Positions 1 to 64,000 of a stretch of 64,000 nt of DNA are shown in pieces (within the stretch, counting starts at the first letter, position 1; each line of letters starts with the position of its first letter). This stretch comes from Peteryoungia algae. GTDB lineage: Bacteria; Pseudomonadota; Alphaproteobacteria; Rhizobiales; Rhizobiaceae. The stretch spans positions 4,296,501 to 4,360,500 of the forward strand of contig NZ_CP128477.1 of assembly GCF_030369675.1 (NCBI RefSeq), in the 5' to 3' direction. The position numbers and the translations under genes are program-made. Under the pieces are notes generated by a model that was not told the DNA's origin, did no database searches, and worked only from the letters and a program-made list of their open reading frames with translations.

Positions 1-672
1 ATTGGCCGAAACGCGGGCGATGTCCTTGAGCCTGATGACCGCATTGGTGACAGCGCGCCGCTCCTGGTCACCGAGCCCGCCGCGCAAACCGTCGAGCGAG
101 ATGTCGAGACCGGTGGTCGTCTCGGTCACCGTGATGCGGAAGTGCTCGGCACCGCAGGCATTGGCGATGATCTTGATCGCGTCCAGCCGGGAGATCAGCC
201 CGTCCGACGCGATCGGACATTCCTCCACCGGCACGACATGGTGGGTTTCCGCCTGCATGAAGCCCATGACGAGGCCCTGTTCCCGCCGACGGGCGGTGAA
301 GACGAGGCGGCGCCGCTGATGCGGATGAGCTTCGAAGATTTCGCCGACCGGCGCCGCGATTCCCTTCGACTTCAGGGCATCGATCAGCACCTGCCGCTTG
401 AAACCATTATAGGCGGGTTTGGCCATATGCTGCAGCGAACAGCCACCGCATACGCCACCCACTCCATCAGGGCCGAAATGCTTGCACAGGGGCTGGACGC
501 GATCGGGCGAGGTCGTGCCAAACGACATGATCGTGCCCTCGTTCTTCACCCGCGCAATGGAAACGGTCTCGCCGGGCAAGGCGAAGGGCACGAAGACCGG
601 ACCATCGGCACCATGCGCGACCCCGTCTCCTTTGGCGCCGAGGCTCGCAATCGTAACAGTCTGAGCGCTCAT
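1..672 (-). CDS. 23S rRNA (uracil-5-)-methyltransferase, RumA/RlmD type, partial
   Basis: The gene reads leftward and its C-terminal part lies beyond the window, so only the first 224 codons are seen. The start ATG at 672 overlaps the tlyA stop as ATGA, which implies translational coupling. An N-terminal TRAM-like OB region (about residues 3-45) is followed by a cysteine cluster at C63, C75 and C78 ending CGGCSLQH, the [4Fe-4S] signature of RumA/RlmC/RlmD-type methyltransferases that methylate U residues of 23S rRNA with SAM. The catalytic methyltransferase domain is outside the window, so RlmC and RlmD cannot be told apart. The family call is secure; the exact target is not. Confidence 0.88.
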   Translation of the reverse strand, partial: MSAQTVTIASLGAKGDGVAHGADGPVFVPFALPGETVSIARVKNEGTIMSFGTTSPDRVQPLCKHFGPDGVGGVCGGCSLQHMAKPAYNGFKRQVLIDALKSKGIAAPVGEIFEAHPHQRRRLVFTARRREQGLVMGFMQAETHHVVPVEECPIASDGLISRLDAIKIIANACGAEHFRITVTETTTGLDISLDGLRGGLGDQERRAVTNAVIRLKDIARVSAN

Positions 673-1493
673 TCGGCGTCTCCTTCGGCGTCGAGATCGT
701 CTTCAAGATCACCATCGTCATCCTCGCCCTTCTCGGCGTCGAGAGGCTTCACGCCGGCGAGCAGGAATTCCTCGTTGCCGTCACCGCCTGCGATCGGGGA
801 GGGGATAAGGCCGAGGCTCGTCCAGCCCATGTCTTCCGTCAGCCAGCGTTCGAGTTCGGCGGCAACCAGCGGTGCCGTTTCCGGTTCCTTGAGCAGGCCT
901 GCCTTGCTGATCGCGTCACGGCCCGCCTCGAACTGCGGCTTGACGAGCAGCAGGCAATGCGCCCCTGGCTCGGCCTGCTCGAGTGCTGGCGCCAGCGCCA
1001 GCTTCAGCGAGATGAAGGAAACGTCGGAAACGAGAAAGTCGAAGGGCTGGTCGTCGTAATCGTCAGGTTCCAGATAACGCGCATTCAAACCTTCGAGATT
1101 GGTGACGCGCGGATCGCTGAGCAGTCGCGGATGCATCTGGTCGTGGCCGACATCGATTGCTGTCACATGGGCAGCCCCGCGCTTCAACAGCACCTCGGTG
1201 AAGCCGCCGGTGGAGGCGCCGACATCCAGGCAGTGACAGCCCTCGGGCGAGAGGTTGAAATGGTCGAGGGCGGCGTCGAGTTTCAATGCCGCGCGCGAGA
1301 CATAGTCCTGTGCCGGATCGTCGATATCGAACTGGTGCGTGGCAGCAAAGACGAGGCTGGGTTTGGCCACCACCTTGCCGTCCACTTTCACCGTGCCGCG
1401 CTGGATGGCGTCACGAGAGCGGGACCGGCTGGCGAAAAGGCCGAGGGCGACCAGGAGCTGGTCGAGGCGCTGGGGTTCTGGGAGCTTCTTCAT
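669..1493 (-). CDS. tlyA: TlyA family rRNA methyltransferase / hemolysin-like
   Basis: A 274-residue protein with an N-terminal S4 RNA-binding domain (about residues 8-65) and an FtsJ-like Rossmann methyltransferase domain (about 80-245) containing the SAM-binding stretch LDVGASTGGFTEVLL. Family members 2'-O-methylate 16S and/or 23S rRNA in the cytoplasm. It is the upstream member of a two-gene leftward operon with the RumA-like gene (4-nt overlap). The last 20 or so residues are strongly acidic (DDDGDLEDDLDAEGDAE), an extension beyond the catalytic fold. In many rhizobia tlyA directly follows dxs; here dxs is about 8 kb away on the other strand. Confidence 0.93.
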   Translation of the reverse strand: MKKLPEPQRLDQLLVALGLFASRSRSRDAIQRGTVKVDGKVVAKPSLVFAATHQFDIDDPAQDYVSRAALKLDAALDHFNLSPEGCHCLDVGASTGGFTEVLLKRGAAHVTAIDVGHDQMHPRLLSDPRVTNLEGLNARYLEPDDYDDQPFDFLVSDVSFISLKLALAPALEQAEPGAHCLLLVKPQFEAGRDAISKAGLLKEPETAPLVAAELERWLTEDMGWTSLGLIPSPIAGGDGNEEFLLAGVKPLDAEKGEDDDGDLEDDLDAEGDAE

Positions 1494-1838
1494 GCCCCGT
1501 CAATGATGCTTGTGGCCGCAGCGCGCAAGTGTTTTTCGCGTCTGGCAGGCCCGGAGCAGGGGAAGGGCTGCCGGCTCGGCCTGGAAGCTCCGTCTCGAGA
1601 CTTGTCCGCACAAGTCAATGTTTCATCCATTCAGAGTTTTATTAGTGATACATTAAGCAATCTATTCTAATGTTCACTGGCCGGCGCGATGCGGTCCTCC
1701 CTCCCAAGCAGCGCGCTCCGACACGAGACTGCAGGCCGTCCTCCTCCTCGAGGCCTGTAGGGAATGGAAGCCCCCCGGTTTCGGGCCCGGGGGGCTTCAT
1801 TCGTTTGGCGTATCGCCTGCTCTCGGCCGACCGAAGCG
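1494..1838. other. Intergenic region upstream of tlyA
   Basis: No convincing gene. The part nearest 1615-1675 is markedly AT-rich against the GC-rich surroundings and would be the natural promoter region for leftward tlyA, but I could not pick unambiguous -35 and -10 boxes. The left-hand reading frames here have no support beyond being open. A strong hairpin at 1767-1798 is annotated separately. Confidence 0.5.
1767..1798 (-). terminator. Hairpin terminator candidate downstream of the thioesterase gene
   Basis: A perfect 12-bp stem, GAAGCCCCCCGG paired with CCGGGGGGCTTC around an 8-nt loop, lies 40 bases past the stop of the leftward thioesterase gene. The T tract is poor on both strands, so it may be a transcript-end stabiliser rather than a strict Rho-independent terminator. 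Confidence 0.6.
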
Positions 1839-2240
1839 CTACCTCACATACCTGTAGAGCCAGTCCCGGATGTCCTCCGGCAGGGCAACCGGGTCGCCAC
1901 CCTCGCCATTCCGTGCGGTCCAGGTGAGATCGACCTCGGCCATCGTCTGTCCGTCCTTTTCCATCGCGACCTCGAAGCCGACCGATTTGCCGCCGATCTT
2001 GTCGACCTGGACGATCATGCGCACCTCGTCCTCGAACCGAAGCGGCTGGTGCAGGCGGATCTCGAGCTTGGTCGGGCTGTAGACTGGCTCGTCTTCGAGC
2101 GGCGGGCGATAGCGCCAGAAGTGTCGCACGGCCTCCTCGGCATGGATCACATAGGCAGAAGCGCGCATTTCGCCTGTCGGACCGATGTCGCGATAGGCAA
2201 CCGTCAGCGTGCTCACCTCCACACGTTCCATCTCGTCCAT
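1839..2240 (-). CDS. Acyl-CoA thioesterase-like hot-dog protein (4HBT family)
   Basis: A 133-residue protein of the size and pattern of single hot-dog-fold thioesterases of the 4-hydroxybenzoyl-CoA thioesterase/YbgC/FcbC group. The N-terminal strand VEVSTLTVAYRDIGPTGEM, then AYVIHAEEAVRHFWRYRP, then a beta-rich half (RFEDEVRMIVQVDKIGGKSVGFEVAMEKDG) match that fold. Such enzymes hydrolyse acyl-CoA or aryl-CoA thioesters in the cytoplasm; the substrate cannot be read from sequence. It is a single gene divergent from the histone-deacetylase-like gene. A purine-rich GGGGAAGAG precedes the ATG. Confidence 0.75.
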   Translation of the reverse strand: MDEMERVEVSTLTVAYRDIGPTGEMRASAYVIHAEEAVRHFWRYRPPLEDEPVYSPTKLEIRLHQPLRFEDEVRMIVQVDKIGGKSVGFEVAMEKDGQTMAEVDLTWTARNGEGGDPVALPEDIRDWLYRYVR

Positions 2241-2419
2241 GCTCTTCCCCGGTTTATCTAGGTGTTAGCGGCATCTAACGGCATAGCAGCCGGCTTCACA
2301 AGGTCTCGGTCCGTGCCGCCTTCGGCTTGCTGCACCAGTGGGCTGGGTAAAACCGGGAAAGTAAGGTGGAAGATGACGGCCGGGCGCATTATGTTCGGCT
2401 CGACCCAGGAAGGATGCCC

Positions 2420-3355
2420 ATGGCCACCCGTCTTTACGAGAACCCGATCTTCCTCGAACACCATACCCCCGAAGGCCACCCCGAGAGGGCCGACAGGCTG
2501 CGCTCGCTCAACATCGCGCTGGAGCATCCGAACTTCGCCCGCCTCGAGCGTATCGAGGCCCAGCAGGCGAACGAGGATATGGTGACACTCGCACATCCCG
2601 AGGAGCATCTCCTTGCGGTGATGCGGCAGATCCCCGAGGAGGAGGGGGAGATCAACCAGCTGGAATCCGACACCTACGCCTCGCAGAAAAGCCTGCAGGT
2701 GGCGCTGACGGCGATCGGCGGGGCGATTGCGGCAGTCGACGACGTGATGACAGGCAAGGCCGACAACGCCTTCGTCGCCGGCCGTCCGCCGGGCCACCAT
2801 GCCGAAAAGACGAGGGCCATGGGCTTCTGTCTGTTCAACACGGTCGCAATCGCGGCCCGGCATGTACAGAAGACCTACGGCGTCGAGCGCGTCGCAATTG
2901 TCGATTGGGACGTGCACCACGGCAACGGCACCCAGGACATCTTCTGGGACGATCCGTCGGTTCTCTTCTGTTCCACCCATCAGATGCCGCTTTACCCCGG
3001 CACCGGTGCCAAGGACGAGACGGGCAAACATCGCAATATCGTCAACGCACCGCTTTCGCCGAATGTTGGCTCCGATCATTTCCGCGAAGCCTTCAAGAGC
3101 CGCGTTCTGCCCGCGCTCAATGATTTCTCGCCTGACTTCATTCTGATCTCGGCCGGCTTCGATGCGCATCACCGCGATCCCCTGGCGCAGATCAATCTGG
3201 TCGGCGAGGATTTCGACTGGGCGACGGGCAGGTTGCTCGAAGTCGCCGACCGTTTCGCCCATAACCGGGTCGTCAGCCTCCTCGAAGGCGGCTATGATCT
3301 CGAAGGCCTCGCCGAATCGGCGGGCCTGCACATTCTGAGACTGATGAAGGGTTGA
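2420..3355 (+). CDS. Histone deacetylase family protein (acetylpolyamine/acetoin-utilisation type amidohydrolase)
   Basis: A 311-residue zinc-dependent deacetylase-fold protein. Diagnostic motifs are RPPGHHAEK (the paired active-site His), [13 protein letters not shown] (zinc-binding Asp and His) and [12 protein letters not shown] (second zinc Asp). Bacterial members remove acetyl groups from small molecules or proteins. ATGs occur at 2414 and 2420; 2420 is preferred because AGGAAGG at 2407-2413 lies 6 nt ahead of it, whereas it would abut 2414. The downstream xseB start lies 2 nt past the stop, so the two are co-transcribed, an arrangement common in rhizobia. Confidence 0.92.
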
Positions 3356-3357
3356 GT

Positions 3358-3612
3358 ATGTCCGACGCCACTGTTCCCGCCGATCTCACCGGCTATTCCT
3401 TCGAAAAGGCCGTGGCCGAGCTTGAGAGCATCGTGGCCCGCCTGGAACGCGGTGATGTGGCACTCGACGAATCCATCGCCATCTACGAGCGCGGTGAGCT
3501 GCTGAAGAAGCATTGCGAGCAGTTGCTGTCCGCTGCCGAGAACCGCATCGAAAAGATCCGCCTCGACCGCGCCGGCAAGCCGACCGGTGCCGAGCCGCTC
3601 GACGGCGCGTGA
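3358..3612 (+). CDS. xseB: Exodeoxyribonuclease VII small subunit
   Basis: An 84-residue protein with the XseB pattern: [44 protein letters not shown], a helical pair that binds the large XseA nuclease subunit. The complex degrades single-stranded DNA to oligonucleotides. ATG 3358 is chosen over TTG 3352 because GAAGGG at 3346-3351 lies 6 nt ahead of it. It follows the deacetylase gene with a 2-nt gap. In many alphaproteobacteria dxs comes next; here terC and a TRAP transporter intervene. Confidence 0.95.
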
Positions 3613-3661
3613 TCTGCAGGCGCATTTGTCGCGCCGTCACCGCACCACAGCATGAAATGCA

Positions 3662-3683
3662 AATGGCCCCTCGCGGGGCCATT
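3662..3683. terminator. Bidirectional terminator between convergent xseB and terC
   Basis: A perfect 9-bp stem, AATGGCCCC-TCGC-GGGGCCATT, sits between the converging stops of xseB (3612) and terC (3712). T-rich flanks are modest on both sides, with ATTTGCATTTC following it on the leftward strand. Confidence 0.75.
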
Positions 3684-3711
3684 CGTCGTTGTCGGTGTCG
3701 AGAAAGCGGAG

Positions 3712-4725
3712 TTATTCCGCCGGGTTCCTGACGTCGACTGCCTTGGGCTCTGGCGGCCGCCCACCGCTGCCGGTCTTCCACAGTGAGTAGGCAACGCCCA
3801 CGCCGAGGATCAGGAAGGTGACGCCCAGCGACCATTCCGGCGGGAATTTCTCCCAGCCCATACCCCAGGCGATGAAGATCTTCGAACCGATGAAGATCAG
3901 GAGCACCGACAGCGCATACTTCAGGTAGGCGAAGCGATGCAGGATGGCATCCAGCGCAAAATAGAGCGCGCGCAGTCCGAGGATGGCGAAGATGTTCGAG
4001 GTGTAGACGATGTAGGGATCGGTGGTGATCGTAAACACCGCCGGCACCGAGTCGACCGCGAAGACGAGGTCGGCGATCTCGATCATCACCAGTGCAAGCA
4101 GGAGCGGGGTTGCAAAACGCCTGATCTTGCCCGTCACCGGATCTTGCTTCTTGACGACAAAGTTGTGGCCGTGGATCGCATCGGTCACGTTCATCCGGCG
4201 CTTGAGGAAGCGGATTAGTCCATTTTCCTCGATCTTGTGCTCCTTATCCGCCACGAAGAGCATCTTGATGCCCGTCAGGATCAGGAAGCCGGCAAAGAAG
4301 TAGAGGACCCAGTGATACTGGTCGACGATCGTGGCACCAAGCCCGATCATGATGCCGCGCAGGATGATGACCCCGAGAATGCCCCAGAACAGCACGCGGT
4401 GCTGGTATTCACGCGGGATGGCGAAGAAGCCGAAGATCAGGGCAATGACGAAGATATTGTCCATCGCCAGCGTCTTCTCGACCACGAAGGCTGTCAGATA
4501 CTGGGCGGTCGCAGTCGTATCCATCTGCCAGTAGATGAAGCCGGAAAAGAGCAGGCCCAGCGTGATATACATTGCCGAAAGCTTCAAACTTTCGGCAATG
4601 CCGATTTCATGGTCGTTCTTGTTGAGAACGCCCAGGTCGAAGACCAGGAGCGCAACGACCAGCGCAAGAAAGAGAAGCCACATCCAGAGTGGCTTGCCGA
4701 GAAAGAGAATGAGCAGGAGTTCCAA
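3712..4725 (-). CDS. TerC family integral membrane protein
   Basis: A 337-residue polytopic membrane protein of the TerC/Alx family, recognised by FDLGVLNK, AFVVEKTLAMDNIFVIALIF and ALVMIEIADLVFAVDSVPAVF; the acidic residues in the last two membrane segments are family hallmarks. Members are linked to tellurite resistance, alkaline response and manganese export during membrane-protein metallation. No ATG gives a sensible N-terminus. TTG at 4725 (MELLLILFLGKPLW) is preferred, with AGAGG about 9 nt upstream; a longer frame to 4803 lacks membrane character. The leader is long and structured (see 4726-4824). It converges on xseB. Confidence 0.87.
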   Translation of the reverse strand: MELLLILFLGKPLWMWLLFLALVVALLVFDLGVLNKNDHEIGIAESLKLSAMYITLGLLFSGFIYWQMDTTATAQYLTAFVVEKTLAMDNIFVIALIFGFFAIPREYQHRVLFWGILGVIILRGIMIGLGATIVDQYHWVLYFFAGFLILTGIKMLFVADKEHKIEENGLIRFLKRRMNVTDAIHGHNFVVKKQDPVTGKIRRFATPLLLALVMIEIADLVFAVDSVPAVFTITTDPYIVYTSNIFAILGLRALYFALDAILHRFAYLKYALSVLLIFIGSKIFIAWGMGWEKFPPEWSLGVTFLILGVGVAYSLWKTGSGGRPPEPKAVDVRNPAE

Positions 4726-4824
4726 GTGTCTGACCTCTGTTGCATTGACCGGCTCGATGCAACGCGCGTGCGGTCTCGCAGAGGAGGGGTCCGGTCCGGG
4801 CATGGCATCGAGCTTGCTCGATGC
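4726..4824 (-). promoter_or_regulatory. Structured terC leader with competing hairpins
   Basis: In the leftward transcript GCATCGAGC (4824-4816) and GCTCGATGC (4813-4805) form a 9-bp hairpin. A second copy of GCATCGAGC (4760-4752) could compete for the middle arm. That second copy also overlaps a GTTGCAT/ATGCAAC hairpin ending just before the AGAGG ribosome site of terC. The layout resembles a cis-regulatory RNA. TerC genes are often controlled by the yybP-ykoY manganese riboswitch, but its GGGGAGTAGC core is not found here. Confidence 0.45.
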
Positions 4825-5232
4825 GGTCCGACATCACGAGGGTAATCCGTCGTCAGAGGGGCCCGGTCCGCAGAGGCGGAAATGGGGGATCCCGCCGGGA
4901 GTTCAAGCCCTGTGACGAGAAAAAACACAGGACTGCCCCGATCGAGGGCGCGCGCTGATACGCCCGCTCGATACGAGGCCATCATCACTGCCCGTAACGT
5001 CGCGCCTTGTGACGGCACCCGTGCCACTTGCGGCCGAGAACCCGCAGATAAGCCGCATGCAAACCAATGTGGTGCTTCGCCACATCAGGTTTGGCCTGCA
5101 ATCCCGGTTAGGGAGTGACATTGACGGACCCACTCGTCCACAGATGCGGGCCGACAATCAAATCCGAGGTTGACGCCCCTCACTCGCCTCCCCATGATGT
5201 CGCAACTGCAAATGTTGTTTGGGAGGACACTC
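4825..5232. other. Intergenic region between divergent terC and the TAXI transporter
   Basis: About 400 bases with no supportable gene; it must hold the promoters of terC (leftward) and the transporter (rightward). On the leftward strand GGGGCAGT (4942-4935) is followed by a CCTGTG/CACAGG hairpin (about 4932-4910), loosely recalling a metal riboswitch, but the match is too poor to name. Confidence 0.4.
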
Positions 5233-6189
5233 ATGCATTTTTCGAGACTTAGCACTTTGCTCGCCGGCGCCGTTGCCGCATCTGTCGCATTCGGCGCCGC
5301 GTCCGTCAGGGCCGAGCAGTTCGTCAACGTGCTGACCGGAGGAACCTCCGGTGTCTATTATCCCCTGGGTGTCGCGCTGTCGAAGATCTACGGCGACAAG
5401 ATCCCGGATGTCCGCACCCAGGTGCAGGCGACAAAGGCCTCTGTCGAGAACCTCAATCTCTTGCAGCAGGGGAAGGGCGAAATCGGCTTCTCGCTTGGCG
5501 ACAGCGTCAAGCTGGCGGCGGAAGGCAATGCAGATGCCGGCTTCAAGGCGCCGCTCGACAAGCTGCGCGGCATCGCCGCCATCTATCCGAATTTCATCCA
5601 GATCGTCGCCACCAAGGATTCGGGTGTGACCTCTCTGGCCGATCTCAAGGGCAAGAGCCTTTCGGTCGGCGCGCCGAAATCCGGCACCGAACTCAACGCC
5701 CGTGCCATCCTCAACGCCGCGAGCATGAGTTATGATGATCTGGGCAAGACCGAATATCTGCCCTTTGCCGAATCGGTCGAGCTGATCAAGAACCGCCAGC
5801 TCGATGCGACCCTGCAGTCCGCGGGCCTCGGCGTTGCGTCCCTCAAGGATCTGTCCACCTCGCTGGCGGTTTCACTGGTTTCCGTTCCTGCCGAAGTCGC
5901 GACAGCGCTTGGCGCCCCCTATATTGCGGCGACCATCCCTGCCGGCACTTATGAAGGCCAGACGGAGGACGTGCCAACGGTTGCCGTCGTGAACTTCCTG
6001 GTGACCCATTCGGACGTCTCGGACGATCTTGCCTATGAGATGACCAAGCAGCTCTTCGAGAACCTCTCCGACATGCAGGCGGCCCACAATGCGGCCAAGG
6101 ACATCACTCTGGAGAATGCCACCAAGGGTATGCCGATCCCGCTCCATCCGGGCGCCGAACGCTACTACAAGGAAAAGGGCCTGCTGTGA
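5233..6189 (+). CDS. TAXI family TRAP transporter solute-binding protein
   Basis: A 318-residue exported protein: signal peptide about residues 1-25 (MHFSRLSTLLAGAVAASVAF...RAEQ), then VNVLTGGTSGVYYPLGVALSKIY, the opening motif of TRAP-associated extracytoplasmic immunogenic (TAXI) proteins. It would capture a small organic anion in the periplasm and deliver it to the fused permease downstream; the ligand is unknown. Start 5233 is set by GGGAGG 6 nt upstream and the signal peptide. It is the first gene of a three-gene unit; a strong hairpin follows it before the permease. Confidence 0.93.
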   Translation: MHFSRLSTLLAGAVAASVAFGAASVRAEQFVNVLTGGTSGVYYPLGVALSKIYGDKIPDVRTQVQATKASVENLNLLQQGKGEIGFSLGDSVKLAAEGNADAGFKAPLDKLRGIAAIYPNFIQIVATKDSGVTSLADLKGKSLSVGAPKSGTELNARAILNAASMSYDDLGKTEYLPFAESVELIKNRQLDATLQSAGLGVASLKDLSTSLAVSLVSVPAEVATALGAPYIAATIPAGTYEGQTEDVPTVAVVNFLVTHSDVSDDLAYEMTKQLFENLSDMQAAHNAAKDITLENATKGMPIPLHPGAERYYKEKGLL

Positions 6190-6222
6190 GGCGGAAAGCC
6201 TCTTAAGCTTCTAAGTTTCCTG

Positions 6223-6258
6223 AAGGGACCGGGCGGCCACCATGCCGCCCGGTCCTTT
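6223..6258 (+). terminator. Intercistronic hairpin between TAXI binding protein and permease
   Basis: A 15-bp stem with one G-T pair, AAGGGACCGGGCGGC and GCCGCCCGGTCCTTT around a 6-nt loop, 33 bases after the binding-protein stop. It can act as a partial terminator or as a 3'-end stabiliser, giving more binding protein than permease. An ATG at 6242 lies in the loop and is not a credible start for the permease. Confidence 0.75.
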
Positions 6259-6289
6259 GCCCCTCGGCTTATCCTTCGGACGGACACCC

Positions 6290-8407
6290 ATGAGCGCCAC
6301 CACTGCGGACCAGACACTGTCGCATGAACCGAACACCCATGAGCAGCATTTCCCGGCAACGGTCGAGGGCAAGCTGCTCTATGGCATCGCCGTTCTCTTC
6401 TCGCTGTTCCAGATTGCGACTGCGGCGCATCTCATCGACCTGCCGAGCCAGCTCGTCCGCTCCACCCATGTCGCCTTCCTGCTTCTCCTCGGTTTTCCGC
6501 TGGTTGCCGCAAACATCCGGAAGGGGGCCGTGTACACGGCCGGCGCCTGGGCTCTCGCGACAGCAGGCGTCGCCGTCGCCGTCTACCAGTTCGTCGAATA
6601 TGAGCCGCTGATCCTGCGCGCCGGCGATCTCGTTCCGTTCGACATCTATGTCGGCGTCGTCGCCATTGCGACGGTCTTCATCGGTGCCTGGGTCATCATG
6701 GGACCGGCACTGCCGATCATATCGGGCCTGTTCCTTGCCTATTGCCTGTTCGGCGAATACCTGCCGTCGCCGCTCAATCACCGCGGCTACGACTTTGCTC
6801 AGGTCATCGACCACATGGCCTATGGCACGGAAGGCATCTACGGCGTGCCGACCTATGTGTCGTCGTCCTACATCTTCCTCTTCATCCTGTTCGGTTCTTT
6901 CCTCGAACGGGCGGGCATGATCAAGCTTTTCACCGATGTTTCCCTCGGCCTCGTCGGCCACAAGCGTGGCGGCCCGGCCAAGGTCTCGGTCATCTCCTCA
7001 GGCCTGATGGGCACAATATCGGGCTCCGGCGTTGCCAATGTGGTGACGACAGGCCAGTTCACCATCCCTCTGATGAAGCGTTTCGGCTACCGCCCCGCTT
7101 TTGCCGGTGGGGTCGAGGCAACCGCCTCTATGGGTGGCCAGATCATGCCGCCCGTCATGGGCGCCGTCGCCTTCATCATGGCCGAGACGCTCGGCGTCGA
7201 ATATGCCGAGATCGTCAAGGCGGCGCTGATCCCCGCCATTCTCTATTTCGCCTCGGTCTTCTGGATGGTGCATCTGGAGGCGGGCAAGCGTGGCCTGAGC
7301 GGGCTGGATCCAAAGGACCTCCCGTCGCCGCTCGCCGCCATTCGCCGGCAATGGTATCTGCTGCTGCCGCTTGCTGCTCTCGTCTGGCTCCTCTTCTCCG
7401 GCTATACGCCCCTTTTCGCCGGCACCGCAGGTCTGGCGCTCACCCTGCTGCTCATCCTCGGCAGCTCGATCGCCATCGGCATGTCCAATACGGCGGTGCG
7501 CACCATCTTCTGGATCGGCATCGGGCTCGCCGGTGCCTCCTTCTTCCAATATGGCTTCCGCGCCGTGCTGGTCGCGATCCTGGTCCTGATTGCCTGGAAC
7601 TTCCTGGTCAAGGGCGGTCGCGCAGCCCTCAAGCTCAGCGTCGACAGCCTCGCCGATGGTGCAAAGACGGCGCTGCCGGTCGGTGTCGCCTGTGCCGTGG
7701 TCGGCATCATCGTCGGCACCATGACGCTGACCGGTGCTGCCAACACATTCGGACAGTTCGTCGTCGCCGTTGGTCAGCACAGCCTCTTCCTGTCGCTGAT
7801 CCTGACCATGCTCACCTGCATCCTGCTCGGCATGGGCATTCCGACCATCCCCAACTACATCATCACCTCCTCGATCGCGGGCCCCGCATTGCTCGAACTC
7901 GGCGTGCCCCTGATCGTCAGCCACATGTTCGTCTTCTATTTCGGCATTCTCGCCGACCTGACGCCACCGGTGGCTCTGGCCTGTTTCGCGGCCGCCCCGA
8001 TCGCGAGAGAATCCGGCCTGCGCATTTCCTTCGAGGCGGTGAAGGTGGCAGCCGCCGGCTTCGTCATTCCTTTCATGGCGGTCTACACGCCGGCCCTAAT
8101 GCTGCAGGATGGAGGCCCGCTCGCGGCGGCCATCGGCTATCCGCTCGCCGTCGTCTATATCGTCGTCAAGGCCAGCCTCTCGATCGGCCTCTGGGGTGTC
8201 GCCGTGATTGGCTACCTCAACCGGCCCCTGCCGCTGCTGCATCGGCTCGTGGCGGCCGCCGCCGCCTTTTTCCTCGTCGCAGCCTTGCCGATCACGGACG
8301 AGGTCGGCGCAGCACTCGTCCTGCTCTTTGCCCTCATGGTCTGGAAATTCCCCGGCAAGGTCGCCGGGGACGCCGCAACGACGCCGCCCAAGACAGAGAC
8401 ACCATGA
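6290..8407 (+). CDS. TRAP transporter fused permease (4TM/12TM), TAXI type
   Basis: A 705-residue inner-membrane protein with some 16-18 hydrophobic segments, a DctQ-like small unit fused to a DctM-like large unit, as is usual for TAXI systems. Landmarks are GSFLERAGMIKLFTDVSLGLVGHKRGGPAKVSVISSGLMGTISGSGVANVVTTG and GVEATASMGGQIMPPVMGAVAF in the large-subunit half. It couples substrate uptake to an ion gradient. ATG 6290 is chosen because the in-frame ATG at 6242 falls in a hairpin loop. The stop overlaps the DUF1850 start (ATGA). Confidence 0.94.
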   Translation: MSATTADQTLSHEPNTHEQHFPATVEGKLLYGIAVLFSLFQIATAAHLIDLPSQLVRSTHVAFLLLLGFPLVAANIRKGAVYTAGAWALATAGVAVAVYQFVEYEPLILRAGDLVPFDIYVGVVAIATVFIGAWVIMGPALPIISGLFLAYCLFGEYLPSPLNHRGYDFAQVIDHMAYGTEGIYGVPTYVSSSYIFLFILFGSFLERAGMIKLFTDVSLGLVGHKRGGPAKVSVISSGLMGTISGSGVANVVTTGQFTIPLMKRFGYRPAFAGGVEATASMGGQIMPPVMGAVAFIMAETLGVEYAEIVKAALIPAILYFASVFWMVHLEAGKRGLSGLDPKDLPSPLAAIRRQWYLLLPLAALVWLLFSGYTPLFAGTAGLALTLLLILGSSIAIGMSNTAVRTIFWIGIGLAGASFFQYGFRAVLVAILVLIAWNFLVKGGRAALKLSVDSLADGAKTALPVGVACAVVGIIVGTMTLTGAANTFGQFVVAVGQHSLFLSLILTMLTCILLGMGIPTIPNYIITSSIAGPALLELGVPLIVSHMFVFYFGILADLTPPVALACFAAAPIARESGLRISFEAVKVAAAGFVIPFMAVYTPALMLQDGGPLAAAIGYPLAVVYIVVKASLSIGLWGVAVIGYLNRPLPLLHRLVAAAAAFFLVAALPITDEVGAALVLLFALMVWKFPGKVAGDAATTPPKTETP

Positions 8408-8793
8408 GCCTCTGCATCGCCATCGCCGCCACGGTGCTGACGATCCCGGCGACAAGTTTCTCCCTGTCCTGGGTTCATTCGGTCGAGAAGATCGAGTGGC
8501 GGGAGGAATGGGCGGTGACGCGTGCCGGGCTTGAGCTCCGGCAGGCGAGCGTCAAGGGATCCGGCGCCGGCATGGAGCCGGGCGAGGGGGCGGTGCTCGA
8601 TGACGGCTGGTGGCGCTGGGAGCCCTCGCTCGCGCCCATTCCAGACTTGCGGCTCGCCGCCTCCGGCGCGACCTCCGGCGGCTGGACGCTCTGCCATGCC
8701 GGCGGCTGCATGACCCTCGGTGCTGCACCGGGCGAGGAGAGCATTCTCTCGGCTTGTACCGCAGACACAAAGCCCGTCGATCCATCGCCTTGA
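8404..8793 (+). CDS. DUF1850 domain-containing protein of the TAXI-TRAP operon
   Basis: A 129-residue protein starting with an ATG that overlaps the permease stop by 4 nt. It opens with a hydrophobic export segment (about residues 1-20) and carries SFSLSWVHSVEKIEWREEW, the DUF1850 hallmark, with two pairs of small/polar motifs around CHAGGC. DUF1850 genes recur next to TAXI-TRAP permeases; their role is unknown, and a periplasmic accessory function is the usual inference. Confidence 0.85.
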   Translation: MSLCIAIAATVLTIPATSFSLSWVHSVEKIEWREEWAVTRAGLELRQASVKGSGAGMEPGEGAVLDDGWWRWEPSLAPIPDLRLAASGATSGGWTLCHAGGCMTLGAAPGEESILSACTADTKPVDPSP

Positions 8794-8885
8794 AGACACA
8801 GCGTCAACGGCCGCCAGGGCCCATCGCCCCTGTCACGGGGGCACGAACCTGCTAGTCTGCCCGGATTGAACGAAGAGGTTTCGCC

Positions 8886-9812
8886 ATGTCCTTCTTTCCC
8901 GGAAATGACCCTGTCCCCGGTGACGCCTTTGCCTGCGACGCGATCGAACACCTGATCATCCCGCGCTCCAGCGATATCGGCGGTTTTTCGGTGCGCCGCG
9001 CGCTTCCCTCTGTCAAGCGCCGGCTGGTCGGCCCCTTCATCTTCTTCGACCGGATGGGGCCGGCGATCCTGAAGGCGGACGAGGCCATGGACGTGCGCCC
9101 GCATCCGCATATCGGCCTTTCGACCGTCACCTATCTCTTCGACGGCGAAATCAAGCATCGTGACAGTCTCGGCACCGAACTCGTGATTGCGCCCGGCGAC
9201 ATCAATCTCATGACGGCGGGCCGCGGCATCGTGCATTCGGAACGCACGCCGGAAAATCTGCGCGGCCATCCGCTCTCCATGTCCGGTCTGCAGACCTGGA
9301 TCGCGCTGCCGGACGAGATGGAGGAGATGGACCCGGCCTTTGCCCATACCGCCAGGGGCGAGCTGCCGACATTCAACGACCGGGGCGCTCGCGGCCGTGT
9401 GGTGATCGGGGCCATGAGTGGCCTGCATTCGCCGGTGAAGACTTTTTCCGAAACGCTCTACGTCGATTTGAGCCTCGAAGCCGGTGCCCGCTTCCCCTTC
9501 GATGCCGGTCAGGAGGAGCGTGCGCTCTACATTCTCTCGGGCGAAGTAGAGATCGCCGGCGACCGGTTTGCGCAGGACCAATTGCTGGTCTTTCGCCCCG
9601 GCGACGAAATCACGCTGATCGGCGGCGCGGCAGGCTGCCACGTCATGCTCTTCGGCGGGGCGGCCATGGAAACCAAGAAACATATCTGGTGGAACTTTGT
9701 TTCGTCGTCCAAGGAGCGCATCGAACAGGCCAAGGAAGAGTGGAGAACTGGCCGTTTTGACATCGTTCCTGGCGATGAAGAAGAGTTCGTGCCTTTGCCG
9801 GAGGGCCGTTGA
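8886..9812 (+). CDS. Pirin family protein (bicupin)
   Basis: A 308-residue two-cupin protein. The N-terminal cupin carries the metal ligands in RPHPHIGLSTVTYLF...KHRDS and GRGIVHSE, matching the three His plus Glu set of pirins. Bacterial pirins variously act as quercetinases or as modulators of dehydrogenases; no substrate can be assigned. The start has AGAGG 8 nt upstream. It stands alone between the TRAP unit and dxs, with about 90 bases to each side. Confidence 0.93.
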   Translation: MSFFPGNDPVPGDAFACDAIEHLIIPRSSDIGGFSVRRALPSVKRRLVGPFIFFDRMGPAILKADEAMDVRPHPHIGLSTVTYLFDGEIKHRDSLGTELVIAPGDINLMTAGRGIVHSERTPENLRGHPLSMSGLQTWIALPDEMEEMDPAFAHTARGELPTFNDRGARGRVVIGAMSGLHSPVKTFSETLYVDLSLEAGARFPFDAGQEERALYILSGEVEIAGDRFAQDQLLVFRPGDEITLIGGAAGCHVMLFGGAAMETKKHIWWNFVSSSKERIEQAKEEWRTGRFDIVPGDEEEFVPLPEGR

Positions 9813-9901
9813 CGTCTATATAACAGCGTGGTGTCGGATATTTGCCCAGCTCGTCTTGGGATGCTATCGCGCACCCGAACGAGTTGAAGAGGCAAGAGCC
9901 C

Positions 9902-11821
9902 GTGACATCCATGCCCGATACGCCGCTGCTGGACCAGGTCGAGTTCCCGAGAGACCTGAAGGCCATCGACGACCGCGATCTGCCGCAGTTGGCGCGCGAA
10001 CTGCGCGACGAGATGATCGATGCCGTGTCGAAGACGGGTGGTCATCTGGGGGCTGGCCTCGGCGTGGTCGAGTTGACCATTGCGATCCACAAGGTCTTTG
10101 AGACGCCGGACGATCGGCTGATTTTCGATGTCGGCCACCAGTGCTATCCGCACAAGATCCTGACCGGCCGCCGCGAACGGATCCGCACGCTGCGCCAGGA
10201 AGACGGCCTGTCCGGTTTCACCAAGCGCACGGAAAGCGAATACGATCCCTTCGGTGCCGCCCACTCGTCCACCTCGATTTCCGCCGGCCTCGGCATGGCG
10301 GTTGCTGCCGAACTGTCGAAGACCGACCGCAAGGTGATCGCCGTCATCGGTGACGGCGCCATGTCGGCCGGCATGGCCTATGAGGCGCTGAACAATGCAG
10401 GCGCGCTCGACGCCCGCCTGATCGTCATCCTCAACGACAACGACATGTCGATCGCCCCGCCGACGGGTGCCATGAGCGCCTATCTCGCGCGCCTCGCATC
10501 CGGCCGCAGCTATATGGGCATCCGTGAATTCGGCAAGAAACTGACCGCCTATCTCGGCAAGACGGTCGATCGCGCCATCACCCGGGCCGTCGAGCATGCC
10601 CGCGGTTATGTCACCGGCGGCACCATGTTCGAGGAACTGGGCTTCTACCATATCGGCCCGATCGATGGTCACTCCTTCGACCATCTTCTGCCCGTGCTGC
10701 GCAATGTCCGCGACAATGCCAAGGGCCCCGTGCTGATCCATGTCGTGACGCAGAAGGGCAAGGGCTATGCGCCGGCAGAAGCCGCGGCCGACAAGTATCA
10801 TGGCGTCAACAAGTTCGATGTCATCACCGGCACCCAAGCCAAGGCCAAGCCCAATGCGCCGGCCTATACAGCCGTCTTCGCCGATGCACTCGTCGAGGAA
10901 GCCCGCCACGACGAGAAGATTGTCGGCATCACCGCGGCCATGCCCTCGGGCACCGGCCTCGACAAGCTGCAGTCGCTCTTCCCCGAGCGCACCTTTGACG
11001 TCGGCATCGCCGAACAGCACGCCGTGACCTTCGCAGCCGGTCTCGCAGCGGAAGGCTTCAAGCCCTTCTGCGCGCTCTATTCCACCTTCCTGCAGCGCGG
11101 CTACGATCAGGTCGTGCACGATGTCGGCATCCAGGGTCTGCCCGTCCGCTTTCCGATCGACCGCGCCGGTTTCGTCGGTGCAGACGGCCCGACCCATGCT
11201 GGCTCCTTCGACACCGGTTTCCTTGCAGCACTGCCGGGCTTCGTGGTCATGGCCGCTGCCGACGAGGCAGAGCTCAAGCACATGGTCCGCACGGCCGCAG
11301 CTTACGACGAAGGCCCGATCTCCTTCCGCTATCCGCGCGGCGAGGGGGTCGGCGTTCCGATGCCCGAGCGGGGCGAGATCCTCGAAATCGGCAAGGGCCG
11401 CATCGTCAAGCAGGGTTCGAAGGTGGCGCTCCTCTCCTTCGGCACGCGTCTGGCCGACTGTCTGCTCGCCGCCGAAGACCTCGACGCATCAGGCCTTTCG
11501 ACCACCGTCGCGGACGCCCGCTTCGCCAAGCCCCTCGACCACGATCTGATCCGCCAGCTCGCCCGCCACCATCAGGTGGTGGTCACCGTCGAAGAAGGCG
11601 CCGTCGGCGGCTTCGGCAGCCATGTCATGCATTTCCTCGTCAATGAGGGCTTGCTCGACAACGGCCTCAAGGTCCGCTCGCTGGTCCTGCCTGACGTCTG
11701 GATGGACCAGGCCAAGCCCGAAACCATGTATGCCAAGGCCGGATTGGATGCGGTGGGCATTCTGAAGACGGTGTTTGCAGCGCTGGGCCAGGACGTGCCG
11801 GGCGTGATCGCGGCGGGCTGA
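9902..11821 (+). CDS. dxs: 1-deoxy-D-xylulose-5-phosphate synthase
   Basis: A 639-residue thiamine-diphosphate enzyme that condenses pyruvate with glyceraldehyde 3-phosphate, the first step of the MEP isoprenoid pathway. Seen are [14 protein letters not shown] near residue 45, the ThDP motif [18 protein letters not shown] and [18 protein letters not shown] of the pyrimidine domain, plus a C-terminal transketolase domain. GTG 9902 is favoured: GAAGAGG lies 9 nt upstream and the N-terminus [13 protein letters not shown] fits rhizobial Dxs; ATG 9911 is the alternative. ispH of the same pathway is at 46.3 kb. It is unusual here in being separated from both xseB and tlyA. Confidence 0.97.
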
Positions 11822-11860
11822 AGCTCCTCCTCAGGTGCCCTCTCTGGACTTCCCCCTATC

Positions 11861-11877
11861 CCCCGGTTAGACCGGGG
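11861..11877 (+). terminator. Short hairpin after dxs
   Basis: CCCCGGT-TAG-ACCGGGG, a 7-bp stem 39 bases past the dxs stop. There is no T tract, so termination is possible but weakly supported. Confidence 0.4.
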
Positions 11878-11915
11878 CCTCATTGGCAGACCCTTCCATG
11901 GGTTGCGGAGGCCCC

Positions 11916-13112
11916 ATGCAGACGGCAGAGACCACGGAACTCGTCCCCGACTTCGCGCCCGACTGGGCAGCGATCGCGGTCGTCATTCTCGGCGTCACCG
12001 CCTTTGCGGTGGGCCAGGGGCTCACCTATCCGCTGATTGCGCTGATCCTCGAAAGCCGGGGAGTCTCGTCCAGCATGGCCGGGCTGAATGCCTCGGTCTT
12101 TGCACTCGGGCTTGCCTCCTCAACGCTGATCATCGGCAAGTTGACGCAGGCAATGCGCGGCGACCGGCTGATCGTCGCGTCGCTGCTCGGGGTGTCGGTA
12201 GCGCTCGCCACCTTCTCGACCTTCGACCAGCTCTGGATCTGGTTCGTCGCCCGCTTCCTGCTCGGTTTCTGCACCAGCATCATCTACACGGTAAGCGAAG
12301 CCTGGCTGAACACCGCTTGCCCGGATCGCTTGCGCGGTCGTGTTTCCGGCGCCTATAGCGCCGGCATGTGTGCAGGCTTTGCCGCCGGCCCGCTCGCCAT
12401 TCCGCTTGTCGGTATCGAGGACGGCTTCGCTTTCGCCATGACTGCGGCCTATGTCGCGCTCGTCGCCTTTGCCTCGGTCATGCTTGGCCGCTATGCCCGC
12501 ACCCGGCCTGAAGCCTCGGAGGCCGGCGGCTTGCTCACCTTCGTCAAACTCGCGCCGGTGCTGACGCTGATGGTTGTCGCCTTCGGCTTTTCGGACATCG
12601 CGGCGATCTCGATGATCCCGCTCTATTTCGTCGAGCGTGGCTACAGCCAGAATTTCGCGGCCTTCGTTGTCACCATGGTGGCGCTGCCGACGGCGCTTGC
12701 CCAGCCTTTCGTCGGCTGGCTGCTTGACCGGCTGTCGCGCCCGGTGATTGCCGTCGCCGGATCGCTGATCACGGCTGCCGCCTTCCTCGTTCTGCCCTTC
12801 ATGACATCACAGGCGGCCCTGCTGATCACGATCTCGATCCTCGGCGCGGCAAGCTTTTCGCTCTATACGGCAGCGCTTACCCTGCTCGGCGAACGCTTCC
12901 GAGGCGGTCTTCTGGTCTCGGGTGCCGCCGTCTTCGCGCTGGCTTACGCGATCGGCAGTGCCACGGGCTCCGGCGCGACGGGGCTCACAATGGATCTGGT
13001 CTCGGTGGATGCCGGCCCAGTCTTTGTCGGCTTGCTGATGCTTGGTTTCACTGGTTTCTTCGCCCTCAACCTCATGCGAATCCGCGCATCGGGGCGTGAC
13101 GCCGATGCTTGA
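11916..13112 (+). CDS. MFS transporter, 12-TM
   Basis: A 398-residue major facilitator protein with about 12 membrane segments and the expected cytoplasmic-loop motifs (RFLLGFCTSIIYTVSEAWLNTACPDRLRGRVSG). It resembles the YcaD/UMF-like exporters of unknown substrate. ATG 11916 is preferred since GCGGAGG ends 4 nt before it and the preceding codons look like leader. Its stop overlaps the start of the cysteine-cluster gene by 8 nt, so the two are translated together; a functional link is only suggested by this. Confidence 0.85.
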   Translation: MQTAETTELVPDFAPDWAAIAVVILGVTAFAVGQGLTYPLIALILESRGVSSSMAGLNASVFALGLASSTLIIGKLTQAMRGDRLIVASLLGVSVALATFSTFDQLWIWFVARFLLGFCTSIIYTVSEAWLNTACPDRLRGRVSGAYSAGMCAGFAAGPLAIPLVGIEDGFAFAMTAAYVALVAFASVMLGRYARTRPEASEAGGLLTFVKLAPVLTLMVVAFGFSDIAAISMIPLYFVERGYSQNFAAFVVTMVALPTALAQPFVGWLLDRLSRPVIAVAGSLITAAAFLVLPFMTSQAALLITISILGAASFSLYTAALTLLGERFRGGLLVSGAAVFALAYAIGSATGSGATGLTMDLVSVDAGPVFVGLLMLGFTGFFALNLMRIRASGRDADA

Positions 13113-13446
13113 AACCTCGCCCCCCGAAATCTTCGACTGCCAGGCCTGCGGCGCCTGTTGCGCCTATTCGGCCGATTGGCCGCGTTTCTCCCTGGAAAGC
13201 GACGAGGAAATCGCCGCCATCCCGGAAACGATGATCGCAAAAGACGAAAGTGGCATGAAGTTCGAGGGTGGACGCTGCGCGGCATTGACCGGCGAAGTCG
13301 GCAAACATGTCGGTTGCGCCGTCTACCACGTGCGCCCGCATGTCTGCCGCACCTGCATGCCCGGCGACGAGGAATGCAAGATTGCCCGCGCCGAATTCGG
13401 TTTCAGTATCGAAGGCCTGCCCGAGCCCGAGATTTACGAGGCCTGA
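13105..13446 (+). CDS. YkgJ family cysteine cluster protein
   Basis: A 113-residue protein with the zinc/iron-chelating pattern FDCQACGACCAYS near the N-terminus and later CAALTG...HVGCAVYHVRPHVCRTCMPGDEEC. The CxxCGxCC block and spaced later cysteines define the YkgJ/UPF0153 group, thought to bind a metal or an Fe-S cluster; function unknown. It begins inside the last codons of the MFS gene (8-nt overlap). Confidence 0.87.
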   Translation: MLETSPPEIFDCQACGACCAYSADWPRFSLESDEEIAAIPETMIAKDESGMKFEGGRCAALTGEVGKHVGCAVYHVRPHVCRTCMPGDEECKIARAEFGFSIEGLPEPEIYEA

Positions 13447-13451
13447 CGTCT

Positions 13452-13691
13452 TCAGGGGACGCAGGTCGAGCAGAGCGCTGCATCAGCCCCCACAGCCGTG
13501 CCCGTCACGATCGCCACACCATAGCTCGGTATCAGCGGAGTTTGACGGCCACGCTCTGCTCTTGCGAAATCGCCGAAGACGTCGTCGCACAAGGCGGAGG
13601 CCTTGGACGACAGCGGGTGGGAGAGCAGGGCAGCGGCGGCGAGAAGATGAGACGGAATGCCGGGTTGCCCAGGTCTGAAAGCAGAAGACAT
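13452..13691 (-). CDS. Small hypothetical protein, possibly exported
   Basis: A 79-codon leftward frame in the gap between the cysteine-cluster gene and sodB. Support: GAAGGG lies 6 nt ahead of the ATG at 13691, and the N-terminus (MSSAFRPGQPGIPSHLLAAAALLSHPLSSKASA) has a short hydrophobic stretch ending like a signal-peptidase site. Three cysteines follow, two in the C-terminal CSTC. I recognise no family. It may be spurious in this GC-rich DNA. Confidence 0.35.
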   Translation of the reverse strand: MSSAFRPGQPGIPSHLLAAAALLSHPLSSKASALCDDVFGDFARAERGRQTPLIPSYGVAIVTGTAVGADAALCSTCVP

Positions 13692-13806
13692 TTCTTTCCC
13701 TTCAAGGCCTGATTCTGGAAGCGCAAAGGTTGCCTCGCCCATGTTCCGCACCTATGTTCCCGTCACCTGCCAAAACGCAATCTATTTGCCAAAAGGAGAT
13801 CTCACC

Positions 13807-14409
13807 ATGGCCTTCGAATTGCCCGCCCTCCCGTATGCTTACGACTCGCTGGCGCCGTTCATGTCGGCTGAAACGCTCGAGTTTCACCACGACAAGCACC
13901 ACCAGGCCTATGTGACCAACGGCAACAACCTCCTCAAGGATTCCGGTCTGGAAGGCCTGTCGCTGGAAGAGATCGTCAAGCAGTCCCACGGCAAGAATGC
14001 CGGCCTCTTCAACAATGCCGGCCAGCATTACAACCACATCCACTTCTGGAACTGGATGAAGAAGGATGGCGGCGGCAACAAGCTTCCGGGCAAGCTGCAG
14101 GCAGCCGTCGACAGCGATCTTGGCGGCTACGACAAGTTCAAGGCCGATTTCGTTGCAGCCGGCACGACCCAGTTCGGTTCCGGCTGGGCCTGGCTCTCCG
14201 TCAAGGACGGCAAGCTCGAGATCTCGAAGACCCCGAACGGCGAAAGCCCGCTGATCCACGGCGCATCCCCGATCCTCGGCGTCGATGTCTGGGAACACTC
14301 CTACTACATCGACTACCGCAACGCCCGTCCGAAGTATCTCGAAGCCTTCGTCGACAGCCTGATCAACTGGGACTACGTGGCTGAAATGTACGAAGCCGCG
14401 ACGAAGTAA
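13807..14409 (+). CDS. sodB: Superoxide dismutase, Fe/Mn family (Fe-type signatures)
   Basis: A 200-residue cytoplasmic enzyme that converts superoxide to O2 and H2O2. Metal ligands are visible in LEFHHDKHH (first His), NHIHFW (second), DVWEHSYY (Asp and His). The active-site Gln comes from the N-terminal half (NNAGQHYNH), as in Fe enzymes, and the position that carries Gln in Mn enzymes is Gly (KTPNGESPL). Iron or cambialistic use is therefore inferred. A textbook ribosome site AAAGGAGAT precedes the ATG, and a strong terminator follows. Confidence 0.96.
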   Translation: MAFELPALPYAYDSLAPFMSAETLEFHHDKHHQAYVTNGNNLLKDSGLEGLSLEEIVKQSHGKNAGLFNNAGQHYNHIHFWNWMKKDGGGNKLPGKLQAAVDSDLGGYDKFKADFVAAGTTQFGSGWAWLSVKDGKLEISKTPNGESPLIHGASPILGVDVWEHSYYIDYRNARPKYLEAFVDSLINWDYVAEMYEAATK

Positions 14410-14433
14410 TTGTTGCGCATGATATGATCGCAG

Positions 14434-14462
14434 ACGCCCGGTGCCCAGCACCGGGCGTTTTT
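14434..14462 (+). terminator. Rho-independent terminator of sodB
   Basis: ACGCCCGGTGC-CCA-GCACCGGGCGT forms a perfect 11-bp stem followed by TTTTT, 25 bases after the sodB stop. Confidence 0.93.
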
Positions 14463-14556
14463 CGTTCGAACGTCCCTGCGCCATGGTGCAGATGGAACCA
14501 TCCGCCATGCACCACGTTTCTTCGGCAAGAACCCGAACAATCGAAAGGTAATCACC

Positions 14557-14964
14557 ATGGCCTCTTCCAATCTCCAGTCCGAACTTCGTGAACTGCGCGA
14601 ACAGATGAACGATCTCAAGGACATGATCAGCCGTGAGGCGGGCCGCAGCAGCCGCAACGTTCGCAACCGCGCCTCCGAAGCGCTGGACGAGGCAGGCCGC
14701 AAGGCTTCCTCCGTTACCGGCTATGACAGCGACGACGTCCGCAATCGTGCGTCAGACGTCGTCAATGGTGCCACCCGCACGGCCCATGTCGTGGCCGACT
14801 ACGCCCGCGAAGGCGCGGATACGGTCGCTGGCGTCGTGCGCCGTCATCCGGCTGCCGCCACTTCCGCAGGCCTTGTCACGCTCGGCATTGTCGGCGGCGT
14901 GGTTGGCTACCTGCTCGCCAATTCGACCCCGCCGGCCCGCGACAGCCGCTGGCGCTGGAACTGA
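14557..14964 (+). CDS. DUF883/ElaB-like membrane-anchored protein
   Basis: A 135-residue protein with a long amphipathic, probably coiled-coil N-terminal part (SELRELREQMNDLKDMISRE), a middle of repeated NRASEALDEA / NRASDVVNGA-type helices, and one C-terminal glycine-rich membrane segment (TSAGLVTLGIVGGVVGYLLA). This is the layout of ElaB/YqjD (DUF883) proteins, which in E. coli associate with ribosomes and the inner membrane in stationary phase. It is followed after 7 nt by the DUF2188 gene. Confidence 0.78.
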   Translation: MASSNLQSELRELREQMNDLKDMISREAGRSSRNVRNRASEALDEAGRKASSVTGYDSDDVRNRASDVVNGATRTAHVVADYAREGADTVAGVVRRHPAAATSAGLVTLGIVGGVVGYLLANSTPPARDSRWRWN

Positions 14965-14971
14965 GGTCACC

Positions 14972-15229
14972 ATGGCAAAGGTGACCTACCACGTCGTGGA
15001 GCATGATGAGGGCTACGCCTACCGTCTGGGCGACGTCTATTCCGAGCCCTATGCGACCCATGACGAGGCACTCGCAGCCGCCCGGCACGCAGCCGGCGCC
15101 CAGCAGCTCGCCGATGGCGACGCCGAAATCAGCTGGCAGGATGCCGAAGGCGAATGGCATCACGAACATGCGGACGGTGCGGACCGCCCCATGACGGACG
15201 TCGTCGATGATGTCGAGGACGACCGGTAA
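14972..15229 (+). CDS. DUF2188 domain-containing protein
   Basis: An 85-residue soluble acidic protein. The pattern TYHVVEHDEGYAYRLGDVYSEPYATHDEALAAARHAA matches DUF2188, small proteins of unknown function common in rhizobia. It starts 7 nt after the DUF883 gene with GAGG ahead of the ATG, and a terminator follows, so the two make a short operon. Confidence 0.8.
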   Translation: MAKVTYHVVEHDEGYAYRLGDVYSEPYATHDEALAAARHAAGAQQLADGDAEISWQDAEGEWHHEHADGADRPMTDVVDDVEDDR

Positions 15230-15259
15230 AGCCTGATCGTTTTGAGTTCAGGCGAAGGA

Positions 15260-15290
15260 AAAGCCCGTGGCGCAAGCTGCGGGCTTTTTT
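15260..15290 (+). terminator. Rho-independent terminator after DUF2188 gene
   Basis: AAAGCCCG pairs with CGGGCTTT around an inner GC-GCAA-GC loop and runs into a T tract, 30 bases past the stop. Confidence 0.9.
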
Positions 15291-15461
15291 GTCATGATGC
15301 CCAGGCGGGACCGGTCAAAGGTTCCCTCCGCTCCTGCCTTGCCGGATGGGTGATCGCTGCAGCCGCCGATCGGAGCCGGCTGACCGGCGACCTACGGCAT
15401 GCGCGCGGGCGCGGAACATGGGCGGAAGGAGCCGCCACCGTCCCCTGCTGCATGCACAATG

Positions 15462-15488
15462 AAAAATGCGACCTCGATGGTGGCATTT
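15462..15488 (-). terminator. Rho-independent terminator of bioMNY
   Basis: On the leftward strand AAATGC-C-ACC pairs with GGT-C-GCATTT (one C-C mismatch, loop ATCGA) and continues into TTTTT. It lies 28 bases past the bioY stop. Confidence 0.85.
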
Positions 15489-15515
15489 GGTGTCACTGAA
15501 CAGTGGGTCTCCCGC

Positions 15516-16079
15516 TCACGCCCGGGCTGGCAACAGAGGATACCCGACAGTCACGGCGCGGGCCGCAAGGGTCGCAATCGCGGCCTTGACGAGGTCGCCT
15601 GGAATGAAGGCGAGCGAGCCGGTCAGCACGGCGGGGAAAGGCGTTCCGGCGACCGCCGAGAGCCAAGGCATGCCGCAGAGATAGACGACGCCGATGCCGC
15701 CGACGACGCTGGCGACGAAGAACCCGGCCATCTGTTTCGTGGCCGACTGTCCTTCGCGCACGAGCTTTTCAGCGAGGAACCCGGTGACGAAGGCGCCGAT
15801 GATCCAGCCGAAGATATAGCCGCCGGTCGGGCCCATCAGCACGTTGAGACCGCCGCGACCGCCCGAAAGCACCGGCAGGCCGACGGCGACGAGCACGACG
15901 AGCAGCGCATAGGCGAGCGCCCCGCGTTTGGCGCCGATGATGCAGCCGGCCAGCATGACGCCCATCGACTGCGCCGTGATGGGAACCGGCAGAAGCGGGA
16001 TCGGCACGGGCGGCAGGAAGCCGAGGACGATGATGATGGCGGTAAAAAGAGCGGCGAGCACGAGGTCTCTGGTGGTCAT
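15516..16079 (-). CDS. bioY: Biotin transporter substrate-binding component BioY
   Basis: A 187-residue integral membrane S-component with six hydrophobic segments. Typical stretches are FLPPVPIPLLPVPITAQSMGVMLAG and GPTGGYIFGWIIGAFVTGFLAEKL. It binds biotin at the membrane and, with BioN and BioM, forms the energy-coupling-factor importer. Start MTTRD at 16079 is chosen over an upstream extension without membrane character. It is the last gene of the bioM-bioN-bioY unit and is followed by a clear terminator. Confidence 0.94.
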   Translation of the reverse strand: MTTRDLVLAALFTAIIIVLGFLPPVPIPLLPVPITAQSMGVMLAGCIIGAKRGALAYALLVVLVAVGLPVLSGGRGGLNVLMGPTGGYIFGWIIGAFVTGFLAEKLVREGQSATKQMAGFFVASVVGGIGVVYLCGMPWLSAVAGTPFPAVLTGSLAFIPGDLVKAAIATLAARAVTVGYPLLPARA

Positions 16080-16107
16080 GAACGGATCCCCAAAAGCTGA
16101 ATGGCTT

Positions 16108-16713
16108 TTACTGGCCCCGAATTCCCCGCGCGTCAATTGCCTCGGCGATCCGATCCGCATCCTTCAGCGTCGAAATGATGAGGGGCCCGAGCATGCGCGA
16201 GAGCTTGAACGGGATGCCGCGCGCCGCATGCGCCTCCTTCAGCGCCTCGTGGCGCTGGGCGATCTCGGGCACGAAACGCAGCACGAGCCCGAGTGCGAGC
16301 CCGAGATCGGCCGCCTTCATCAGCCCCAGCCGCTCAAGCGGCCGGGCAAGGTCGGTGACGGCCGCCATGAAGTCGGCAATGGTCGTGGAAGCCGTCACGG
16401 CCGCCGCGAGGAAGAGCATGGCGACCAGCCTGAGCATTGTGACGAGCGTTTCCTCCGGCGAAAGGAGGAGCAAATTGATGGCCGCCAGAAAGGCGATGGT
16501 GAAGAGCACGGGTCTGAGCCGTCGCAGTCCTTCCGACAGGCCGACGCCTGTGGAGAGATAGAGCAGTCCGGTCGCAACGAGCATGGCCGTGAGCACGAGC
16601 GGCTGGTCGACGAAGTAAAGCGCCAGTCCGAACACCATCAGCGCGAAAAGCTTCGGCTTGACCGGGATGCGATGCAGGAGGCTTTTGCCCTCAACATGCA
16701 GGCTTGTCAGCAT
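16108..16713 (-). CDS. bioN: Biotin ECF transporter transmembrane component BioN
   Basis: A 201-residue EcfT-type protein with about five membrane segments in the first two thirds. The two Ala-Arg-Gly coupling motifs that touch the ATPase subunits are visible near the C-terminus (AHAARGIPF and AIDARGIRG). It links BioM to BioY. The start overlaps the bioM stop by 7 nt, supporting one operon. Confidence 0.93.
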   Translation of the reverse strand: MLTSLHVEGKSLLHRIPVKPKLFALMVFGLALYFVDQPLVLTAMLVATGLLYLSTGVGLSEGLRRLRPVLFTIAFLAAINLLLLSPEETLVTMLRLVAMLFLAAAVTASTTIADFMAAVTDLARPLERLGLMKAADLGLALGLVLRFVPEIAQRHEALKEAHAARGIPFKLSRMLGPLIISTLKDADRIAEAIDARGIRGQ

Positions 16714-17387
16714 CCGGCGATCTCCCGGTAGCGCGCGATCGCGTCCTCGCCCGCGCCGTCGAAAACCAGCGTGCCTTCATGGAATACCAGCACGCGAGGG
16801 AAGTCTTCGACGAGGTCGAGGTCGTGGCTGATAACCATCGCCTGTTCGACAAGTCCTTCGATGGCGGCCTTAACCTTGGCGCGGTTCTTCAGGTCCAGCT
16901 GGTTCGTCGGCTCGTCGAAGATGACCATCTGGGGACGGTTGACGCAGACGGCGGCAAGGGCGGCCAGCTGCAATTCTCCGCCAGACAGCTCATGTGGCCG
17001 CCGCACGGCGAGATCGCTGATGCCGAAGCGGGCAAGGGTCTCGTCCACCAGCCGGTCGACATCGGCAGCGCCGAGCCCCCGCGACTTCGGCCCGAGTGCC
17101 ACATCCTCCCGGATAACAGGCAGAATGATCTGGTGTCCGGGGTTCTGGAAGATAAAGCCGGTCTTCGCCCGCGCCGCCTTCTCGTCGGCTACGGTATCGA
17201 GACCGTCGAGCGTAACCTTGCCGAAAGAGGGCTTCGCAAGTCCGGCAATCAGCCTGGCAAAACTCGTCTTGCCGGAGCCATTCAGCCCGATGACGCCGAT
17301 GCGTGGTTCCGACAGTGACAACGTCAGTGGCTTCAGCGCCACGCGGTCGCCGTAACGCAATTCTGCCTGGTCGAAACGGATGTGCAA
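16707..17387 (-). CDS. bioM: Biotin ECF transporter ATPase BioM
   Basis: A 226-residue ABC ATPase: Walker A GLNGSGKTS near residue 37, Q-loop in FIFQNPGHQII, signature LSGGE, Walker B MVIFDEPTNQLD and switch His in VISHD. FQNPGHQI is characteristic of ECF (CbiO-like) ATPases. It powers biotin uptake with BioN and BioY. First gene of the leftward operon. A CTATAA-like element lies about 35 bases upstream, but it is only half a BioR box. Confidence 0.94.
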   Translation of the reverse strand: MHIRFDQAELRYGDRVALKPLTLSLSEPRIGVIGLNGSGKTSFARLIAGLAKPSFGKVTLDGLDTVADEKAARAKTGFIFQNPGHQIILPVIREDVALGPKSRGLGAADVDRLVDETLARFGISDLAVRRPHELSGGELQLAALAAVCVNRPQMVIFDEPTNQLDLKNRAKVKAAIEGLVEQAMVISHDLDLVEDFPRVLVFHEGTLVFDGAGEDAIARYREIAGC

Positions 17388-17516
17388 GGATGGGGTCTCC
17401 CGAGGGTGAGTGACAGGCCTCTATAACGTTGGGCGCTTCATAGGGGAATGTCCAAGACCACGGCTTTAGGCACCTTCTGCAAGATACTGATCACACCCGG
17501 CAGAGGGATCCGTCTG

Positions 17517-17882
17517 CTATGGGTCCGAGAAAAGACTGTCACACCGCTCACCGAAGCTTATCACCAAACTCGCATCTCCTCTCGCGGCGAGCGTTGCCAA
17601 GTCGTCTACGTGCTGTTGCATATACGCCTGCGCATCTTCTTTTTTGCGCCCGACTTTAAGGAACGCTTCTTCCGCATGACCGGCGAGAGTCGTGAATTTC
17701 ATCCGATAGCGTTCTGATTCCTGCAGCTTATCCGCAAGGCGGAATGTTTCCGCCAAGATTGCATAAGCTGCACCACATTGGAACGGGTAGTCGCTCTGTG
17801 GTCCCTCAGCGCCCGTTTGTGCGACCGTCATGGCAGGCGTTAAGATGATTGACGAAAGAAGTGCTGCGATCCGAAATAGCAT
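17517..17882 (-). CDS. Hypothetical exported protein with two conserved-looking cysteines
   Basis: A 121-residue protein with a signal peptide (MLFRIAALLSSIILTPAMTVAQ, cleavage expected near residue 22). The mature part is helical, with one Cys near each end (FQCGAAYAIL and GERCDSLF), which could form a disulfide in the periplasm. ATG 17882 is preferred to an upstream in-frame start because of the signal peptide. I do not recognise a family. It stands alone, leftward, between bioM and the divergent glycosylase gene. Confidence 0.6.
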   Translation of the reverse strand: MLFRIAALLSSIILTPAMTVAQTGAEGPQSDYPFQCGAAYAILAETFRLADKLQESERYRMKFTTLAGHAEEAFLKVGRKKEDAQAYMQQHVDDLATLAARGDASLVISFGERCDSLFSDP

Positions 17883-18030
17883 GGAGCAATTTCCAAGAGT
17901 TGGGGCGGCAGCCTGCCACCTTGTCGTGTGAAGCCTATGCAGGGCAGAGCGGAAGTTCAAGAAGTGGGATGTCCAGCCTTCAATGCATTCAACGATTGAA
18001 CAAACCGCGAACATGACCTAGCCTGCCCAT

Positions 18031-19218
18031 ATGTCGATTCTGGTCCCCAATACGCTGGCGCGAAAAATCTTCCTGGAACGTCAGGGGCTGTCCCGCTCGC
18101 CGACCAAGGCGCTCGGACGTCAGGGGCTCTATGACCTCATCCACGACCTTGGCTTCGTCCAGATCGACAGCATCCAGTGGGTCGAGCGGGCGCATCACCA
18201 GATCCTCTTTTCCCGCAATCAGACATACAGACCGAAGGATCTAGCCCATCTGGCCGAGAAGGACCGCTCGCTCTTCGAGCACTGGACCCACGACGCCTCC
18301 ATCATTCCCTCTGCCTTCTTTCCCTATTGGAAACACCGCTTCGTCCGCCGCGAAGAGCGGATCCGGCAGAACTGGGCCAGATGGCAGGGCGAGGGTTTCG
18401 ATCAGGCATTCGAGGACACCTATGCCCGCATCCGCGACCACGGCCCGGTCATGGCGCGCGACGTGAAGTCCGAGGACCACAAGTCCGGCGGCTGGTGGAA
18501 CTGGCATCCCTCCAAGACCGCGCTTGAGTTCCTCTGGCACACGGGCAAGCTGGCGATCGCCCGCCGCGAGGGGTTCCAGAAGGTCTATGACCTCGCCGAG
18601 CGGGTCATTCCCACCGAGCATCATGCCCCGGAGGTCGACCACGAGACCTTCGTCGACTGGGCCTGCCGCGCGGCGCTCACCCGCCTCGGCTTTGCCACCT
18701 CGGGCGAAATCGCCGCCTTCTTCGATATTGTGACACCCGAGGAGGCGAAGGCTTGGGTCACAGCCCATCGCGACGAGTTGCACGATGTGTTGGTTGAGAC
18801 CGTGGACGGCAAACAGCGCGCCTCCTTCGCCTTTGCCGACAGGATCGCCACGCTTGTGGATGCCCCGGAACCGCCCGGCCGCATCCGCGTGCTCTCACCC
18901 TTTGATCCGCTGATCCGTGACCGCAACCGCACCGAACGCCTTTTCGGCTTTTTCTACCGCATTGAGGTCTTCGTACCCGAGCCGAAGCGGCAATATGGCT
19001 ATTACGTCTTCCCGCTGCTGGAGGGCAACCGCCTCATAGGCCGCATCGACATGAAGGCCGAGCGCAAGGAGGGTGTGCTCGACATCCGCCGCCTCTGGCT
19101 GGAACCGGGTGTGAAGCCGAGCACCGGACGCCTGGAGAAACTCGACGCCGAACTGCAACGCGTCGCCCGCTTCGCCGGCATGGAAGCCGTGCGCCGCCAG
19201 CCCGGCTGGCACGGGTGA
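18031..19218 (+). CDS. Winged-helix DNA glycosylase, YcaQ/AlkX type (HTH_42)
   Basis: A 395-residue protein of the AlkZ/YcaQ superfamily: tandem winged helices that recognise alkylated or crosslinked DNA. The catalytic Q-phi-D/Q motif is visible as FVQIDSIQWVERAHHQIL near residue 42. Having Asp at the third position (QID) matches the YcaQ/AlkX branch, which acts on interstrand crosslinks and 7-alkyl-guanine, rather than the AlkZ branch (Q-phi-Q). The tail contains RIRVLSPFDPLIRDRNRTERLFGF, common to the family. A GNAT gene follows 34 nt later. Confidence 0.87.
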   Translation: MSILVPNTLARKIFLERQGLSRSPTKALGRQGLYDLIHDLGFVQIDSIQWVERAHHQILFSRNQTYRPKDLAHLAEKDRSLFEHWTHDASIIPSAFFPYWKHRFVRREERIRQNWARWQGEGFDQAFEDTYARIRDHGPVMARDVKSEDHKSGGWWNWHPSKTALEFLWHTGKLAIARREGFQKVYDLAERVIPTEHHAPEVDHETFVDWACRAALTRLGFATSGEIAAFFDIVTPEEAKAWVTAHRDELHDVLVETVDGKQRASFAFADRIATLVDAPEPPGRIRVLSPFDPLIRDRNRTERLFGFFYRIEVFVPEPKRQYGYYVFPLLEGNRLIGRIDMKAERKEGVLDIRRLWLEPGVKPSTGRLEKLDAELQRVARFAGMEAVRRQPGWHG

Positions 19219-19252
19219 CGGACTGTATATTCCAAAGAGAAAGACCCGGGAC

Positions 19253-19669
19253 GTGACCGACAACAGCGCCTACCGCATCGAACCCCGCGTGCCTGCGATC
19301 GACGATTACATGCGCCTGCGGCGCGAATCCGGCCTCACGCCCTTTTCCCGGGAAGCCGCCGAAAAAGGCCTGCCGAATTCCATCTTCGGCGTCAGCCTGA
19401 TGCTGGGCGACGAGACGGTCGGCATGGGCCGGATCATCGGCGATGGCGGCTGTTTCTTCCAGGTGACCGACATCGCCATTTTGCCGGATCATCAGGGCAG
19501 GGGACTTGCCAAGCTGATCATGACGGCACTCTCCGACTTCATCGCGACGCTGCCGAAGACCGCCTATGTCAGTCTGATCGCCGACGTGCCGGCCAACCGC
19601 CTCTATGCCCAGTTCGGTTTCGACGAGACCGCACCCCGCTCGGTCGGTATGGCGCGAAAGGTAGTCTGA
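19253..19669 (+). CDS. GNAT family N-acetyltransferase
   Basis: A 138-residue acetyltransferase with the acetyl-CoA binding motif A as VTDIAILPDHQGRGLAKLIMTAL and a C-terminal LYAQFGFDETAP. It is a single-domain enzyme of unknown acceptor, cytoplasmic. The start is a GTG. The 34-nt gap after the AlkX-type glycosylase suggests co-transcription. Confidence 0.9.
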   Translation: MTDNSAYRIEPRVPAIDDYMRLRRESGLTPFSREAAEKGLPNSIFGVSLMLGDETVGMGRIIGDGGCFFQVTDIAILPDHQGRGLAKLIMTALSDFIATLPKTAYVSLIADVPANRLYAQFGFDETAPRSVGMARKVV

Positions 19670-19744
19670 ACGCGGTCGACATACGTCCCGAGGCCCCTGG
19701 CATGGAATGCTGCCGCCACTGCGGGCCACAGTGCCGCGCTGGCC

Positions 19745-19772
19745 TTGCGAAAAACGTCAAATGACGTATAAT
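19745..19772 (+). promoter_or_regulatory. Sigma70-type promoter of the Xre-RES pair
   Basis: TTGCGA (19745-19750) and a consensus TATAAT (19767-19772) are separated by 16 bp, immediately ahead of the antitoxin gene. The -10 box begins at the last base of the left arm of the inverted repeat annotated at 19757-19787. Confidence 0.75.
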
Positions 19773-19787
19773 TCTAACGTCATTTGA
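19757..19787. promoter_or_regulatory. Inverted-repeat operator of the Xre-RES toxin-antitoxin operon
   Basis: Perfect 11-bp arms, TCAAATGACGT and ACGTCATTTGA, flank a 9-bp centre carrying most of the -10 box. The right arm reaches into the ribosome site GAAGGAG. Binding by the Xre antitoxin here would block transcription, the usual autoregulation of these systems; the binding itself is inferred. Confidence 0.75.
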
Positions 19788-19799
19788 AGGAGTTCAAAC

Positions 19800-20231
19800 G
19801 TGCACAGCGCTGCGGAACGAACCTCGACCCGCACTCAACCGTCCCCCGGCTTCTCCGAGGAGGGCGATCGCAAACGGCTGTCGGCGACAGCGCTGAAGGC
19901 TTATCGCCGTATCGTGACTCATTGGAACCTGACCGGCCAGCAGGCGGCAGCCCTGCTCGGGGTCTCCGTTAGTACCTGGGAGCGGCTGAAGCCGGAAAGT
20001 GTGACGAAGACGCTGAGCCAGGACCAGATGACCCGCATTTCGGCGCTGACAGGCATCTACAAGGCGCTGCATCTGCTCTTCGTCGATGCCATGGCCGACC
20101 GCTGGCCGATGCTCGAAAACACAGGCCCGCTTTTCGATCGCCGCACGCCGGTCGCCGCCATGATCGAGGGCGGCATTCCGCATATGCTGGAGGTCCGTCG
20201 CTATCTCGACGCCGTGCGCGGGGGGCTCTGA
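19800..20231 (+). CDS. Xre/MbcA/ParS-type antitoxin (DUF2384)
   Basis: A 143-residue protein with an N-terminal helix-turn-helix (NLTGQQAAALLGVSVSTWERLKPE) and a C-terminal DUF2384-like toxin-binding part (FVDAMADRWPMLENTGPLFDRRTPVAAMIEGGIPHMLEVRRYLDAVRGG). It is the antitoxin of a RES-Xre type II system: it binds the RES toxin and represses the operon. The start is GTG at 19800 with GAAGGAG 7 nt upstream. The toxin frame begins 1 nt after its stop. Confidence 0.9.
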   Translation: MHSAAERTSTRTQPSPGFSEEGDRKRLSATALKAYRRIVTHWNLTGQQAAALLGVSVSTWERLKPESVTKTLSQDQMTRISALTGIYKALHLLFVDAMADRWPMLENTGPLFDRRTPVAAMIEGGIPHMLEVRRYLDAVRGGL

Positions 20232-20232
20232 C

Positions 20233-20931
20233 TTGGAAGTCGCCGGCGTTCCGGTGAGCACGCTCGCCTATCCCAAGACGGTGCGCCTCGTCTCGACCGC
20301 GCGGCTGCGGCAAGCCGTGCTCGCGCCGCTTGCCGACAACGCGGATGAGCTCGCGGAACTGGCCGAAATCGAGGCGGCAACGTCGACCCGCATTCAGGCT
20401 CAGTCCACCGGCATCTCCGGCCTCGCGGCCAATGAGCTCGTCTATGACGTGCCGCATGCCCATTTCATCAATGCCAGCTTCGCCTATGCCAAACCGCGCG
20501 AACCCAATCGCTTCAACGGTGAGACGCGTGGCGCCTGGTATGCCGCGCTCCGCGTCGAGACGTGTCTTGCCGAAATCGCCTTTCACATGACGGAATTCCT
20601 GTCACGCACAGGCGTTTTTGAAGCGGTGGCCGATTATGCGGAAATGCTCTGCAGTTTGTCGGGCGAGTTCCTCGACCTGAGGATCCAGCCACATCATCCG
20701 GCCCTCGCGCCCGACAAGGCGGCCGGGTACCCAGATGGCAATCGCCTGGGGCTCGAAGCACGACGTGCCGGGTTGAACGGCATTATCTATCCGTCGGTCC
20801 GCCACACTGGCGGCACCTGTATTGCCATCCTGCGCCCCGCCGCCGTCCAGTCGGTGCGCCAGGGCGACGTCTGGCGGCTCACATGGAAGGGAAGACCGGA
20901 GCCGATGGTTGAGGGGCCGCTTGCAGGCTGA
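20233..20931 (+). CDS. RES family NAD+-degrading toxin
   Basis: A 232-residue protein with the RES signature residues: Arg in RFNGETRGAWYAAL, Glu in ETCLAEIAFHM, and Ser in GIIYPSVRHTGGTCIAIL. RES toxins cleave or phosphorylyse NAD+, halting growth, and are neutralised by the Xre partner. The start appears to be TTG at 20233 right after the antitoxin stop, so translation is coupled. It is convergent with the flagellin gene. Confidence 0.9.
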   Translation: MEVAGVPVSTLAYPKTVRLVSTARLRQAVLAPLADNADELAELAEIEAATSTRIQAQSTGISGLAANELVYDVPHAHFINASFAYAKPREPNRFNGETRGAWYAALRVETCLAEIAFHMTEFLSRTGVFEAVADYAEMLCSLSGEFLDLRIQPHHPALAPDKAAGYPDGNRLGLEARRAGLNGIIYPSVRHTGGTCIAILRPAAVQSVRQGDVWRLTWKGRPEPMVEGPLAG

Positions 20932-20976
20932 GTTCATCCGGAATTGCTGCGGACTGCATCGTCCAGGAAAGCCCCG

Positions 20977-21927
20977 TCACTGGAACAGGCGCAGCAGGAT
21001 GTCAGGCTCCGAATTGGCGATGGAAAGTGACTGTGTCGCCAGCTGCTGCTGGACTTCAAGTGCCTTCGACCGCGTGGCGGCCTCCTGCAAATCCGCATCG
21101 ACCAGGCGCCCAATGCCGCGATCGACGGCATCTTGCAGCACCTGAACAAACTCTGTCTGCATCTCGATCCGCTGGGAAATCGCACCCAGTTTGGCGCCTG
21201 CATCGGCCATCGCGCCGAGCATCATTTCCAGGACGCTGACCATCTCGTCGATATCCTGCGCGGAGGTATCGGCTGTAAGGATCATGTCTTCATGTATGTC
21301 ATGGTTCTTGCCGCTCAGCAGCACCCACTCGGTTGCCGTGCCGAGGTCGCGTGCGAATTCGACATTGGTCAGGATGCCGTTGTGGTAGTTCTCATCAATC
21401 AGATGGTTGGTACCCCACTGATTGCTCATCCCGTAAGAGAGTTTTTGCAGGGAGACTGAACTGCCGCTCCGGGTAAACGAGCCCACGATCTGCTTGTCCG
21501 CGTCATCTGCTGCGTCGATTCTGTGGAGCCAGTTCTGCCCGGAGAAGCTCGCCGATTCGACAATGGAATAGATCTGCTCCTTGAGCTGATCGAGCTCCTC
21601 GTTGATCTTCAGTTTGTCGACGCTTTCTTCCCGCGCTGTAACCAGCTTTGCCTTGATCTCCTGTACGACTTCGATGGCCGAACTCATGCCGGCATAGGCT
21701 GTGTCGATAGCTGCGGCACCCAGTCCCAGGGCGTCTTCAACCGCTGCAAGTGCTTGATTGTCCGACCGCATCGTCGTGCCGATGGACCAATAGGCGGCAT
21801 CGTCAGAAGCTTGCTGCACCCGCAGGCCGGAGGAGACCTGGCGTTGATTGATCCCGAGTTCATGCGAAATTTGGCGCAGGTTGGCCAGTGCCGAAATGGC
21901 GGCCGTATTGGTAAGTAGACTTGGCAT
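20977..21927 (-). CDS. Flagellin
   Basis: A 316-residue flagellin. The N-terminal D0/D1 region (LLTNTAAISALANLRQISHELGINQRQVSSGLRVQQASDDAAYWSI) and C-terminal D0 (ALEVQQQLATQSLSIANSEPDILLRLF) are rhizobial in type; the middle is the variable outer domain. Subunits are exported by the flagellar type III system and build the filament. No other flagellar gene lies in the window, so this is an orphan copy. ATG 21927 is preferred; a GTG two codons earlier is possible. No strong ribosome site is seen. Confidence 0.88.
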   Translation of the reverse strand: MPSLLTNTAAISALANLRQISHELGINQRQVSSGLRVQQASDDAAYWSIGTTMRSDNQALAAVEDALGLGAAAIDTAYAGMSSAIEVVQEIKAKLVTAREESVDKLKINEELDQLKEQIYSIVESASFSGQNWLHRIDAADDADKQIVGSFTRSGSSVSLQKLSYGMSNQWGTNHLIDENYHNGILTNVEFARDLGTATEWVLLSGKNHDIHEDMILTADTSAQDIDEMVSVLEMMLGAMADAGAKLGAISQRIEMQTEFVQVLQDAVDRGIGRLVDADLQEAATRSKALEVQQQLATQSLSIANSEPDILLRLFQ

Positions 21928-22023
21928 GAACACCGCACATGAACGGATGATGATTACATCCGCGACTATCGCCGGTCTTGATTAATCGAAAGTAAATTTT
22001 CGCAACTCATCCGGGAAAATATT

Positions 22024-23124
22024 CTACACAATCTCGGTCGCCGCAATTCGGATGCCAAACCCTTCCAGCCCGACATAGTGGCGTTCACGCGAGGAATAGA
22101 GACGGATCGAGGTGACGCCGAGATCCTTGAGGATCTGCGCGCCCAGTCCGATTTCCAGCCATTCGCTGTCGCGTACCTGGGCCTCCTGATGCGCCTCGCG
22201 ATCGTGTTTGCCAGTGCGCGCGGTGGTGGAAACGCCGACGCCGACCGATCCCTCGCGCAGATAGACGATGACGCCGCGACCCATTTCCGAGATCCGCTTC
22301 ATGAAGCCGTCGATCTGGCGATCGGTGCCGAAGACGTCGCGACCGACATCTTCGAGATGCAGCCGCACCGGAATGTCCTCGCCGTCCCTGATGTCGCCGA
22401 AGACAAGTGCCACATGCTGCATCGGATCCCAGGGCAGGGAATAGGCATGGGCCTTGGCAGGGCCATAGGGTGTCTGCACATCGAATTTGGAGACCAGCTG
22501 GATCAGCGTCTCCTTGCGCTGGCGATAGGCGATGAGATCGGCAACGGAAACCTGTTTCAGGCCGTGGCTCTCGGCGAAGGCAGAAACCTGCGGACCGCGC
22601 ATCACGGTGCCGTCGTCATTGACGAGTTCGGAGATCACCCCGATCGGGGGCAGGTTCGCCATGTTGCACAGATCGACGGCCGCTTCCGTATGGCCAGACC
22701 GCATCAGGACGCCGCCTTCGCGCGACACGAGCGGAAAGATATGGCCGGGACGGACGAAGTCGCTCGCGCCGACATTCGGGTTGGCGAGATTGCGGACCGT
22801 CAGCGTCCGGTCATCCGCCGAAATGCCGGTCGTCGTGCCATGCTTGAAATCGACTGAAACAGTGAAGGCCGTGGTATGCGCGCTGTCGTTTTCGGCGACC
22901 ATAGCCGACAGGTTGAGACGCCTGGCCTCCTCTTTCGGCATCGGCGCGCAGACGATGCCCGATGTGTGACGCACGATGAAGGCCATTTTCTCGGCTGTAC
23001 AGTGGACGGCAGCGACGATCAGGTCGCCTTCGTTTTCGCGGTCGTCGTCATCCATGACCACGACGATTTCGCCGGCTTCGAAGGCCCGGATTGCCTCCAC
23101 GACACGCTTCTGGTCATAGCTCAT
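22024..23124 (-). CDS. ribB: 3,4-dihydroxy-2-butanone 4-phosphate synthase with degenerate GTP cyclohydrolase II domain
   Basis: A 366-residue protein. Residues about 5-205 form a complete DHBP synthase (VVVMDDDDRENEGDLI, GIVCAPM, GHIFPL, RSGHTEAAVDL), which makes the four-carbon precursor of riboflavin from ribulose 5-phosphate. The C-terminal half is like GTP cyclohydrolase II, but the zinc-binding cysteines are gone: VRLHLEDVGRDVFGTDRQID replaces the usual ECLTGD...C-C pattern. Cyclohydrolase activity is therefore unlikely. Start MSYDQKR at 23124 is 10 nt after the aroC stop. Confidence 0.92.
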   Translation of the reverse strand: MSYDQKRVVEAIRAFEAGEIVVVMDDDDRENEGDLIVAAVHCTAEKMAFIVRHTSGIVCAPMPKEEARRLNLSAMVAENDSAHTTAFTVSVDFKHGTTTGISADDRTLTVRNLANPNVGASDFVRPGHIFPLVSREGGVLMRSGHTEAAVDLCNMANLPPIGVISELVNDDGTVMRGPQVSAFAESHGLKQVSVADLIAYRQRKETLIQLVSKFDVQTPYGPAKAHAYSLPWDPMQHVALVFGDIRDGEDIPVRLHLEDVGRDVFGTDRQIDGFMKRISEMGRGVIVYLREGSVGVGVSTTARTGKHDREAHQEAQVRDSEWLEIGLGAQILKDLGVTSIRLYSSRERHYVGLEGFGIRIAATEIV

Positions 23125-23134
23125 GGGATCGTCC

Positions 23135-24229
23135 TCACCTTGTGCGGCCGTTCTGGCCACGGTCTCTCAGAATATGATCGAGAATGATGCAGGCAAGCAT
23201 CGCCTCGCCGACGGGCACTGCGCGAATCCCGACGCATGGGTCGTGCCGGCCCTTGGTGCGCACGTCCACCTCCTTGCCATCGGAATCGATCGAGCGCTTC
23301 TCCGTCAGGATCGACGAGGTCGGCTTGATGGCAAAGCGCGCGACGATCGGCTCGCCGGTCGAGATTCCGCCCAGCACGCCGCCGGCATGGTTCGACAGGA
23401 AGACCGGCTTGCCATCGGCCCCGATCCGCATCTCGTCGGCATTCTCCTCGCCGGTGATCTCGGCTGCCTCAAAGCCGTTGCCGACCTCGACACCCTTGAC
23501 CGCATTGATCGACATCAGGCCCGAGGCGATGTCCTGATCGAGCTTGCCATAGACGGGTGCACCGATCCCGGCCGGCACGCCTTCAGCCACGATCTCGATC
23601 ACGGCGCCAACGGAGGATCCGGCTTTGCGGATGCCATCCAGATAGTCCTCGAATACGGGCACCATTGCGGCGTCGGGGCAGAAGAACGGGTTCTGATCGA
23701 CCTGGGTCCAGTCCCAGTTGTCGCGATTGATCTTGTGCGTGCCGATCTGCACCAGTGCACCACGAATGGTGACACCAGGCATGGCAAGGCGTGCGAGTGC
23801 ACCGGCCGCGACACGGGCAGCCGTCTCGCGCGCCGAGGAGCGGCCGCCGCCGCGATAGTCGCGGATCCCGTATTTCAGGTCATAGGTATAATCGGCATGG
23901 CCGGGACGATAGCGCTTGGCAATGTCGCCGTAATCCTTCGAGCGCTGGTCGGTATTCTCGATGAACAGCGACACCGGCGTGCCCGTGGTGATCATCGAGC
24001 CGTCTTCCTGTGGCATGATGCCGGAGAGCACTTTCACGATGTCGTCCTCGCGCCGCTGGGTCACGAAGCGTGACTGACCGGGCTTGCGCTTGTCCATGAA
24101 GACCTGCAGGTCTTCGGGCCGAAAGCGAACACCCGCAGGGCAGCCGTCGACGACCGCGCCGAGCGCCGGTCCGTGGCTTTCGCCCCAGGTGGTGACGCGG
24201 AAGAGATGACCGAAGGTGTTGTGCGACAT
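23135..24229 (-). CDS. aroC: Chorismate synthase
   Basis: A 364-residue FMN-dependent enzyme converting 5-enolpyruvylshikimate 3-phosphate to chorismate, the last shared step to aromatic amino acids. Family signatures are [26 protein letters not shown] at the start, [37 protein letters not shown], and the FMN-site region [33 protein letters not shown]. It is upstream of ribB in a two-gene leftward operon; a c-di-GMP protein gene precedes it by 176 nt. Confidence 0.97.
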
Positions 24230-24405
24230 GCCTGACTTACCGTCCCATTCTCGCCATCGGGAACGTCTCCCGTCTGGACCTGCCTTGGATGGCGTCACTC
24301 ATAGAGCAAATCGGCACTTTCTGTGAAGCGCTTTTGCGCTTGGCGCCGCTGTTTTGCGACAACACAGTGTCACCGAAGGTGCGATGATCTCCGTCCTCCT
24401 GCCGC

Positions 24406-27400
24406 TCACGAGGCCTTGCGTTGCGGCAGGCGATCGACGAAGCGGGTGAAATCCTCGAAGGAGAGCGGCTTGGCAAAGGCATAACCCTGCAGATAGTCGC
24501 AGCCGAGCTGGCGCAGAATGCCGGCATGTTCCTGCGTTTCCACGCCTTCTGCCACGGTCTCGATGCCGAGCGAGCGGGCGATCTCGACGATGTTGCGCAC
24601 CAGGCTGCGTTCCTGAGGCTGCACCGTGACCGGCATTACCAACTGGCGGTCGATCTTCAGCCGCTTCGGCTTCAACTTCAACAGACTGACGATCGAGGTG
24701 TGACCGGTGCCGAAATCGTCGATTTCGATGTCGATGCCGAGTGCCTTGATCTTCTCGATATTGTCCGAGGCCAGCGTGTCGCTATCGTCGAGGAAGATCG
24801 ATTCCACCAGTTCGAAACAGATCGAGCCGGGCGATATCGCAAGACCCTTCAGCTGTTCGATCAGATTGTCGTCGTGCAGTCGCTTGGACGAGACATTGAC
24901 GGAGATGCGTGGCACCTGCATGCCCAGCGCCGTCCAGCGCATCTGGTCCTTGAGCGCCGTCTGCAGCACCAGTTCGTCGATCCGGGCCATGACGTTCAGA
25001 TCTTCGGCAACCTTGAGGAAGCTTCCGGAAGCGAGAATGCCGCGATCGGGATGGCGCCAGCGGATCAGCGCTTCTGCGCCGCAGAGCTGCATGTTTGAAG
25101 CTTCGAATTGCGGCTGGTAGTAGACGACGAATTCGTCCCGGTCGAAGCCGGCCAGAATGTCGTCGGCCATGCGTTTCTTGGCGACGATATTGGCCTGCAG
25201 GTCGGGCGTGAAGAATTCGTGGCAGTTCCGGCCCTTCTCCTTGGCCTGGTAAAGCGCGATGTCGGCGTTGATCAGCACCTTGCGCGCATCGGGCGCAGGT
25301 CCTTGCGCCTGTGCGATCCCGATCGACACGCCGCAGCGGCAATCGAAGCCTTCGAAGTCGAGCGGCAGGCGCATCTCCTCGATGATCTTGCCGGCAAGTG
25401 TCGCCAGTTCCTCGACGGTGGTCTGGCGGCGGGCCAGAACGACGAATTCGTCACCGCCGATGCGCGCGACGAGATCGCCGCGCGGCACGTGTTTCATCAG
25501 GATGCGCGAGGCATGCACCAGCATCGCGTCACCGGCTGCGTGGCCAAGCGTGTCGTTGATTTCCTTGAACCGGTCGAGATCGAGGTGGAGGATGGCGAAC
25601 TTGGTCGTCGGCCGCTCGCCGCTGCGCCCCAGCTTGTCAAGCTCGAGATCGAGCTTGCGCCTGTTGGCGAGCGACGTGAGAGGATCGTGCAGAGCGTTGA
25701 ATTCGATACGGTTCTTGGCGAGCTCCAACTCGATATTGCGCATATCGGTTTCCGCCTTGGCGCTGCGCAGCTGCTCGGCGAGCAGCGCATCTGCCGTCAC
25801 GTCGAAGGCGATGCCGATAAGCTTCTTTTTGCCGTCGCGGCCGACATGCGGCTGGCCGACGGAGCGGATGTAGCGCATCTCGCCATTCTGCAGCACCACC
25901 CGTTGGGTCGTGTTGATGATCTGGTCGAGTGTCACGGCCCGTTTCGTGGCGAGCTGGATGTCGCGGCGCTCGTCGGGGTGAAGGCGGGAAAGCCAGACAT
26001 GTTCGTTCACCGCCTTGTCGGTGAAGGGTACGCCATACAGCTGATGCATGCGCTCGTCCCAGATCGCGGTCTGGGTCACGGGATCGCCCTCCCAGGTGCC
26101 GCAATTATAGGAACCGAGGGCAAGATCCAGCCTCTGCGAGGCCTCGGCCAGCTGGTGCTCGCGGCTCGAGAGTTCCTCGAGTGCGAGCTCGAGTTCTGCA
26201 TTCTTGATGTCGCTGTTTTCCTTCGCCCGGCTGAGCGACTGGGTCATCAACGTATCGGTGGTTACATCGCAGACGATCCCCGTGATGCTGCCATCAAGCG
26301 TGCGTGCGCCGACGGAACGGAGATAGCGGAAGCTCTTGTCGGACAGAGGGACCCGGTAGCTGATGTCCCACCGGTCGGCTGTGGCCGCGACGACGCAGTC
26401 GAAATAGAGCTGTTCGCCCTTGCCGATGTCATCGGCATGCAGCGACGCGAACCAATCGGCAAGCCTGTCTTCGTCATCGGCGAGGCTTTCAGACAGGCCA
26501 TGCAGGCCGGCGCTGCGGCTGTCCCAGATCAGCGCGTGGGTGACGGGGTCGATTTCCCATATGCCGGTATTGGAGGTCTCGAGCGCCAGATGGAAGCGTT
26601 CCGACAATTCGAGCAGACGTTGTTCGCGGGCCCGCAGCCGTGCGATGTTCAGGTTGCGCTCGCTGAGCAGGTAGATGGCGAGCAGCACCGAGATCATCAT
26701 CGCGACGACACCCGCCAGCACCAGCAGGCGGCTCGGCAACATCCGGTTCATCGTTGCATCCCAGCCATTGGCCGGAACGCCGAAGATCTGGAAGTCCAGA
26801 CCACCTTCGGTGACCGCGAGCGTCACTGGCATGTCGTCGAAGGTCGACGGATCCCCGAAGACGAGGTTTCCGCCGCTGGCCGAAGGCAGTGTCACCGCGA
26901 GCTTCGTATGGTCGTGTTCTGCATGCTCGTATTCTGCATGCTCCCGATATTCGTCGTCCAACAGGAGTTTATGATCGTCGAAGAAGCGGTTGCCGTCGAT
27001 TGTGACGATGAGGGAGAGCCAGTCCTTTTGTGCCTGCCAGGGCAGGGGAGGGACAGGAGTGTCGATGACGAATGTCCGTTCGTTCTGGTCGAGCGCCGGC
27101 GCGAAGGCCATGCGGCCGGGATCTTTCAGGGGCTCGAAGCGGATGGAGCGGATGTGCGAATTGTCCTTCAGCGCGCGCGCGATCATCCGGTTGACTTCGG
27201 GTGGCGAGATCATGCTGTCGTCGGCGATATCGTCGGCAATGGAGAGTGCCAGATCCATGTCACGCAGGATCTGCGTCTCGATCTGTGACTTGACGTGCCG
27301 CAGGCGGTCGAGCACCGCATGTTCAATGCGACCGCGCTCGGCAATTGCCGTCTGCCTGTCGATCATCAGCCCCGTGGAAACGATCACGACACTGAGCAAG

Positions 27401-27474
27401 GCGCCTCCGATAAGCCAGAGCGTGCCCCTGCCCCATTTGCTCTCGGCACGCAGGATCCTAGTCAAGTCGCGCAA
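24406..27474 (-). CDS. PAS-GGDEF-EAL protein with a periplasmic sensor domain
   Basis: A 1022-residue inner-membrane signalling protein. A first membrane segment (about 18-39) and a second (about 248-270) enclose a periplasmic sensor of about 200 residues; two PAS-like domains follow (about 290-410 and 445-560), then GGDEF (RIGGDEF near 671) and EAL (AEALIRW near 800). Both catalytic motifs look intact, including ELVES, DDFGTG and AEGVE; the RxxD product-inhibition site ahead of GGDEF is not conserved (PRGD). It should make or break c-di-GMP. The start is a TTG with GGGGA upstream. Confidence 0.9.
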   Translation of the reverse strand: MRDLTRILRAESKWGRGTLWLIGGALLSVVIVSTGLMIDRQTAIAERGRIEHAVLDRLRHVKSQIETQILRDMDLALSIADDIADDSMISPPEVNRMIARALKDNSHIRSIRFEPLKDPGRMAFAPALDQNERTFVIDTPVPPLPWQAQKDWLSLIVTIDGNRFFDDHKLLLDDEYREHAEYEHAEHDHTKLAVTLPSASGGNLVFGDPSTFDDMPVTLAVTEGGLDFQIFGVPANGWDATMNRMLPSRLLVLAGVVAMMISVLLAIYLLSERNLNIARLRAREQRLLELSERFHLALETSNTGIWEIDPVTHALIWDSRSAGLHGLSESLADDEDRLADWFASLHADDIGKGEQLYFDCVVAATADRWDISYRVPLSDKSFRYLRSVGARTLDGSITGIVCDVTTDTLMTQSLSRAKENSDIKNAELELALEELSSREHQLAEASQRLDLALGSYNCGTWEGDPVTQTAIWDERMHQLYGVPFTDKAVNEHVWLSRLHPDERRDIQLATKRAVTLDQIINTTQRVVLQNGEMRYIRSVGQPHVGRDGKKKLIGIAFDVTADALLAEQLRSAKAETDMRNIELELAKNRIEFNALHDPLTSLANRRKLDLELDKLGRSGERPTTKFAILHLDLDRFKEINDTLGHAAGDAMLVHASRILMKHVPRGDLVARIGGDEFVVLARRQTTVEELATLAGKIIEEMRLPLDFEGFDCRCGVSIGIAQAQGPAPDARKVLINADIALYQAKEKGRNCHEFFTPDLQANIVAKKRMADDILAGFDRDEFVVYYQPQFEASNMQLCGAEALIRWRHPDRGILASGSFLKVAEDLNVMARIDELVLQTALKDQMRWTALGMQVPRISVNVSSKRLHDDNLIEQLKGLAISPGSICFELVESIFLDDSDTLASDNIEKIKALGIDIEIDDFGTGHTSIVSLLKLKPKRLKIDRQLVMPVTVQPQERSLVRNIVEIARSLGIETVAEGVETQEHAGILRQLGCDYLQGYAFAKPLSFEDFTRFVDRLPQRKAS
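26913..26945 (-). repeat. Short tandem repeat encoding a His/Glu-rich loop
   Basis: Two copies of a 15-base unit (TTCTGCATGCTCGTA and a near copy) lie within the sensor-domain coding region and give the residues EHAEYEHAEHDH (about 176-187). Confidence 0.7.
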
Positions 27475-27762
27475 ATGTAATTATCCCCTGATCATCAACT
27501 CGGCTAAGTCTATGGGCTGCCGGTTAATTTAGAATTTCGGGAGGGGAAGGCATTTCGCCTCACCTTTGCTTTGCTCGACGTGTGTCTTGACCAGGAGATA
27601 CAACCGAATTGGGTCAAGGATAACCTCTCTTTGCGGCTTGATCCTCGCTGGCATTCGGGTCCACATTCTCATCGAATTGTCATCATGGCGGGCGAATTCC
27701 GCCACATTCGGGAGGCTAGTTTGGAGAGGTTTTCAGCAGTGATTTGGTCGAAGGTGGTTCAG
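27475..27762. other. Divergent intergenic region, GGDEF-EAL and DUF1344 genes
   Basis: About 290 bases holding the promoters of both genes. A 5-bp hairpin GGCGG-GCGAATT-CCGCC at 27686-27702 is visible. No gene, repeat family or recognisable operator was found. Confidence 0.4.
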
Positions 27763-28023
27763 ATGCGTGTCGTGATATCCTTGCTTCTTGCAACGGCAAG
27801 CTTCCTGTCGCCCGTCGCGGTCCTCGCCGGCAGTGCCGATGTCGAGGCGACCATCCAGAATGTGAACATCGATGGCATGAGCCTGGTGCTCGACGACGGC
27901 AAGACCTATGCCGTGCCGGCGGAATTCAACTTCGAAGGCCTGGAACCGGGCCAGAAGGTCATCGTCTTCTACACGGAAGTGGACGGAAAGCGCGTCGTCG
28001 ACGATCTGGAAGTCTTGCCGTAG
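27763..28023 (+). CDS. DUF1344 domain-containing exported protein
   Basis: An 86-residue protein with a signal peptide (MRVVISLLLATASFLSPVAVLAGS) and a short beta-rich mature domain: ADVEATIQNVNIDGMSLVLDDGKTYAVPAEFNFEGLEPGQKVIVFY. This is the DUF1344 pattern, small periplasmic proteins of unknown function frequent in rhizobia. ATG 27763 is chosen from the signal peptide; AAGGTGG lies upstream. Its neighbours on both sides read leftward. Confidence 0.82.
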   Translation: MRVVISLLLATASFLSPVAVLAGSADVEATIQNVNIDGMSLVLDDGKTYAVPAEFNFEGLEPGQKVIVFYTEVDGKRVVDDLEVLP

Positions 28024-28062
28024 CGCGATGTCGCGTTCGCAGTTAAGCGGGCGCGCCTGCGT

Positions 28063-28653
28063 TCAGAGCCAGCTGATCTGCTTCTGATCCCGGTCGATTT
28101 TCAGGATCTGGTCCTGCGGAATGTTCATCTCGCAGGCCTCGTCTTCACTGACCTCGCCAATGAGGCGAAAGCAGCTTCTGATGACCCCGCCATGGCTCAC
28201 GCACACGGTTGGGCGCTCGACCGATTTCAGCCACGCACCGATCCGCCAGGACAGGATTTCATAGCTTTCGGCGTCTTCACCAGGGGGAATGAAGCCCCAC
28301 TTCTGCCGCGCCCGTTCGGCGACGCGCTCGGGTGATACCTCGGCCAGTTCCGGTAGCGTTGATCCTTCCCAGTCACCGAAGGAAAGTTCCTTGAGCCGCT
28401 CGTCGAGCCGGTATTCGCCAGGGGGCAGGCCCATGGCGGTCCGCGCGCGTTGCATCGTGTCGCGCGTGCGCCCGAGCGGCGAGCTGACAAAGTCGAAATC
28501 CCCGGCATGGGCGCCGAGGATCTTGGCGAGCTTGCGCCCGTTGTTTGATGCCTGCTGACGGCCGATCTCGTTGAGGCCGATATCCTTCTGGCCCTGCATG
28601 CGGCCTTCGGCATTCCAGTCGGTTTGGCCGTGACGGATCATGTAGATAAGCAC
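28063..28653 (-). CDS. Histidine phosphatase family protein (phosphoglycerate-mutase-like)
   Basis: A 196-residue enzyme with the phospho-His motif YMIRHGQTDWNAEGRMQG at the N-terminus and the second catalytic His in VCVSHGGVIRSCFRLI. It belongs to the cofactor-dependent PGM/acid phosphatase branch, substrate unknown. The GTG start at 28653 has GGAG about 9 nt upstream, inside the 3' end of fabI. It is downstream of fabI in the same leftward unit. Confidence 0.9.
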   Translation of the reverse strand: MLIYMIRHGQTDWNAEGRMQGQKDIGLNEIGRQQASNNGRKLAKILGAHAGDFDFVSSPLGRTRDTMQRARTAMGLPPGEYRLDERLKELSFGDWEGSTLPELAEVSPERVAERARQKWGFIPPGEDAESYEILSWRIGAWLKSVERPTVCVSHGGVIRSCFRLIGEVSEDEACEMNIPQDQILKIDRDQKQISWL

Positions 28654-28669
28654 GGCGCAGTCTCCGGTG

Positions 28670-29488
28670 TCAGTCCTTGCCGAGGACGATGTCGGGCGCA
28701 TCCACCGACTTCATGCCGACGGTGTGATAGCCGCAATCGACGTGATGCACTTCGCCCGAGACGCCGGTAGACAGGTCCGACAGCAGATACATGCCCGAGG
28801 TGCCGACCTCGTCGGTCGTCACATTGCGCTTCAGCGGCGAGTGATACTCGTTCCACTTGAGGATATAGCGGAAGTCGCCGATGCCGGAAGCCGCGAGCGT
28901 CTTGATCGGGCCGGCCGAAATCGCATTGACGCGGATCCCGCGCCCGCCCATGTCGACGGCGAGATACCGCACGGATGCCTCGAGCGCGGCCTTGGCGACA
29001 CCCATGACGTTGTAATGCGGCATGACCTTCTCGGCACCATAATATGTCAGCGTCAAAAGCGAGCCGCCATCGTTCATGATCTTCTCGGCGCGGGCGGCAA
29101 CGGCCGTGAACGAATAGACGGAGATGTCCATGGTACGGGCGAAGTTGTCGCGGCTCGTCTCGATATAGCGGCCGGTCAACTCGTCCTTGTCGGAAAAGGC
29201 GATGGCATGCACGACGAAGTCGATTTTGCCCCAGTGAGCCTCGATATTGGTAAAGACGGCGTCGATGCTCTCGAGGTTGGTCACGTCGCAATCGCCGGCG
29301 AGGAAGGCATCGAGCTCTTTTGCCAACGGCTCTACACGCTTCTTCAGAGCGTCACCCTGCCAGGTCAGCGCAATCTCGGCGCCCTGGTCGCGACAGGCCT
29401 TCGCAATACCCCACGCGATCGAGCGGTTATTGGCGACACCCATGATGACGCCGCGCTTGCCTGCCATGAGGCCGGAACCTTGAACCAT
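28670..29488 (-). CDS. fabI: Enoyl-[acyl-carrier-protein] reductase (NADH), FabI
   Basis: A 272-residue short-chain dehydrogenase-fold enzyme that reduces enoyl-ACP in the last step of each fatty-acid elongation round. The N-terminal cofactor region GKRGVIMGVANNRSIAWGIAKA and the active site TYYGAEKVMPHYNVMGVAKAALE (the Y-x6-K arrangement of FabI) are clear. It is followed by the histidine phosphatase gene 16 nt later. A perfect 17-bp palindrome lies 31 bases ahead of the start. Confidence 0.96.
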   Translation of the reverse strand: MVQGSGLMAGKRGVIMGVANNRSIAWGIAKACRDQGAEIALTWQGDALKKRVEPLAKELDAFLAGDCDVTNLESIDAVFTNIEAHWGKIDFVVHAIAFSDKDELTGRYIETSRDNFARTMDISVYSFTAVAARAEKIMNDGGSLLTLTYYGAEKVMPHYNVMGVAKAALEASVRYLAVDMGGRGIRVNAISAGPIKTLAASGIGDFRYILKWNEYHSPLKRNVTTDEVGTSGMYLLSDLSTGVSGEVHHVDCGYHTVGMKSVDAPDIVLGKD

Positions 29489-29518
29489 ATCGGGATCCTT
29501 TGAGACTTTCGTTGGACG

Positions 29519-29535
29519 AGCCTATGGCATAGGCT
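29519..29535. promoter_or_regulatory. Perfect 17-bp palindrome upstream of fabI
   Basis: AGCCTATG-G-CATAGGCT, 8-bp arms about one centre base, 31 bases before the fabI ATG. Its place suggests an operator over the promoter or start of transcription; I cannot name the regulator. Confidence 0.55.
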
Positions 29536-29656
29536 GTTCCATGGTTCAAGATTGCAGCCCGACATCCGTCGGTCGGTCCCTCGACAATCGCCATGTCGTT
29601 GGAAATGCCTCGCATGTCAGGCGCAAAAGCCCTGGTCGAGGCAATCGAGAACCCGG

Positions 29657-30904
29657 CTAGATGTACAGCCCCTCGCGCATCAGGCGCATGAGGTCCGTTA
29701 CCTTTTCGTCCGGCTTTTCCCACAGCATGACGCGAAGCTCGACGACGAGTGCGCCGCGTCCGCCTTCGCTGTTCGGCAGGCCGAGCTCATCGATGCGGAT
29801 CACCTGATCGGAGTTCGACCAGGCCGGCACAGTGAGCTGCACCATAGTGCCGTCAGGTCCTTCGATCTGCGTCTCGCAGCCGAGGACGGCGTTTTCAAGC
29901 GTGATTGGCAGGACGGTGCGAAGGTCGAATTGGTCGACGATAAACCGTTCGGCCTTGAGCACGCGGACGGTCACGAGCACGTCGCCACGCTGCAATCCCT
30001 GGAACTTCAGGCCCTGGGCCTTCAGGCGCACGACATGGCCTTCCGTCACGCCTTCGAGCGGCACGCGAACTTCGCGTCCATCGTTCAGCATCAGCGACAC
30101 GGATTTCTGCTCGAGGAGGTCGGCAATCGTGGCCACGGCCTCTGCAAAGATGTCGGGGGCTTTTTCCGGCAGGGCGGGGGGGGCGCCGCGCAGGCGCCGG
30201 ACCAGCGAGCTGAAAAGTTCGATCGGGGCGAGCAGTGGCGAGGCGGCCGGCTTGAGTGGGATGCCCTCTGCCAGATCGGCGGCTTCCTTCTCGCGCCGGA
30301 GGTTTTCCGCGGCGGCCGCAGCCTCCGGGCTGTCGCCGAAGATGCGCGAGACGGTCTCTTCGGGCCCCTCGGGCTTTGCCGATGCGGTGCCACCGGCAGA
30401 GGCAGCCGATCCCGCAGCGCTTCCGGCGGAGGCGGGCTTGTCGCCAGCATCAGCCGTTGCGGTCTCCGCCTTCGCGCCCGCCTGTTGCTGGGGCTTGGCT
30501 TCAGCGGTCTGCTGCTGGGCTGCCTTCATCTTGGCCGCCTGGGCGGCATCTGCCTTGGCCTTCTCGGCTTCGGCCCGCGCCAGTTCCTCAAGCACGCGTT
30601 CGGCATTCGCCCTGGCCTGCTTTGCCTTTTCCGCGGCCTCGCGCGCCGCATTGCGCTGCTGCATGATCGTCTGTTCGCGTTCCAAGGCTTCGACCTTCAT
30701 GCGTTGTTGGTCATACCGGCTTCGCTTGGCCGGGTCCTTCAGCACTTCATAGGCGCGGCCGATTTCCGCAAAACGGTTATGCGCGTGCGGGTCGTCCCGG
30801 TTCTGGTCCGGATGCACGGATTTTGCCTTCGTGCGCCAGGCCGATTTGATTTCGTCAGCGCCGGCATCGCGCTTAACGCCGAGAATCGAATAGAAATCAC
30901 GCAT
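29657..30904 (-). CDS. DnaJ/CbpA-like J-domain protein
   Basis: A 415-residue co-chaperone. An N-terminal J domain (residues 1-66: MRDFYSILGVKRDAGADEIKSAWR, HPD in SVHPDQNRDD) is followed by a highly charged Ala/Glu/Lys coiled-coil stretch (about 75-140), a low-complexity linker, and a C-terminal substrate-binding region like DnaJ C (EGHVVRLKAQGLKFQGLQRGDVLVTVRVL). The zinc-finger cysteines are absent, so it is type II/CbpA-like. It would stimulate DnaK. MRDFY at 30904 is taken as the start. Confidence 0.87.
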   Translation of the reverse strand: MRDFYSILGVKRDAGADEIKSAWRTKAKSVHPDQNRDDPHAHNRFAEIGRAYEVLKDPAKRSRYDQQRMKVEALEREQTIMQQRNAAREAAEKAKQARANAERVLEELARAEAEKAKADAAQAAKMKAAQQQTAEAKPQQQAGAKAETATADAGDKPASAGSAAGSAASAGGTASAKPEGPEETVSRIFGDSPEAAAAAENLRREKEAADLAEGIPLKPAASPLLAPIELFSSLVRRLRGAPPALPEKAPDIFAEAVATIADLLEQKSVSLMLNDGREVRVPLEGVTEGHVVRLKAQGLKFQGLQRGDVLVTVRVLKAERFIVDQFDLRTVLPITLENAVLGCETQIEGPDGTMVQLTVPAWSNSDQVIRIDELGLPNSEGGRGALVVELRVMLWEKPDEKVTDLMRLMREGLYI

Positions 30905-31075
30905 CGAGGACACCAACACACCTCATGCGGCAAGGCCTGCTCATGGCGCCCCGTCCGCGAAAATTTTTGTCATCCGGCCGCATTCATGCGAGGCCGGGAG
31001 CTGCAATCTCGGGAAGGGTCGCACAGGAACTGCTAATCGAACGTTACGTATTGGGGTGGCGCGAAGGCCTATTTC

Positions 31076-31104
31076 TTCGAGTTTGCTTAAGCAAATCTTT
31101 CGAA
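31076..31104. repeat. Imperfect palindrome in the gap between lipoprotein and dnaJ-like genes
   Basis: A perfect 14-bp core, TTTGCTTAAGCAAA (31082-31095), is flanked by TTCGA and TCGAA. There is no T tract, so it may be an operator for the J-protein promoter or a transcript-end hairpin for the lipoprotein. Confidence 0.5.
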
Positions 31105-31127
31105 TGCGACCGAAATCGGCCCCGCAT

Positions 31128-31538
31128 TTACGATTGGCGGTCGAAATTCATCAGCTGCCAGTTGCCGGTTCCCGCCGTGCAGGTCTTGCCCGAGAAATAG
31201 GCGATGCCTTCGTATGAATGGCGTGTGGTCGAGAAGTTGCGGCAGATCACGCCATTGCCCTTCTCCTCCTGGATCGCCGTCACGACGCCGGCGCTGCCGG
31301 TCGTCGCATTGGCCCAGGGAAGGGGCTTGCCATCGGTCTTGGAAAGGTCGGCCGAAGAAACGGCGCTCTGCACGGTCAACTCGTCGGAGTGACTGGTCGG
31401 ATTGCCGGCCTTGCTGACGGTTGCGGTGGAGATCGAATTGTCGACGGTGTCGGAACCGAACAGGTCCATGCTTGAGCCGAAGCATCCACTGAGCGGAAGT
31501 GTCGCAGCGATGACCAGCAAGATCGAGCTTCTACGCAT
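31128..31538 (-). CDS. Surface lipoprotein, RT0821/17-kDa antigen-like
   Basis: A 136-residue lipoprotein precursor: [19 protein letters not shown] with the lipobox LSGC, cysteine at residue 19. The C-terminal part [33 protein letters not shown] resembles the conserved end of RT0821/Lpp0805 and rickettsial 17-kDa surface antigens. It is probably anchored in the outer membrane; function unknown. It is divergent from pdxH. Confidence 0.75.
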
Positions 31539-31648
31539 GCACCAACCCTTTGTACGCTCGACCGACTTTGCTATGTCTTCCAAGGGGCCTACGATCCAGT
31601 GCTTCGTCATCGGCGGCCAATATGCATATCGGGAGCATTTTACACAAT

Positions 31649-32263
31649 ATGTCAGATATCGGGTTAACAACTGGTGACTTCACCGAAGAGAGCGAACCCT
31701 TTGCCCTTTTCGCCACATGGCTGAAGGATGCCGAAGCCTCGGAGATCAATGATCCCAATGCGGTGGCGCTGGCCACCGTGGATGCGGATGGCCTGCCGAA
31801 TGTGCGTATGGTGCTGCTCAAGGGGTTCGATGTCAGAGGCTTTGTGTTCTATACGAATTTCGAGAGCCAGAAGGGACAGGAAATTCTCGGCCAGAAAAAG
31901 GCGGCCATGTGTTTTCACTGGAAATCGCTGCGCCGGCAGATCCGTCTGAGGGGGGATGTCGAGGTCGTTTCCGATGCCGAGGCCGACGAATATTACCAGT
32001 CCCGCCCGCTCGGCAGCCGGATCGGCGCCTGGGCGTCGAAACAGTCCCGCCCGCTCGAAGGGCGCTTTGCGCTGGAAAAGGCGGTCGCCGAATATACCGC
32101 GAAATATGCGCTCGGAAACGTGCCCCGTCCGCCGCATTGGTCGGGCTTCCGCATCATGCCGCGCTCGATCGAGTTCTGGCACGACCGCAAGTTCCGGCTG
32201 CACGACCGCATCGAGTTTCGGCGTGACGGGGAGGGCTGGTCGAAGCTTCGGATGTATCCCTGA
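31649..32263 (+). CDS. pdxH: Pyridoxamine 5'-phosphate oxidase
   Basis: A 204-residue FMN enzyme that oxidises pyridoxamine or pyridoxine 5'-phosphate to pyridoxal 5'-phosphate. Seen are [61 protein letters not shown] and the C-terminal [19 protein letters not shown]...RLHDRIEF. Start [14 protein letters not shown] at 31649 matches rhizobial relatives; an ATG at 31622 is possible. It reads rightward and meets the polysaccharide deacetylase gene head-on. Confidence 0.95.
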
Positions 32264-32276
32264 TCGGGCAGGGGGC

Positions 32277-33323
32277 TCAGCCGCCGGCAAGCCTTGACGG
32301 CAGGCCGGAGGCAAGTGCCTCCACATAGCGACGCTTCTGGTAGAGGCCGTTGAGGGAGATCCGGGGCAGGAGCTGCGGCGTCTGCAGCGAGGCCGGTGTC
32401 AGCGTGCCCGGCCGCGTCGTCACCGAGAGCTTGAAGCCCGCCCAGTCGGCATAACCTGCCGTGCGGATCGTGGCGCTGCGGGCGTCGCCATAGGGATAGG
32501 CGAAGACCACCGGACGGTTGCCGGTGATCTGGGCCACATAATCGGCGCTCTCGCTATATTCCTGCAGCAATTCGTCGTTGTTCAGGTCGGCAAGGCCACG
32601 GTGGCTGACCGTGTGGGCGCCGTAGGAGACAAGCGGATGGCGGGCGAGCGCCGTCAGTTCGTCGCGATCCATGACGGCTTCGGAGACCAGCGCATGCGGA
32701 TTGATGCCTGCGGCATTGGCCGCCATGTCGAGTTGCGCGATGCTTTTGGCCTCGTCTCCGGCCATCAGACAACGCGCCACGGCCTCGAAAGCTTCGGTCT
32801 TGGCGCGTGTGGTGCCGCAATCCATGTCGATCCTGTCAGCCGGCAGGCAAAGCGCCACGCGGCTCCGGGCCGCAATGAGAGCCGCCAGTGTCTCCCACCA
32901 CATGCTGTGGCTGCGCTCCGAAAGTCCCTTGCAGACGAATATGGTGAAGGGAACGCCATGACGCTCGAAGACGGGCAAGGCATGGTCGCGATTGTTGCGG
33001 AAGCCGTCATCCAGCGTGAAGACTGCGAACGGCGCCGAACCCTCCGGTTCGGCAAGGGCTGCCGGTACGTCTTCCAGTCGCAGGAAGCGATAGCCACGCT
33101 TGGCAAGCGTCCGGATCGCCGCATCGAGAAATTCGGGGGTGATGGCCAGATGCCGGTTTGGATCGAAATCGGCTGCGTTTTCCGGTCGAACATGATGCAG
33201 CGTGAAGATTACGCCACGCCCTTTCAGGCCGCCGGCCAGCCCGAGCCGCGACAGGAGGAAGGATGCCTCCAGCCCGGCGCTGATCACCGTCCGTTTCAGC
33301 CTCTGTTTGATCCGCACCGCCAT
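32277..33323 (-). CDS. Polysaccharide deacetylase family protein (NodB-like fold)
   Basis: A 348-residue protein with the NodB-homology motifs: FTLDDGFRNN (catalytic Asp and metal Asp, motif 1), SYGAHTVSHRGL (metal-binding His pair, motif 2) and FAYPYGDARS (motif 3). Such enzymes deacetylate N-acetylated glycans. No signal peptide is obvious; the N-terminus is basic (MAVRIKQRLKRTV), so location is uncertain. It is a single leftward gene between pdxH and an MFS exporter. Confidence 0.87.
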   Translation of the reverse strand: MAVRIKQRLKRTVISAGLEASFLLSRLGLAGGLKGRGVIFTLHHVRPENAADFDPNRHLAITPEFLDAAIRTLAKRGYRFLRLEDVPAALAEPEGSAPFAVFTLDDGFRNNRDHALPVFERHGVPFTIFVCKGLSERSHSMWWETLAALIAARSRVALCLPADRIDMDCGTTRAKTEAFEAVARCLMAGDEAKSIAQLDMAANAAGINPHALVSEAVMDRDELTALARHPLVSYGAHTVSHRGLADLNNDELLQEYSESADYVAQITGNRPVVFAYPYGDARSATIRTAGYADWAGFKLSVTTRPGTLTPASLQTPQLLPRISLNGLYQKRRYVEALASGLPSRLAGG

Positions 33324-33405
33324 AGCCTGCCTGAAATTCCATTCGTCACAATGGCCGGAAGGCTAGCCCCGAACCCTTAAGCGAGGTTCAACACTTCACC
33401 TCAAT

Positions 33406-34890
33406 TTATGCGGAAAGCCGCGAAACCTCCCTGGCAAGCCGGGTGGAGCGCCTGGCAAGCAGCACAGCCGGGACTGTCCACAGCACCGGGATCAGGAAGG
33501 TCGCGGCAAATGCGGAGTTGGTCGCCTCGTTGCTTGATGTCTCCGCCAGGCCGATGCTGTTGCCGGCCAGTCCGGCAAAGGCTGCCCCGATCGCAAAACC
33601 TGCCGATTGCAGCGTCGGGATCAACCCCGAAGTCTTGTCGCGCTCCTCCGCCACGCTCGCCTCCATCAGCATCTGGCTGAGGAACGCCCAGCTTGCGCCG
33701 AAAGCCGCACCCACCACGACCTGCCCGGCAATCAGGAGCGCCAGCGATCCCTGATGAAATCCGAGTGCCACGAGGATCATCCCGCCGCATTGCAGCGCGG
33801 GACCCGCCTCGATCGCCCGCCGCCGCGCCGACCCCGCCCCGATATGGGCGATCAGGACGGCGACGAGGCTCCAGCTCATCGCCATGACAGCCCCCAGGCC
33901 GCCGGCCGCCATCGGGCCGAAGCCGAAACCGTGTTGCAGGCCGAAGACGAAGTAGACGCTGCTTGTCGCCTGGGCGACCGGCATCAGCAGCACCAGCCAG
34001 AGGCCGGTGCCGACGGTGGAATGGAAGCCAAAGGCGCTGTGCGGCATCAGGCTGGACGCGGACGCCCGGTCCTTGACCACACTGAAGCCGAGCAGGGCAA
34101 GGCCGAGCAACACAAGCGCCGCTGATATCGGGGCCTGTCCAACGACGCCCGAGGACAGCACCATCAGCATGCCGAGCGACAATAGGACGAGCGGCGAAAC
34201 CGGTATGCTCGAACCCTCGAAAACCCTTTCGCGCCGCGTTGCCGTAAAGAGGGCAAGCAGGATGAACAGCAGACCGAAGGGCACATTGATCAGGAAGGCC
34301 ATACGCCAGGAGAAGCTCTCGGCCATCCAGCCGGCCGCAAATGGTCCGCCGAAGGAGGCGCAGGTCCAGACCAGCGCCTCCACGCCGAAAACCTTGGGCA
34401 CCAGCCTGGCAGGAAAGAGTGCCGGGATCAGCGCATAGCAGATCGCCGCAACGACGCCTTCACCAAGCCCCTGTCCGACGCGCCCCAGGAGCACCTGCTC
34501 CATCGATGTCGCCATGGCGGCAACGACCGTGCCGGCGATGAAGAGGAGCGTCGCCACGACCAGCACAAGGCGCGCGCCGAAGCGCTGCTTCAGCTGGGCA
34601 GCCGTCACCCCGGCGATGATCGAGCCGATCAGATAGAGCGAAACCGACCAGGCGATAAGGTGGCCGCCGCCGATCTCCGCGATCGCGCTCGGCAGGACCG
34701 TCGAGACGAAGAAGCCGTTGAACGCGAAGAGCGCCACCCCCATGCTGAGCATCAGGGTCGTGGCGAGATGGGCGGGCTGCAAAAGATCGAGCCAGCCTCC
34801 GGCGTCCACGGCCGCCGAATCTACGCCCCCCGTGCCGTCTGCGGCAATTGCGGGCGTGACGGCGAGGCTCTCGGTCGCGATATCGGTCAT
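33406..34890 (-). CDS. MFS exporter, DHA-type, behind a SoxR-like promoter
   Basis: A 494-residue major facilitator protein with about 14 hydrophobic segments. The N-terminal half contains FNGFFVSTVLPSAIAEIGGGHLIAWSVSLYLIGSIIAG and the motif GRVGQGLGEGVVAAICYALIPALFP, typical of drug/H+ antiporters. It would expel toxic small molecules. MTDIATESL at 34890 is taken as the start. A SoxR-type operator in a 19-bp spacer promoter precedes it, suggesting induction by redox-cycling compounds. No soxR gene is in the window. Confidence 0.85.
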   Translation of the reverse strand: MTDIATESLAVTPAIAADGTGGVDSAAVDAGGWLDLLQPAHLATTLMLSMGVALFAFNGFFVSTVLPSAIAEIGGGHLIAWSVSLYLIGSIIAGVTAAQLKQRFGARLVLVVATLLFIAGTVVAAMATSMEQVLLGRVGQGLGEGVVAAICYALIPALFPARLVPKVFGVEALVWTCASFGGPFAAGWMAESFSWRMAFLINVPFGLLFILLALFTATRRERVFEGSSIPVSPLVLLSLGMLMVLSSGVVGQAPISAALVLLGLALLGFSVVKDRASASSLMPHSAFGFHSTVGTGLWLVLLMPVAQATSSVYFVFGLQHGFGFGPMAAGGLGAVMAMSWSLVAVLIAHIGAGSARRRAIEAGPALQCGGMILVALGFHQGSLALLIAGQVVVGAAFGASWAFLSQMLMEASVAEERDKTSGLIPTLQSAGFAIGAAFAGLAGNSIGLAETSSNEATNSAFAATFLIPVLWTVPAVLLARRSTRLAREVSRLSA

Positions 34891-34936
34891 GAAGGAACTC
34901 TTTCTGCGGGATGCGGATAAAATGCGATTTCCGTTC

Positions 34937-34967
34937 ACGCTACAACCTCAACCGAAGTTGAGGTAAA
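34937..34967 (-). promoter_or_regulatory. SoxR-type promoter/operator of the MFS exporter
   Basis: Leftward, TTTACC (-35) and TAGCGT (-10) are separated by exactly 19 bp, the over-long spacer of MerR-family promoters. Over it lies ACCTCAACCGAAGTTGAGGT (34945-34964), 8-bp perfect arms around 4 bases. The -35/operator junction TTTACCTCAA is the same as in the E. coli soxS promoter as I know it. SoxR control is inferred. Confidence 0.72.
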
Positions 34968-35264
34968 GCCATGGCGCCGCAAAAATTTGATCTGACGATC
35001 GCAGTCGCCGCCCGCGCATTAGACTGGCGGTTCTGGCCAGGCATTCCGGCGGGCGGGGAAGGGGACACTGCGAGCTTTTGCCCCGTGAATTAACCTCGCC
35101 TTCACCATAATCGGGCGACCTTCTGTGGACTGATGGTTGCATTTGATTCCGATCGGCTGATTGTCGCCCCATTCATGCCATAGGGGCTCGGGCTCAGGAC
35201 GGCGGATCGATCGAATTGCGCCAGCCCCTGTCAGCATTGAAATCCGGGCCGCATTGGAGTTTTC
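34968..35264. other. Intergenic region between the MFS exporter and dacF-like genes
   Basis: About 300 bases with no supportable gene; it carries the promoter of the rightward carboxypeptidase gene. No repeat or clear hairpin stands out. Confidence 0.4.
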
Positions 35265-36578
35265 ATGAGCAAGTTGCTGATCGCGTTATCGTTTTGCGTT
35301 GCGATCCTCTCCCTGTCGACAACAGCCCATGCCGGCAGTGCCCAGCTTCTCCTCGATGCCCGAACCGGCGAGGTTCTGGCATCCGAAAACCCCGACGAAC
35401 TCAATCATCCGGCATCGCTGACCAAGATGATGTCGGTCTATATGGTCCTGGACGCGATCAAGGCCGGCAAGCTCAGCTGGGACAGCCCGGTTCCCTTTTC
35501 GAAACATGCCGCCTCTCGCCCGCCGACCAAGCTGTTCGTCAAGGCGGGCGATTCGATCACGGTGCGTGAAGCCGTGCTCGCCATGATCGTCAAGTCGGCC
35601 AATGATGCGGCAGCCGCAGTGGGCGAGAAGATCGGTGGCAGCGAAGACGGTTTTGCAGCCCTGATGACGCGCAAGGCCCGCGCGCTCGGCATGATGAACA
35701 CCACCTTCTTCAACGCGTCTGGCCTCCCGCATGACCAGCAGTTCACCACGGCCCGCGACATGTCGACCCTCGGTGTCGCCCTCATGCGGGACTTTCCGGA
35801 GGACTACGCGCTTTTCGCGACGAAGAGCTTCAAGTTCCGCGGCAAGACGATCACCGGCCACAACAACCTCATGTATCGCTACAAGGGCATGGACGGCATC
35901 AAGACGGGCTATACCAATGCCTCGGGCTTCAACCTCGTCAGCGCTGTCGAACATGATGGCCGTCGGGTGATCGGCGTAGTCCTGGGTGGCCGCACGGCAG
36001 CAAGCCGCGACAAGATCATGGAGCGTCTGATCGACGCCAATATCAAGAAGGCCTCGTCCGGCCATCAATTGCTGGTCTCGCGCTCCACCGGCGTGCAGAT
36101 GGATCTGGCCCGCCTCGGCGACGAGGTCCCGGTTCCGGCCTCGCGCCAGTCCGCACTTGCGGCCGTACAGGGCATGGCCGGCGCCACCGGCGTGTCGACG
36201 CCCGGCACCGCATCGGCCTATGCGGCATCGACGGTTTCCTCCGCAGAACTGGTCGCCAACCCCGCAACCCGCTTCGCCCCGGTCGATCCCCAGCATACGG
36301 CGAGCGCGCCTCAGATTTCTGCCAAACGCCACTGGCAGATCCAGATCGCCGCCGCCACGTCGGCCCAGGCCGCCATGGATCTTCTCTCGCAGGCCCGACA
36401 GAAGGTCGGCAGCCCGTTGCAGGATCTCGACACCTATACCGAAATGGTCACCCGCAATGGCACCACCTTCTACCGCGCCCGCTTCACCGGTTTCGAGACC
36501 AAGGAAGAAGCCCGCGCCGCCTGCGACAAGCTCGTGCGCCAGCGCTATGACTGCGTGCTGATGCCGGCGCGCGGGTAA
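35265..36578 (+). CDS. D-alanyl-D-alanine carboxypeptidase with C-terminal SPOR domain
   Basis: A 437-residue exported enzyme: signal peptide about 1-23 (MSKLLIALSFCVAILSLSTTAHAG), then an S11 peptidase domain with SxxK as PASLTKMM, SxN as VKSANDAAA and KTG as DGIKTGYTNASG. The last 75 or so residues (WQIQIAAATSAQAAMDLLSQA...FYRARFTGFETKEEARAACDKLV) are a SPOR domain, which binds denuded peptidoglycan at the septum. It trims the terminal D-Ala of muropeptides in the periplasm (DacF/DacA family). GGAG lies 5 nt before the ATG. Confidence 0.95.
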   Translation: MSKLLIALSFCVAILSLSTTAHAGSAQLLLDARTGEVLASENPDELNHPASLTKMMSVYMVLDAIKAGKLSWDSPVPFSKHAASRPPTKLFVKAGDSITVREAVLAMIVKSANDAAAAVGEKIGGSEDGFAALMTRKARALGMMNTTFFNASGLPHDQQFTTARDMSTLGVALMRDFPEDYALFATKSFKFRGKTITGHNNLMYRYKGMDGIKTGYTNASGFNLVSAVEHDGRRVIGVVLGGRTAASRDKIMERLIDANIKKASSGHQLLVSRSTGVQMDLARLGDEVPVPASRQSALAAVQGMAGATGVSTPGTASAYAASTVSSAELVANPATRFAPVDPQHTASAPQISAKRHWQIQIAAATSAQAAMDLLSQARQKVGSPLQDLDTYTEMVTRNGTTFYRARFTGFETKEEARAACDKLVRQRYDCVLMPARG

Positions 36579-36862
36579 TCAATTGCGTCGCAGGACAGGC
36601 GCAATATCCCGCCGACCGAGTTCCTCGAACAGCCTCCGCAGTTACCCATCCGGATCCGCTACCACGAATTGCCGGTTGCCGACCTCTTGATCGCAGCGGC
36701 GATACCATTTCTCTTCCAGCAGCAGATTGAGCACCACACCCGCCGCCGCGAGGCGGCTCGGGACGTCATCGACCCTCGGCACAGGTTTAGTCCGCGCCCG
36801 AAGGGCCGCTCGTAGGCGATATCGAAACCGATCAAAAGCCACGGCTCGTCCGCCAGTCGCCG
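36579..36862 (-). pseudogene. Decayed VOC (glyoxalase/bleomycin-resistance) gene remnant
   Basis: Leftward, two frames hold consecutive pieces of one VOC-family C-terminal half. One frame reads DEPWLLIGFDIAYERPFGRGLNLC (to about 36780); the next reads RVDDVPSRLAAAGVVLNLLLEEKWYRRCDQEVGNRQFVVADPDG, then a TAA (36642-36644) where the family has an aromatic residue, then LRRLFEELGRRDIAPVLRRN to a TGA at 36579. So there is a frameshift near 36775-36785, a nonsense codon, and no N-terminal half. The remnant abuts the 3' end of tldD. Confidence 0.72.
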
Positions 36863-36893
36863 ACGGCGTCTCCCGGGACGAGCGCGTTCGCCC

Positions 36894-38309
36894 TCAGGCC
36901 TTGGTGCCGCCCACCGTGATCTGGTCCATCCGCAGATGCGGCTGGCCGACGCCGACCGGCACCCACTGGCCGGCCTTGCCGCAATTGCCGATGCCGGTGT
37001 CGAGCTTCGAGTCATTGCCGACCATCGAAATCCGGCGCATCGCGTCCGGCCCGTTGCCGATCAGCATGGCGCCCTTGACCGGAGCGCCGATACGGCCGTT
37101 CTCGATGAGATAGGCCTCGGTGCAGCCGAAGACGAATTTGCCCGATGTAATGTCCACTTGGCCGCCCCCGAAGGAGACGGCGTAGATGCCCTTTTTCACC
37201 GAGGAGATGATCTCTTCCGGGCTCTTGTCGCCCGAGAGCATGTAGGTGTTGGTCATGCGCGGCATCGGCTGGTGGGCATATCCCTGGCGGCGGCCATTGC
37301 CGGTCGCCTTCATGCCCATCAAGCGCGCGTTCTGCCGGTCCTGCATGTAACCGACCAGCTTTCCGTTTTCGATCAGCACGTTATAGGCCGATGGCGTGCC
37401 TTCGTCGTCGATGGTGATCGAACCGCGCCGGTCGTTGATCGTACCGTCGTCGACGACGGTAACGCCGGGGGCTGCCACCATCTCGCCCAACAACCCGGCA
37501 AAGGCGGAGGTCCTCTTGCGGTTGAAGTCGCCTTCCAGTCCGTGCCCGACGGCCTCGTGCAGCATGACGCCCGGCCAGCCATTGCCGAGCACGATGTCCA
37601 TCGTGCCGGCAGGCGCTTCCTGGGCTTCGAGATTGACCAGTGCCTGGCGCAGCGCCTCGTCGGCCCCGCGCTGCCAGCTCTCTTGCGTCAGGAAATCATT
37701 GAAGCCCATGCGGCCGCCGACCCCGAAGGAACCGCTTTCCTGCCGGTCGCCCTCACCGGTGATGACGGAGATGTTGATGCGGGTCATCGGCCTGATGTCG
37801 CGCACCCGGTGTCCGTCGGCGCGCAGAATCTCTACTACCTGCCAGCTTGCACCAACCGTTGCCGTCACCTGGCGTACCTTGGGATCCTTGTCGCGCAGAT
37901 AGGCATCGATCTCCGAAAGCAGCTTCACCTTCTCCTCGAAACTGGGCGAGCCGATCGGATTGCCATCGCCATAGAGCTTGGAATTCGTCCGCTGCGGTGC
38001 TGCGGCATAGGAGCCGGAATGGCCATGGGTCACGGCACCGACGGCATCCGCTGCACGGGAGAGGGCGGACAGCGACAATTCGCCGGCATGGGCATAGCCG
38101 ACTGCCTCACCGGCCACGGCACGAAGCCCGAAGCCCTGGTCCGTGTTGAAGGAGCCTCCCTTAAGGCGACCATTGTCGAAGGTCAGCGATTCCGCCTGGG
38201 CGTGCTCGACGAAGAGCTCCCCGTCATCCGCACCATCAAGCGCATCCGCGACGCGCCGCGTCAGCGTAGCTTCGTCGCAGTCGAAGAGGGAGAGAAGGTC
38301 CTGGGTCAT
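36894..38309 (-). CDS. tldD: Metalloprotease TldD
   Basis: A 471-residue TldD/PmbA family protease subunit. The zinc motif HExxxH is visible in VMLHEAVGHGLEGDFNRK, and the C-terminal region (MTNTYMLSGDKSPEEIISSVKKGIYAVSFGGGQVDITSGKFVFGCTEAYLIENG) is typical. With TldE/PmbA it degrades unfolded peptides and matures modified peptides; tldE is not in the window. MTQDLLSLFD at 38309 is the start, with AAGGAG 6 nt upstream. ialB lies upstream on the same strand. Confidence 0.95.
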   Translation of the reverse strand: MTQDLLSLFDCDEATLTRRVADALDGADDGELFVEHAQAESLTFDNGRLKGGSFNTDQGFGLRAVAGEAVGYAHAGELSLSALSRAADAVGAVTHGHSGSYAAAPQRTNSKLYGDGNPIGSPSFEEKVKLLSEIDAYLRDKDPKVRQVTATVGASWQVVEILRADGHRVRDIRPMTRINISVITGEGDRQESGSFGVGGRMGFNDFLTQESWQRGADEALRQALVNLEAQEAPAGTMDIVLGNGWPGVMLHEAVGHGLEGDFNRKRTSAFAGLLGEMVAAPGVTVVDDGTINDRRGSITIDDEGTPSAYNVLIENGKLVGYMQDRQNARLMGMKATGNGRRQGYAHQPMPRMTNTYMLSGDKSPEEIISSVKKGIYAVSFGGGQVDITSGKFVFGCTEAYLIENGRIGAPVKGAMLIGNGPDAMRRISMVGNDSKLDTGIGNCGKAGQWVPVGVGQPHLRMDQITVGGTKA

Positions 38310-38420
38310 GCATGTCTCCTTGGGCACTGGCTCTTGCATGTAGGCGCGCAACGAAAAAGGGGCAAGCCCGCCGGACTCACCCCCTATCTATAACATCATC
38401 ACGATCCGGCGACCGGCCGA

Positions 38421-38951
38421 TCACGGCAGCGTGTCGTAACCTTCGCCGAAACCTGCGAGTTCGATCGGAATGCCGACGCGGTCCTGATCGGCGGATTCGC
38501 GCAGCGCAAACACCGCGGCCTTGCCCGCCCGCAGGATCTTCATCAGCTCTTCGTCGATTTCGACTTCGACATAGCAGCCTTCGGAGAAACAGCGGGTGAA
38601 ATAGGCGCGGCCGATATTGTTGCCGTCGACGAACAGCTCCATTCCATCCTTCAGGAGCACACCGAGCGGGGCCAGGATCCGCAGAATGCGTGCCTGCCGG
38701 TCGGCGGTCTTCAGGACGACGACGGAAAGTCCGACTTCCGGCCTGTCGTCGGCGATGACGTTCTGCATCAGCGCGCACTGCTCTTCGGACGCGCCGGCCG
38801 GCTTGTCGCAGATGACCGACCACGCACCATGATTGGAGCGGACCGAGCCCGGCTGTTGTTGGGATTGCTGGCCCAGTGCCGGTGTCGCGAGAGCGGCGAT
38901 CAGAACGGCGCTCGCGGTCAGGCTGGACCAGGCAAGTCTAGGCAGATCCAT
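38421..38951 (-). CDS. Invasion-associated locus B family protein
   Basis: A 176-residue exported protein: signal peptide (MDLPRLAWSSLTASAVLIAALATPALGQ), then the IalB domain, here NHGAWSVICDKPAGASEEQCALMQNV and later YFTRCFSEGCYVEVEIDEELM with its paired cysteines. IalB-like proteins are periplasmic and of uncertain function outside Bartonella. ATG 38951 has AGAGG 6 nt upstream. It lies 111 nt ahead of tldD on the same strand. Confidence 0.87.
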   Translation of the reverse strand: MDLPRLAWSSLTASAVLIAALATPALGQQSQQQPGSVRSNHGAWSVICDKPAGASEEQCALMQNVIADDRPEVGLSVVVLKTADRQARILRILAPLGVLLKDGMELFVDGNNIGRAYFTRCFSEGCYVEVEIDEELMKILRAGKAAVFALRESADQDRVGIPIELAGFGEGYDTLP

Positions 38952-39241
38952 GAAAACCTCTGGAAAACGAATCATTGCCGACATTCTTGTCGCCGGGGTG
39001 CGCAAATGGGAAGCCCCGACGCCTGTTTTAAGGCCGACTGCGGCATAATTGGGACCGCAATTCTCGAGTGGCGGTGCAATCATGCGCCCGTTTCGGCCTC
39101 ATCGGGGAAAAGCCTGTGCATCTCGGTGCATGTATTTGATGAAGCGCAAAAATGCCGCACCGGCTTTCGCGCGGGCGTATTGCGATTACGGCCAATCTGT
39201 GATTTGAAACGGCGACACTAGCATGATTTTTGCGCTATGGT
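38952..39241. other. Intergenic region between ialB and coxB
   Basis: About 290 bases between divergent genes. Apart from the FNR-type box at its right edge and a half-like copy (TTGAT-GAAG-CGCAA near 39136-39149), nothing is recognisable and no gene is supported. Confidence 0.4.
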
Positions 39242-39255
39242 TTGATGTGGATCAA
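39242..39255. promoter_or_regulatory. FNR/FixK-type box upstream of the cytochrome oxidase operon
   Basis: TTGAT-GTGG-ATCAA, a perfect match to the TTGAT-N4-ATCAA half-site pair of FNR/FnrN/FixK regulators, centred about 31 bases before the coxB ATG. It is flanked by GCGCT and AGCGC. Closeness to the gene start suggests repression at low oxygen, but the transcription start is not known. Confidence 0.75.
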
Positions 39256-39279
39256 GCGCTTGTGGGAGACCAAACCGTG

Positions 39280-41846
<2,567 letters not shown>

Positions 41847-41875
41847 GCCGGAAGGCTCACTGAGAGAAAAGTTCG

Positions 41876-41904
41876 GGCGCCGCGGTCGACGGGATCGCGG
41901 CGCC
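41876..41904 (+). terminator. Intercistronic hairpin between coxA and ctaB
   Basis: GGCGCCGCG and CGCGGCGCC form a perfect 9-bp stem around 11 bases in the 92-nt gap. No T tract, so it is more likely a processing or stabilising element that lets coxB-coxA mRNA outlast the assembly genes. Confidence 0.5.
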
Positions 41905-41938
41905 TGACAAAACAGCAAGCAAGACGGAATTCGAGAAT

Positions 41939-42895
41939 ATGACGGTTATCGACAGTCGCGACGTTTTCGGCATGGAAGGTGAGGTGCGCCTCTCCGAAGC
42001 CGGTCCGCGCGATTTCTTCGCGCTTCTCAAGCCGCGTGTCATGTCGCTCGTCGTCTTCACGGCGCTGGCCGGCCTGCTGCTCGCGCCGGGCGAGATCAAT
42101 CCGGTCCTTGGTTTCATTGCCATCCTCTGCATCGCAGTCGGCGCCGGCGCCTCGGGCGCGTTGAACATGTGGTACGACGCCGACATCGACGCCATCATGA
42201 CCCGTACCGCGAACCGCCCGGTCCCGGCCGGCCGCATTACAGCACATGAGGCGCTCGCCTTCGGCCTGGTGCTCTCGGTCTTTTCGGTCGGCATTCTCGG
42301 CCTGGCGGTCAACTGGTTCGCCGCCGGCCTGCTCGCCTTCACAATTTTCTTCTACGCCGTCGTCTATACGATGTGGCTGAAGCGCTCGACCCCGCAGAAC
42401 ATCGTCATCGGCGGTGCGGCCGGCGCCTTCCCGCCCATGGTCGGCTGGGCCTGCGTCACCGGTGGCGTATCCCTCGACAGCGTCATCCTGTTCATGATCA
42501 TCTTCCTCTGGACGCCGGCGCATTTCTGGGCGCTCGCGCTGTTCAAGATGAAAGACTACGGTTCGGTTGGCGTGCCGATGATGCCCAATGTTGCCGGCAT
42601 CCCTTCGACCAAGCGCCAGATCGCCGTCTATGCCGTTCTCACCGCCATCACTGGCGTCCTGCCGACCTTCACGGGTCTGGCCTCGATCGGCTACGGCATC
42701 TTCGCCGGCCTGCTCGGCGCCTATTTCGTGCACTGTTCCATCGCCGTCTGGCGTATGGCCGACGGCGACGAAAAGATGGTGCCGGCCAAGAAGCTCTTCG
42801 CCTATTCGATCTTCTATCTTTTCGCGATATTCGCGGCCCTGATGGTCGATTTCTACCTCGCGCCGGTTGTCGGCTCGCTCGGAGGTGCCCTGTAA
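41939..42895 (+). CDS. ctaB: Protohaem IX farnesyltransferase (haem O synthase)
   Basis: A 318-residue UbiA-fold membrane enzyme that attaches a farnesyl group to haem b, giving haem O, the precursor of the haem A used by CoxA. The first Asp-rich motif is [27 protein letters not shown]; a second lies in [18 protein letters not shown]. About nine membrane segments. It sits within the oxidase operon; its stop overlaps the next start as TAATG. Confidence 0.96.
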
Positions 42896-43029
42896 TGGAA
42901 ACCGTTCAACTCAACGACAAGCAGCGCAAGTCGCGCCGTGGCCGCAACATTGCCCTCGGCGTCGTGCTCGCAGCTCTGGTCGTGATTTTCTATGTCGTGA
43001 CCATCATCAAGATCGGCAACGTGGGCTGA
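42895..43029 (+). CDS. Small membrane protein of the cytochrome oxidase operon (CoxF-like)
   Basis: A 44-residue protein: a basic N-terminus ([18 protein letters not shown]) and one membrane segment ([23 protein letters not shown]). Its ATG overlaps the ctaB stop by one base and ctaG follows 13 nt later. A small one-helix protein at this place is common in rhizobial and other alphaproteobacterial cox operons; its role, assembly or a minor subunit, is not established. Confidence 0.8.
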
Positions 43030-43042
43030 CGAGGCAGAGATC

Positions 43043-43651
43043 GTGACCGCACCGAACGACCATATCAAGCAATCCAGCCGCCGCAATGTCGGCGTGGCTT
43101 CGGCCTGCGTCGTCTTCGTCGGCGCCATGGTCGGCATGGCCTATGCGGCGGTGCCGCTCTACCAGCTCTTCTGCCAGGTCACCGGCTACGGCGGCACGAC
43201 CCAGCGCGTCGAGCAGATGTCTGACCTCGTGCTCGATCGCACCATCAACGTCACTTTCGACGCCAATGCCTCTGCCGGCCTGAACTGGGATTTCAAGGCG
43301 GTCGACAAGAAGGTGACGCCGAAGATCGGCGAGACCGTCCAGATCACCTATACCGCGACGAACAATTCGCCGCATCCGGTCACGGGCGAGGCTGTGTTCA
43401 ACGTCACGCCCGGCGAAGCCGGCGCCTACTTCAACAAGGTCCAGTGCTTCTGCTTCACCGAGACCACGTTGCAGCCGGGTGAGACACTCGAAATGCCGGT
43501 CGTCTTCTTCGTCGACCCCGCCATCGTTGAGGCGGAGGAGACAAAGGGCATCGGAACGATTACCCTGTCCTACACTTTCTATCCGCGCGATGATCAGGAG
43601 CCGGTGGCCGCATTGTCGGTCGGGGAAGACAAGGGACAGCCGAAACTGTGA
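43043..43651 (+). CDS. ctaG: Cytochrome c oxidase assembly protein CtaG (Cox11)
   Basis: A 202-residue copper chaperone for the CuB site. One N-terminal membrane helix ([35 protein letters not shown]) anchors a periplasmic beta domain with the copper-binding CFCF in [16 protein letters not shown] start at 43043. It is between the small membrane protein and ctaE in the operon. Confidence 0.96.
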
Positions 43652-43706
43652 GAGGGATCCGGTTCGCCGGAACTCGTAATGAAATTGACATTCGGGGATT
43701 GCTGAA

Positions 43707-44582
43707 ATGGCCGAAGCGCACCAGAAGAACCACGACTACCACATCATCGATCCGAGCCCCTGGCCGCTGCTGGCCTCGATCGGCGCCTTCCTGCTGACCT
43801 TCGGCGGCGTCGGCTACATGCGCTACCTGAACGGCGGCTCGCTGAACATGTTCGGCCTCAACTTCGCCAGCCCCTGGGTGTTCTACATCGGCCTCGCCAT
43901 CGTGCTTTTCACCATGTTCGCTTGGTGGGCAGACACGATCAAGGAAGCGCATGATGGTCACCACACGCGTGTCGTCTCGCTGCATCTGCGCTACGGCATG
44001 ATCATGTTCATCGCGTCTGAAGTGATGTTCTTCGTTGCCTGGTTCTGGGCCTTCTTTGACGCCAGCCTCTTCGCCAACGAAGCGATCCAGGCGAGCCGCG
44101 TCGAGTTTACCGGTGGCACCTGGCCGCCGCAGGGCATCGAGGTCGTCGATCCCTGGCACCTGCCGCTCTACAACACCGTCATCCTTCTCCTGTCCGGCAC
44201 CTGCGTGACCTGGGCCCACCATGCGATGCTCCACAATGATCGCAAGGGCCTTGTCTCCGGCCTCGTCCTGACGGTTCTGCTCGGCATCCTGTTCTCGTTC
44301 GTCCAAGCCTACGAGTACATGCACTCGCCGTTCGACTTCAAGAATTCGATCTACGGCGCGACCTTCTTCATGGCGACCGGCTTCCATGGCTTCCACGTTC
44401 TGGTCGGCACGATCTTCCTGATCGTCTGCCTGTTCCGTGCGCTCGCCGGCCACTTCACCCCGCAGCAGCATTTCGGCTTCGAAGCTGCCGCCTGGTACTG
44501 GCACTTCGTTGACGTCGTCTGGCTGTTCCTCTTCTTCGCCATCTATATCTGGGGCGATTGGGGTGCACCGCTCGCCCATTGA
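43707..44582 (+). CDS. ctaE: Cytochrome c oxidase subunit III
   Basis: A 291-residue, seven-helix subunit: KNHDYHIIDPSPWPLLASIGAF at the start, EVMFFVAWFWAFFDASLF, and GFHGFHVLVGTIFLIVCLFRALAGHFTPQQHFGFEAAAWYWHFVDVVWLFLF near the end, all characteristic. It binds lipids and stabilises proton uptake by subunit I. Last structural subunit of the oxidase operon; a hairpin follows it. Confidence 0.97.
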   Translation: MAEAHQKNHDYHIIDPSPWPLLASIGAFLLTFGGVGYMRYLNGGSLNMFGLNFASPWVFYIGLAIVLFTMFAWWADTIKEAHDGHHTRVVSLHLRYGMIMFIASEVMFFVAWFWAFFDASLFANEAIQASRVEFTGGTWPPQGIEVVDPWHLPLYNTVILLLSGTCVTWAHHAMLHNDRKGLVSGLVLTVLLGILFSFVQAYEYMHSPFDFKNSIYGATFFMATGFHGFHVLVGTIFLIVCLFRALAGHFTPQQHFGFEAAAWYWHFVDVVWLFLFFAIYIWGDWGAPLAH

Positions 44583-44599
44583 TCCGGGCAGGTTTCGAT

Positions 44600-44632
44600 C
44601 AAAGGGCGGCGCAAGCCGCCCTTTGTGCTTTC
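44600..44632 (+). terminator. Terminator-like hairpin after ctaE
   Basis: CAAAGGGCGGC-GCAA-GCCGCCCTTTG is a perfect 11-bp stem with a GCAA tetraloop, followed by TGCTTT, 17 bases past the ctaE stop. It may end or attenuate the oxidase transcript before DUF983. Confidence 0.75.
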
Positions 44633-44719
44633 CGGCATGCGACGATCCGGCGCTGTGAGGGAACCCTCGCATGCGCTAAGGGTTGGCGGGGATAGGGAAT
44701 ACCTTCGAGGAGAGGTCCG

Positions 44720-45103
44720 ATGGCCGAAGACAATGCAAAATTTCCGCCGGTAGATCCGGTCAAGGCAGCACTCACCGCGTCCTGCCCGCGCTGCGGCAAT
44801 GGCAAGCTCTTTGACGGCTTCACCAAGCCCAAGGCACGCTGCAATTCCTGCGGCCTTGATCTCTCCTGGGTGGACGCGGGCGATGGCCCGGCGATCTTCG
44901 TCATCCTTCTCGCCGACCTCTTGGTCGTCGGCTTTGCCGTCTGGGTGGAACTCACCTACCAGCCCTCGATGTGGCTCCACATCCTGGTCTTCGCCCCGCT
45001 CGGCGTGGCGCTCACCCTCTGGCTCATGCGCTTCCTGAAGGCGCTGCTGATCGCCCTGCAATACAAGCACAATGCCTCTCCCGGAGTGATCGACCGTGGC
45101 TGA
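44720..45103 (+). CDS. DUF983 domain-containing membrane protein
   Basis: A 127-residue protein with an N-terminal zinc ribbon (SCPRCGNGKLFDGFTKPKARCNSCGLDLS, two Cys pairs) and two membrane segments (about 58-80 and 85-108). DUF983 proteins sit next to cox genes in alphaproteobacteria; the function is unproven. Good ribosome site (GAGGAGAGG). Its last 8 nt overlap the surf1 start. Confidence 0.9.
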   Translation: MAEDNAKFPPVDPVKAALTASCPRCGNGKLFDGFTKPKARCNSCGLDLSWVDAGDGPAIFVILLADLLVVGFAVWVELTYQPSMWLHILVFAPLGVALTLWLMRFLKALLIALQYKHNASPGVIDRG

Positions 45104-45854
45104 CACGCGGATGGGCAAGGAGACTGAGGGGGGCCGCCGCACCTGGCGCTTCTGGGCTGCCCTGGTGCTTGTCCCAATAGCGCTCGTCATCCTTCTGTCA
45201 CTGGGAACCTGGCAGGTCAGCCGGCTTCACTGGAAGGAAGCTCTTCTTTCCGACATCCAGCAACGCAGCACCGCTGCGCCCGTCGATATCGCTGAACTGG
45301 AACGCCTGCTGGCATCAGGCGATGCGGTCGACTATCGCCATGCGATGGCAAGTGGCCGCTATCTGAACGACAAGGAACGCCATTTCCTCGCGACGTTCCA
45401 GGGTCAGTCGGGCTTTTACCTCTACACGCCGCTCGAACTTGGCGACGGGCGCTACCTCTTCGTCAACCGGGGCTTTGTCCCCTATGACCGCAAGGATCCT
45501 GCAACCCGTCCGGAGAGCCTGGTTGAGGGTGAGCAGAAGGTAACAGGTCTCGCCAGGGCGGAACTCACGGAGAAGCCGTCTTCGCTGGTGCCCGACAATG
45601 ACGAGAGAGCCAATATCTTCTACTGGAAGGATCGCGCCCGCATGGCCGCATCCGTTGGCCTGCCGGCCGAGCGCGTGCTGCCCTTCTTCCTCGATGCCGA
45701 TTCGACGCCGGTCCCAGGCGGTCTGCCAAAGGGTGGCGTGACCCAGATCGACCTGCCCAACAACCATCTGCAATATGTGATTACCTGGTATGGCCTTGCC
45801 TTTGCGCTGGTCGCGGTGGCGCTTGCGGGCCTCGTCCGTCGGAAATCCCGATAG
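45096..45854 (+). CDS. SURF1 family cytochrome oxidase biogenesis protein
   Basis: A 252-residue protein with one membrane helix at each end (WAALVLVPIALVILLSLGTWQVSRLHWKEALL and YVITWYGLAFALVAVALAGLVRR) enclosing a periplasmic domain with YLFVNRGFVPYDRK. This is the Shy1/SURF1 layout; the protein helps insert haem A into CoxA. GTG start within the end of DUF983. Confidence 0.95.
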   Translation: MADTRMGKETEGGRRTWRFWAALVLVPIALVILLSLGTWQVSRLHWKEALLSDIQQRSTAAPVDIAELERLLASGDAVDYRHAMASGRYLNDKERHFLATFQGQSGFYLYTPLELGDGRYLFVNRGFVPYDRKDPATRPESLVEGEQKVTGLARAELTEKPSSLVPDNDERANIFYWKDRARMAASVGLPAERVLPFFLDADSTPVPGGLPKGGVTQIDLPNNHLQYVITWYGLAFALVAVALAGLVRRKSR

Positions 45855-45926
45855 AGCCGCCGAATATTTTCCGCTAGAAGTTCCGGATGAAGACGGTGAA
45901 GAGACCGCCGTCGCGAAGGAAACTGC

Positions 45927-46292
45927 ATGTCCTATCTCGCCTCCACGCTGGTCGCGCTCATCGCGCTCGAACACATCTATATTCTGATCCTGGAGATGTT
46001 CCTCTGGACCACCCCGACCGGGCGCCGCGCCTTCGGCATGAAGCCTGAGCAGGCAGAAGCGACCAAGGTCATGGCGGCAAACCAGGGCCTCTACAATGGC
46101 TTCCTCGCAGCCGGCCTGATCTGGGGCCTGATGCACCCCGATCTTGGCCTTGGCTATCAGATCCAGTTGTTTTTTCTTGGCTGTGTGCTGGTCGCGGGCC
46201 TATATGGGGGTGCAACGGCTTCGCGGAAGATCTTCGTCATCCAGGCGCTCCCCGCAGCTCTCGCCCTATCTGCTGTCCTGATTGCCGGTTGA
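45927..46292 (+). CDS. DUF1304 domain-containing membrane protein
   Basis: A 121-residue protein with four hydrophobic segments; [30 protein letters not shown] and [17 protein letters not shown] are the DUF1304 hallmarks. Function unknown. It is wedged between surf1 and ispH, and its stop is 4 nt before the ispH start, so it is transcribed with them. GAAGGAA precedes the ATG. Confidence 0.87.
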
Positions 46293-46296
46293 TCCG

Positions 46297-47301
46297 ATGA
46301 ACATGCACCTGAACCGCCCCCCTTTGACGATCAGGCTTTGCGGCCCGCGCGGATTCTGCGCTGGTGTCGACCGCGCCATCCAGATCGTCGTTCTGGCTCT
46401 CAAGCGCTACGGCGCGCCGGTTTATGTGCGCCACGAGATCGTCCACAATCGCTACGTCGTCGAAGGTCTGGAAGCCAAAGGTGCCATCTTCGTCGAGGAA
46501 CTCGACGAGATCCCCGCAGAACACCGCCAGCAGCCGGTCGTCTTCTCCGCCCATGGCGTGCCGAAATCCGTGCCGGAAGATGCGGCAAGCCGCAATCTCT
46601 TCTATCTCGACGCCACGTGTCCGCTGGTGTCCAAGGTGCACAAGCAGGCCATGCGCCACCAGCGCCTCGGCCGCCATGTCATCCTGATTGGCCATGACGG
46701 CCATCCGGAAGTCATCGGCACCATGGGACAGCTTCCGGAGGGCTCCGTGTCGCTGGTCGAGACTGTCGAGGAAGCGGATCTTTATCAGCCCGCCGATCCT
46801 GACAATCTCGGCTACGTCACCCAGACCACGCTCTCGGTCGATGACACCGCCGGGGTCATTGCCAGGCTCAAGGCGCGATTCCCGAACCTGACCGCGCCCT
46901 CTGCCGACAGCATCTGCTACGCCACCACCAACCGACAGGAAGCGGTCAAACACGCAGCCCCGGGTTGCGATCTCTTCATTGTCGTCGGCGCACCGAATTC
47001 GTCGAATTCCAAGCGTCTCGTCGAAGTGGCCCTGCGGGCAGGGGCTACCCGCTCTCTGCTGGTGCAGCGCGCCTCCGAAATCGACTGGGCCGATATCGGC
47101 GAGATCCGCACGCTCGGCATTTCCGCCGGCGCCTCCGCCCCGGAGGTGATCGTCGACGAGATCATCGAGGCCTTCCGCGAGCGCTTCGACGCCAATGTGG
47201 AACTGGCGATCACGGCGGAAGAAAACGAGCACTTCCTCGTCAACCGGGAACTGCGCGATGTGGAACTGACCCGCGAGGACATGGCCTGGGTGAATGGCTG
47301 A
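46297..47301 (+). CDS. ispH: 4-hydroxy-3-methylbut-2-enyl diphosphate reductase
   Basis: A 334-residue [4Fe-4S] enzyme catalysing the last step of the MEP pathway, giving IPP and DMAPP. The three cluster cysteines are in [29 protein letters not shown] and [21 protein letters not shown] and the SSNSKRL loop bind substrate. The start MNMHLNRP at 46297 lacks a strong ribosome site and is probably coupled to DUF1304. In relatives thrB and rnhA follow; here an ABC-F gene is in between. Confidence 0.97.
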
Positions 47302-47324
47302 GGCGCTGCAACTGAGCTAGTATC

Positions 47325-47354
47325 TTGCCTTCCACCCCGGCCATCCTGTAGATT
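47325..47354 (+). promoter_or_regulatory. Possible promoter of the ABC-F leader transcript
   Basis: TTGCCT and TAGATT are separated by 18 bp, ending about 33 bases before the leader start. The match is moderate; the assignment leans on its position ahead of the leader frame. Confidence 0.35.
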
Positions 47355-47387
47355 TGTCATTACGGTTTAAAAGAAAGGAGGGATCCC

Positions 47388-47462
47388 GTGCACAGTCATT
47401 ATTTCCGGTTCAACCGGCAACGTGGTCCCGTCCCGGCCCTGCAAATGCGTTTGCAGGGCTGA
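47388..47462 (+). CDS. 24-residue leader peptide ahead of the ABC-F gene
   Basis: A GTG-started frame of 24 codons beginning MHSHYFRF and ending MRLQG. AAAGGAGGG, the best ribosome site in the neighbourhood, lies 5 nt before it, while the ABC-F gene itself has a poor one. It contains Arg-Gln-Arg at codons 10-12, the charged-X-charged pattern known to arrest macrolide-bound ribosomes, then a Pro-Val-Pro. Its last codons lie in RNA arms 1 and 2 of the putative attenuator. Translation in vivo is inferred. Confidence 0.65.
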   Translation: MHSHYFRFNRQRGPVPALQMRLQG

Positions 47463-47554
47463 TCAGAGACCGTTTCTCAGCGACACCTTCTCCTGGTCTG
47501 CCCCTCATGGCCCGCAGCGCCAAGCCGTTCCGGCTCGCGCCCTGCATGTTTTTT
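47436..47554 (+). promoter_or_regulatory. Putative attenuator of the ABC-F gene
   Basis: Arm 1 GCCCTGCAAA (47436-47445) pairs with arm 2 TTTGCAGGGC (47450-47459), a perfect 10-bp hairpin at the end of the leader frame. Arm 3 GCCCTGCA (47539-47546) repeats arm 1, so it can pair with arm 2 instead, and TTTTTT (47549-47554) follows two bases later. An AGCCG-TTC-CGGCT hairpin lies just before arm 3. Mutually exclusive pairs next to a leader frame are the mark of translational attenuation. Confidence 0.6.
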
Positions 47555-47574
47555 AGACCGCAGCGACATCCATT

Positions 47575-47596
47575 GGACAAGGCGAAAGGCCTGTCC
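47575..47596 (+). other. Hairpin just upstream of the ABC-F start
   Basis: GGACA-A-GGC pairs with GCC-TGTCC (one bulged A, loop GAAAG), 32 bases before the ABC-F ATG. It is part of the structured leader. Confidence 0.4.
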
Positions 47597-47628
47597 GGAC
47601 CGTCGCGCGGCAAGACCAGAGAACCATC

Positions 47629-49155
47629 ATGTCCCTGATCAATATCCGTAATCTCGGCGTCACCCTGTCGAGCCCGCTGTTTTCCAACCTCAACCTTGTC
47701 GTCAATGCCGGCGATCGCATCGGCCTTGCCGCCGCCAATGGCCGTGGCAAGTCGACCCTGTTCCGGTGCATCGCCGGTACGCTTGATCCGAGCGAAGGCG
47801 AGATCACCAAGGCGCGCGGTGTGACCATCGGCTATGTCGAGCAGAACGTGCCGCAGCATCTGCTGGATCTCACCTTCTACGACGCTGTGCTGGATGCGCT
47901 TTCGCCCGAACAGGCCGAAAGCGAGAGCTGGCGCGTCGATGTGGTGCTCGGTGAACTCGACGTACCGGTTGAATTCCACCAGCGACCGCTGAAGGCACTG
48001 AGTGGCGGCTGGCAGCGCATGGCGCTGATCGCGCGCGTCTGGGTCACCGAGCCGGACGTGCTTCTGATGGACGAGCCCACCAACCATCTCGACCTCGGCA
48101 AGATCGCTGCCCTCGAGGCGTGGCTGAATGCACTGCCGCGCGACGTGCCGGTGATCCTCGCCAGTCATGATCGCGCCTTTCTCGATGCCGTCACCAACCG
48201 CACCGTCTTCCTGCGCGCCGAGCAGTCGCCAGTCTTCGCGCTTGCCTATTCGCGGGCGCGTTCGGCGCTGGAGGACGCGGACGCGGCCGATGCGCGTCGC
48301 TACGAGCGTGACATGAAGACGGCAGATCAGTTGCGCAAGCAGGCCGCCAAGCTCAACAATATCGGCATCAATTCCGGCAGCGACCTTTTGGTGGTGAAGA
48401 CCAAGCAACTGCGCGAGCGGGCCGAAAGGCTCGAGGATGCAGCCAAACCGGCTCATCTCGAACGCTCGGCCGGTGCCATCAGGCTTGCCAATCGCGGTAC
48501 CCATGCCAAGGTTCTGGTGACGCTGGACGATGCGGAAGTGCTTGCTCCCGATGGCGCCGCGTTGTTTCGCACCGGCAAGCAGTTCATTTGCCAGGGCGAC
48601 AGGATTGTCCTGCTCGGCGCCAATGGCGTCGGCAAGACCCGCCTCATCGCCATGCTGCGCAAGGCGATCGACATGCCCGAGATCGCCCAGGACGGCATCA
48701 AGGCGACGCCATCGCTGGTGCTGGGCTACGGCGACCAGGCGCTTGCCGATCTCCGCGACAGCGACACGCCGATGCAGGCGATCATCCACCGCTTCGATAT
48801 CGGCGACCAGCGGGCACGGGCGCTCTTGGCCGGTGCGGGCATGAGCATCGATATGCAGGCGCGCCCGATCGGTCGCCTGTCCGGCGGCCAGAAGGCGCGG
48901 CTCGGCATGCTGGTGCTGAGGCTTGCGGAGCCGAATTTTTTCCTGCTCGACGAACCGACCAACCACCTCGATATCGAGGGGCAGGAGGTGCTGGAGAGCG
49001 AGCTGATGCAGCATCAGGCGAGCTGTCTGCTGGTCTCGCACGACCGCAGTTTCGTCCGCGCCATCGGCAACCGCTTCTGGCAGATCGAACGAAAGCGCCT
49101 GATCGAAGTCGAGGGGCCGGAAGATTTCTTTGCCGCAGCCGCACTGGCAAGGTAG
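47629..49155 (+). CDS. ABC-F family ATPase
   Basis: A 508-residue protein of two ABC domains on one chain and no membrane segments. Domain 1: AANGRGKST, LSGGWQRMAL, LLMDEPTNHLD; domain 2: GANGVGKTR, LSGGQKARLG, FLLDEPTNHLD. A charged interdomain linker (about residues 215-290) would reach into the ribosome. ABC-F proteins act on stalled or antibiotic-bound ribosomes; some give resistance, others are housekeeping factors, and I cannot place this one. It interrupts the usual ispH-thrB neighbourhood and has its own long leader. Confidence 0.93.
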   Translation: MSLINIRNLGVTLSSPLFSNLNLVVNAGDRIGLAAANGRGKSTLFRCIAGTLDPSEGEITKARGVTIGYVEQNVPQHLLDLTFYDAVLDALSPEQAESESWRVDVVLGELDVPVEFHQRPLKALSGGWQRMALIARVWVTEPDVLLMDEPTNHLDLGKIAALEAWLNALPRDVPVILASHDRAFLDAVTNRTVFLRAEQSPVFALAYSRARSALEDADAADARRYERDMKTADQLRKQAAKLNNIGINSGSDLLVVKTKQLRERAERLEDAAKPAHLERSAGAIRLANRGTHAKVLVTLDDAEVLAPDGAALFRTGKQFICQGDRIVLLGANGVGKTRLIAMLRKAIDMPEIAQDGIKATPSLVLGYGDQALADLRDSDTPMQAIIHRFDIGDQRARALLAGAGMSIDMQARPIGRLSGGQKARLGMLVLRLAEPNFFLLDEPTNHLDIEGQEVLESELMQHQASCLLVSHDRSFVRAIGNRFWQIERKRLIEVEGPEDFFAAAALAR

Positions 49156-49359
49156 TCGTCGGTATCACCAGGGGCTGCGCCCCGGCAGGCCCGTGGTGTA
49201 TGGCGCAAGCGAAAACCGGCACCCGGCATATGTGTGCGAGGTGAGGTCGCGATCCTCACTTCGCCCATTTCCTGTGCCGGATGTCGCTTGAGGACTGGCA
49301 CTTGCCGATCCCGCGCGCTATGCGTTCAGCTTCATTCCAAGCAGCACGGGAAAATCGCT

Positions 49360-50325
49360 GTGGCAGTCTATACCGACATTTCCGAAGGCGATCTGAAGGC
49401 CTTTCTCGAGCAATATGATGCGGGCGAGTTGACCTCCTACAAGGGTATTGCCGAAGGGGTCGAGAATTCCAACTTCCTGCTCCACACGTCCAAGTCCCCG
49501 TTGATCCTGACGCTCTACGAGAAGCGGGTCGACAAAAACGATCTGCCCTTCTTTCTCGGGCTCATGCACCATCTCTCCGAGCGCGGGCTCAACTGTCCGC
49601 TCCCCCTGCCGCGCAAGGATGGGGCGTTGTTGGGCGAACTTTCCGGCCGTCCGGCCGCGCTGATTTCCTTCCTCGAGGGCATGTGGCTGAGAAAGCCCGA
49701 AGCGCAGCATTGCGGCGAAGTGGGCGCAGCCCTCGCCAGGATGCACATCGCCGGCGAGGGCTTCGAGCTGACGCGGCCGAACGCGCTTTCGCTCGAAGGC
49801 TGGCACGTGCTCTGGGCAAAATCCGAAGCCCGCGCCGACGAGGTGGAGGAGGGGCTGGAAACCGAGATCGGCGCCGAGCTCGATTTCCTCGCCACCCACT
49901 GGCCGAAGGATTTGGCCTCGGGCGTCATCCATGCCGACCTTTTCCCGGACAACGTCTTCTTCCTCGGCGATACGCTGTCGGGGCTGATCGACTTCTATTT
50001 CGCCTGCAACGACCTGCTGGTCTACGACCTCTCGATCTGCCTGAATTCCTGGTGCTTCGAGAAGGATGGCGCCTACAACATCACCAAGGGCAAGGCGATG
50101 ATCGAGGGTTACCAGTCGGTGCGGCCGCTCTCTGCTGCCGAGATCGAGGCCTTGCCGATCCTGTGTCGCGGCTCTGCGCTGCGCTTCTTCCTCACCCGCC
50201 TCTATGACTGGCTGACAACGCCGGCAGGTGCCCTGGTGGTGAAAAAGGACCCGCTCGAATATCTGAAGAAGCTGCGCTTCCACCGCGCCGTCACCAATGC
50301 CTCGGAATACGGACTGATCGCATGA
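49360..50325 (+). CDS. thrB: Homoserine kinase (APH-fold type)
   Basis: A 321-residue kinase that phosphorylates homoserine on the way to threonine. It has the aminoglycoside-phosphotransferase-like fold: [28 protein letters not shown] near the start, catalytic loop [14 protein letters not shown] and metal Asp in [18 protein letters not shown]. The start is GTG at 49360 ([24 protein letters not shown]). It overlaps rnhA by 4 nt (ATGA). thrC is at 60.5-61.9 kb on the other strand. Confidence 0.95.
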
Positions 50326-50789
50326 AACATGTCGAAATCTACACAGACGGCGCTTGCTCGGGCAATCCAGGCCCCGGAGGCTGGGGGGCCGTGATGCGTT
50401 ACGGCGAAACCGAAAAGGAACTCTTCGGTGGCGAGGCCGATACCACCAACAACCGCATGGAACTGCTCGCCACCATCACGGCGCTCAATTCCCTGAAGGA
50501 TGCCTGCGAAGTCGATCTCTACACCGACAGCAAATATGTCATGGACGGCATCTCCAAGTGGATCTTCGGCTGGAAAAAGAACGGCTGGAAGACCGCCGAT
50601 AGGAAGCCGGTCAAGAATGGCGAGCTCTGGCAGGCGCTCGACCTTGCCAATCAGCGCCACAAGGTTAAGTGGCACTGGGTCAAGGGCCATGCCGGCCACC
50701 CTGAAAATGAACGCGCCGACGAACTCGCCCGCCGCGGCATGGAGCCCTTCAAGACGTCGGGTGTCACGCGGTCGCTTCTGGTGAAGTGA
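50322..50789 (+). CDS. rnhA: Ribonuclease HI
   Basis: A 155-residue nuclease that cuts the RNA strand of RNA-DNA hybrids. All active-site residues are visible: [18 protein letters not shown] (Asp), NNRMELLA (Glu), [11 protein letters not shown] (Asp) and the C-terminal NERADELA (Asp), with the [12 protein letters not shown] handle. Its start overlaps the thrB stop, as in many rhizobia. Confidence 0.97.
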
Positions 50790-50879
50790 GCGGATGAGGG
50801 AGAAGGGGCGGCGCGACCGCCCTTGCCCTTTCGCCCGTTCTCCCTATGCTCGCCACAAAATCACCGACGGGAGACATCC

Positions 50880-51188
50880 ATGATCCAGCACTGCGTATTC
50901 CTGCGCTTCAAGGCCGCTGTCCAGGAAGGCGAAAAGCAGGCGATCTATGCGGCGATCGCCGATTTGAAGGACGTGGTGCCGGGCATGCTTGAGGTGAAGT
51001 CCGGCTCGAACGTGTCGCCGGAAGGCCTGAGCAGTGGCTATAATGACGGCTTCATCGTCACCTTCGAGGACGAGATGGTCCGCGACTATTATCTGAAGCA
51101 TCCGAAACATGTGGAAGTGGGCGAGCGCATTGTCAGCGCGACGGATGGAGGTCTGGCCGGCATCCTCGTCTTCGACCTGGAAACCTGA
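50880..51188 (+). CDS. Dabb family protein (stress-responsive alpha/beta barrel)
   Basis: A 102-residue dimeric ferredoxin-like barrel: MIQHCVFLRFKAAVQEGEKQAIYAAIADLKDVVPGMLEVKSGSNVSPEGLSSGYNDGFIVTFEDEMVRDYYLKHPKH is the standard pattern. The role is unknown; some relatives are heat or salt induced. GGGAG is 7 nt before the ATG at 50880. It stands 90 nt after rnhA. Confidence 0.9.
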   Translation: MIQHCVFLRFKAAVQEGEKQAIYAAIADLKDVVPGMLEVKSGSNVSPEGLSSGYNDGFIVTFEDEMVRDYYLKHPKHVEVGERIVSATDGGLAGILVFDLET

Positions 51189-51224
51189 AGCCTTACGTTG
51201 CAGGCAGGGCAGGGACGTAAAGCC

Positions 51225-51890
51225 TCAGTTCTGCGCAGGCGCAGCCGACAACAGCGCAATGAAGAGGTCCAGCGCCCGATGCATGGCAGCATCAGGCGGT
51301 CCCTCGACCTGCCACTCCTTGAAATGGCCGTCGATCCACATGCGCACCACGCCATAGATGAAGGCGCGCGATGACAGGATCAGATCGTCAGGTGCCACGC
51401 CGGCCCGCAGGTCGCCCCGCGCCTGCGCTTCGGCGATCAGGGCTACCATCAACTGGCGAATCTCATTATTTTGCCGCACCAGCCGTTCGGAACCATGAAA
51501 GTCTATCAGCGAGCGTGAGCTGACGATCTGGAAATGGGTGGGATTGGCAATCGCCCATTCCAGATAGCCAAGTCCAATGGCTCGCAATCTTCCCAGGGGC
51601 AGGTCGTTGTCGACCTTTTCAAGGGCCGATTGCACGGCGTCCGTCAGTCTGGAAATTGCCTGCTCGGCGACGGCGGTCAGCAGCGCAGTCTTGTTGCTGA
51701 AGTGGCGGAACGGTGCGCCCGGCGAAACGCCCGCCTTCTTGGCAACCTCCCGCACCGATAATTGCTCGACGCCCTTCTCCTCGATCAGCTCGATGGCAGC
51801 AGCAATGAGCGAATCCACCAGGTTGCCATGGTGGTAGCGCTTTCGCATCGGAGCATTGTGAGGAGCGGGCTTGGGGGAATCGTTCGACAT
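51225..51890 (-). CDS. TetR/AcrR family transcriptional regulator
   Basis: A 221-residue repressor. The N-terminal HTH (about 20-65) is visible in HHGNLVDSLIAAAIELIEEKGVEQLSVREVAKKAGVSPGAPFRHFSNKTALLTAVAEQA, and the C-terminal half is an all-helical ligand domain with a TetR_C-like end. It is divergent from a ferric-reductase-like gene; two perfect palindromes lie between them and are its probable operators. MSNDSPKPAP at 51890 is taken as start although no good ribosome site precedes it. Confidence 0.93.
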   Translation of the reverse strand: MSNDSPKPAPHNAPMRKRYHHGNLVDSLIAAAIELIEEKGVEQLSVREVAKKAGVSPGAPFRHFSNKTALLTAVAEQAISRLTDAVQSALEKVDNDLPLGRLRAIGLGYLEWAIANPTHFQIVSSRSLIDFHGSERLVRQNNEIRQLMVALIAEAQARGDLRAGVAPDDLILSSRAFIYGVVRMWIDGHFKEWQVEGPPDAAMHRALDLFIALLSAAPAQN

Positions 51891-51918
51891 GAAACAAGCA
51901 TAGCAGGTGATCACGATT

Positions 51919-51937
51919 ATGTAATCGTCGATTACAT
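51919..51937. promoter_or_regulatory. TetR operator 1, perfect 19-bp palindrome
   Basis: ATGTAATCG-T-CGATTACAT, 9-bp arms about one base, 29 bases from the tetR start. It shares ATGTAATC/GATTACAT with operator 2. Confidence 0.8.
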
Positions 51938-51959
51938 TCATTGCGTCTGAATGCGTTTG

Positions 51960-51978
51960 ATGTAATCAGTGATTACAT
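51960..51978. promoter_or_regulatory. TetR operator 2, perfect 19-bp palindrome
   Basis: ATGTAATCA-G-TGATTACAT, centred 41 bp (about four helical turns) from operator 1 and 23 bases before the ferric-reductase-like gene start. Confidence 0.8.
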
Positions 51979-52001
51979 AGAAGGTGATGAGGAGCTTGGT
52001 G

Positions 52002-52610
52002 ATGAAAAATGCACTTGAAGGATGGAAACTGACCCTGTTGCTGGTGGGGGGATTGCTGATCATGACTGCGGTTGCGCTGGCTCTGGCGGCCAACCCGGTG
52101 GAGGCTTCGCGTCTTGTAATCCGCTGGACGGCGCGCTGTTCGGTGGCCCTGTTTCTCGCGGCCTTCACGGCCTCGTCGCTGGTTCGTTTGGTGCCCATTC
52201 GCATCACGCACTGGCTGTCGCGCAACCGCCGTTATCTCGGCCTTGCCTTCGCCGCCTCTCACTCGATTCACCTGATGGCTATCATTTCACTGGCCACACA
52301 GGATCAAGTACTGTTCTGGCAGTTGACCAACTACGGCACGCTGGTGAGCGGTGGTCTGGCCTATGTCTTCATCTTTGCCATGGCGACGACATCCTTTGAC
52401 CGCACGGCGGCAATGCTCGGTTCGCGCCTATGGCGCCTGCTGCACCGCGCCGGTGCCTGGTATATCTGGACGTCCTTTGTCGTGACCTTCGGCAAGCGTT
52501 TTGTGATGGATACCGCCTACCTCCCGGCCATGGTGCTGATCTTCCTCGCACTGGCGATCAAGTTGCTTGCCCGGTTGCGCGGTTCGCGGACTAAATCCAC
52601 GCCAGCCTGA
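52002..52610 (+). CDS. Ferric-reductase-like transmembrane protein
   Basis: A 202-residue protein of about six membrane segments. His residues that could bind two haems are in RYLGLAFAASHSIHLMAI and RLLHRAGAWYIW, the pattern of the ferric reductase-like domain found in MsrQ/YedZ. There is no soluble flavin domain, so it would pass electrons to or from a partner. ATG 52002 has GAGGAG 7 nt ahead. A TetR-type repressor reads away from it, over two palindromes. Neither msrP nor a clear partner is next door. Confidence 0.75.
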   Translation: MKNALEGWKLTLLLVGGLLIMTAVALALAANPVEASRLVIRWTARCSVALFLAAFTASSLVRLVPIRITHWLSRNRRYLGLAFAASHSIHLMAIISLATQDQVLFWQLTNYGTLVSGGLAYVFIFAMATTSFDRTAAMLGSRLWRLLHRAGAWYIWTSFVVTFGKRFVMDTAYLPAMVLIFLALAIKLLARLRGSRTKSTPA

Positions 52611-52627
52611 GCGTGGTGGCAAACAAA

Positions 52628-52658
52628 GAAATGCCGCGGCGGATCGCTCCGTCGCGGC
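52628..52658 (-). terminator. Terminator between the ferric-reductase-like and peroxiredoxin genes
   Basis: GCCGCGGCGGA-TCGC-TCCGTCGCGGC (one G-T pair) lies between convergent genes. The T-rich side (ATTTCTTTGTTT) is on the leftward strand, so it chiefly serves the peroxiredoxin gene. Confidence 0.75.
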
Positions 52659-52680
52659 TCAATATGCGGACACACAGATA

Positions 52681-53166
52681 TCAGAGCTGCTCGATCATCT
52701 TGGCCGCCGATGACACGGTCGCCTGGCCTGGATTTTCTTCGATGTTCAGGCTCTTCACCACGCCGTCCTCGACGAGCATGGAATAGCGCTTGGAACGCAG
52801 ACCCAGAGCCCCGGCGGAAAGGTCGGCATCGAGGCCGAGTGCCTTGGTAAAGGCGGCATTCCAGTCGGCGAGGAAGTGGATCTTGCCAAGGCCGCCCGAA
52901 TGCTGCGCCCAGGCACCCATCACATGCCAGTCATTGACAGACACGACGGCAATATCGTCGACGCCACGCGCCATCAGCGCGTCACGGTTCTCCAGGTAGC
53001 CGGGCAGATGGTTCAAGGTGCAGGTCGGGGTGAAGGCGCCGGGCACGGCGAAGACGACAACCTTCTTGCCGGCAAAAAGATCTTCGGTGGTGATCTCCAC
53101 CGGGCCGTCCACTGTCTTTTCCTTGAAGGTCGCCTGAGGCAGCTTGTCGCCGATGGCAATGGTCAT
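52681..53166 (-). CDS. Peroxiredoxin, Prx5 type
   Basis: A 161-residue thiol peroxidase. The peroxidatic Cys is in VVFAVPGAFTPTCTLNHLPGYLEN, the Prx5 (PMP20/AhpE-like) signature; the resolving partner is probably glutathione/glutaredoxin, as no fused glutaredoxin is seen. It reduces H2O2 and organic hydroperoxides in the cytoplasm. A good ribosome site (GAGGAC) precedes the ATG. Confidence 0.95.
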   Translation of the reverse strand: MTIAIGDKLPQATFKEKTVDGPVEITTEDLFAGKKVVVFAVPGAFTPTCTLNHLPGYLENRDALMARGVDDIAVVSVNDWHVMGAWAQHSGGLGKIHFLADWNAAFTKALGLDADLSAGALGLRSKRYSMLVEDGVVKSLNIEENPGQATVSSAAKMIEQL

Positions 53167-53238
53167 GAATGTCGTCCTCGCTTGCTTTGCACCACCCGGA
53201 ACCCCTCCGTGCGGCAGTGACGCGAATATAGGTTGAGG

Positions 53239-54087
53239 TCAGTCGAAGGCAAGCGTGGTTTCCATGGCACGCGGGCCGCTGACGATCAGGATGCCCCAAT
53301 GCTTGCCGGCCAGCTCGTATTTCTTCGGCAGCTTGCCGATCGGTACGGTCAGGACTGTTTCGCCCGCGTCCCCGGTCGACGCATGCGCCTTGACGAAGAC
53401 ATGGCCGCTCGGCCCGCTGATGAAGACCTCCGGTGTCGGTTGGCCCTCGGGTAGGATCGCCCGAACCACAAGCTCCTTGCGATCAGCGCTCATGGTGTGT
53501 CCGAGCACACGAAAATCCTTTGAAGGGCCGGGCGGAACCTGCGCACGCGCCGCTTCGACGAGCGCCGTCTCCGCCGCATGGCTTTCGCCATCCGCATTCG
53601 GCGGCACAGTGAGATCGGCCTGGAAGGGGATGCAGATATTCTGACACACCCCGATGAAGGTATTGAGCGTCACCCCGGACGTATCGGGTGCATTCTTGAG
53701 GGTGATCGGCAGGGTGACCGGCTTGTCGTAGCCCACGTCGGTCATGGTGCCGTTCATCAGGACCTTTGGTACAGGAAAGTCCAGCCTCTCCAGGCTGTAG
53801 GAAGCCCCCTGAGCCGGCTTGACGGCAGGCGGAATGCCGACATCGCCCGGCTCCTTCCAATAGGTGATCCAGCCCGGTTTGGGCTCGATCACCAACGCCC
53901 CCTGGCGCAGACCGTCGGCGCTCTCTGGCAGAAGGATCAGCCGCATCCGCCCGCCCTCGTTCACCGCCCATTCGCTGCTCGCAGCCATCAGCGGCGAGGC
54001 CGGCAGAAGGGAAAAGAAACCGATAGCCGCCGCGACCGCGAACGGGCGGCCACGTGGGATAATTTTCAGCAGGCGGGAGAGAGACAT
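53239..54087 (-). CDS. DsbD N-terminal-like thiol-disulfide domain protein
   Basis: A 282-residue exported protein: signal or anchor segment (GRPFAVAAAIGFFSLLPASPLMAAS), then an immunoglobulin-like DsbD-alpha domain with GWITYWKEPGDVGIPP and the redox Cys pair in FIGVCQNICIPFQADL. The membrane and thioredoxin parts of full DsbD are absent, so it may accept electrons from a separate CcdA/DsbD-like protein. Start 54087 (MSLSRLLK) is uncertain; an ATG at 54111 is in frame. It is divergent from yqgE. Confidence 0.82.
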   Translation of the reverse strand: MSLSRLLKIIPRGRPFAVAAAIGFFSLLPASPLMAASSEWAVNEGGRMRLILLPESADGLRQGALVIEPKPGWITYWKEPGDVGIPPAVKPAQGASYSLERLDFPVPKVLMNGTMTDVGYDKPVTLPITLKNAPDTSGVTLNTFIGVCQNICIPFQADLTVPPNADGESHAAETALVEAARAQVPPGPSKDFRVLGHTMSADRKELVVRAILPEGQPTPEVFISGPSGHVFVKAHASTGDAGETVLTVPIGKLPKKYELAGKHWGILIVSGPRAMETTLAFD

Positions 54088-54274
54088 GGGCGTTTCTGTT
54101 CTGGCGATCATGAAAACGGCTCTAGATGATCACTGTGGCCTTGGCCAGTCACGCTTGCTTCATGGTCATCATTTTGGGTTGATCGGAACCCGCTTCTGCC
54201 CCATCTTGAATGGGAGACCACATCTGAACCACGCGTGAAGCCGATTGCCCAAGGGGCAAACCAGGGAGGCGGGC

Positions 54275-54880
54275 ATGGCATTGTCGTCGAAAACCAGTCT
54301 GAGAGAACGCGGTTTGCTGGATGGGCATCTGCTGATTGCCATGCCGGGCATGGCGGACGGCAATTTCGCCCGCGCCGTGGTCTATGTCTGCGCCCATTCG
54401 GATGCCGGGGCCATGGGCTTCATCATCAACCGCGCGCAATCGGTGACCTTTGCCGACCTGCTGTTGCATCTTGAGCTGATCGACCGCAACGACGCCATCA
54501 TGCTGCCCGATCACGCCCGCCATTTCCCCATCCAGTGCGGTGGTCCGGTGGAGCAGAATCGCGGCTTCGTGCTCCATTCCGATGACTACCTCTCCGACAG
54601 TTCGATCCCCGTCAGTGATGACATCTCGCTGACCGCGACGCTCGACATCGTCCGCGCCATCTCGGATGGTCGCGGTCCCCGCCACGCCACCATGCTGCTC
54701 GGTTATGCCGGCTGGGGCCCGGGTCAGCTGGAAGAGGAAATCACCCAGAATGGCTGGCTGAACTGCGCCGCCACCGAAGACCTGATCTTCGACCGCTGCC
54801 TCGAAAACAAATATGATCGCGCGCTGGCCCTGATGGGGATCAATCCGGCCATGCTGTCGACGGATGCAGGACACGCTTGA
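54275..54880 (+). CDS. YqgE/AlgH family protein
   Basis: A 201-residue protein of the UPF0301 family: [41 protein letters not shown], then [19 protein letters not shown] and [19 protein letters not shown] are near-diagnostic. The function is unsettled; AlgH was first described as an alginate regulator. ATG 54275 has GGGAGG 5 nt ahead. Confidence 0.95.
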
Positions 54881-54983
54881 GGGATAGATCCACTGGTTGC
54901 GCACTTTCCGCTTGCAAGCTGAGAGAGGGCAGTCATGCTCCTCGTGTCGGGCCACCCGGTCCGGCCCGATCGAGACCCAGGCC

Positions 54984-55619
54984 ATGCCCTCCACCGACAT
55001 CCTCATTGCCTTCATTATCACCACGGCCGTCTTCGCCTTCATCCCGGGCCCCGCGATGCTCTATGTCGCGGCCCGGACGCTTGCAGCGGACCGCCGCGCA
55101 GGGTTGATGGCGACGTCAGGTATTCATGTCGGCTGCTACGTGCATGTGGTCGCCGCAGCCGCTGGTCTGTCTGTCCTCTTCCATGTCGTCCCAACGCTCT
55201 ATCTGGCGGTGAAGCTGGCAGGGGCTGCTTATCTGATCTATCTCGGCATTCGCATGTTCCGCGTGGCCCGGGCGGTTGGCGCAACGCCCGTTGACCTGGT
55301 GGCGCAGAAGTCCGCTGGCCGTGCGTTCGTGGAAAGCATGTTTGTCGAGGTGCTCAATCCGAAGACGGCGATTTTCTTTCTCGCCTTCCTGCCGCAGTTC
55401 ATTGATCCTGCCGCGAGCTTCCCGGTCTGGCTGCAGTTCGTCATTCTCGGCACGGGGGTCAATGCGATGTTCACGGTCGCCGACATCACCTGCGTGATGG
55501 CGGCAAGCACCGTCACCAGACGTTTGGCGCGGATCTCATCCCTGCAGCGCAATCTGCAAAGGGCAGGAGGCGCGATCCTCGTCGGACTTGGCCTTCACGT
55601 CGCCTTCCAGCGCACGTGA
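54984..55619 (+). CDS. LysE family translocator
   Basis: A 211-residue membrane protein with six hydrophobic segments and the RhtB/LysE opening motif FIPGPAMLYVAARTLAADRRAGLMATSGIHVG, then FVEVLNPKTAIFFLAFLPQF. It exports an amino acid or similar compound. The start is set at ATG 54984 by this N-terminus. It ends 12 nt from the convergent c-di-GMP gene. Confidence 0.9.
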   Translation: MPSTDILIAFIITTAVFAFIPGPAMLYVAARTLAADRRAGLMATSGIHVGCYVHVVAAAAGLSVLFHVVPTLYLAVKLAGAAYLIYLGIRMFRVARAVGATPVDLVAQKSAGRAFVESMFVEVLNPKTAIFFLAFLPQFIDPAASFPVWLQFVILGTGVNAMFTVADITCVMAASTVTRRLARISSLQRNLQRAGGAILVGLGLHVAFQRT

Positions 55620-55631
55620 AGCCCTTCCGCC

Positions 55632-58544
55632 TCAAGCCCGCTTCATCAGCGGAAAGCGCTCCTTGAGAAGTCTCAGCACCGATTCCGAGCCGAGCGGCGG
55701 GCCGAACAGATAGCTTTGGCCAAAGTCGCAGCCCATCATCGCGAGGTCGGCCGCGTCCTGGTCGGTCTGGATGCCCTCGGCCACCACCTGCATGTCGAGC
55801 CCGCGCGCCATCGAGACGACCGAGCGCAGGAGAACGGATCTCTTGTCCGACTGGTCGCAGACGAGCGCCTTGTCGAGCTTGATCGTGTCGAAGGGGAAGC
55901 GGGTGAGATAGGCAAGCGACGAATAACCGGTGCCGAAGTCGTCGAGTGCCAGGCTGATTCCGGTGTCCTTCAGCTTCTCCAGCATTAGACGCGCCTGTTC
56001 CGGATTTTCCATGACGACGCTCTCGGTCAGCTCCAGCTTGATCCGTTTCGGATCGCACTGGGTCTTCACCAGAAGTGCGCGCACGTCGTTGTAGATCTCG
56101 CTGGAGATCAACTGGGCCGAGGAGAGGTTGACCGAAACGAAGATCGGCAGTTCGCCCGTCAGGCGCTCCCAGTCCATCAGATCGGTCGCCGCCCGCTCCA
56201 GGGCGAACATGCCGAGTGGCTCGATCAGATCGGACATTTCCGCGATCGGGATGAATTCGGTCGGCGAAATGGTGCCGCGCTTCGGGTGATCCCAGCGCAT
56301 CAGCGCCTCGAAGCCGGCGATTTCGCCATTGGTGAGCTTGACGATCGGCTGGTAGGCCATCGACAGCTCCTTGCGCTCGATGGCGCGCCGCAGATCCGTT
56401 TCGAGCTGCAACCGGTCGGTGCTGAAGGTGCGGAAGGCCGGGCGGAAGGGCTCGACCCGATTGCCGCCGGCGCGTTTCGCACGGAACATGGCAAGCTCCG
56501 CATCGGCGAGCAGGCTTGCCGAGCTTTCCTGCTGGTCCACCCACGAGACGAGACCGATCGAGGCCGTCAGGTTGATTTCGCGGTTGGCGAAATTGAGCGG
56601 CACCATGATGGCCTTGGACACGGCATCCGCGAAGTCGGCAATCTTGCCGGGGTCGCGTTCCGACACCAGGATCAGGCCGAACTCGTCCCCCGAAAGCCGC
56701 GCCAGCGTATCCTGCGGCTTCAAGAGACGGCGCAGGCGGCGGGTAATGGCAATCAGGATGTTGTCGCCGGCAGCGATGCCGAGCGCATCGTTGACCTGCT
56801 TGTAGCGGTCGATGTCGATGGCAAGCACGGTCGGCCGAACGCTTTCCGACGTCGGCGCGAGCGACAGGATCGCCTGCAGGCGGTCGAGGAAGACCTCGCG
56901 GTTCGGCAATCCCGTCAGGTTGTCATGCATGGCATCGACAAGCAGCCGGTCGATGGAGTTCTTCTGCTCGGTCACGTCGATGATCGTGCCGACGCAGCGG
57001 ATGACCTCCCCGTTCGAACCCAGCACTGGCCGGGCGCGGATCTTCAGCCAGTGGAAGTGACCGTCTTCGGCGCGGATGCGGAATTCGTGGCTGAGGCGTC
57101 CCTTTCGATGTTCCAGCAGCACGTCGAGCGTGGCGCGGAAACGGTCGCGATCGTCGGGATGCAGGCGCGGCAGCCAGTTGCGGGCGGGCCCGTGCATGGT
57201 GCCCGGCGCCAGGCCGAGCCTGAGCGAGACATCCGGGCTCGTCACGACGCGGTCGCGCGCCACGTCCCAGTCCCAGACGGTGTCGCCGGAACCGGTCAGC
57301 GCCAGCGACTGGCGTTCCAGATCGGAGAACAGGCCCTGCTGATAGGCGCCGCCGGCGAACGCATGCTGCATGACCGTGAAACCGATCAGAAGCACGATCA
57401 GCACCAGCCCGCCGCCCAGTGCCGGCTGGATGATGTCGTTGTCGAGCTGGCCGGTGACAGTCATCCAGCCGGCGAACAGCCAGACCAGAATCAGCACCCA
57501 GGTCGGCACCAGGAGCACAGCGCGGTCGTAGCGGTTGAAGCCGAGATAGACGATCAGGCCGATGCCGACGACGCCGGTGAGCGCAAAGGAAACGCGGGCA
57601 ATGCCGGCGGCGATCGAGGGGTCGAAGATCGCAACCCCGAAGAGCACGGTGAGGCCCAGCATCCAGGCGAGCGTCGCATAACCGAGATGCACGTGCCAGC
57701 GATTGAGGTTGAGATAGGTGAAGAGGAAGATGACGAGCGAGGAGGCGAGTGCCACCTCGGCGCCGGCTCGCCATATTCGAATGTCGGAAGAGGTAAGGGT
57801 AATCAGCTTTTCGAGAAAGCCGAAGTCGACGCAGATATAGGCGAGCACTGCCCAGGCAAGCGCCGCGGCGGCCGGCAGCATCGACGTGCCCTTGACGACG
57901 AAGAGAATGGTCAGGAAGACCGCGAGCAGCCCGGCAATGCCGAGCACGATACCGCGATAAAGAGTGAATGCGTTGACCGTATCCTTATAGGCGTCGGGTT
58001 CCCACAGATAGATCTGCGGCAGTTCCGGCGTCGCAAGTTCGCCAACGAAGGTGATCACGGTGCCCGGATTGAGCGTAATGCGGAAGACATCGGCATCCGC
58101 GCTCGGCACACGGTCGAGCGCAAAGCCTTCCGAGGGTGTGATGGCCATGATCCGCTGCGAGCCGAGGTCCGGCCAGAACATTCTCGAACCGGAGAGGCGG
58201 AAATGCGGCGCGACGATTACGCGCTCCAGCTGTTCTTCCGAGACGTTTGCCAGAGCGAAGACCGCCCAGTCGCCCTGGTGTCCCTCGGTAGACGAGCGGA
58301 CCTCGATACGCCGGCGGATGCCGTCCGCACCGGCGGCGGTCGAGACCTGGAAGGCCTCGCCCTGATTCGTGTAGATTTCCGTGGTCGCCGTGAGGTCGAG
58401 GGCATTGTCGTCGCGCGCGATCTTGACCGGTTCGACCGCCAGCGCCGCCGAGGCTGAAAAGCCGACATACATTGCGACAAGCGCAGCCAAAAACAGGGCG
58501 GCCAGGCGAGGCGCGGCGCGCGAAAGGGGTTCAAATATGCTCAT
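55632..58544 (-). CDS. 7TM-sensor GGDEF-EAL protein
   Basis: A 970-residue protein: signal/anchor (about 15-40), a periplasmic beta domain (to about 195), seven membrane segments (about 200-430) like 7TMR-DISM receptors, a PAS domain (about 440-550), GGDEF and EAL. The GGDEF motif is SGDEF (near residue 618) and the inhibitory RxxD is KPQD. EAL is intact at FEALMRW (near 746), but EGVE reads EGIQ and QGY reads QSY. Activity could be biased; this is untested. Its start overlaps the GNAT stop (ATGA). Confidence 0.9.
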   Translation of the reverse strand: MSIFEPLSRAAPRLAALFLAALVAMYVGFSASAALAVEPVKIARDDNALDLTATTEIYTNQGEAFQVSTAAGADGIRRRIEVRSSTEGHQGDWAVFALANVSEEQLERVIVAPHFRLSGSRMFWPDLGSQRIMAITPSEGFALDRVPSADADVFRITLNPGTVITFVGELATPELPQIYLWEPDAYKDTVNAFTLYRGIVLGIAGLLAVFLTILFVVKGTSMLPAAAALAWAVLAYICVDFGFLEKLITLTSSDIRIWRAGAEVALASSLVIFLFTYLNLNRWHVHLGYATLAWMLGLTVLFGVAIFDPSIAAGIARVSFALTGVVGIGLIVYLGFNRYDRAVLLVPTWVLILVWLFAGWMTVTGQLDNDIIQPALGGGLVLIVLLIGFTVMQHAFAGGAYQQGLFSDLERQSLALTGSGDTVWDWDVARDRVVTSPDVSLRLGLAPGTMHGPARNWLPRLHPDDRDRFRATLDVLLEHRKGRLSHEFRIRAEDGHFHWLKIRARPVLGSNGEVIRCVGTIIDVTEQKNSIDRLLVDAMHDNLTGLPNREVFLDRLQAILSLAPTSESVRPTVLAIDIDRYKQVNDALGIAAGDNILIAITRRLRRLLKPQDTLARLSGDEFGLILVSERDPGKIADFADAVSKAIMVPLNFANREINLTASIGLVSWVDQQESSASLLADAELAMFRAKRAGGNRVEPFRPAFRTFSTDRLQLETDLRRAIERKELSMAYQPIVKLTNGEIAGFEALMRWDHPKRGTISPTEFIPIAEMSDLIEPLGMFALERAATDLMDWERLTGELPIFVSVNLSSAQLISSEIYNDVRALLVKTQCDPKRIKLELTESVVMENPEQARLMLEKLKDTGISLALDDFGTGYSSLAYLTRFPFDTIKLDKALVCDQSDKRSVLLRSVVSMARGLDMQVVAEGIQTDQDAADLAMMGCDFGQSYLFGPPLGSESVLRLLKERFPLMKRA

Positions 58545-59152
58545 GAGGACGTCTTGCCGTTCCGCGCCTTGGGGGCGGCGATCCGGGAGAACAGCACATG
58601 GTCGCGCCATTCTCCATTGATTTTCAGATAGTCGCGCAAAAGACCTTCTCGCTCAAATCCCGTTTTTTCGAGCAGCCTCAGGCTGTTGACGTTGTCCGGA
58701 ATACAGGCTGCTTCGATACGGTGCAACTCGAGCGGCCCGAAGATGTAGGGAATAGCCAGCTGAAGTGCGGCAAACATGTGGCCCTGTCGCGAATGGCGTT
58801 CGCCCATCCAGTACCCGATCATGCAGCTCTGAGCGGCTCCACGGCGGATAAGGCCGACGGTAAGCCCGCCCAGCAAGGCGTTTTCCTCCCGGTCGAACAG
58901 GAAGAAGGGCACTGCCATGCCGGAGTGAAATTCCTGTTCATTGCGCAGGACGCGCTGCCGGAAGGCTCGCTCTGTCAGCTCGTCGCTGCGCCAGGTGGGT
59001 TCCCAGGGCTGCAGGAAGGCGCGGCTTTCCCGGCGCAACTGGTGCCATGGCTCGAAATCGCGAAACCGCGGCAGGCGAAGCAGATGCCGTTCGCCGTAAA
59101 GCTCCGGCATGTCCGACTGCCGGGACAGAAACCGAAAGACCGAGCGCGTCAT
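58541..59152 (-). CDS. GNAT family N-acetyltransferase, RimJ/RimL type
   Basis: A 203-residue acetyltransferase of the RimJ/RimL group: ERHLLRLPRFRDFEPWHQLRRES at the start, acetyl-CoA motif as YWMGERHSRQGHMFAALQLAIPYIF and RIEAACIPDNVNSLRLLEKTGFEREGLLRDYLKINGEWRDHVLFS. It probably acetylates a ribosomal or other protein N-terminus. ATG 59152 is preferred over TTG 59158, with GGGGA 7 nt ahead. It sits between the M16 peptidase and the GGDEF-EAL gene. Confidence 0.92.
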   Translation of the reverse strand: MTRSVFRFLSRQSDMPELYGERHLLRLPRFRDFEPWHQLRRESRAFLQPWEPTWRSDELTERAFRQRVLRNEQEFHSGMAVPFFLFDREENALLGGLTVGLIRRGAAQSCMIGYWMGERHSRQGHMFAALQLAIPYIFGPLELHRIEAACIPDNVNSLRLLEKTGFEREGLLRDYLKINGEWRDHVLFSRIAAPKARNGKTSS

Positions 59153-59214
59153 CGTCAATCCCCGAGCGAAATCCGGCGGAGGGCTCCGCCGGTCGAGTTC
59201 TGTGTCCGCGACAG

Positions 59215-60513
59215 TCAGCCGACGGCCTTACGGATGCCCGCTGGCTGCGAGTTGAGCGCGCCCCTGATATCGTCGAGCGGAACGAGGTGATCCACAGGCC
59301 CGATCGCCGAAAGTGTAGGCGTGGTGTCGAAGAACAGGCGTCCGGCGAGATCGGTCAGGCGCTCGGTCGTAATGCCGGCAAGCCGTTCCATCATTTCCTG
59401 GTTCGGTATGGTGCGGCCGTAGAGCATCATCTGACGGGCGATCTGGCCGGCGCGTGCGGCCGGGCTTTCCTGGCCCATCAGCAACTGCGCGCGGATCTGC
59501 GCCCGCGAGCGCTCGATCTCCTGCTGGTCGATATGGTCGGAGACCTTGCGCAATTCGTCGATTATGACGGGCACCAGTTTCGGCAGGTCTTCGCCGCCGG
59601 TCGCGGCATGAATGCCGAAGATACCGGTGTCGGAAAAGCCCCAGTGGAAGGCATAGACCGAGTAGCAGAGACCACGGATCTCGCGCACTTCCTGGAAGAG
59701 CCGCGACGACATGCCGCCGCCCAGGATGTTGGCGAGGATCTGCGAACAGTAGAAGTCCCGCATGTGATATGCCTTGCCCTCGAAGCCGAGCAGGACCTGC
59801 GTGTCCATGAGATCGCGCTCCTCGCGCGTCTCGCCACCCGTATAGTGGGCGGCATCCATCACCGGGGTCGAGGACGGCTTCGTCGGCAAGGAGGCGAAGC
59901 GTTGCTCCACCTGCTTGACGAAGGCGTCGTGATCGACCTTGCCGGCGGCCACGACGAACATGCGGTCCGTCGTGTAATTGCGCGACAGATAGGCGCGAAT
60001 CTGGTCGCTCGAGAAGGACTTGACCGTCTCCGGCGTGCCGAGAATGCTGCGCCCGATTGTCTGGCCGCGATAGGCTTGCTCGGAAAAGCGGTCGAAGACC
60101 ACGTCGTCAGGCGTGTCGTCGGCAGCCCCGATTTCCTGCAGGATGACGTGTTTTTCCCGCTCCAGTTCCTCTTCGTCGAAGACGCTGTCGGTCAGGATGT
60201 CGGCGAGGATGTCGACCGCAAGCGGGACATTGTCCTTCAGGACGCGGGCGTAATAGGAGGTGGTCTCGGTCGACGTCGCGGCGTTGACTTCGCCACCGAC
60301 ATTCTCGATTTCTTCCGCGATCTGGCGGGCGCTACGCTGGTTCGTGCCCTTGAACGCCATGTGCTCGAGCAGATGCGCAATTCCATGCTCGGCTTCCGTC
60401 TCGTTGCGCGATCCGGACTTGATCCAGGTTCCGAGCGCCACGCTTTCCAGATGCGGCATGTTCTCGGTTACGACAGTCAAACCCGATGGAAGCCGGGTGC
60501 ACTCAACATTCAT
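59215..60513 (-). CDS. M16 family zinc metallopeptidase (processing-peptidase-like)
   Basis: A 432-residue protease with the inverted zinc motif HxxEH in AEHGIAHLLEHMAFKGT and the downstream Glu region ELEREKHVILQEIGAADDTPDD. The C-terminal half repeats the fold (GGGMSSRLFQEVREIRGLCYSVYAFHWGFSDTGIF). It is close to mitochondrial processing peptidase beta; bacterial substrates are unknown. It follows thrC in the same direction, an arrangement usual in rhizobia. Confidence 0.95.
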   Translation of the reverse strand: MNVECTRLPSGLTVVTENMPHLESVALGTWIKSGSRNETEAEHGIAHLLEHMAFKGTNQRSARQIAEEIENVGGEVNAATSTETTSYYARVLKDNVPLAVDILADILTDSVFDEEELEREKHVILQEIGAADDTPDDVVFDRFSEQAYRGQTIGRSILGTPETVKSFSSDQIRAYLSRNYTTDRMFVVAAGKVDHDAFVKQVEQRFASLPTKPSSTPVMDAAHYTGGETREERDLMDTQVLLGFEGKAYHMRDFYCSQILANILGGGMSSRLFQEVREIRGLCYSVYAFHWGFSDTGIFGIHAATGGEDLPKLVPVIIDELRKVSDHIDQQEIERSRAQIRAQLLMGQESPAARAGQIARQMMLYGRTIPNQEMMERLAGITTERLTDLAGRLFFDTTPTLSAIGPVDHLVPLDDIRGALNSQPAGIRKAVG

Positions 60514-60533
60514 GGTTCGTCTTTCCGCGCTTC

Positions 60534-61931
60534 CTACCTGACAGCTCTCGCATGGTCACTGACAAAGCTTTCAATGGCTTTGAGTTCCGCGGGCAGGACT
60601 TCGAAGCGCTCCTCCCTGTCCATCAGATCAGCAAGCCACGCCGGAAGCGCGGGGTCAATACCGCAGGCCGATTTTACTGCCGCCGGGAACTTGGCAGGAT
60701 GGGCGGTGGCAAGCACCACCATGGGGCTCTGCGGCTTCTCGAATTTCTTCGCCACATGCACGCCGACGGCGGTATGCGGGTCGAGCAGATAGCCGGTTTC
60801 GTCGAGCACGGCGCGAATGGTCTTCGCCACCTCCTTCTGCGTCGCACGCCCGGCGCGGAAATCCTTGCGAATGAATTTCAACGCCTCCGGCTGGATCTCG
60901 AAGGCGCCGGACTGCTTGAGACCGTCCATCGACGACCGGATGGCAGAGGCGTCCCGGCCATAGGATTCGAACAGCAGGCGCTCGAAGTTGGAGGAAATCT
61001 GGATGTCCATCGAGGGGGACGTCGTGGCCGAGACACCCTTCATCTCGTAGCGCCCGGTCTTCATCGTGCGCGCCAGAATGTCGTTGTCGTTTGTGGCGAT
61101 CACCAGCCTGTCGATCGGCAGGCCCATCTTCTTTGCGACATAACCGGCGAATATGTCGCCGAAATTGCCTGTCGGCACGGTGAACGAGACTTTGCGATCG
61201 GGAGCGCCGAGAGCCACGGCCGAGGTGAAGTAGTAGACCACCTGCGCCATGATGCGCGCCCAGTTGATCGAGTTGACGCCAGAGAGCCTCACGCGGTCGC
61301 GAAAGGCTCCATCGTTGAACATCGCCTTCACGAGGTTCTGGCAGTCGTCAAAATTGCCCTCGACGGCGATGGCATGCACGTTTTTGTCCGTCGACGAGGT
61401 CATCTGGCGCTGCTGCACCGGCGACACCTTGCCATGCGGGAAGAGGATGAAGATGTCGGTCCGCGCGCGGCCGGCAAAGGCGTCGATCGCCGCGCCGCCT
61501 GTGTCGCCCGAGGTGGCGCCGACAATGGTCGCCCGTTCGCCACGCTTCTCGAGCACATGGTCCATCAGCCGGGCAATCAGCTGCATCGCCACGTCCTTGA
61601 AGGCGAGGGTTGTGCCGTGGAAGAGTTCGAGCACGAAGGAGTTCGGCCCGGTCTGGACGAGCGGTGCGACTGCCGGATGCTTGAAGGTCGCATAGGCCTC
61701 GTCGATCATCGTCCGGAAGGTCTGTGGCTCGATTTCGCCATTGGTGAAGGGCAGCAGCACTTCGAAGGCGACATCTTCGTAAGACTTGCCACGCAGGCCC
61801 CGGATCGCCTTCTTCGACATTTGCGGCCATTCGCGCGGGACGTAAAGTCCGCCGTCACGGGCAAGGCCTGCCAGAAGCGCGTCACAAAAGCCGAGGCTCG
61901 GGGCCTCGCCGCGGGTCGAGATATATTCCAC
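60534..61931 (-). CDS. thrC: Threonine synthase
   Basis: A 465-residue PLP enzyme turning O-phosphohomoserine into threonine. The N-terminus MEYISTRGEAPSLGFCDALLAGLARDGGLYVP is typical; the PLP-binding Lys is in LFHGTTLAFKDVAMQ, and the phosphate loop in VGATSGDTGGAAIDAF. The start is GTG at 61931. It heads the leftward cluster thrC-M16-GNAT-GGDEF/EAL. Confidence 0.97.
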   Translation of the reverse strand: MEYISTRGEAPSLGFCDALLAGLARDGGLYVPREWPQMSKKAIRGLRGKSYEDVAFEVLLPFTNGEIEPQTFRTMIDEAYATFKHPAVAPLVQTGPNSFVLELFHGTTLAFKDVAMQLIARLMDHVLEKRGERATIVGATSGDTGGAAIDAFAGRARTDIFILFPHGKVSPVQQRQMTSSTDKNVHAIAVEGNFDDCQNLVKAMFNDGAFRDRVRLSGVNSINWARIMAQVVYYFTSAVALGAPDRKVSFTVPTGNFGDIFAGYVAKKMGLPIDRLVIATNDNDILARTMKTGRYEMKGVSATTSPSMDIQISSNFERLLFESYGRDASAIRSSMDGLKQSGAFEIQPEALKFIRKDFRAGRATQKEVAKTIRAVLDETGYLLDPHTAVGVHVAKKFEKPQSPMVVLATAHPAKFPAAVKSACGIDPALPAWLADLMDREERFEVLPAELKAIESFVSDHARAVR

Positions 61932-62243
61932 GTCGCTTATCCCTATAGTTCAGATGGTCGGAGCCGAAGCGCCGCCAAATCTATGGCGTTTCCGATAAAG
62001 AGGTTTGCCCATTTGCGCCAGTGCGGAGGGCAGGATTTCGCAAGCCCGGCAATCCTTCCTGGCCCTGCCGATGGCAGCCCGTGGTCTGGCTGTTGCGAAG
62101 CAATCGAATTTTGACTCAAATTGCCGGCTACCCAATCGATTTTTCTCTTGGTCGCTGCTATAGACCATCCGCGAGGGCGCTGAAAAGCCTCAAGTTTGAC
62201 TGTTTTTCGGCTGATCTGCCGAGCATGCGGAAGGTGAAGTCTC
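61932..62243. other. Intergenic region between thrC and the lipoprotein gene
   Basis: About 310 bases with divergent promoters expected. No gene, repeat or recognisable operator was seen. Confidence 0.4.
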
Positions 62244-62816
62244 GTGTCTGTAAACGTGTCGCGCGGCGTTGTCGCCGTTTCGCTGATGATGGTTCTCTCC
62301 GGCTGCAATGCCGGCGGTCTCGGCAGCAGCCTCGGCCTTTCTTCTTCCGATCCGGCAGGGGCAACATCCGCAGCCACGCCCGCAGTCGCCACCGACCAGC
62401 AGGCTTTCGTGCAGGGCTTCTGCCCGCAGATTTCGCTGCGTGAAGGCACCGCCTCCTACCGCTCTTATGCCCGTGGCAAGGACGGCGATGCCGAACAGGT
62501 CGTCTTCCAGGCGTCGCTCGCCGACACGACGCGTTCGTGCTCCCGCACCGAGACCACTCTCACTGTCAATGCACTGATCCAGGGTCGCCTCGTCTCCGGT
62601 CCCCAGGGCAAGGCCGGCACGATCAATCTGCCCGTCCGCATCACCGTGATCGATGGCGGCCAGGAAGTGTCCAACGAACTTGAACAATATCCCGTGACGA
62701 TCGCCGACGTGAACACGCCGGCCCAGTTCGTCTACAGCCGGGCCGTCACCATACCCGGAAATGTTTCCGGCATGACGCGCGTCTATGTCGGCTTCGAACA
62801 GCCAAAGAAGAAGTAA
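62244..62816 (+). CDS. Hypothetical lipoprotein
   Basis: A 190-residue lipoprotein precursor with lipobox LSGC (cysteine at residue 21 in VVAVSLMMVLSGCNAGG), then a Ser/Ala-rich linker and a beta-rich domain with two further Cys (GFCPQISLREGTASY and TTRSCSRTETTL). I recognise the general look of rhizobial outer-membrane lipoproteins but no named family. GTG start with GGAAGGTGA upstream. Confidence 0.7.
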   Translation: MSVNVSRGVVAVSLMMVLSGCNAGGLGSSLGLSSSDPAGATSAATPAVATDQQAFVQGFCPQISLREGTASYRSYARGKDGDAEQVVFQASLADTTRSCSRTETTLTVNALIQGRLVSGPQGKAGTINLPVRITVIDGGQEVSNELEQYPVTIADVNTPAQFVYSRAVTIPGNVSGMTRVYVGFEQPKKK

Positions 62817-62819
62817 GTT

Positions 62820-62843
62820 CCGGAGCCAGGATCCTCCGGCTTT
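62820..62843 (+). terminator. Terminator candidate after the lipoprotein gene
   Basis: CCGGAG-CCAGGATC-CTCCGG followed by CTTT, three bases past the stop and before the convergent XRE gene. Short T tract; moderate support. Confidence 0.5.
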
Positions 62844-63435
62844 AGCCTCGTCCCGTCAGTGCCACCAGATAACGCGTCGCCTTGTCGGTGCGGTTGACGA
62901 AGACGCAGTCTTCGGGCGCGCCGAGCTGCAGGCAGTCGCCGGCCGAAAGCCGGTGGCTTCGCAGTCCCTCGATGAAGTCGAGTTCCCCCTCCAGTATATG
63001 GATCTGCTGGTGCTGGAAGCCGAAGGCGGACGCCGGATAGGGGACACGCACGCCCGCCGGCAAGACCACCTCGATCAGTTCGAGCCGCCCGCCATTTGGC
63101 GGTGAAAGCGTGCGGCGCGTATAGCCTGTCTCCGGATCAACCCAGAGCGGCTGTTCGCTCCGCCTGGTCAGACGGTCGCCCTCGCGTTCCGCCATGGCAA
63201 GCAGAACCGAAAGCGGCAGTCCGAAGGCTCCGGACAACCGGCCGAGCACGGAGGCCGTCGGGCTTGCCTCGCAGCGCTCCACCTTGCTGATCATCGCCTT
63301 GGAAACACCCGACCGTGCCGAAAGCTCGGCCAGCGACCAGGACCTGGTGTCACGCTCCGCCCGGACGCGCTCCGCAATCGCCCGCGCCTGTCGTCCCTCG
63401 TCATAGGTTTCAGCCAGTCTTGTGGTCTCGGTCAT
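62842..63435 (-). CDS. XRE family regulator with cupin domain
   Basis: A 197-residue regulator: N-terminal HTH (about 18-75: SWSLAELSARSGVSKAMISKVERCEASPTASVLGRLSGAFG) and a C-terminal small-molecule-binding cupin (about 115-190: FQHQQIHILEGELDFIEGLRSHRLSAGDCLQLGAPEDCVFVN). Such regulators sense a metabolite and often control a neighbouring catabolic gene. ATG 63435 has AAGGG upstream. It is divergent from a flavin monooxygenase gene. Confidence 0.93.
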   Translation of the reverse strand: MTETTRLAETYDEGRQARAIAERVRAERDTRSWSLAELSARSGVSKAMISKVERCEASPTASVLGRLSGAFGLPLSVLLAMAEREGDRLTRRSEQPLWVDPETGYTRRTLSPPNGGRLELIEVVLPAGVRVPYPASAFGFQHQQIHILEGELDFIEGLRSHRLSAGDCLQLGAPEDCVFVNRTDKATRYLVALTGRG

Positions 63436-63470
63436 TTGTGCCCTTGCCAAAACGCGCGCCTGCGTCTTCT

Positions 63471-63501
63471 ATAGTGGACGAAAGAATACGATAGAGGACG
63501 A
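63471..63501. promoter_or_regulatory. Direct repeats between XRE-cupin and monooxygenase genes
   Basis: ATAGTGGACGA (63471-63481) and ATAGAGGACGA (63491-63501) match at 10 of 11 bases and are exactly 20 bp apart, two helical turns. Probable binding sites of the XRE-cupin regulator. Confidence 0.6.
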
Positions 63502-63549
63502 GGCAATGGCAAGCCGTGAGCTTGTCTTGCCGTGGCTGGGGGAACCGTA

Positions 63550-64000
63550 GTGACACGCGAGATCCGTTTCAACGCATTTGACATGAACTGCATCGGCCAC
63601 ATCCAGCAGGGCCTCTGGACCCATCCGCGCGACCGCTCGATGGACTATAACAGCCTCGCCTACTGGACCGACTATGCCAGGCGCTTGGAAGCCGGCCTTT
63701 TCGACGGTATCTTCCTCGCCGATGTCGTCGGCATTTATGACGTGTTGAGCGGCAGCCCCGCGCCGGCCCTGCGCGGTGCCGTGCAGGTGCCGGTCAACGA
63801 CCCGATGATGCTGGTCCCCGCCATGGCCTCGGTCACCCGCCATCTCGGCTTTGGCGTCACCGCCAATCTTACCTATGAACAGCCCTTCCTGTTTGCCCGC
63901 CGCATGGCGACGCTCGACCACCTGACCGGCGGCCGCATGGGCTGGAACATCGTCACCGGCTATCTCGACAGCGCGGCGCGTGCCATCGGGCTGGACGGCC
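63550..64000 (+). CDS. NtaA/SnaA/DszA family FMN-dependent monooxygenase, partial
   Basis: Only the first 150 residues are in the window. The start VTREIRFNAFDMNC, then LWTHPRDRSMDYNSLAYWTDYARRLEAGLFDGIFLADVVGIYDVLSGS and LDHLTGGRMGWNIVTGYLDSAA, is the luciferase-like fold of nitrilotriacetate, pristinamycin and dibenzothiophene-sulfone monooxygenases. It needs reduced FMN from a separate reductase. GTG start with GGGGGA upstream. The substrate cannot be read; an XRE-cupin regulator is divergent from it. Confidence 0.92.
   Translation, partial: MTREIRFNAFDMNCIGHIQQGLWTHPRDRSMDYNSLAYWTDYARRLEAGLFDGIFLADVVGIYDVLSGSPAPALRGAVQVPVNDPMMLVPAMASVTRHLGFGVTANLTYEQPFLFARRMATLDHLTGGRMGWNIVTGYLDSAARAIGLDG

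Follow-up and report, generated by a model that had tools for sequence, protein, structure and literature searches.

In the genome of Peteryoungia algae, an ABC-F ATPase gene is preceded by a small leader peptide gene and several RNA arms, which together probably constitute an erm-like, cis-acting, ribosome-mediated translational attenuator dedicated to one alphaproteobacterial ABC-F family. Comparison of related loci establishes, at the level of sequence, selection on the leader codons, a conserved Gly-Pro step, the first hairpin (P1, arm 1 with arm 2), pairing of arm 2x with arm 3, and linkage of these elements to the ABC-F gene. The idea of a ribosome-mediated switch in front of this gene had been put forward in an earlier note. 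It is supported here by coding selection, covarying arms and occurrence of leader and gene in the same genomes, but the termination step, the RQR trigger and the direction of the switch that came with it did not hold up.

Organization of the locus

The features discussed below are listed in Table 1, with coordinates referring to the window, i.e. the whole 64,000-nucleotide stretch of contig NZ_CP128477.1 that was analyzed. The ABC-F gene is flanked by ispH (which ends at 47301) on one side and by a homoserine kinase gene on the other, and the latter is followed by an rnhA-like ORF. The elements described in the earlier note, namely a leader with a strong ribosome site, a perfect 10-bp hairpin, a repeated third arm and a T-run, are all present in the sequence. 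The hairpin P1 (47436-47445/47450-47459) lies over the last leader codons, RQRGP occurs in the leader peptide, and a second copy of GCCCTGCA is found at 47539-47546, with TTTTTT at 47549-47554. A 271-nt region around the leader folded better than 200 of 200 dinucleotide shuffles (z -4.47).

Table 1. Features of the leader and the ABC-F gene, in window coordinates
Feature	Coordinates	Strand	Basis or remark
Promoter-like TTGCCT-18-TAGATT, 5' of leader (weak assignment)	47325..47354	+	motif score in 124 loci
Leader ribosome-binding site, AAGGAGGG	47375..47382	+	GGAGG region kept in leader alignment
Leader ORF, VHSHYFRFNRQRGPVPALQMRLQG plus stop	47388..47462	+	GTG start, 24 codons plus TGA; selection on coding
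Near-invariant Gly13-Pro14 codons, proposed stall site	47424..47429	+	GP in 130/133 leaders
Arm 1 of hairpin P1, GCCCUGCAAA	47436..47445	+	covariation count, fold
Arm 2 of hairpin P1, UUUGCAGGGC	47450..47459	+	covariation count, fold
Arm 2x, GGGCUGAUCAG, 3' edge of arm 2; partner of arm 3 in proposed ON state	47456..47466	+	covariation count
Arm 3, CUGGUCUGCCC; proposed partner arm 2x (ON) or arm 4 (OFF)	47493..47503	+	covariation count, fold
Local hairpin, 3-nt gap and T-run; possible extra terminator in window and closest relatives	47514..47554	+	not conserved
Arm 4, GGCAAGACCAG, just 5' of and at ABC-F ribosome site	47609..47619	+	pairing count, fold
ABC-F ATPase, 508 aa, proposed controlled gene	47629..49155	+	ORF, profile and structure comparisons

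The Rfam 15 covariance models gave no match to 47300-47700 at E up to 1. The sole Rfam match above the gathering score in the window was terC RNA (RF03067, 56.6 bits, 4819-4874, minus strand). Opposite the ABC-F gene, the minus strand contains an open frame of 543 aa (47410-49041), which is probably a by-product of codon bias.

Joint occurrence of the leader and the ABC-F gene

We built a covariance model, designated R1, from 24 leaders; its structure includes the first hairpin only. Searches were carried out in samples of genomes from the same family (297), order (347) and class (337); filters were tightened for searches of more than 40 genomes. In the family sample, R1 matched 57 of the 297 genomes, the ABC-F protein also matched 57 of them, and the two genome sets were identical (three of the ABC-F matches, in G143, G239 and G278, were partial). 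The ABC-F gene was downstream of each of the 57 family leaders. Because R1 and ABC-F match the same genomes, the leader with its hairpin is, as judged from this joint occurrence, a real and conserved element dedicated to the ABC-F gene. One of the 57 genomes had a second, weak R1 match (L155, 25.7 bits, 78 nt) with other ORFs and no ABC-F downstream, which was taken as chance.

R1 matches were detected in 53 of the 347 genomes of the order sample. Full-length matches occurred in 52, of which 14 belonged to the same family and 38 were outside it; the remaining match, in G403, spanned only 26 nt. The class sample yielded matches in 11 of 337 genomes (10 besides our own). All full-length matches from the order and class samples were retrieved, and the same ABC-F was found downstream in every locus. 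Apart from L155, no leader was found before genes other than ABC-F in the family, order and class samples.

Within the genus, ABC-F orthologs were detected in 10 of 63 genomes, including our own. Each of the nine for which upstream sequence was available had the leader and hairpin; the tenth (L015) has 11 nt upstream. A search of a contig collection gave 80 ABC-F loci. The leader count covers the 20 of these 80 with at least 50% identity, and both leader and hairpin were present in all 19 of the 20 that had upstream sequence, one of which (L035) carries Gly-Ser in place of Gly-Pro. Such an occurrence of leader and hairpin is far above what chance would give. The flanking genes vary between genomes, and the leader and ABC-F remain together. 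The ABC-F gene was also found in 12 records of a plasmid collection, six of them typed as conjugative, and psymA of Sinorhizobium meliloti M162, a plasmid record, carries it along with the leader. At one locus (L198, about 585-2018) the leader is intact and about 1.4 kb of other DNA, which looks like an insertion, separates a stretch resembling the ribosome site from the ABC-F match.

Leader peptide

There were 142 loci with an ABC-F match. After removal of L015 and L034 (no upstream sequence), nine loci missed by the leader-finding pattern and seven identical ones, 124 loci remained. The open leader frame in these 124 is present by construction, as they were found by a frame and motif search, and the pattern required G[P/S]..[A/P][L/W] or one RH variant, so that the occurrence of Gly-Pro in 123 of 124 leaders is a biased count. 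Because the pattern favors Gly-Pro, the nine missed leaders were read separately, by eye; all nine had an open frame and seven of them had Gly-Pro, which gives 130 of 133 in total. The exceptions were L035 (GS), L186 (QP) and L144. All four proline codons are used for Pro14 (CCC 65, CCT 39, CCG 12, CCA 7), therefore it is the amino acid that is conserved and not the bases.

Codons were compared in 75 nearest-neighbor pairs, over the ten codons 5' of the Ala codon with which arm 1 starts. Single-change codons were synonymous in 79 and non-synonymous in 70 cases, compared with 29% synonymous under a simple transition-weighted null (the pairs are not independent). On this comparison the leader evolves as coding sequence and is predicted to be translated. 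Other positions of the peptide are less constant: Gly is preceded by Arg in 86 of 124 leaders and by Phe, His, Tyr, Cys or Ile in the others, an Arg is found three residues before Gly in 104, and Val follows RxRGP in 88. Residues past Ala-Leu vary freely, and the Microvirga leaders extend beyond the hairpin. In two Devosia loci (L026, L027), the leader ends within the P1 loop (CTT TAG) and the hairpin is retained; it seems that the peptide beyond Ala-Leu-Gln-Leu is not needed. In seven loci (L182, L184-L186, L207, L209 and L210), Ala-Pro is found in place of Ala-Leu, with the hairpin arms altered to match.

A promoter-like motif upstream of the leader reached a score of 9 or higher in 49 of 124 loci, compared with 80 of 1240 single-base shuffles, and in 47 of these 49 loci the end of the -10 box was located 30-44 nt before the leader start. 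A consensus promoter scan of the window stretch did not include TTGCCT-18-TAGATT in its output.

Pairing and covariation of the arms

To compare the arms, 100 chosen leaders were aligned to R1. In P1, 98.8% of cells were paired and 5 of 10 pairs had changes on both sides; double-changed cells numbered 37 compared with 8.1 in shuffles, in an alignment that was fitted to P1 and hence leans its way. The helix formed by arm 2x and arm 3 is absent from the R1 structure. Its cells were paired in 94.0% of cases versus 31-60% when the arms were slid, and both-side changes were observed in 5 of 10 pairs and 19 cells (shuffled, 2.9 and 10.6). None of 500 shuffles reached its covariation score, although these shuffles ignore kinship and the count is thus not a probability. 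The shuffles still paired 92.6% of cells; therefore, conservation alone accounts for much of the arm 2x:arm 3 pairing. Pairings 1:2 and 2:3 are mutually exclusive: the 3' part of arm 2 belongs to both helices, and each of them has double changes (kinship uncorrected).

The pairing of arm 3 with arm 4 was tested on 98 of these loci, using an alignment of the ribosome site that was built independently of arm 3. Over all 98 loci, 68.4% of cells were paired compared with 66.8% in shuffles, with 6 of 500 shuffles as high. When only the 56 loci with at least 66% identity were considered, 86.0% of cells were paired (25-44% when slid). This pairing is due to conservation and not to covariation, as 209 of 500 shuffles were equally high. 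Taken as a group, the other 42 loci, with less than 66% identity, showed no signal (44.3% versus 45.2% shuffled and 38-44% slid). Tested locus by locus against dinucleotide shuffles at p 0.05, arm 2x:arm 3 pairing was detected in 90 and arm 3:arm 4 pairing in 60 of 124 loci. In 105 of 124 loci, the locus' own arm 3 fitted its own ribosome site better than did the mean of arm 3s differing by at least 2 nt. In addition, three loci showed concerted changes of arms 2x, 3 and 4, respectively: L149 (GGGCGGAA, AUUCUGCC and GGCAGAAU), L193 (GGGCUGAUCG, CGAUCUGCCC and CAGAUCG) and L187 (UGAUCAA, UUGAUCA and GAUCAA); several other distant loci did not. Across the loci, arm 3 is located 51-196 nt before the ABC-F start. 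Taken from these alignments, a pairing of arm 3 with arm 4 over the ABC-F ribosome site is supported but weaker.

The earlier note had proposed that the leader and arms be looked for upstream of orthologous ABC-F genes. The leader codons were indeed under coding selection and the arms covaried, whereas the T-run and Arg-x-Arg were not conserved.

Computed folding

For each of the 124 loci, we folded the RNA between the base of arm 1 and ABC-F codon 5. The ribosome site was more closed than in shuffled controls (unpaired 0.295 versus 0.395). With 5 nt of arm 1 masked, its openness changed by +0.068 versus -0.013 in the controls, and the mean number of expected arm 2x:arm 3 pairs rose from 0.76 to 5.17. 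Openness increased by more than 0.05 in 56 of 124 loci compared with 50 of 372 controls; with a margin of 0.02, it went up in 66 and down in 15 of the 124.

The window and its closest relatives (L001, L009-L011) showed no switch at equilibrium, as openness was 0.16-0.17 whether or not arm 1 was masked. In the minimum-energy fold of the window, the 47613-47619 part of arm 4 pairs with 47492-47499. When the mask extended to 47443, the arm 2x that it set free paired with the start of the ABC-F gene (47454-47463 with 47626-47637). The helix of arm 2x and arm 3 formed in the window only in RNA cut at 47530, i.e. before arm 4. Therefore, a switch would here have to depend on the order in which the arms are transcribed.

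The ABC-F protein

None of the curated resistance models among the 25 best was reached by the ABC-F protein (NF000355, 281.3 bits versus a cut-off of 380). Its predicted structure (mean pLDDT 87.8) matched both resistance and housekeeping ABC-Fs, with VmlR2 first, and its best solved relative by sequence was YbiT. The linker between the ATPase domains contains a conserved N-x-G-x-NSGSD motif. Patchy presence within a genus is regarded as a pointer to resistance factors (excerpts of PMC6723617), and the distribution of this gene, which occurs in 10 of 63 same-genus genomes and also on plasmid records, is of that type. As far as such counts of genomes go, this accessory occurrence suits resistance better than housekeeping.

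Proposed mechanism and alternative explanations

The position of a stalled ribosome can be estimated from the usual toeprint distance of 16 nt. A ribosome stopped at RQ(R) has its edge at approximately 47434, before arm 1, and masks none of it. If Gly13 is in the P site, the edge reaches approximately 47440 and 5 of the 10 arm 1 bases are masked, and if Pro14 is in the P site, it reaches 47443 and 8 bases are masked. A ribosome at the leader stop codon covers arm 2. This geometry favors Gly-Pro as the point of action, with a sign opposite to that of the earlier model, in which a halted ribosome was to free arm 1 to trap arm 2: a ribosome held at G(P) would instead open the base of the hairpin and free arm 2. 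A toeprint 16 nt from an initiation codon is described in the vmlR work (excerpts of PMC9226507).

The switch might operate as follows. In the OFF state, P1 would form and the ABC-F ribosome site would be hidden by a helix of arms 3 and 4. In the ON state, the leader ribosome would stall with Gly13 occupying the P site and Pro14 the A site (or with Pro14 in the P site), covering the first 5-8 nt of arm 1, so that the 3' part of arm 2 would be released. The released arm 2 would take arm 3 before arm 4 is made and the ABC-F start would be left open, whereas a ribosome that finishes the leader would sit on arm 2 and the gene would stay off. ABC-F would probably be made only when ribosomes are in trouble. 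In this scheme we infer both the stall itself and the effect of the order of transcription. A drug that targets the ribosome, or a general block at the peptidyl-transferase center, is the probable inducer, and the ABC-F protein may relieve the stall on the leader. More tentatively, it is possible that the Gly-Pro step is a broad sensor of peptidyl-transferase trouble, not of one drug, that the ABC-F releases the ribosome on its own leader, and that the family is an undescribed one.

A transcriptional version of this control appears very unlikely. Here the T-run, together with either the helix of arm 2 and the second GCCCTGCA copy or the hairpin 47514-47545, would stop transcription except when a ribosome stalls in the leader. 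A five-T run is present between arm 3 and the ribosome site in the window, L009, L010 and L011, but in only 13 of 124 loci overall (4 of 9 in the genus), and on this ground T-run termination was rejected as a conserved mechanism. At least six T within 8 nt were likewise found in 13 loci, partly different ones, and a terminator scan of the window stretch found none. Three nucleotides separate the local stem from the T-run. The copy next to TTTTTT, which the earlier note had regarded as the functional partner of arm 2, is placed by the minimum-energy fold of the window in the local hairpin (47539-47545 with 47514-47520). The helix between arm 2 and this copy is missing from that fold and does form, beside part of arm 2x:arm 3, when 47441-47560 is folded alone (47452-47459/47539-47546). 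However, arm 1 is partly masked in this RNA, and masking thus promotes the helix that a stall was supposed to prevent. In favor of termination, known ABC-F genes are often transcriptionally controlled (excerpts of PMC10314930 and PMC12421871), and vmlR joins a terminator with a hairpin that hides the Shine-Dalgarno sequence (excerpts of PMC9226507).

Two further explanations concern the signal. It is unlikely that the leader is a macrolide sensor acting through its Arg-x-Arg (+X+) motif, which in the window is RQR, a pattern that the earlier note had linked to macrolide arrest. +X+ is an established macrolide arrest motif (PMC10314930 and PMC6238534, in excerpts), and Arg/Lys-x-Arg/Lys is found in 82 of 124 leaders including that of the window. 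On the other hand, this is well below the count for Gly-Pro, which is kept without +X+ in 41 of the 124, and RQR was rejected as a conserved trigger; moreover, a stall at RQ(R) would end 5' of arm 1. As XP(X) is listed among erythromycin-dependent motifs (excerpt of PMC6238534), a macrolide could also act at Gly-Pro-Val. An intrinsic arrest at Gly-Pro, independent of drugs, would use the same RNA switch with another trigger; the ABC-F would resolve the pause, and the leader would gauge the capacity of ABC-F or EF-P. We consider this explanation rather doubtful. It agrees with Gly-Pro being the near-invariant feature of the leader, and there are parallels in the SecM arrest sequence, which ends in RAGP (excerpts of PMC12992588), in the action of EttA on the MgtL leader (excerpts of PMC11282234), and in the suppression of msrD induction by ectopic MsrD (excerpts of PMC10314930). 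However, the motif in the present leaders, RxRGP-V, does not contain the arrest core described for such peptides (RAPP, RGPP or RAGP), and the accessory nature of the gene fits resistance over housekeeping. The translational attenuator with its action point at Gly-Pro is the explanation we prefer.

Relationship to known systems

Ribosome-mediated attenuation of ABC-F or erm genes is a known kind of control. The four-arm logic of ermC, in which pairings 1:2 and 3:4 oppose 2:3, would also be that of the proposed switch. In ermC/ErmCL, a ribosome stalled on the leader ORF refolds the RNA and thereby uncovers the ribosome site of the gene under control (excerpts of PMC10219788), as it would in the present element, which also has a leader ORF. 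The two differ in that here the gene encodes an ABC-F and not a methylase, the proposed stall is at Gly-Pro, the hosts are alphaproteobacteria and arm 3 lies 51-196 nt before the start of the controlled gene. The vmlR system of Bacillus subtilis has in common with the switch proposed here an ABC-F gene, a stalled leader ribosome that prevents a first hairpin, a hairpin that hides the Shine-Dalgarno sequence and possibly, in the closest relatives of the window, a terminator. In vmlR, however, the uORF encodes the tripeptide Met-Ile-Asn and control centers on an intrinsic terminator (excerpts of PMC9226507), whereas here the peptide has approximately 20-30 residues, some of them selected, and no conserved terminator is found. 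In the case of MsrDL/msrD, a leader peptide also controls an ABC-F, which can affect its own induction, but MsrDL is MYLIFM, the stall occurs at the stop codon and control works via transcription termination (excerpts of PMC10314930).

With regard to the signal, ApcA, ApdA, ApdP, SecM and CruR resemble the proposed stall in that a short core with Arg precedes the proline or glycine codon at which arrest occurs, in a uORF before the controlled gene. The RAPP/RGPP/RAGP peptides are mostly larger and have localization signals and C-terminal motifs, in contrast to the tiny peptide with RxRGP-V found here; the section text of PMC12992588, from excerpts of which these comparisons are drawn, does not mention ABC-F genes among the groups enriched downstream of their uORFs. 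No paper describing the present leader was found in the open-licence PMC literature, among the matches listed. The term ABC-F was absent from the available text of a Sinorhizobium meliloti ribosome-profiling paper (PMC10117765), and in that of a tetracycline paper (PMC12218461) ABCF occurred only within a reference. Within the open-licence literature and among the matches listed, the alphaproteobacterial family, the Gly-Pro signal and the arm set are new.

If our interpretation is true, the element would represent a family of leader peptides and RNA switches that extends over several families of Alphaproteobacteria and travels with an accessory ABC-F. Its covariance model can be used to find further leaders, and the leader fused to a reporter, together with toeprinting at a single codon pair, would provide a ready assay for what an uncharacterized ABC-F family senses. 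Among the papers examined, the ABC-F attenuators (those of msrD, vmlR, vgaA, vgaL, lmrC and are5sc) are from Gram-positive bacteria. The element reported here would be their Gram-negative counterpart, widespread among bacteria that live in soil or with plants and relying on a different stall signal.
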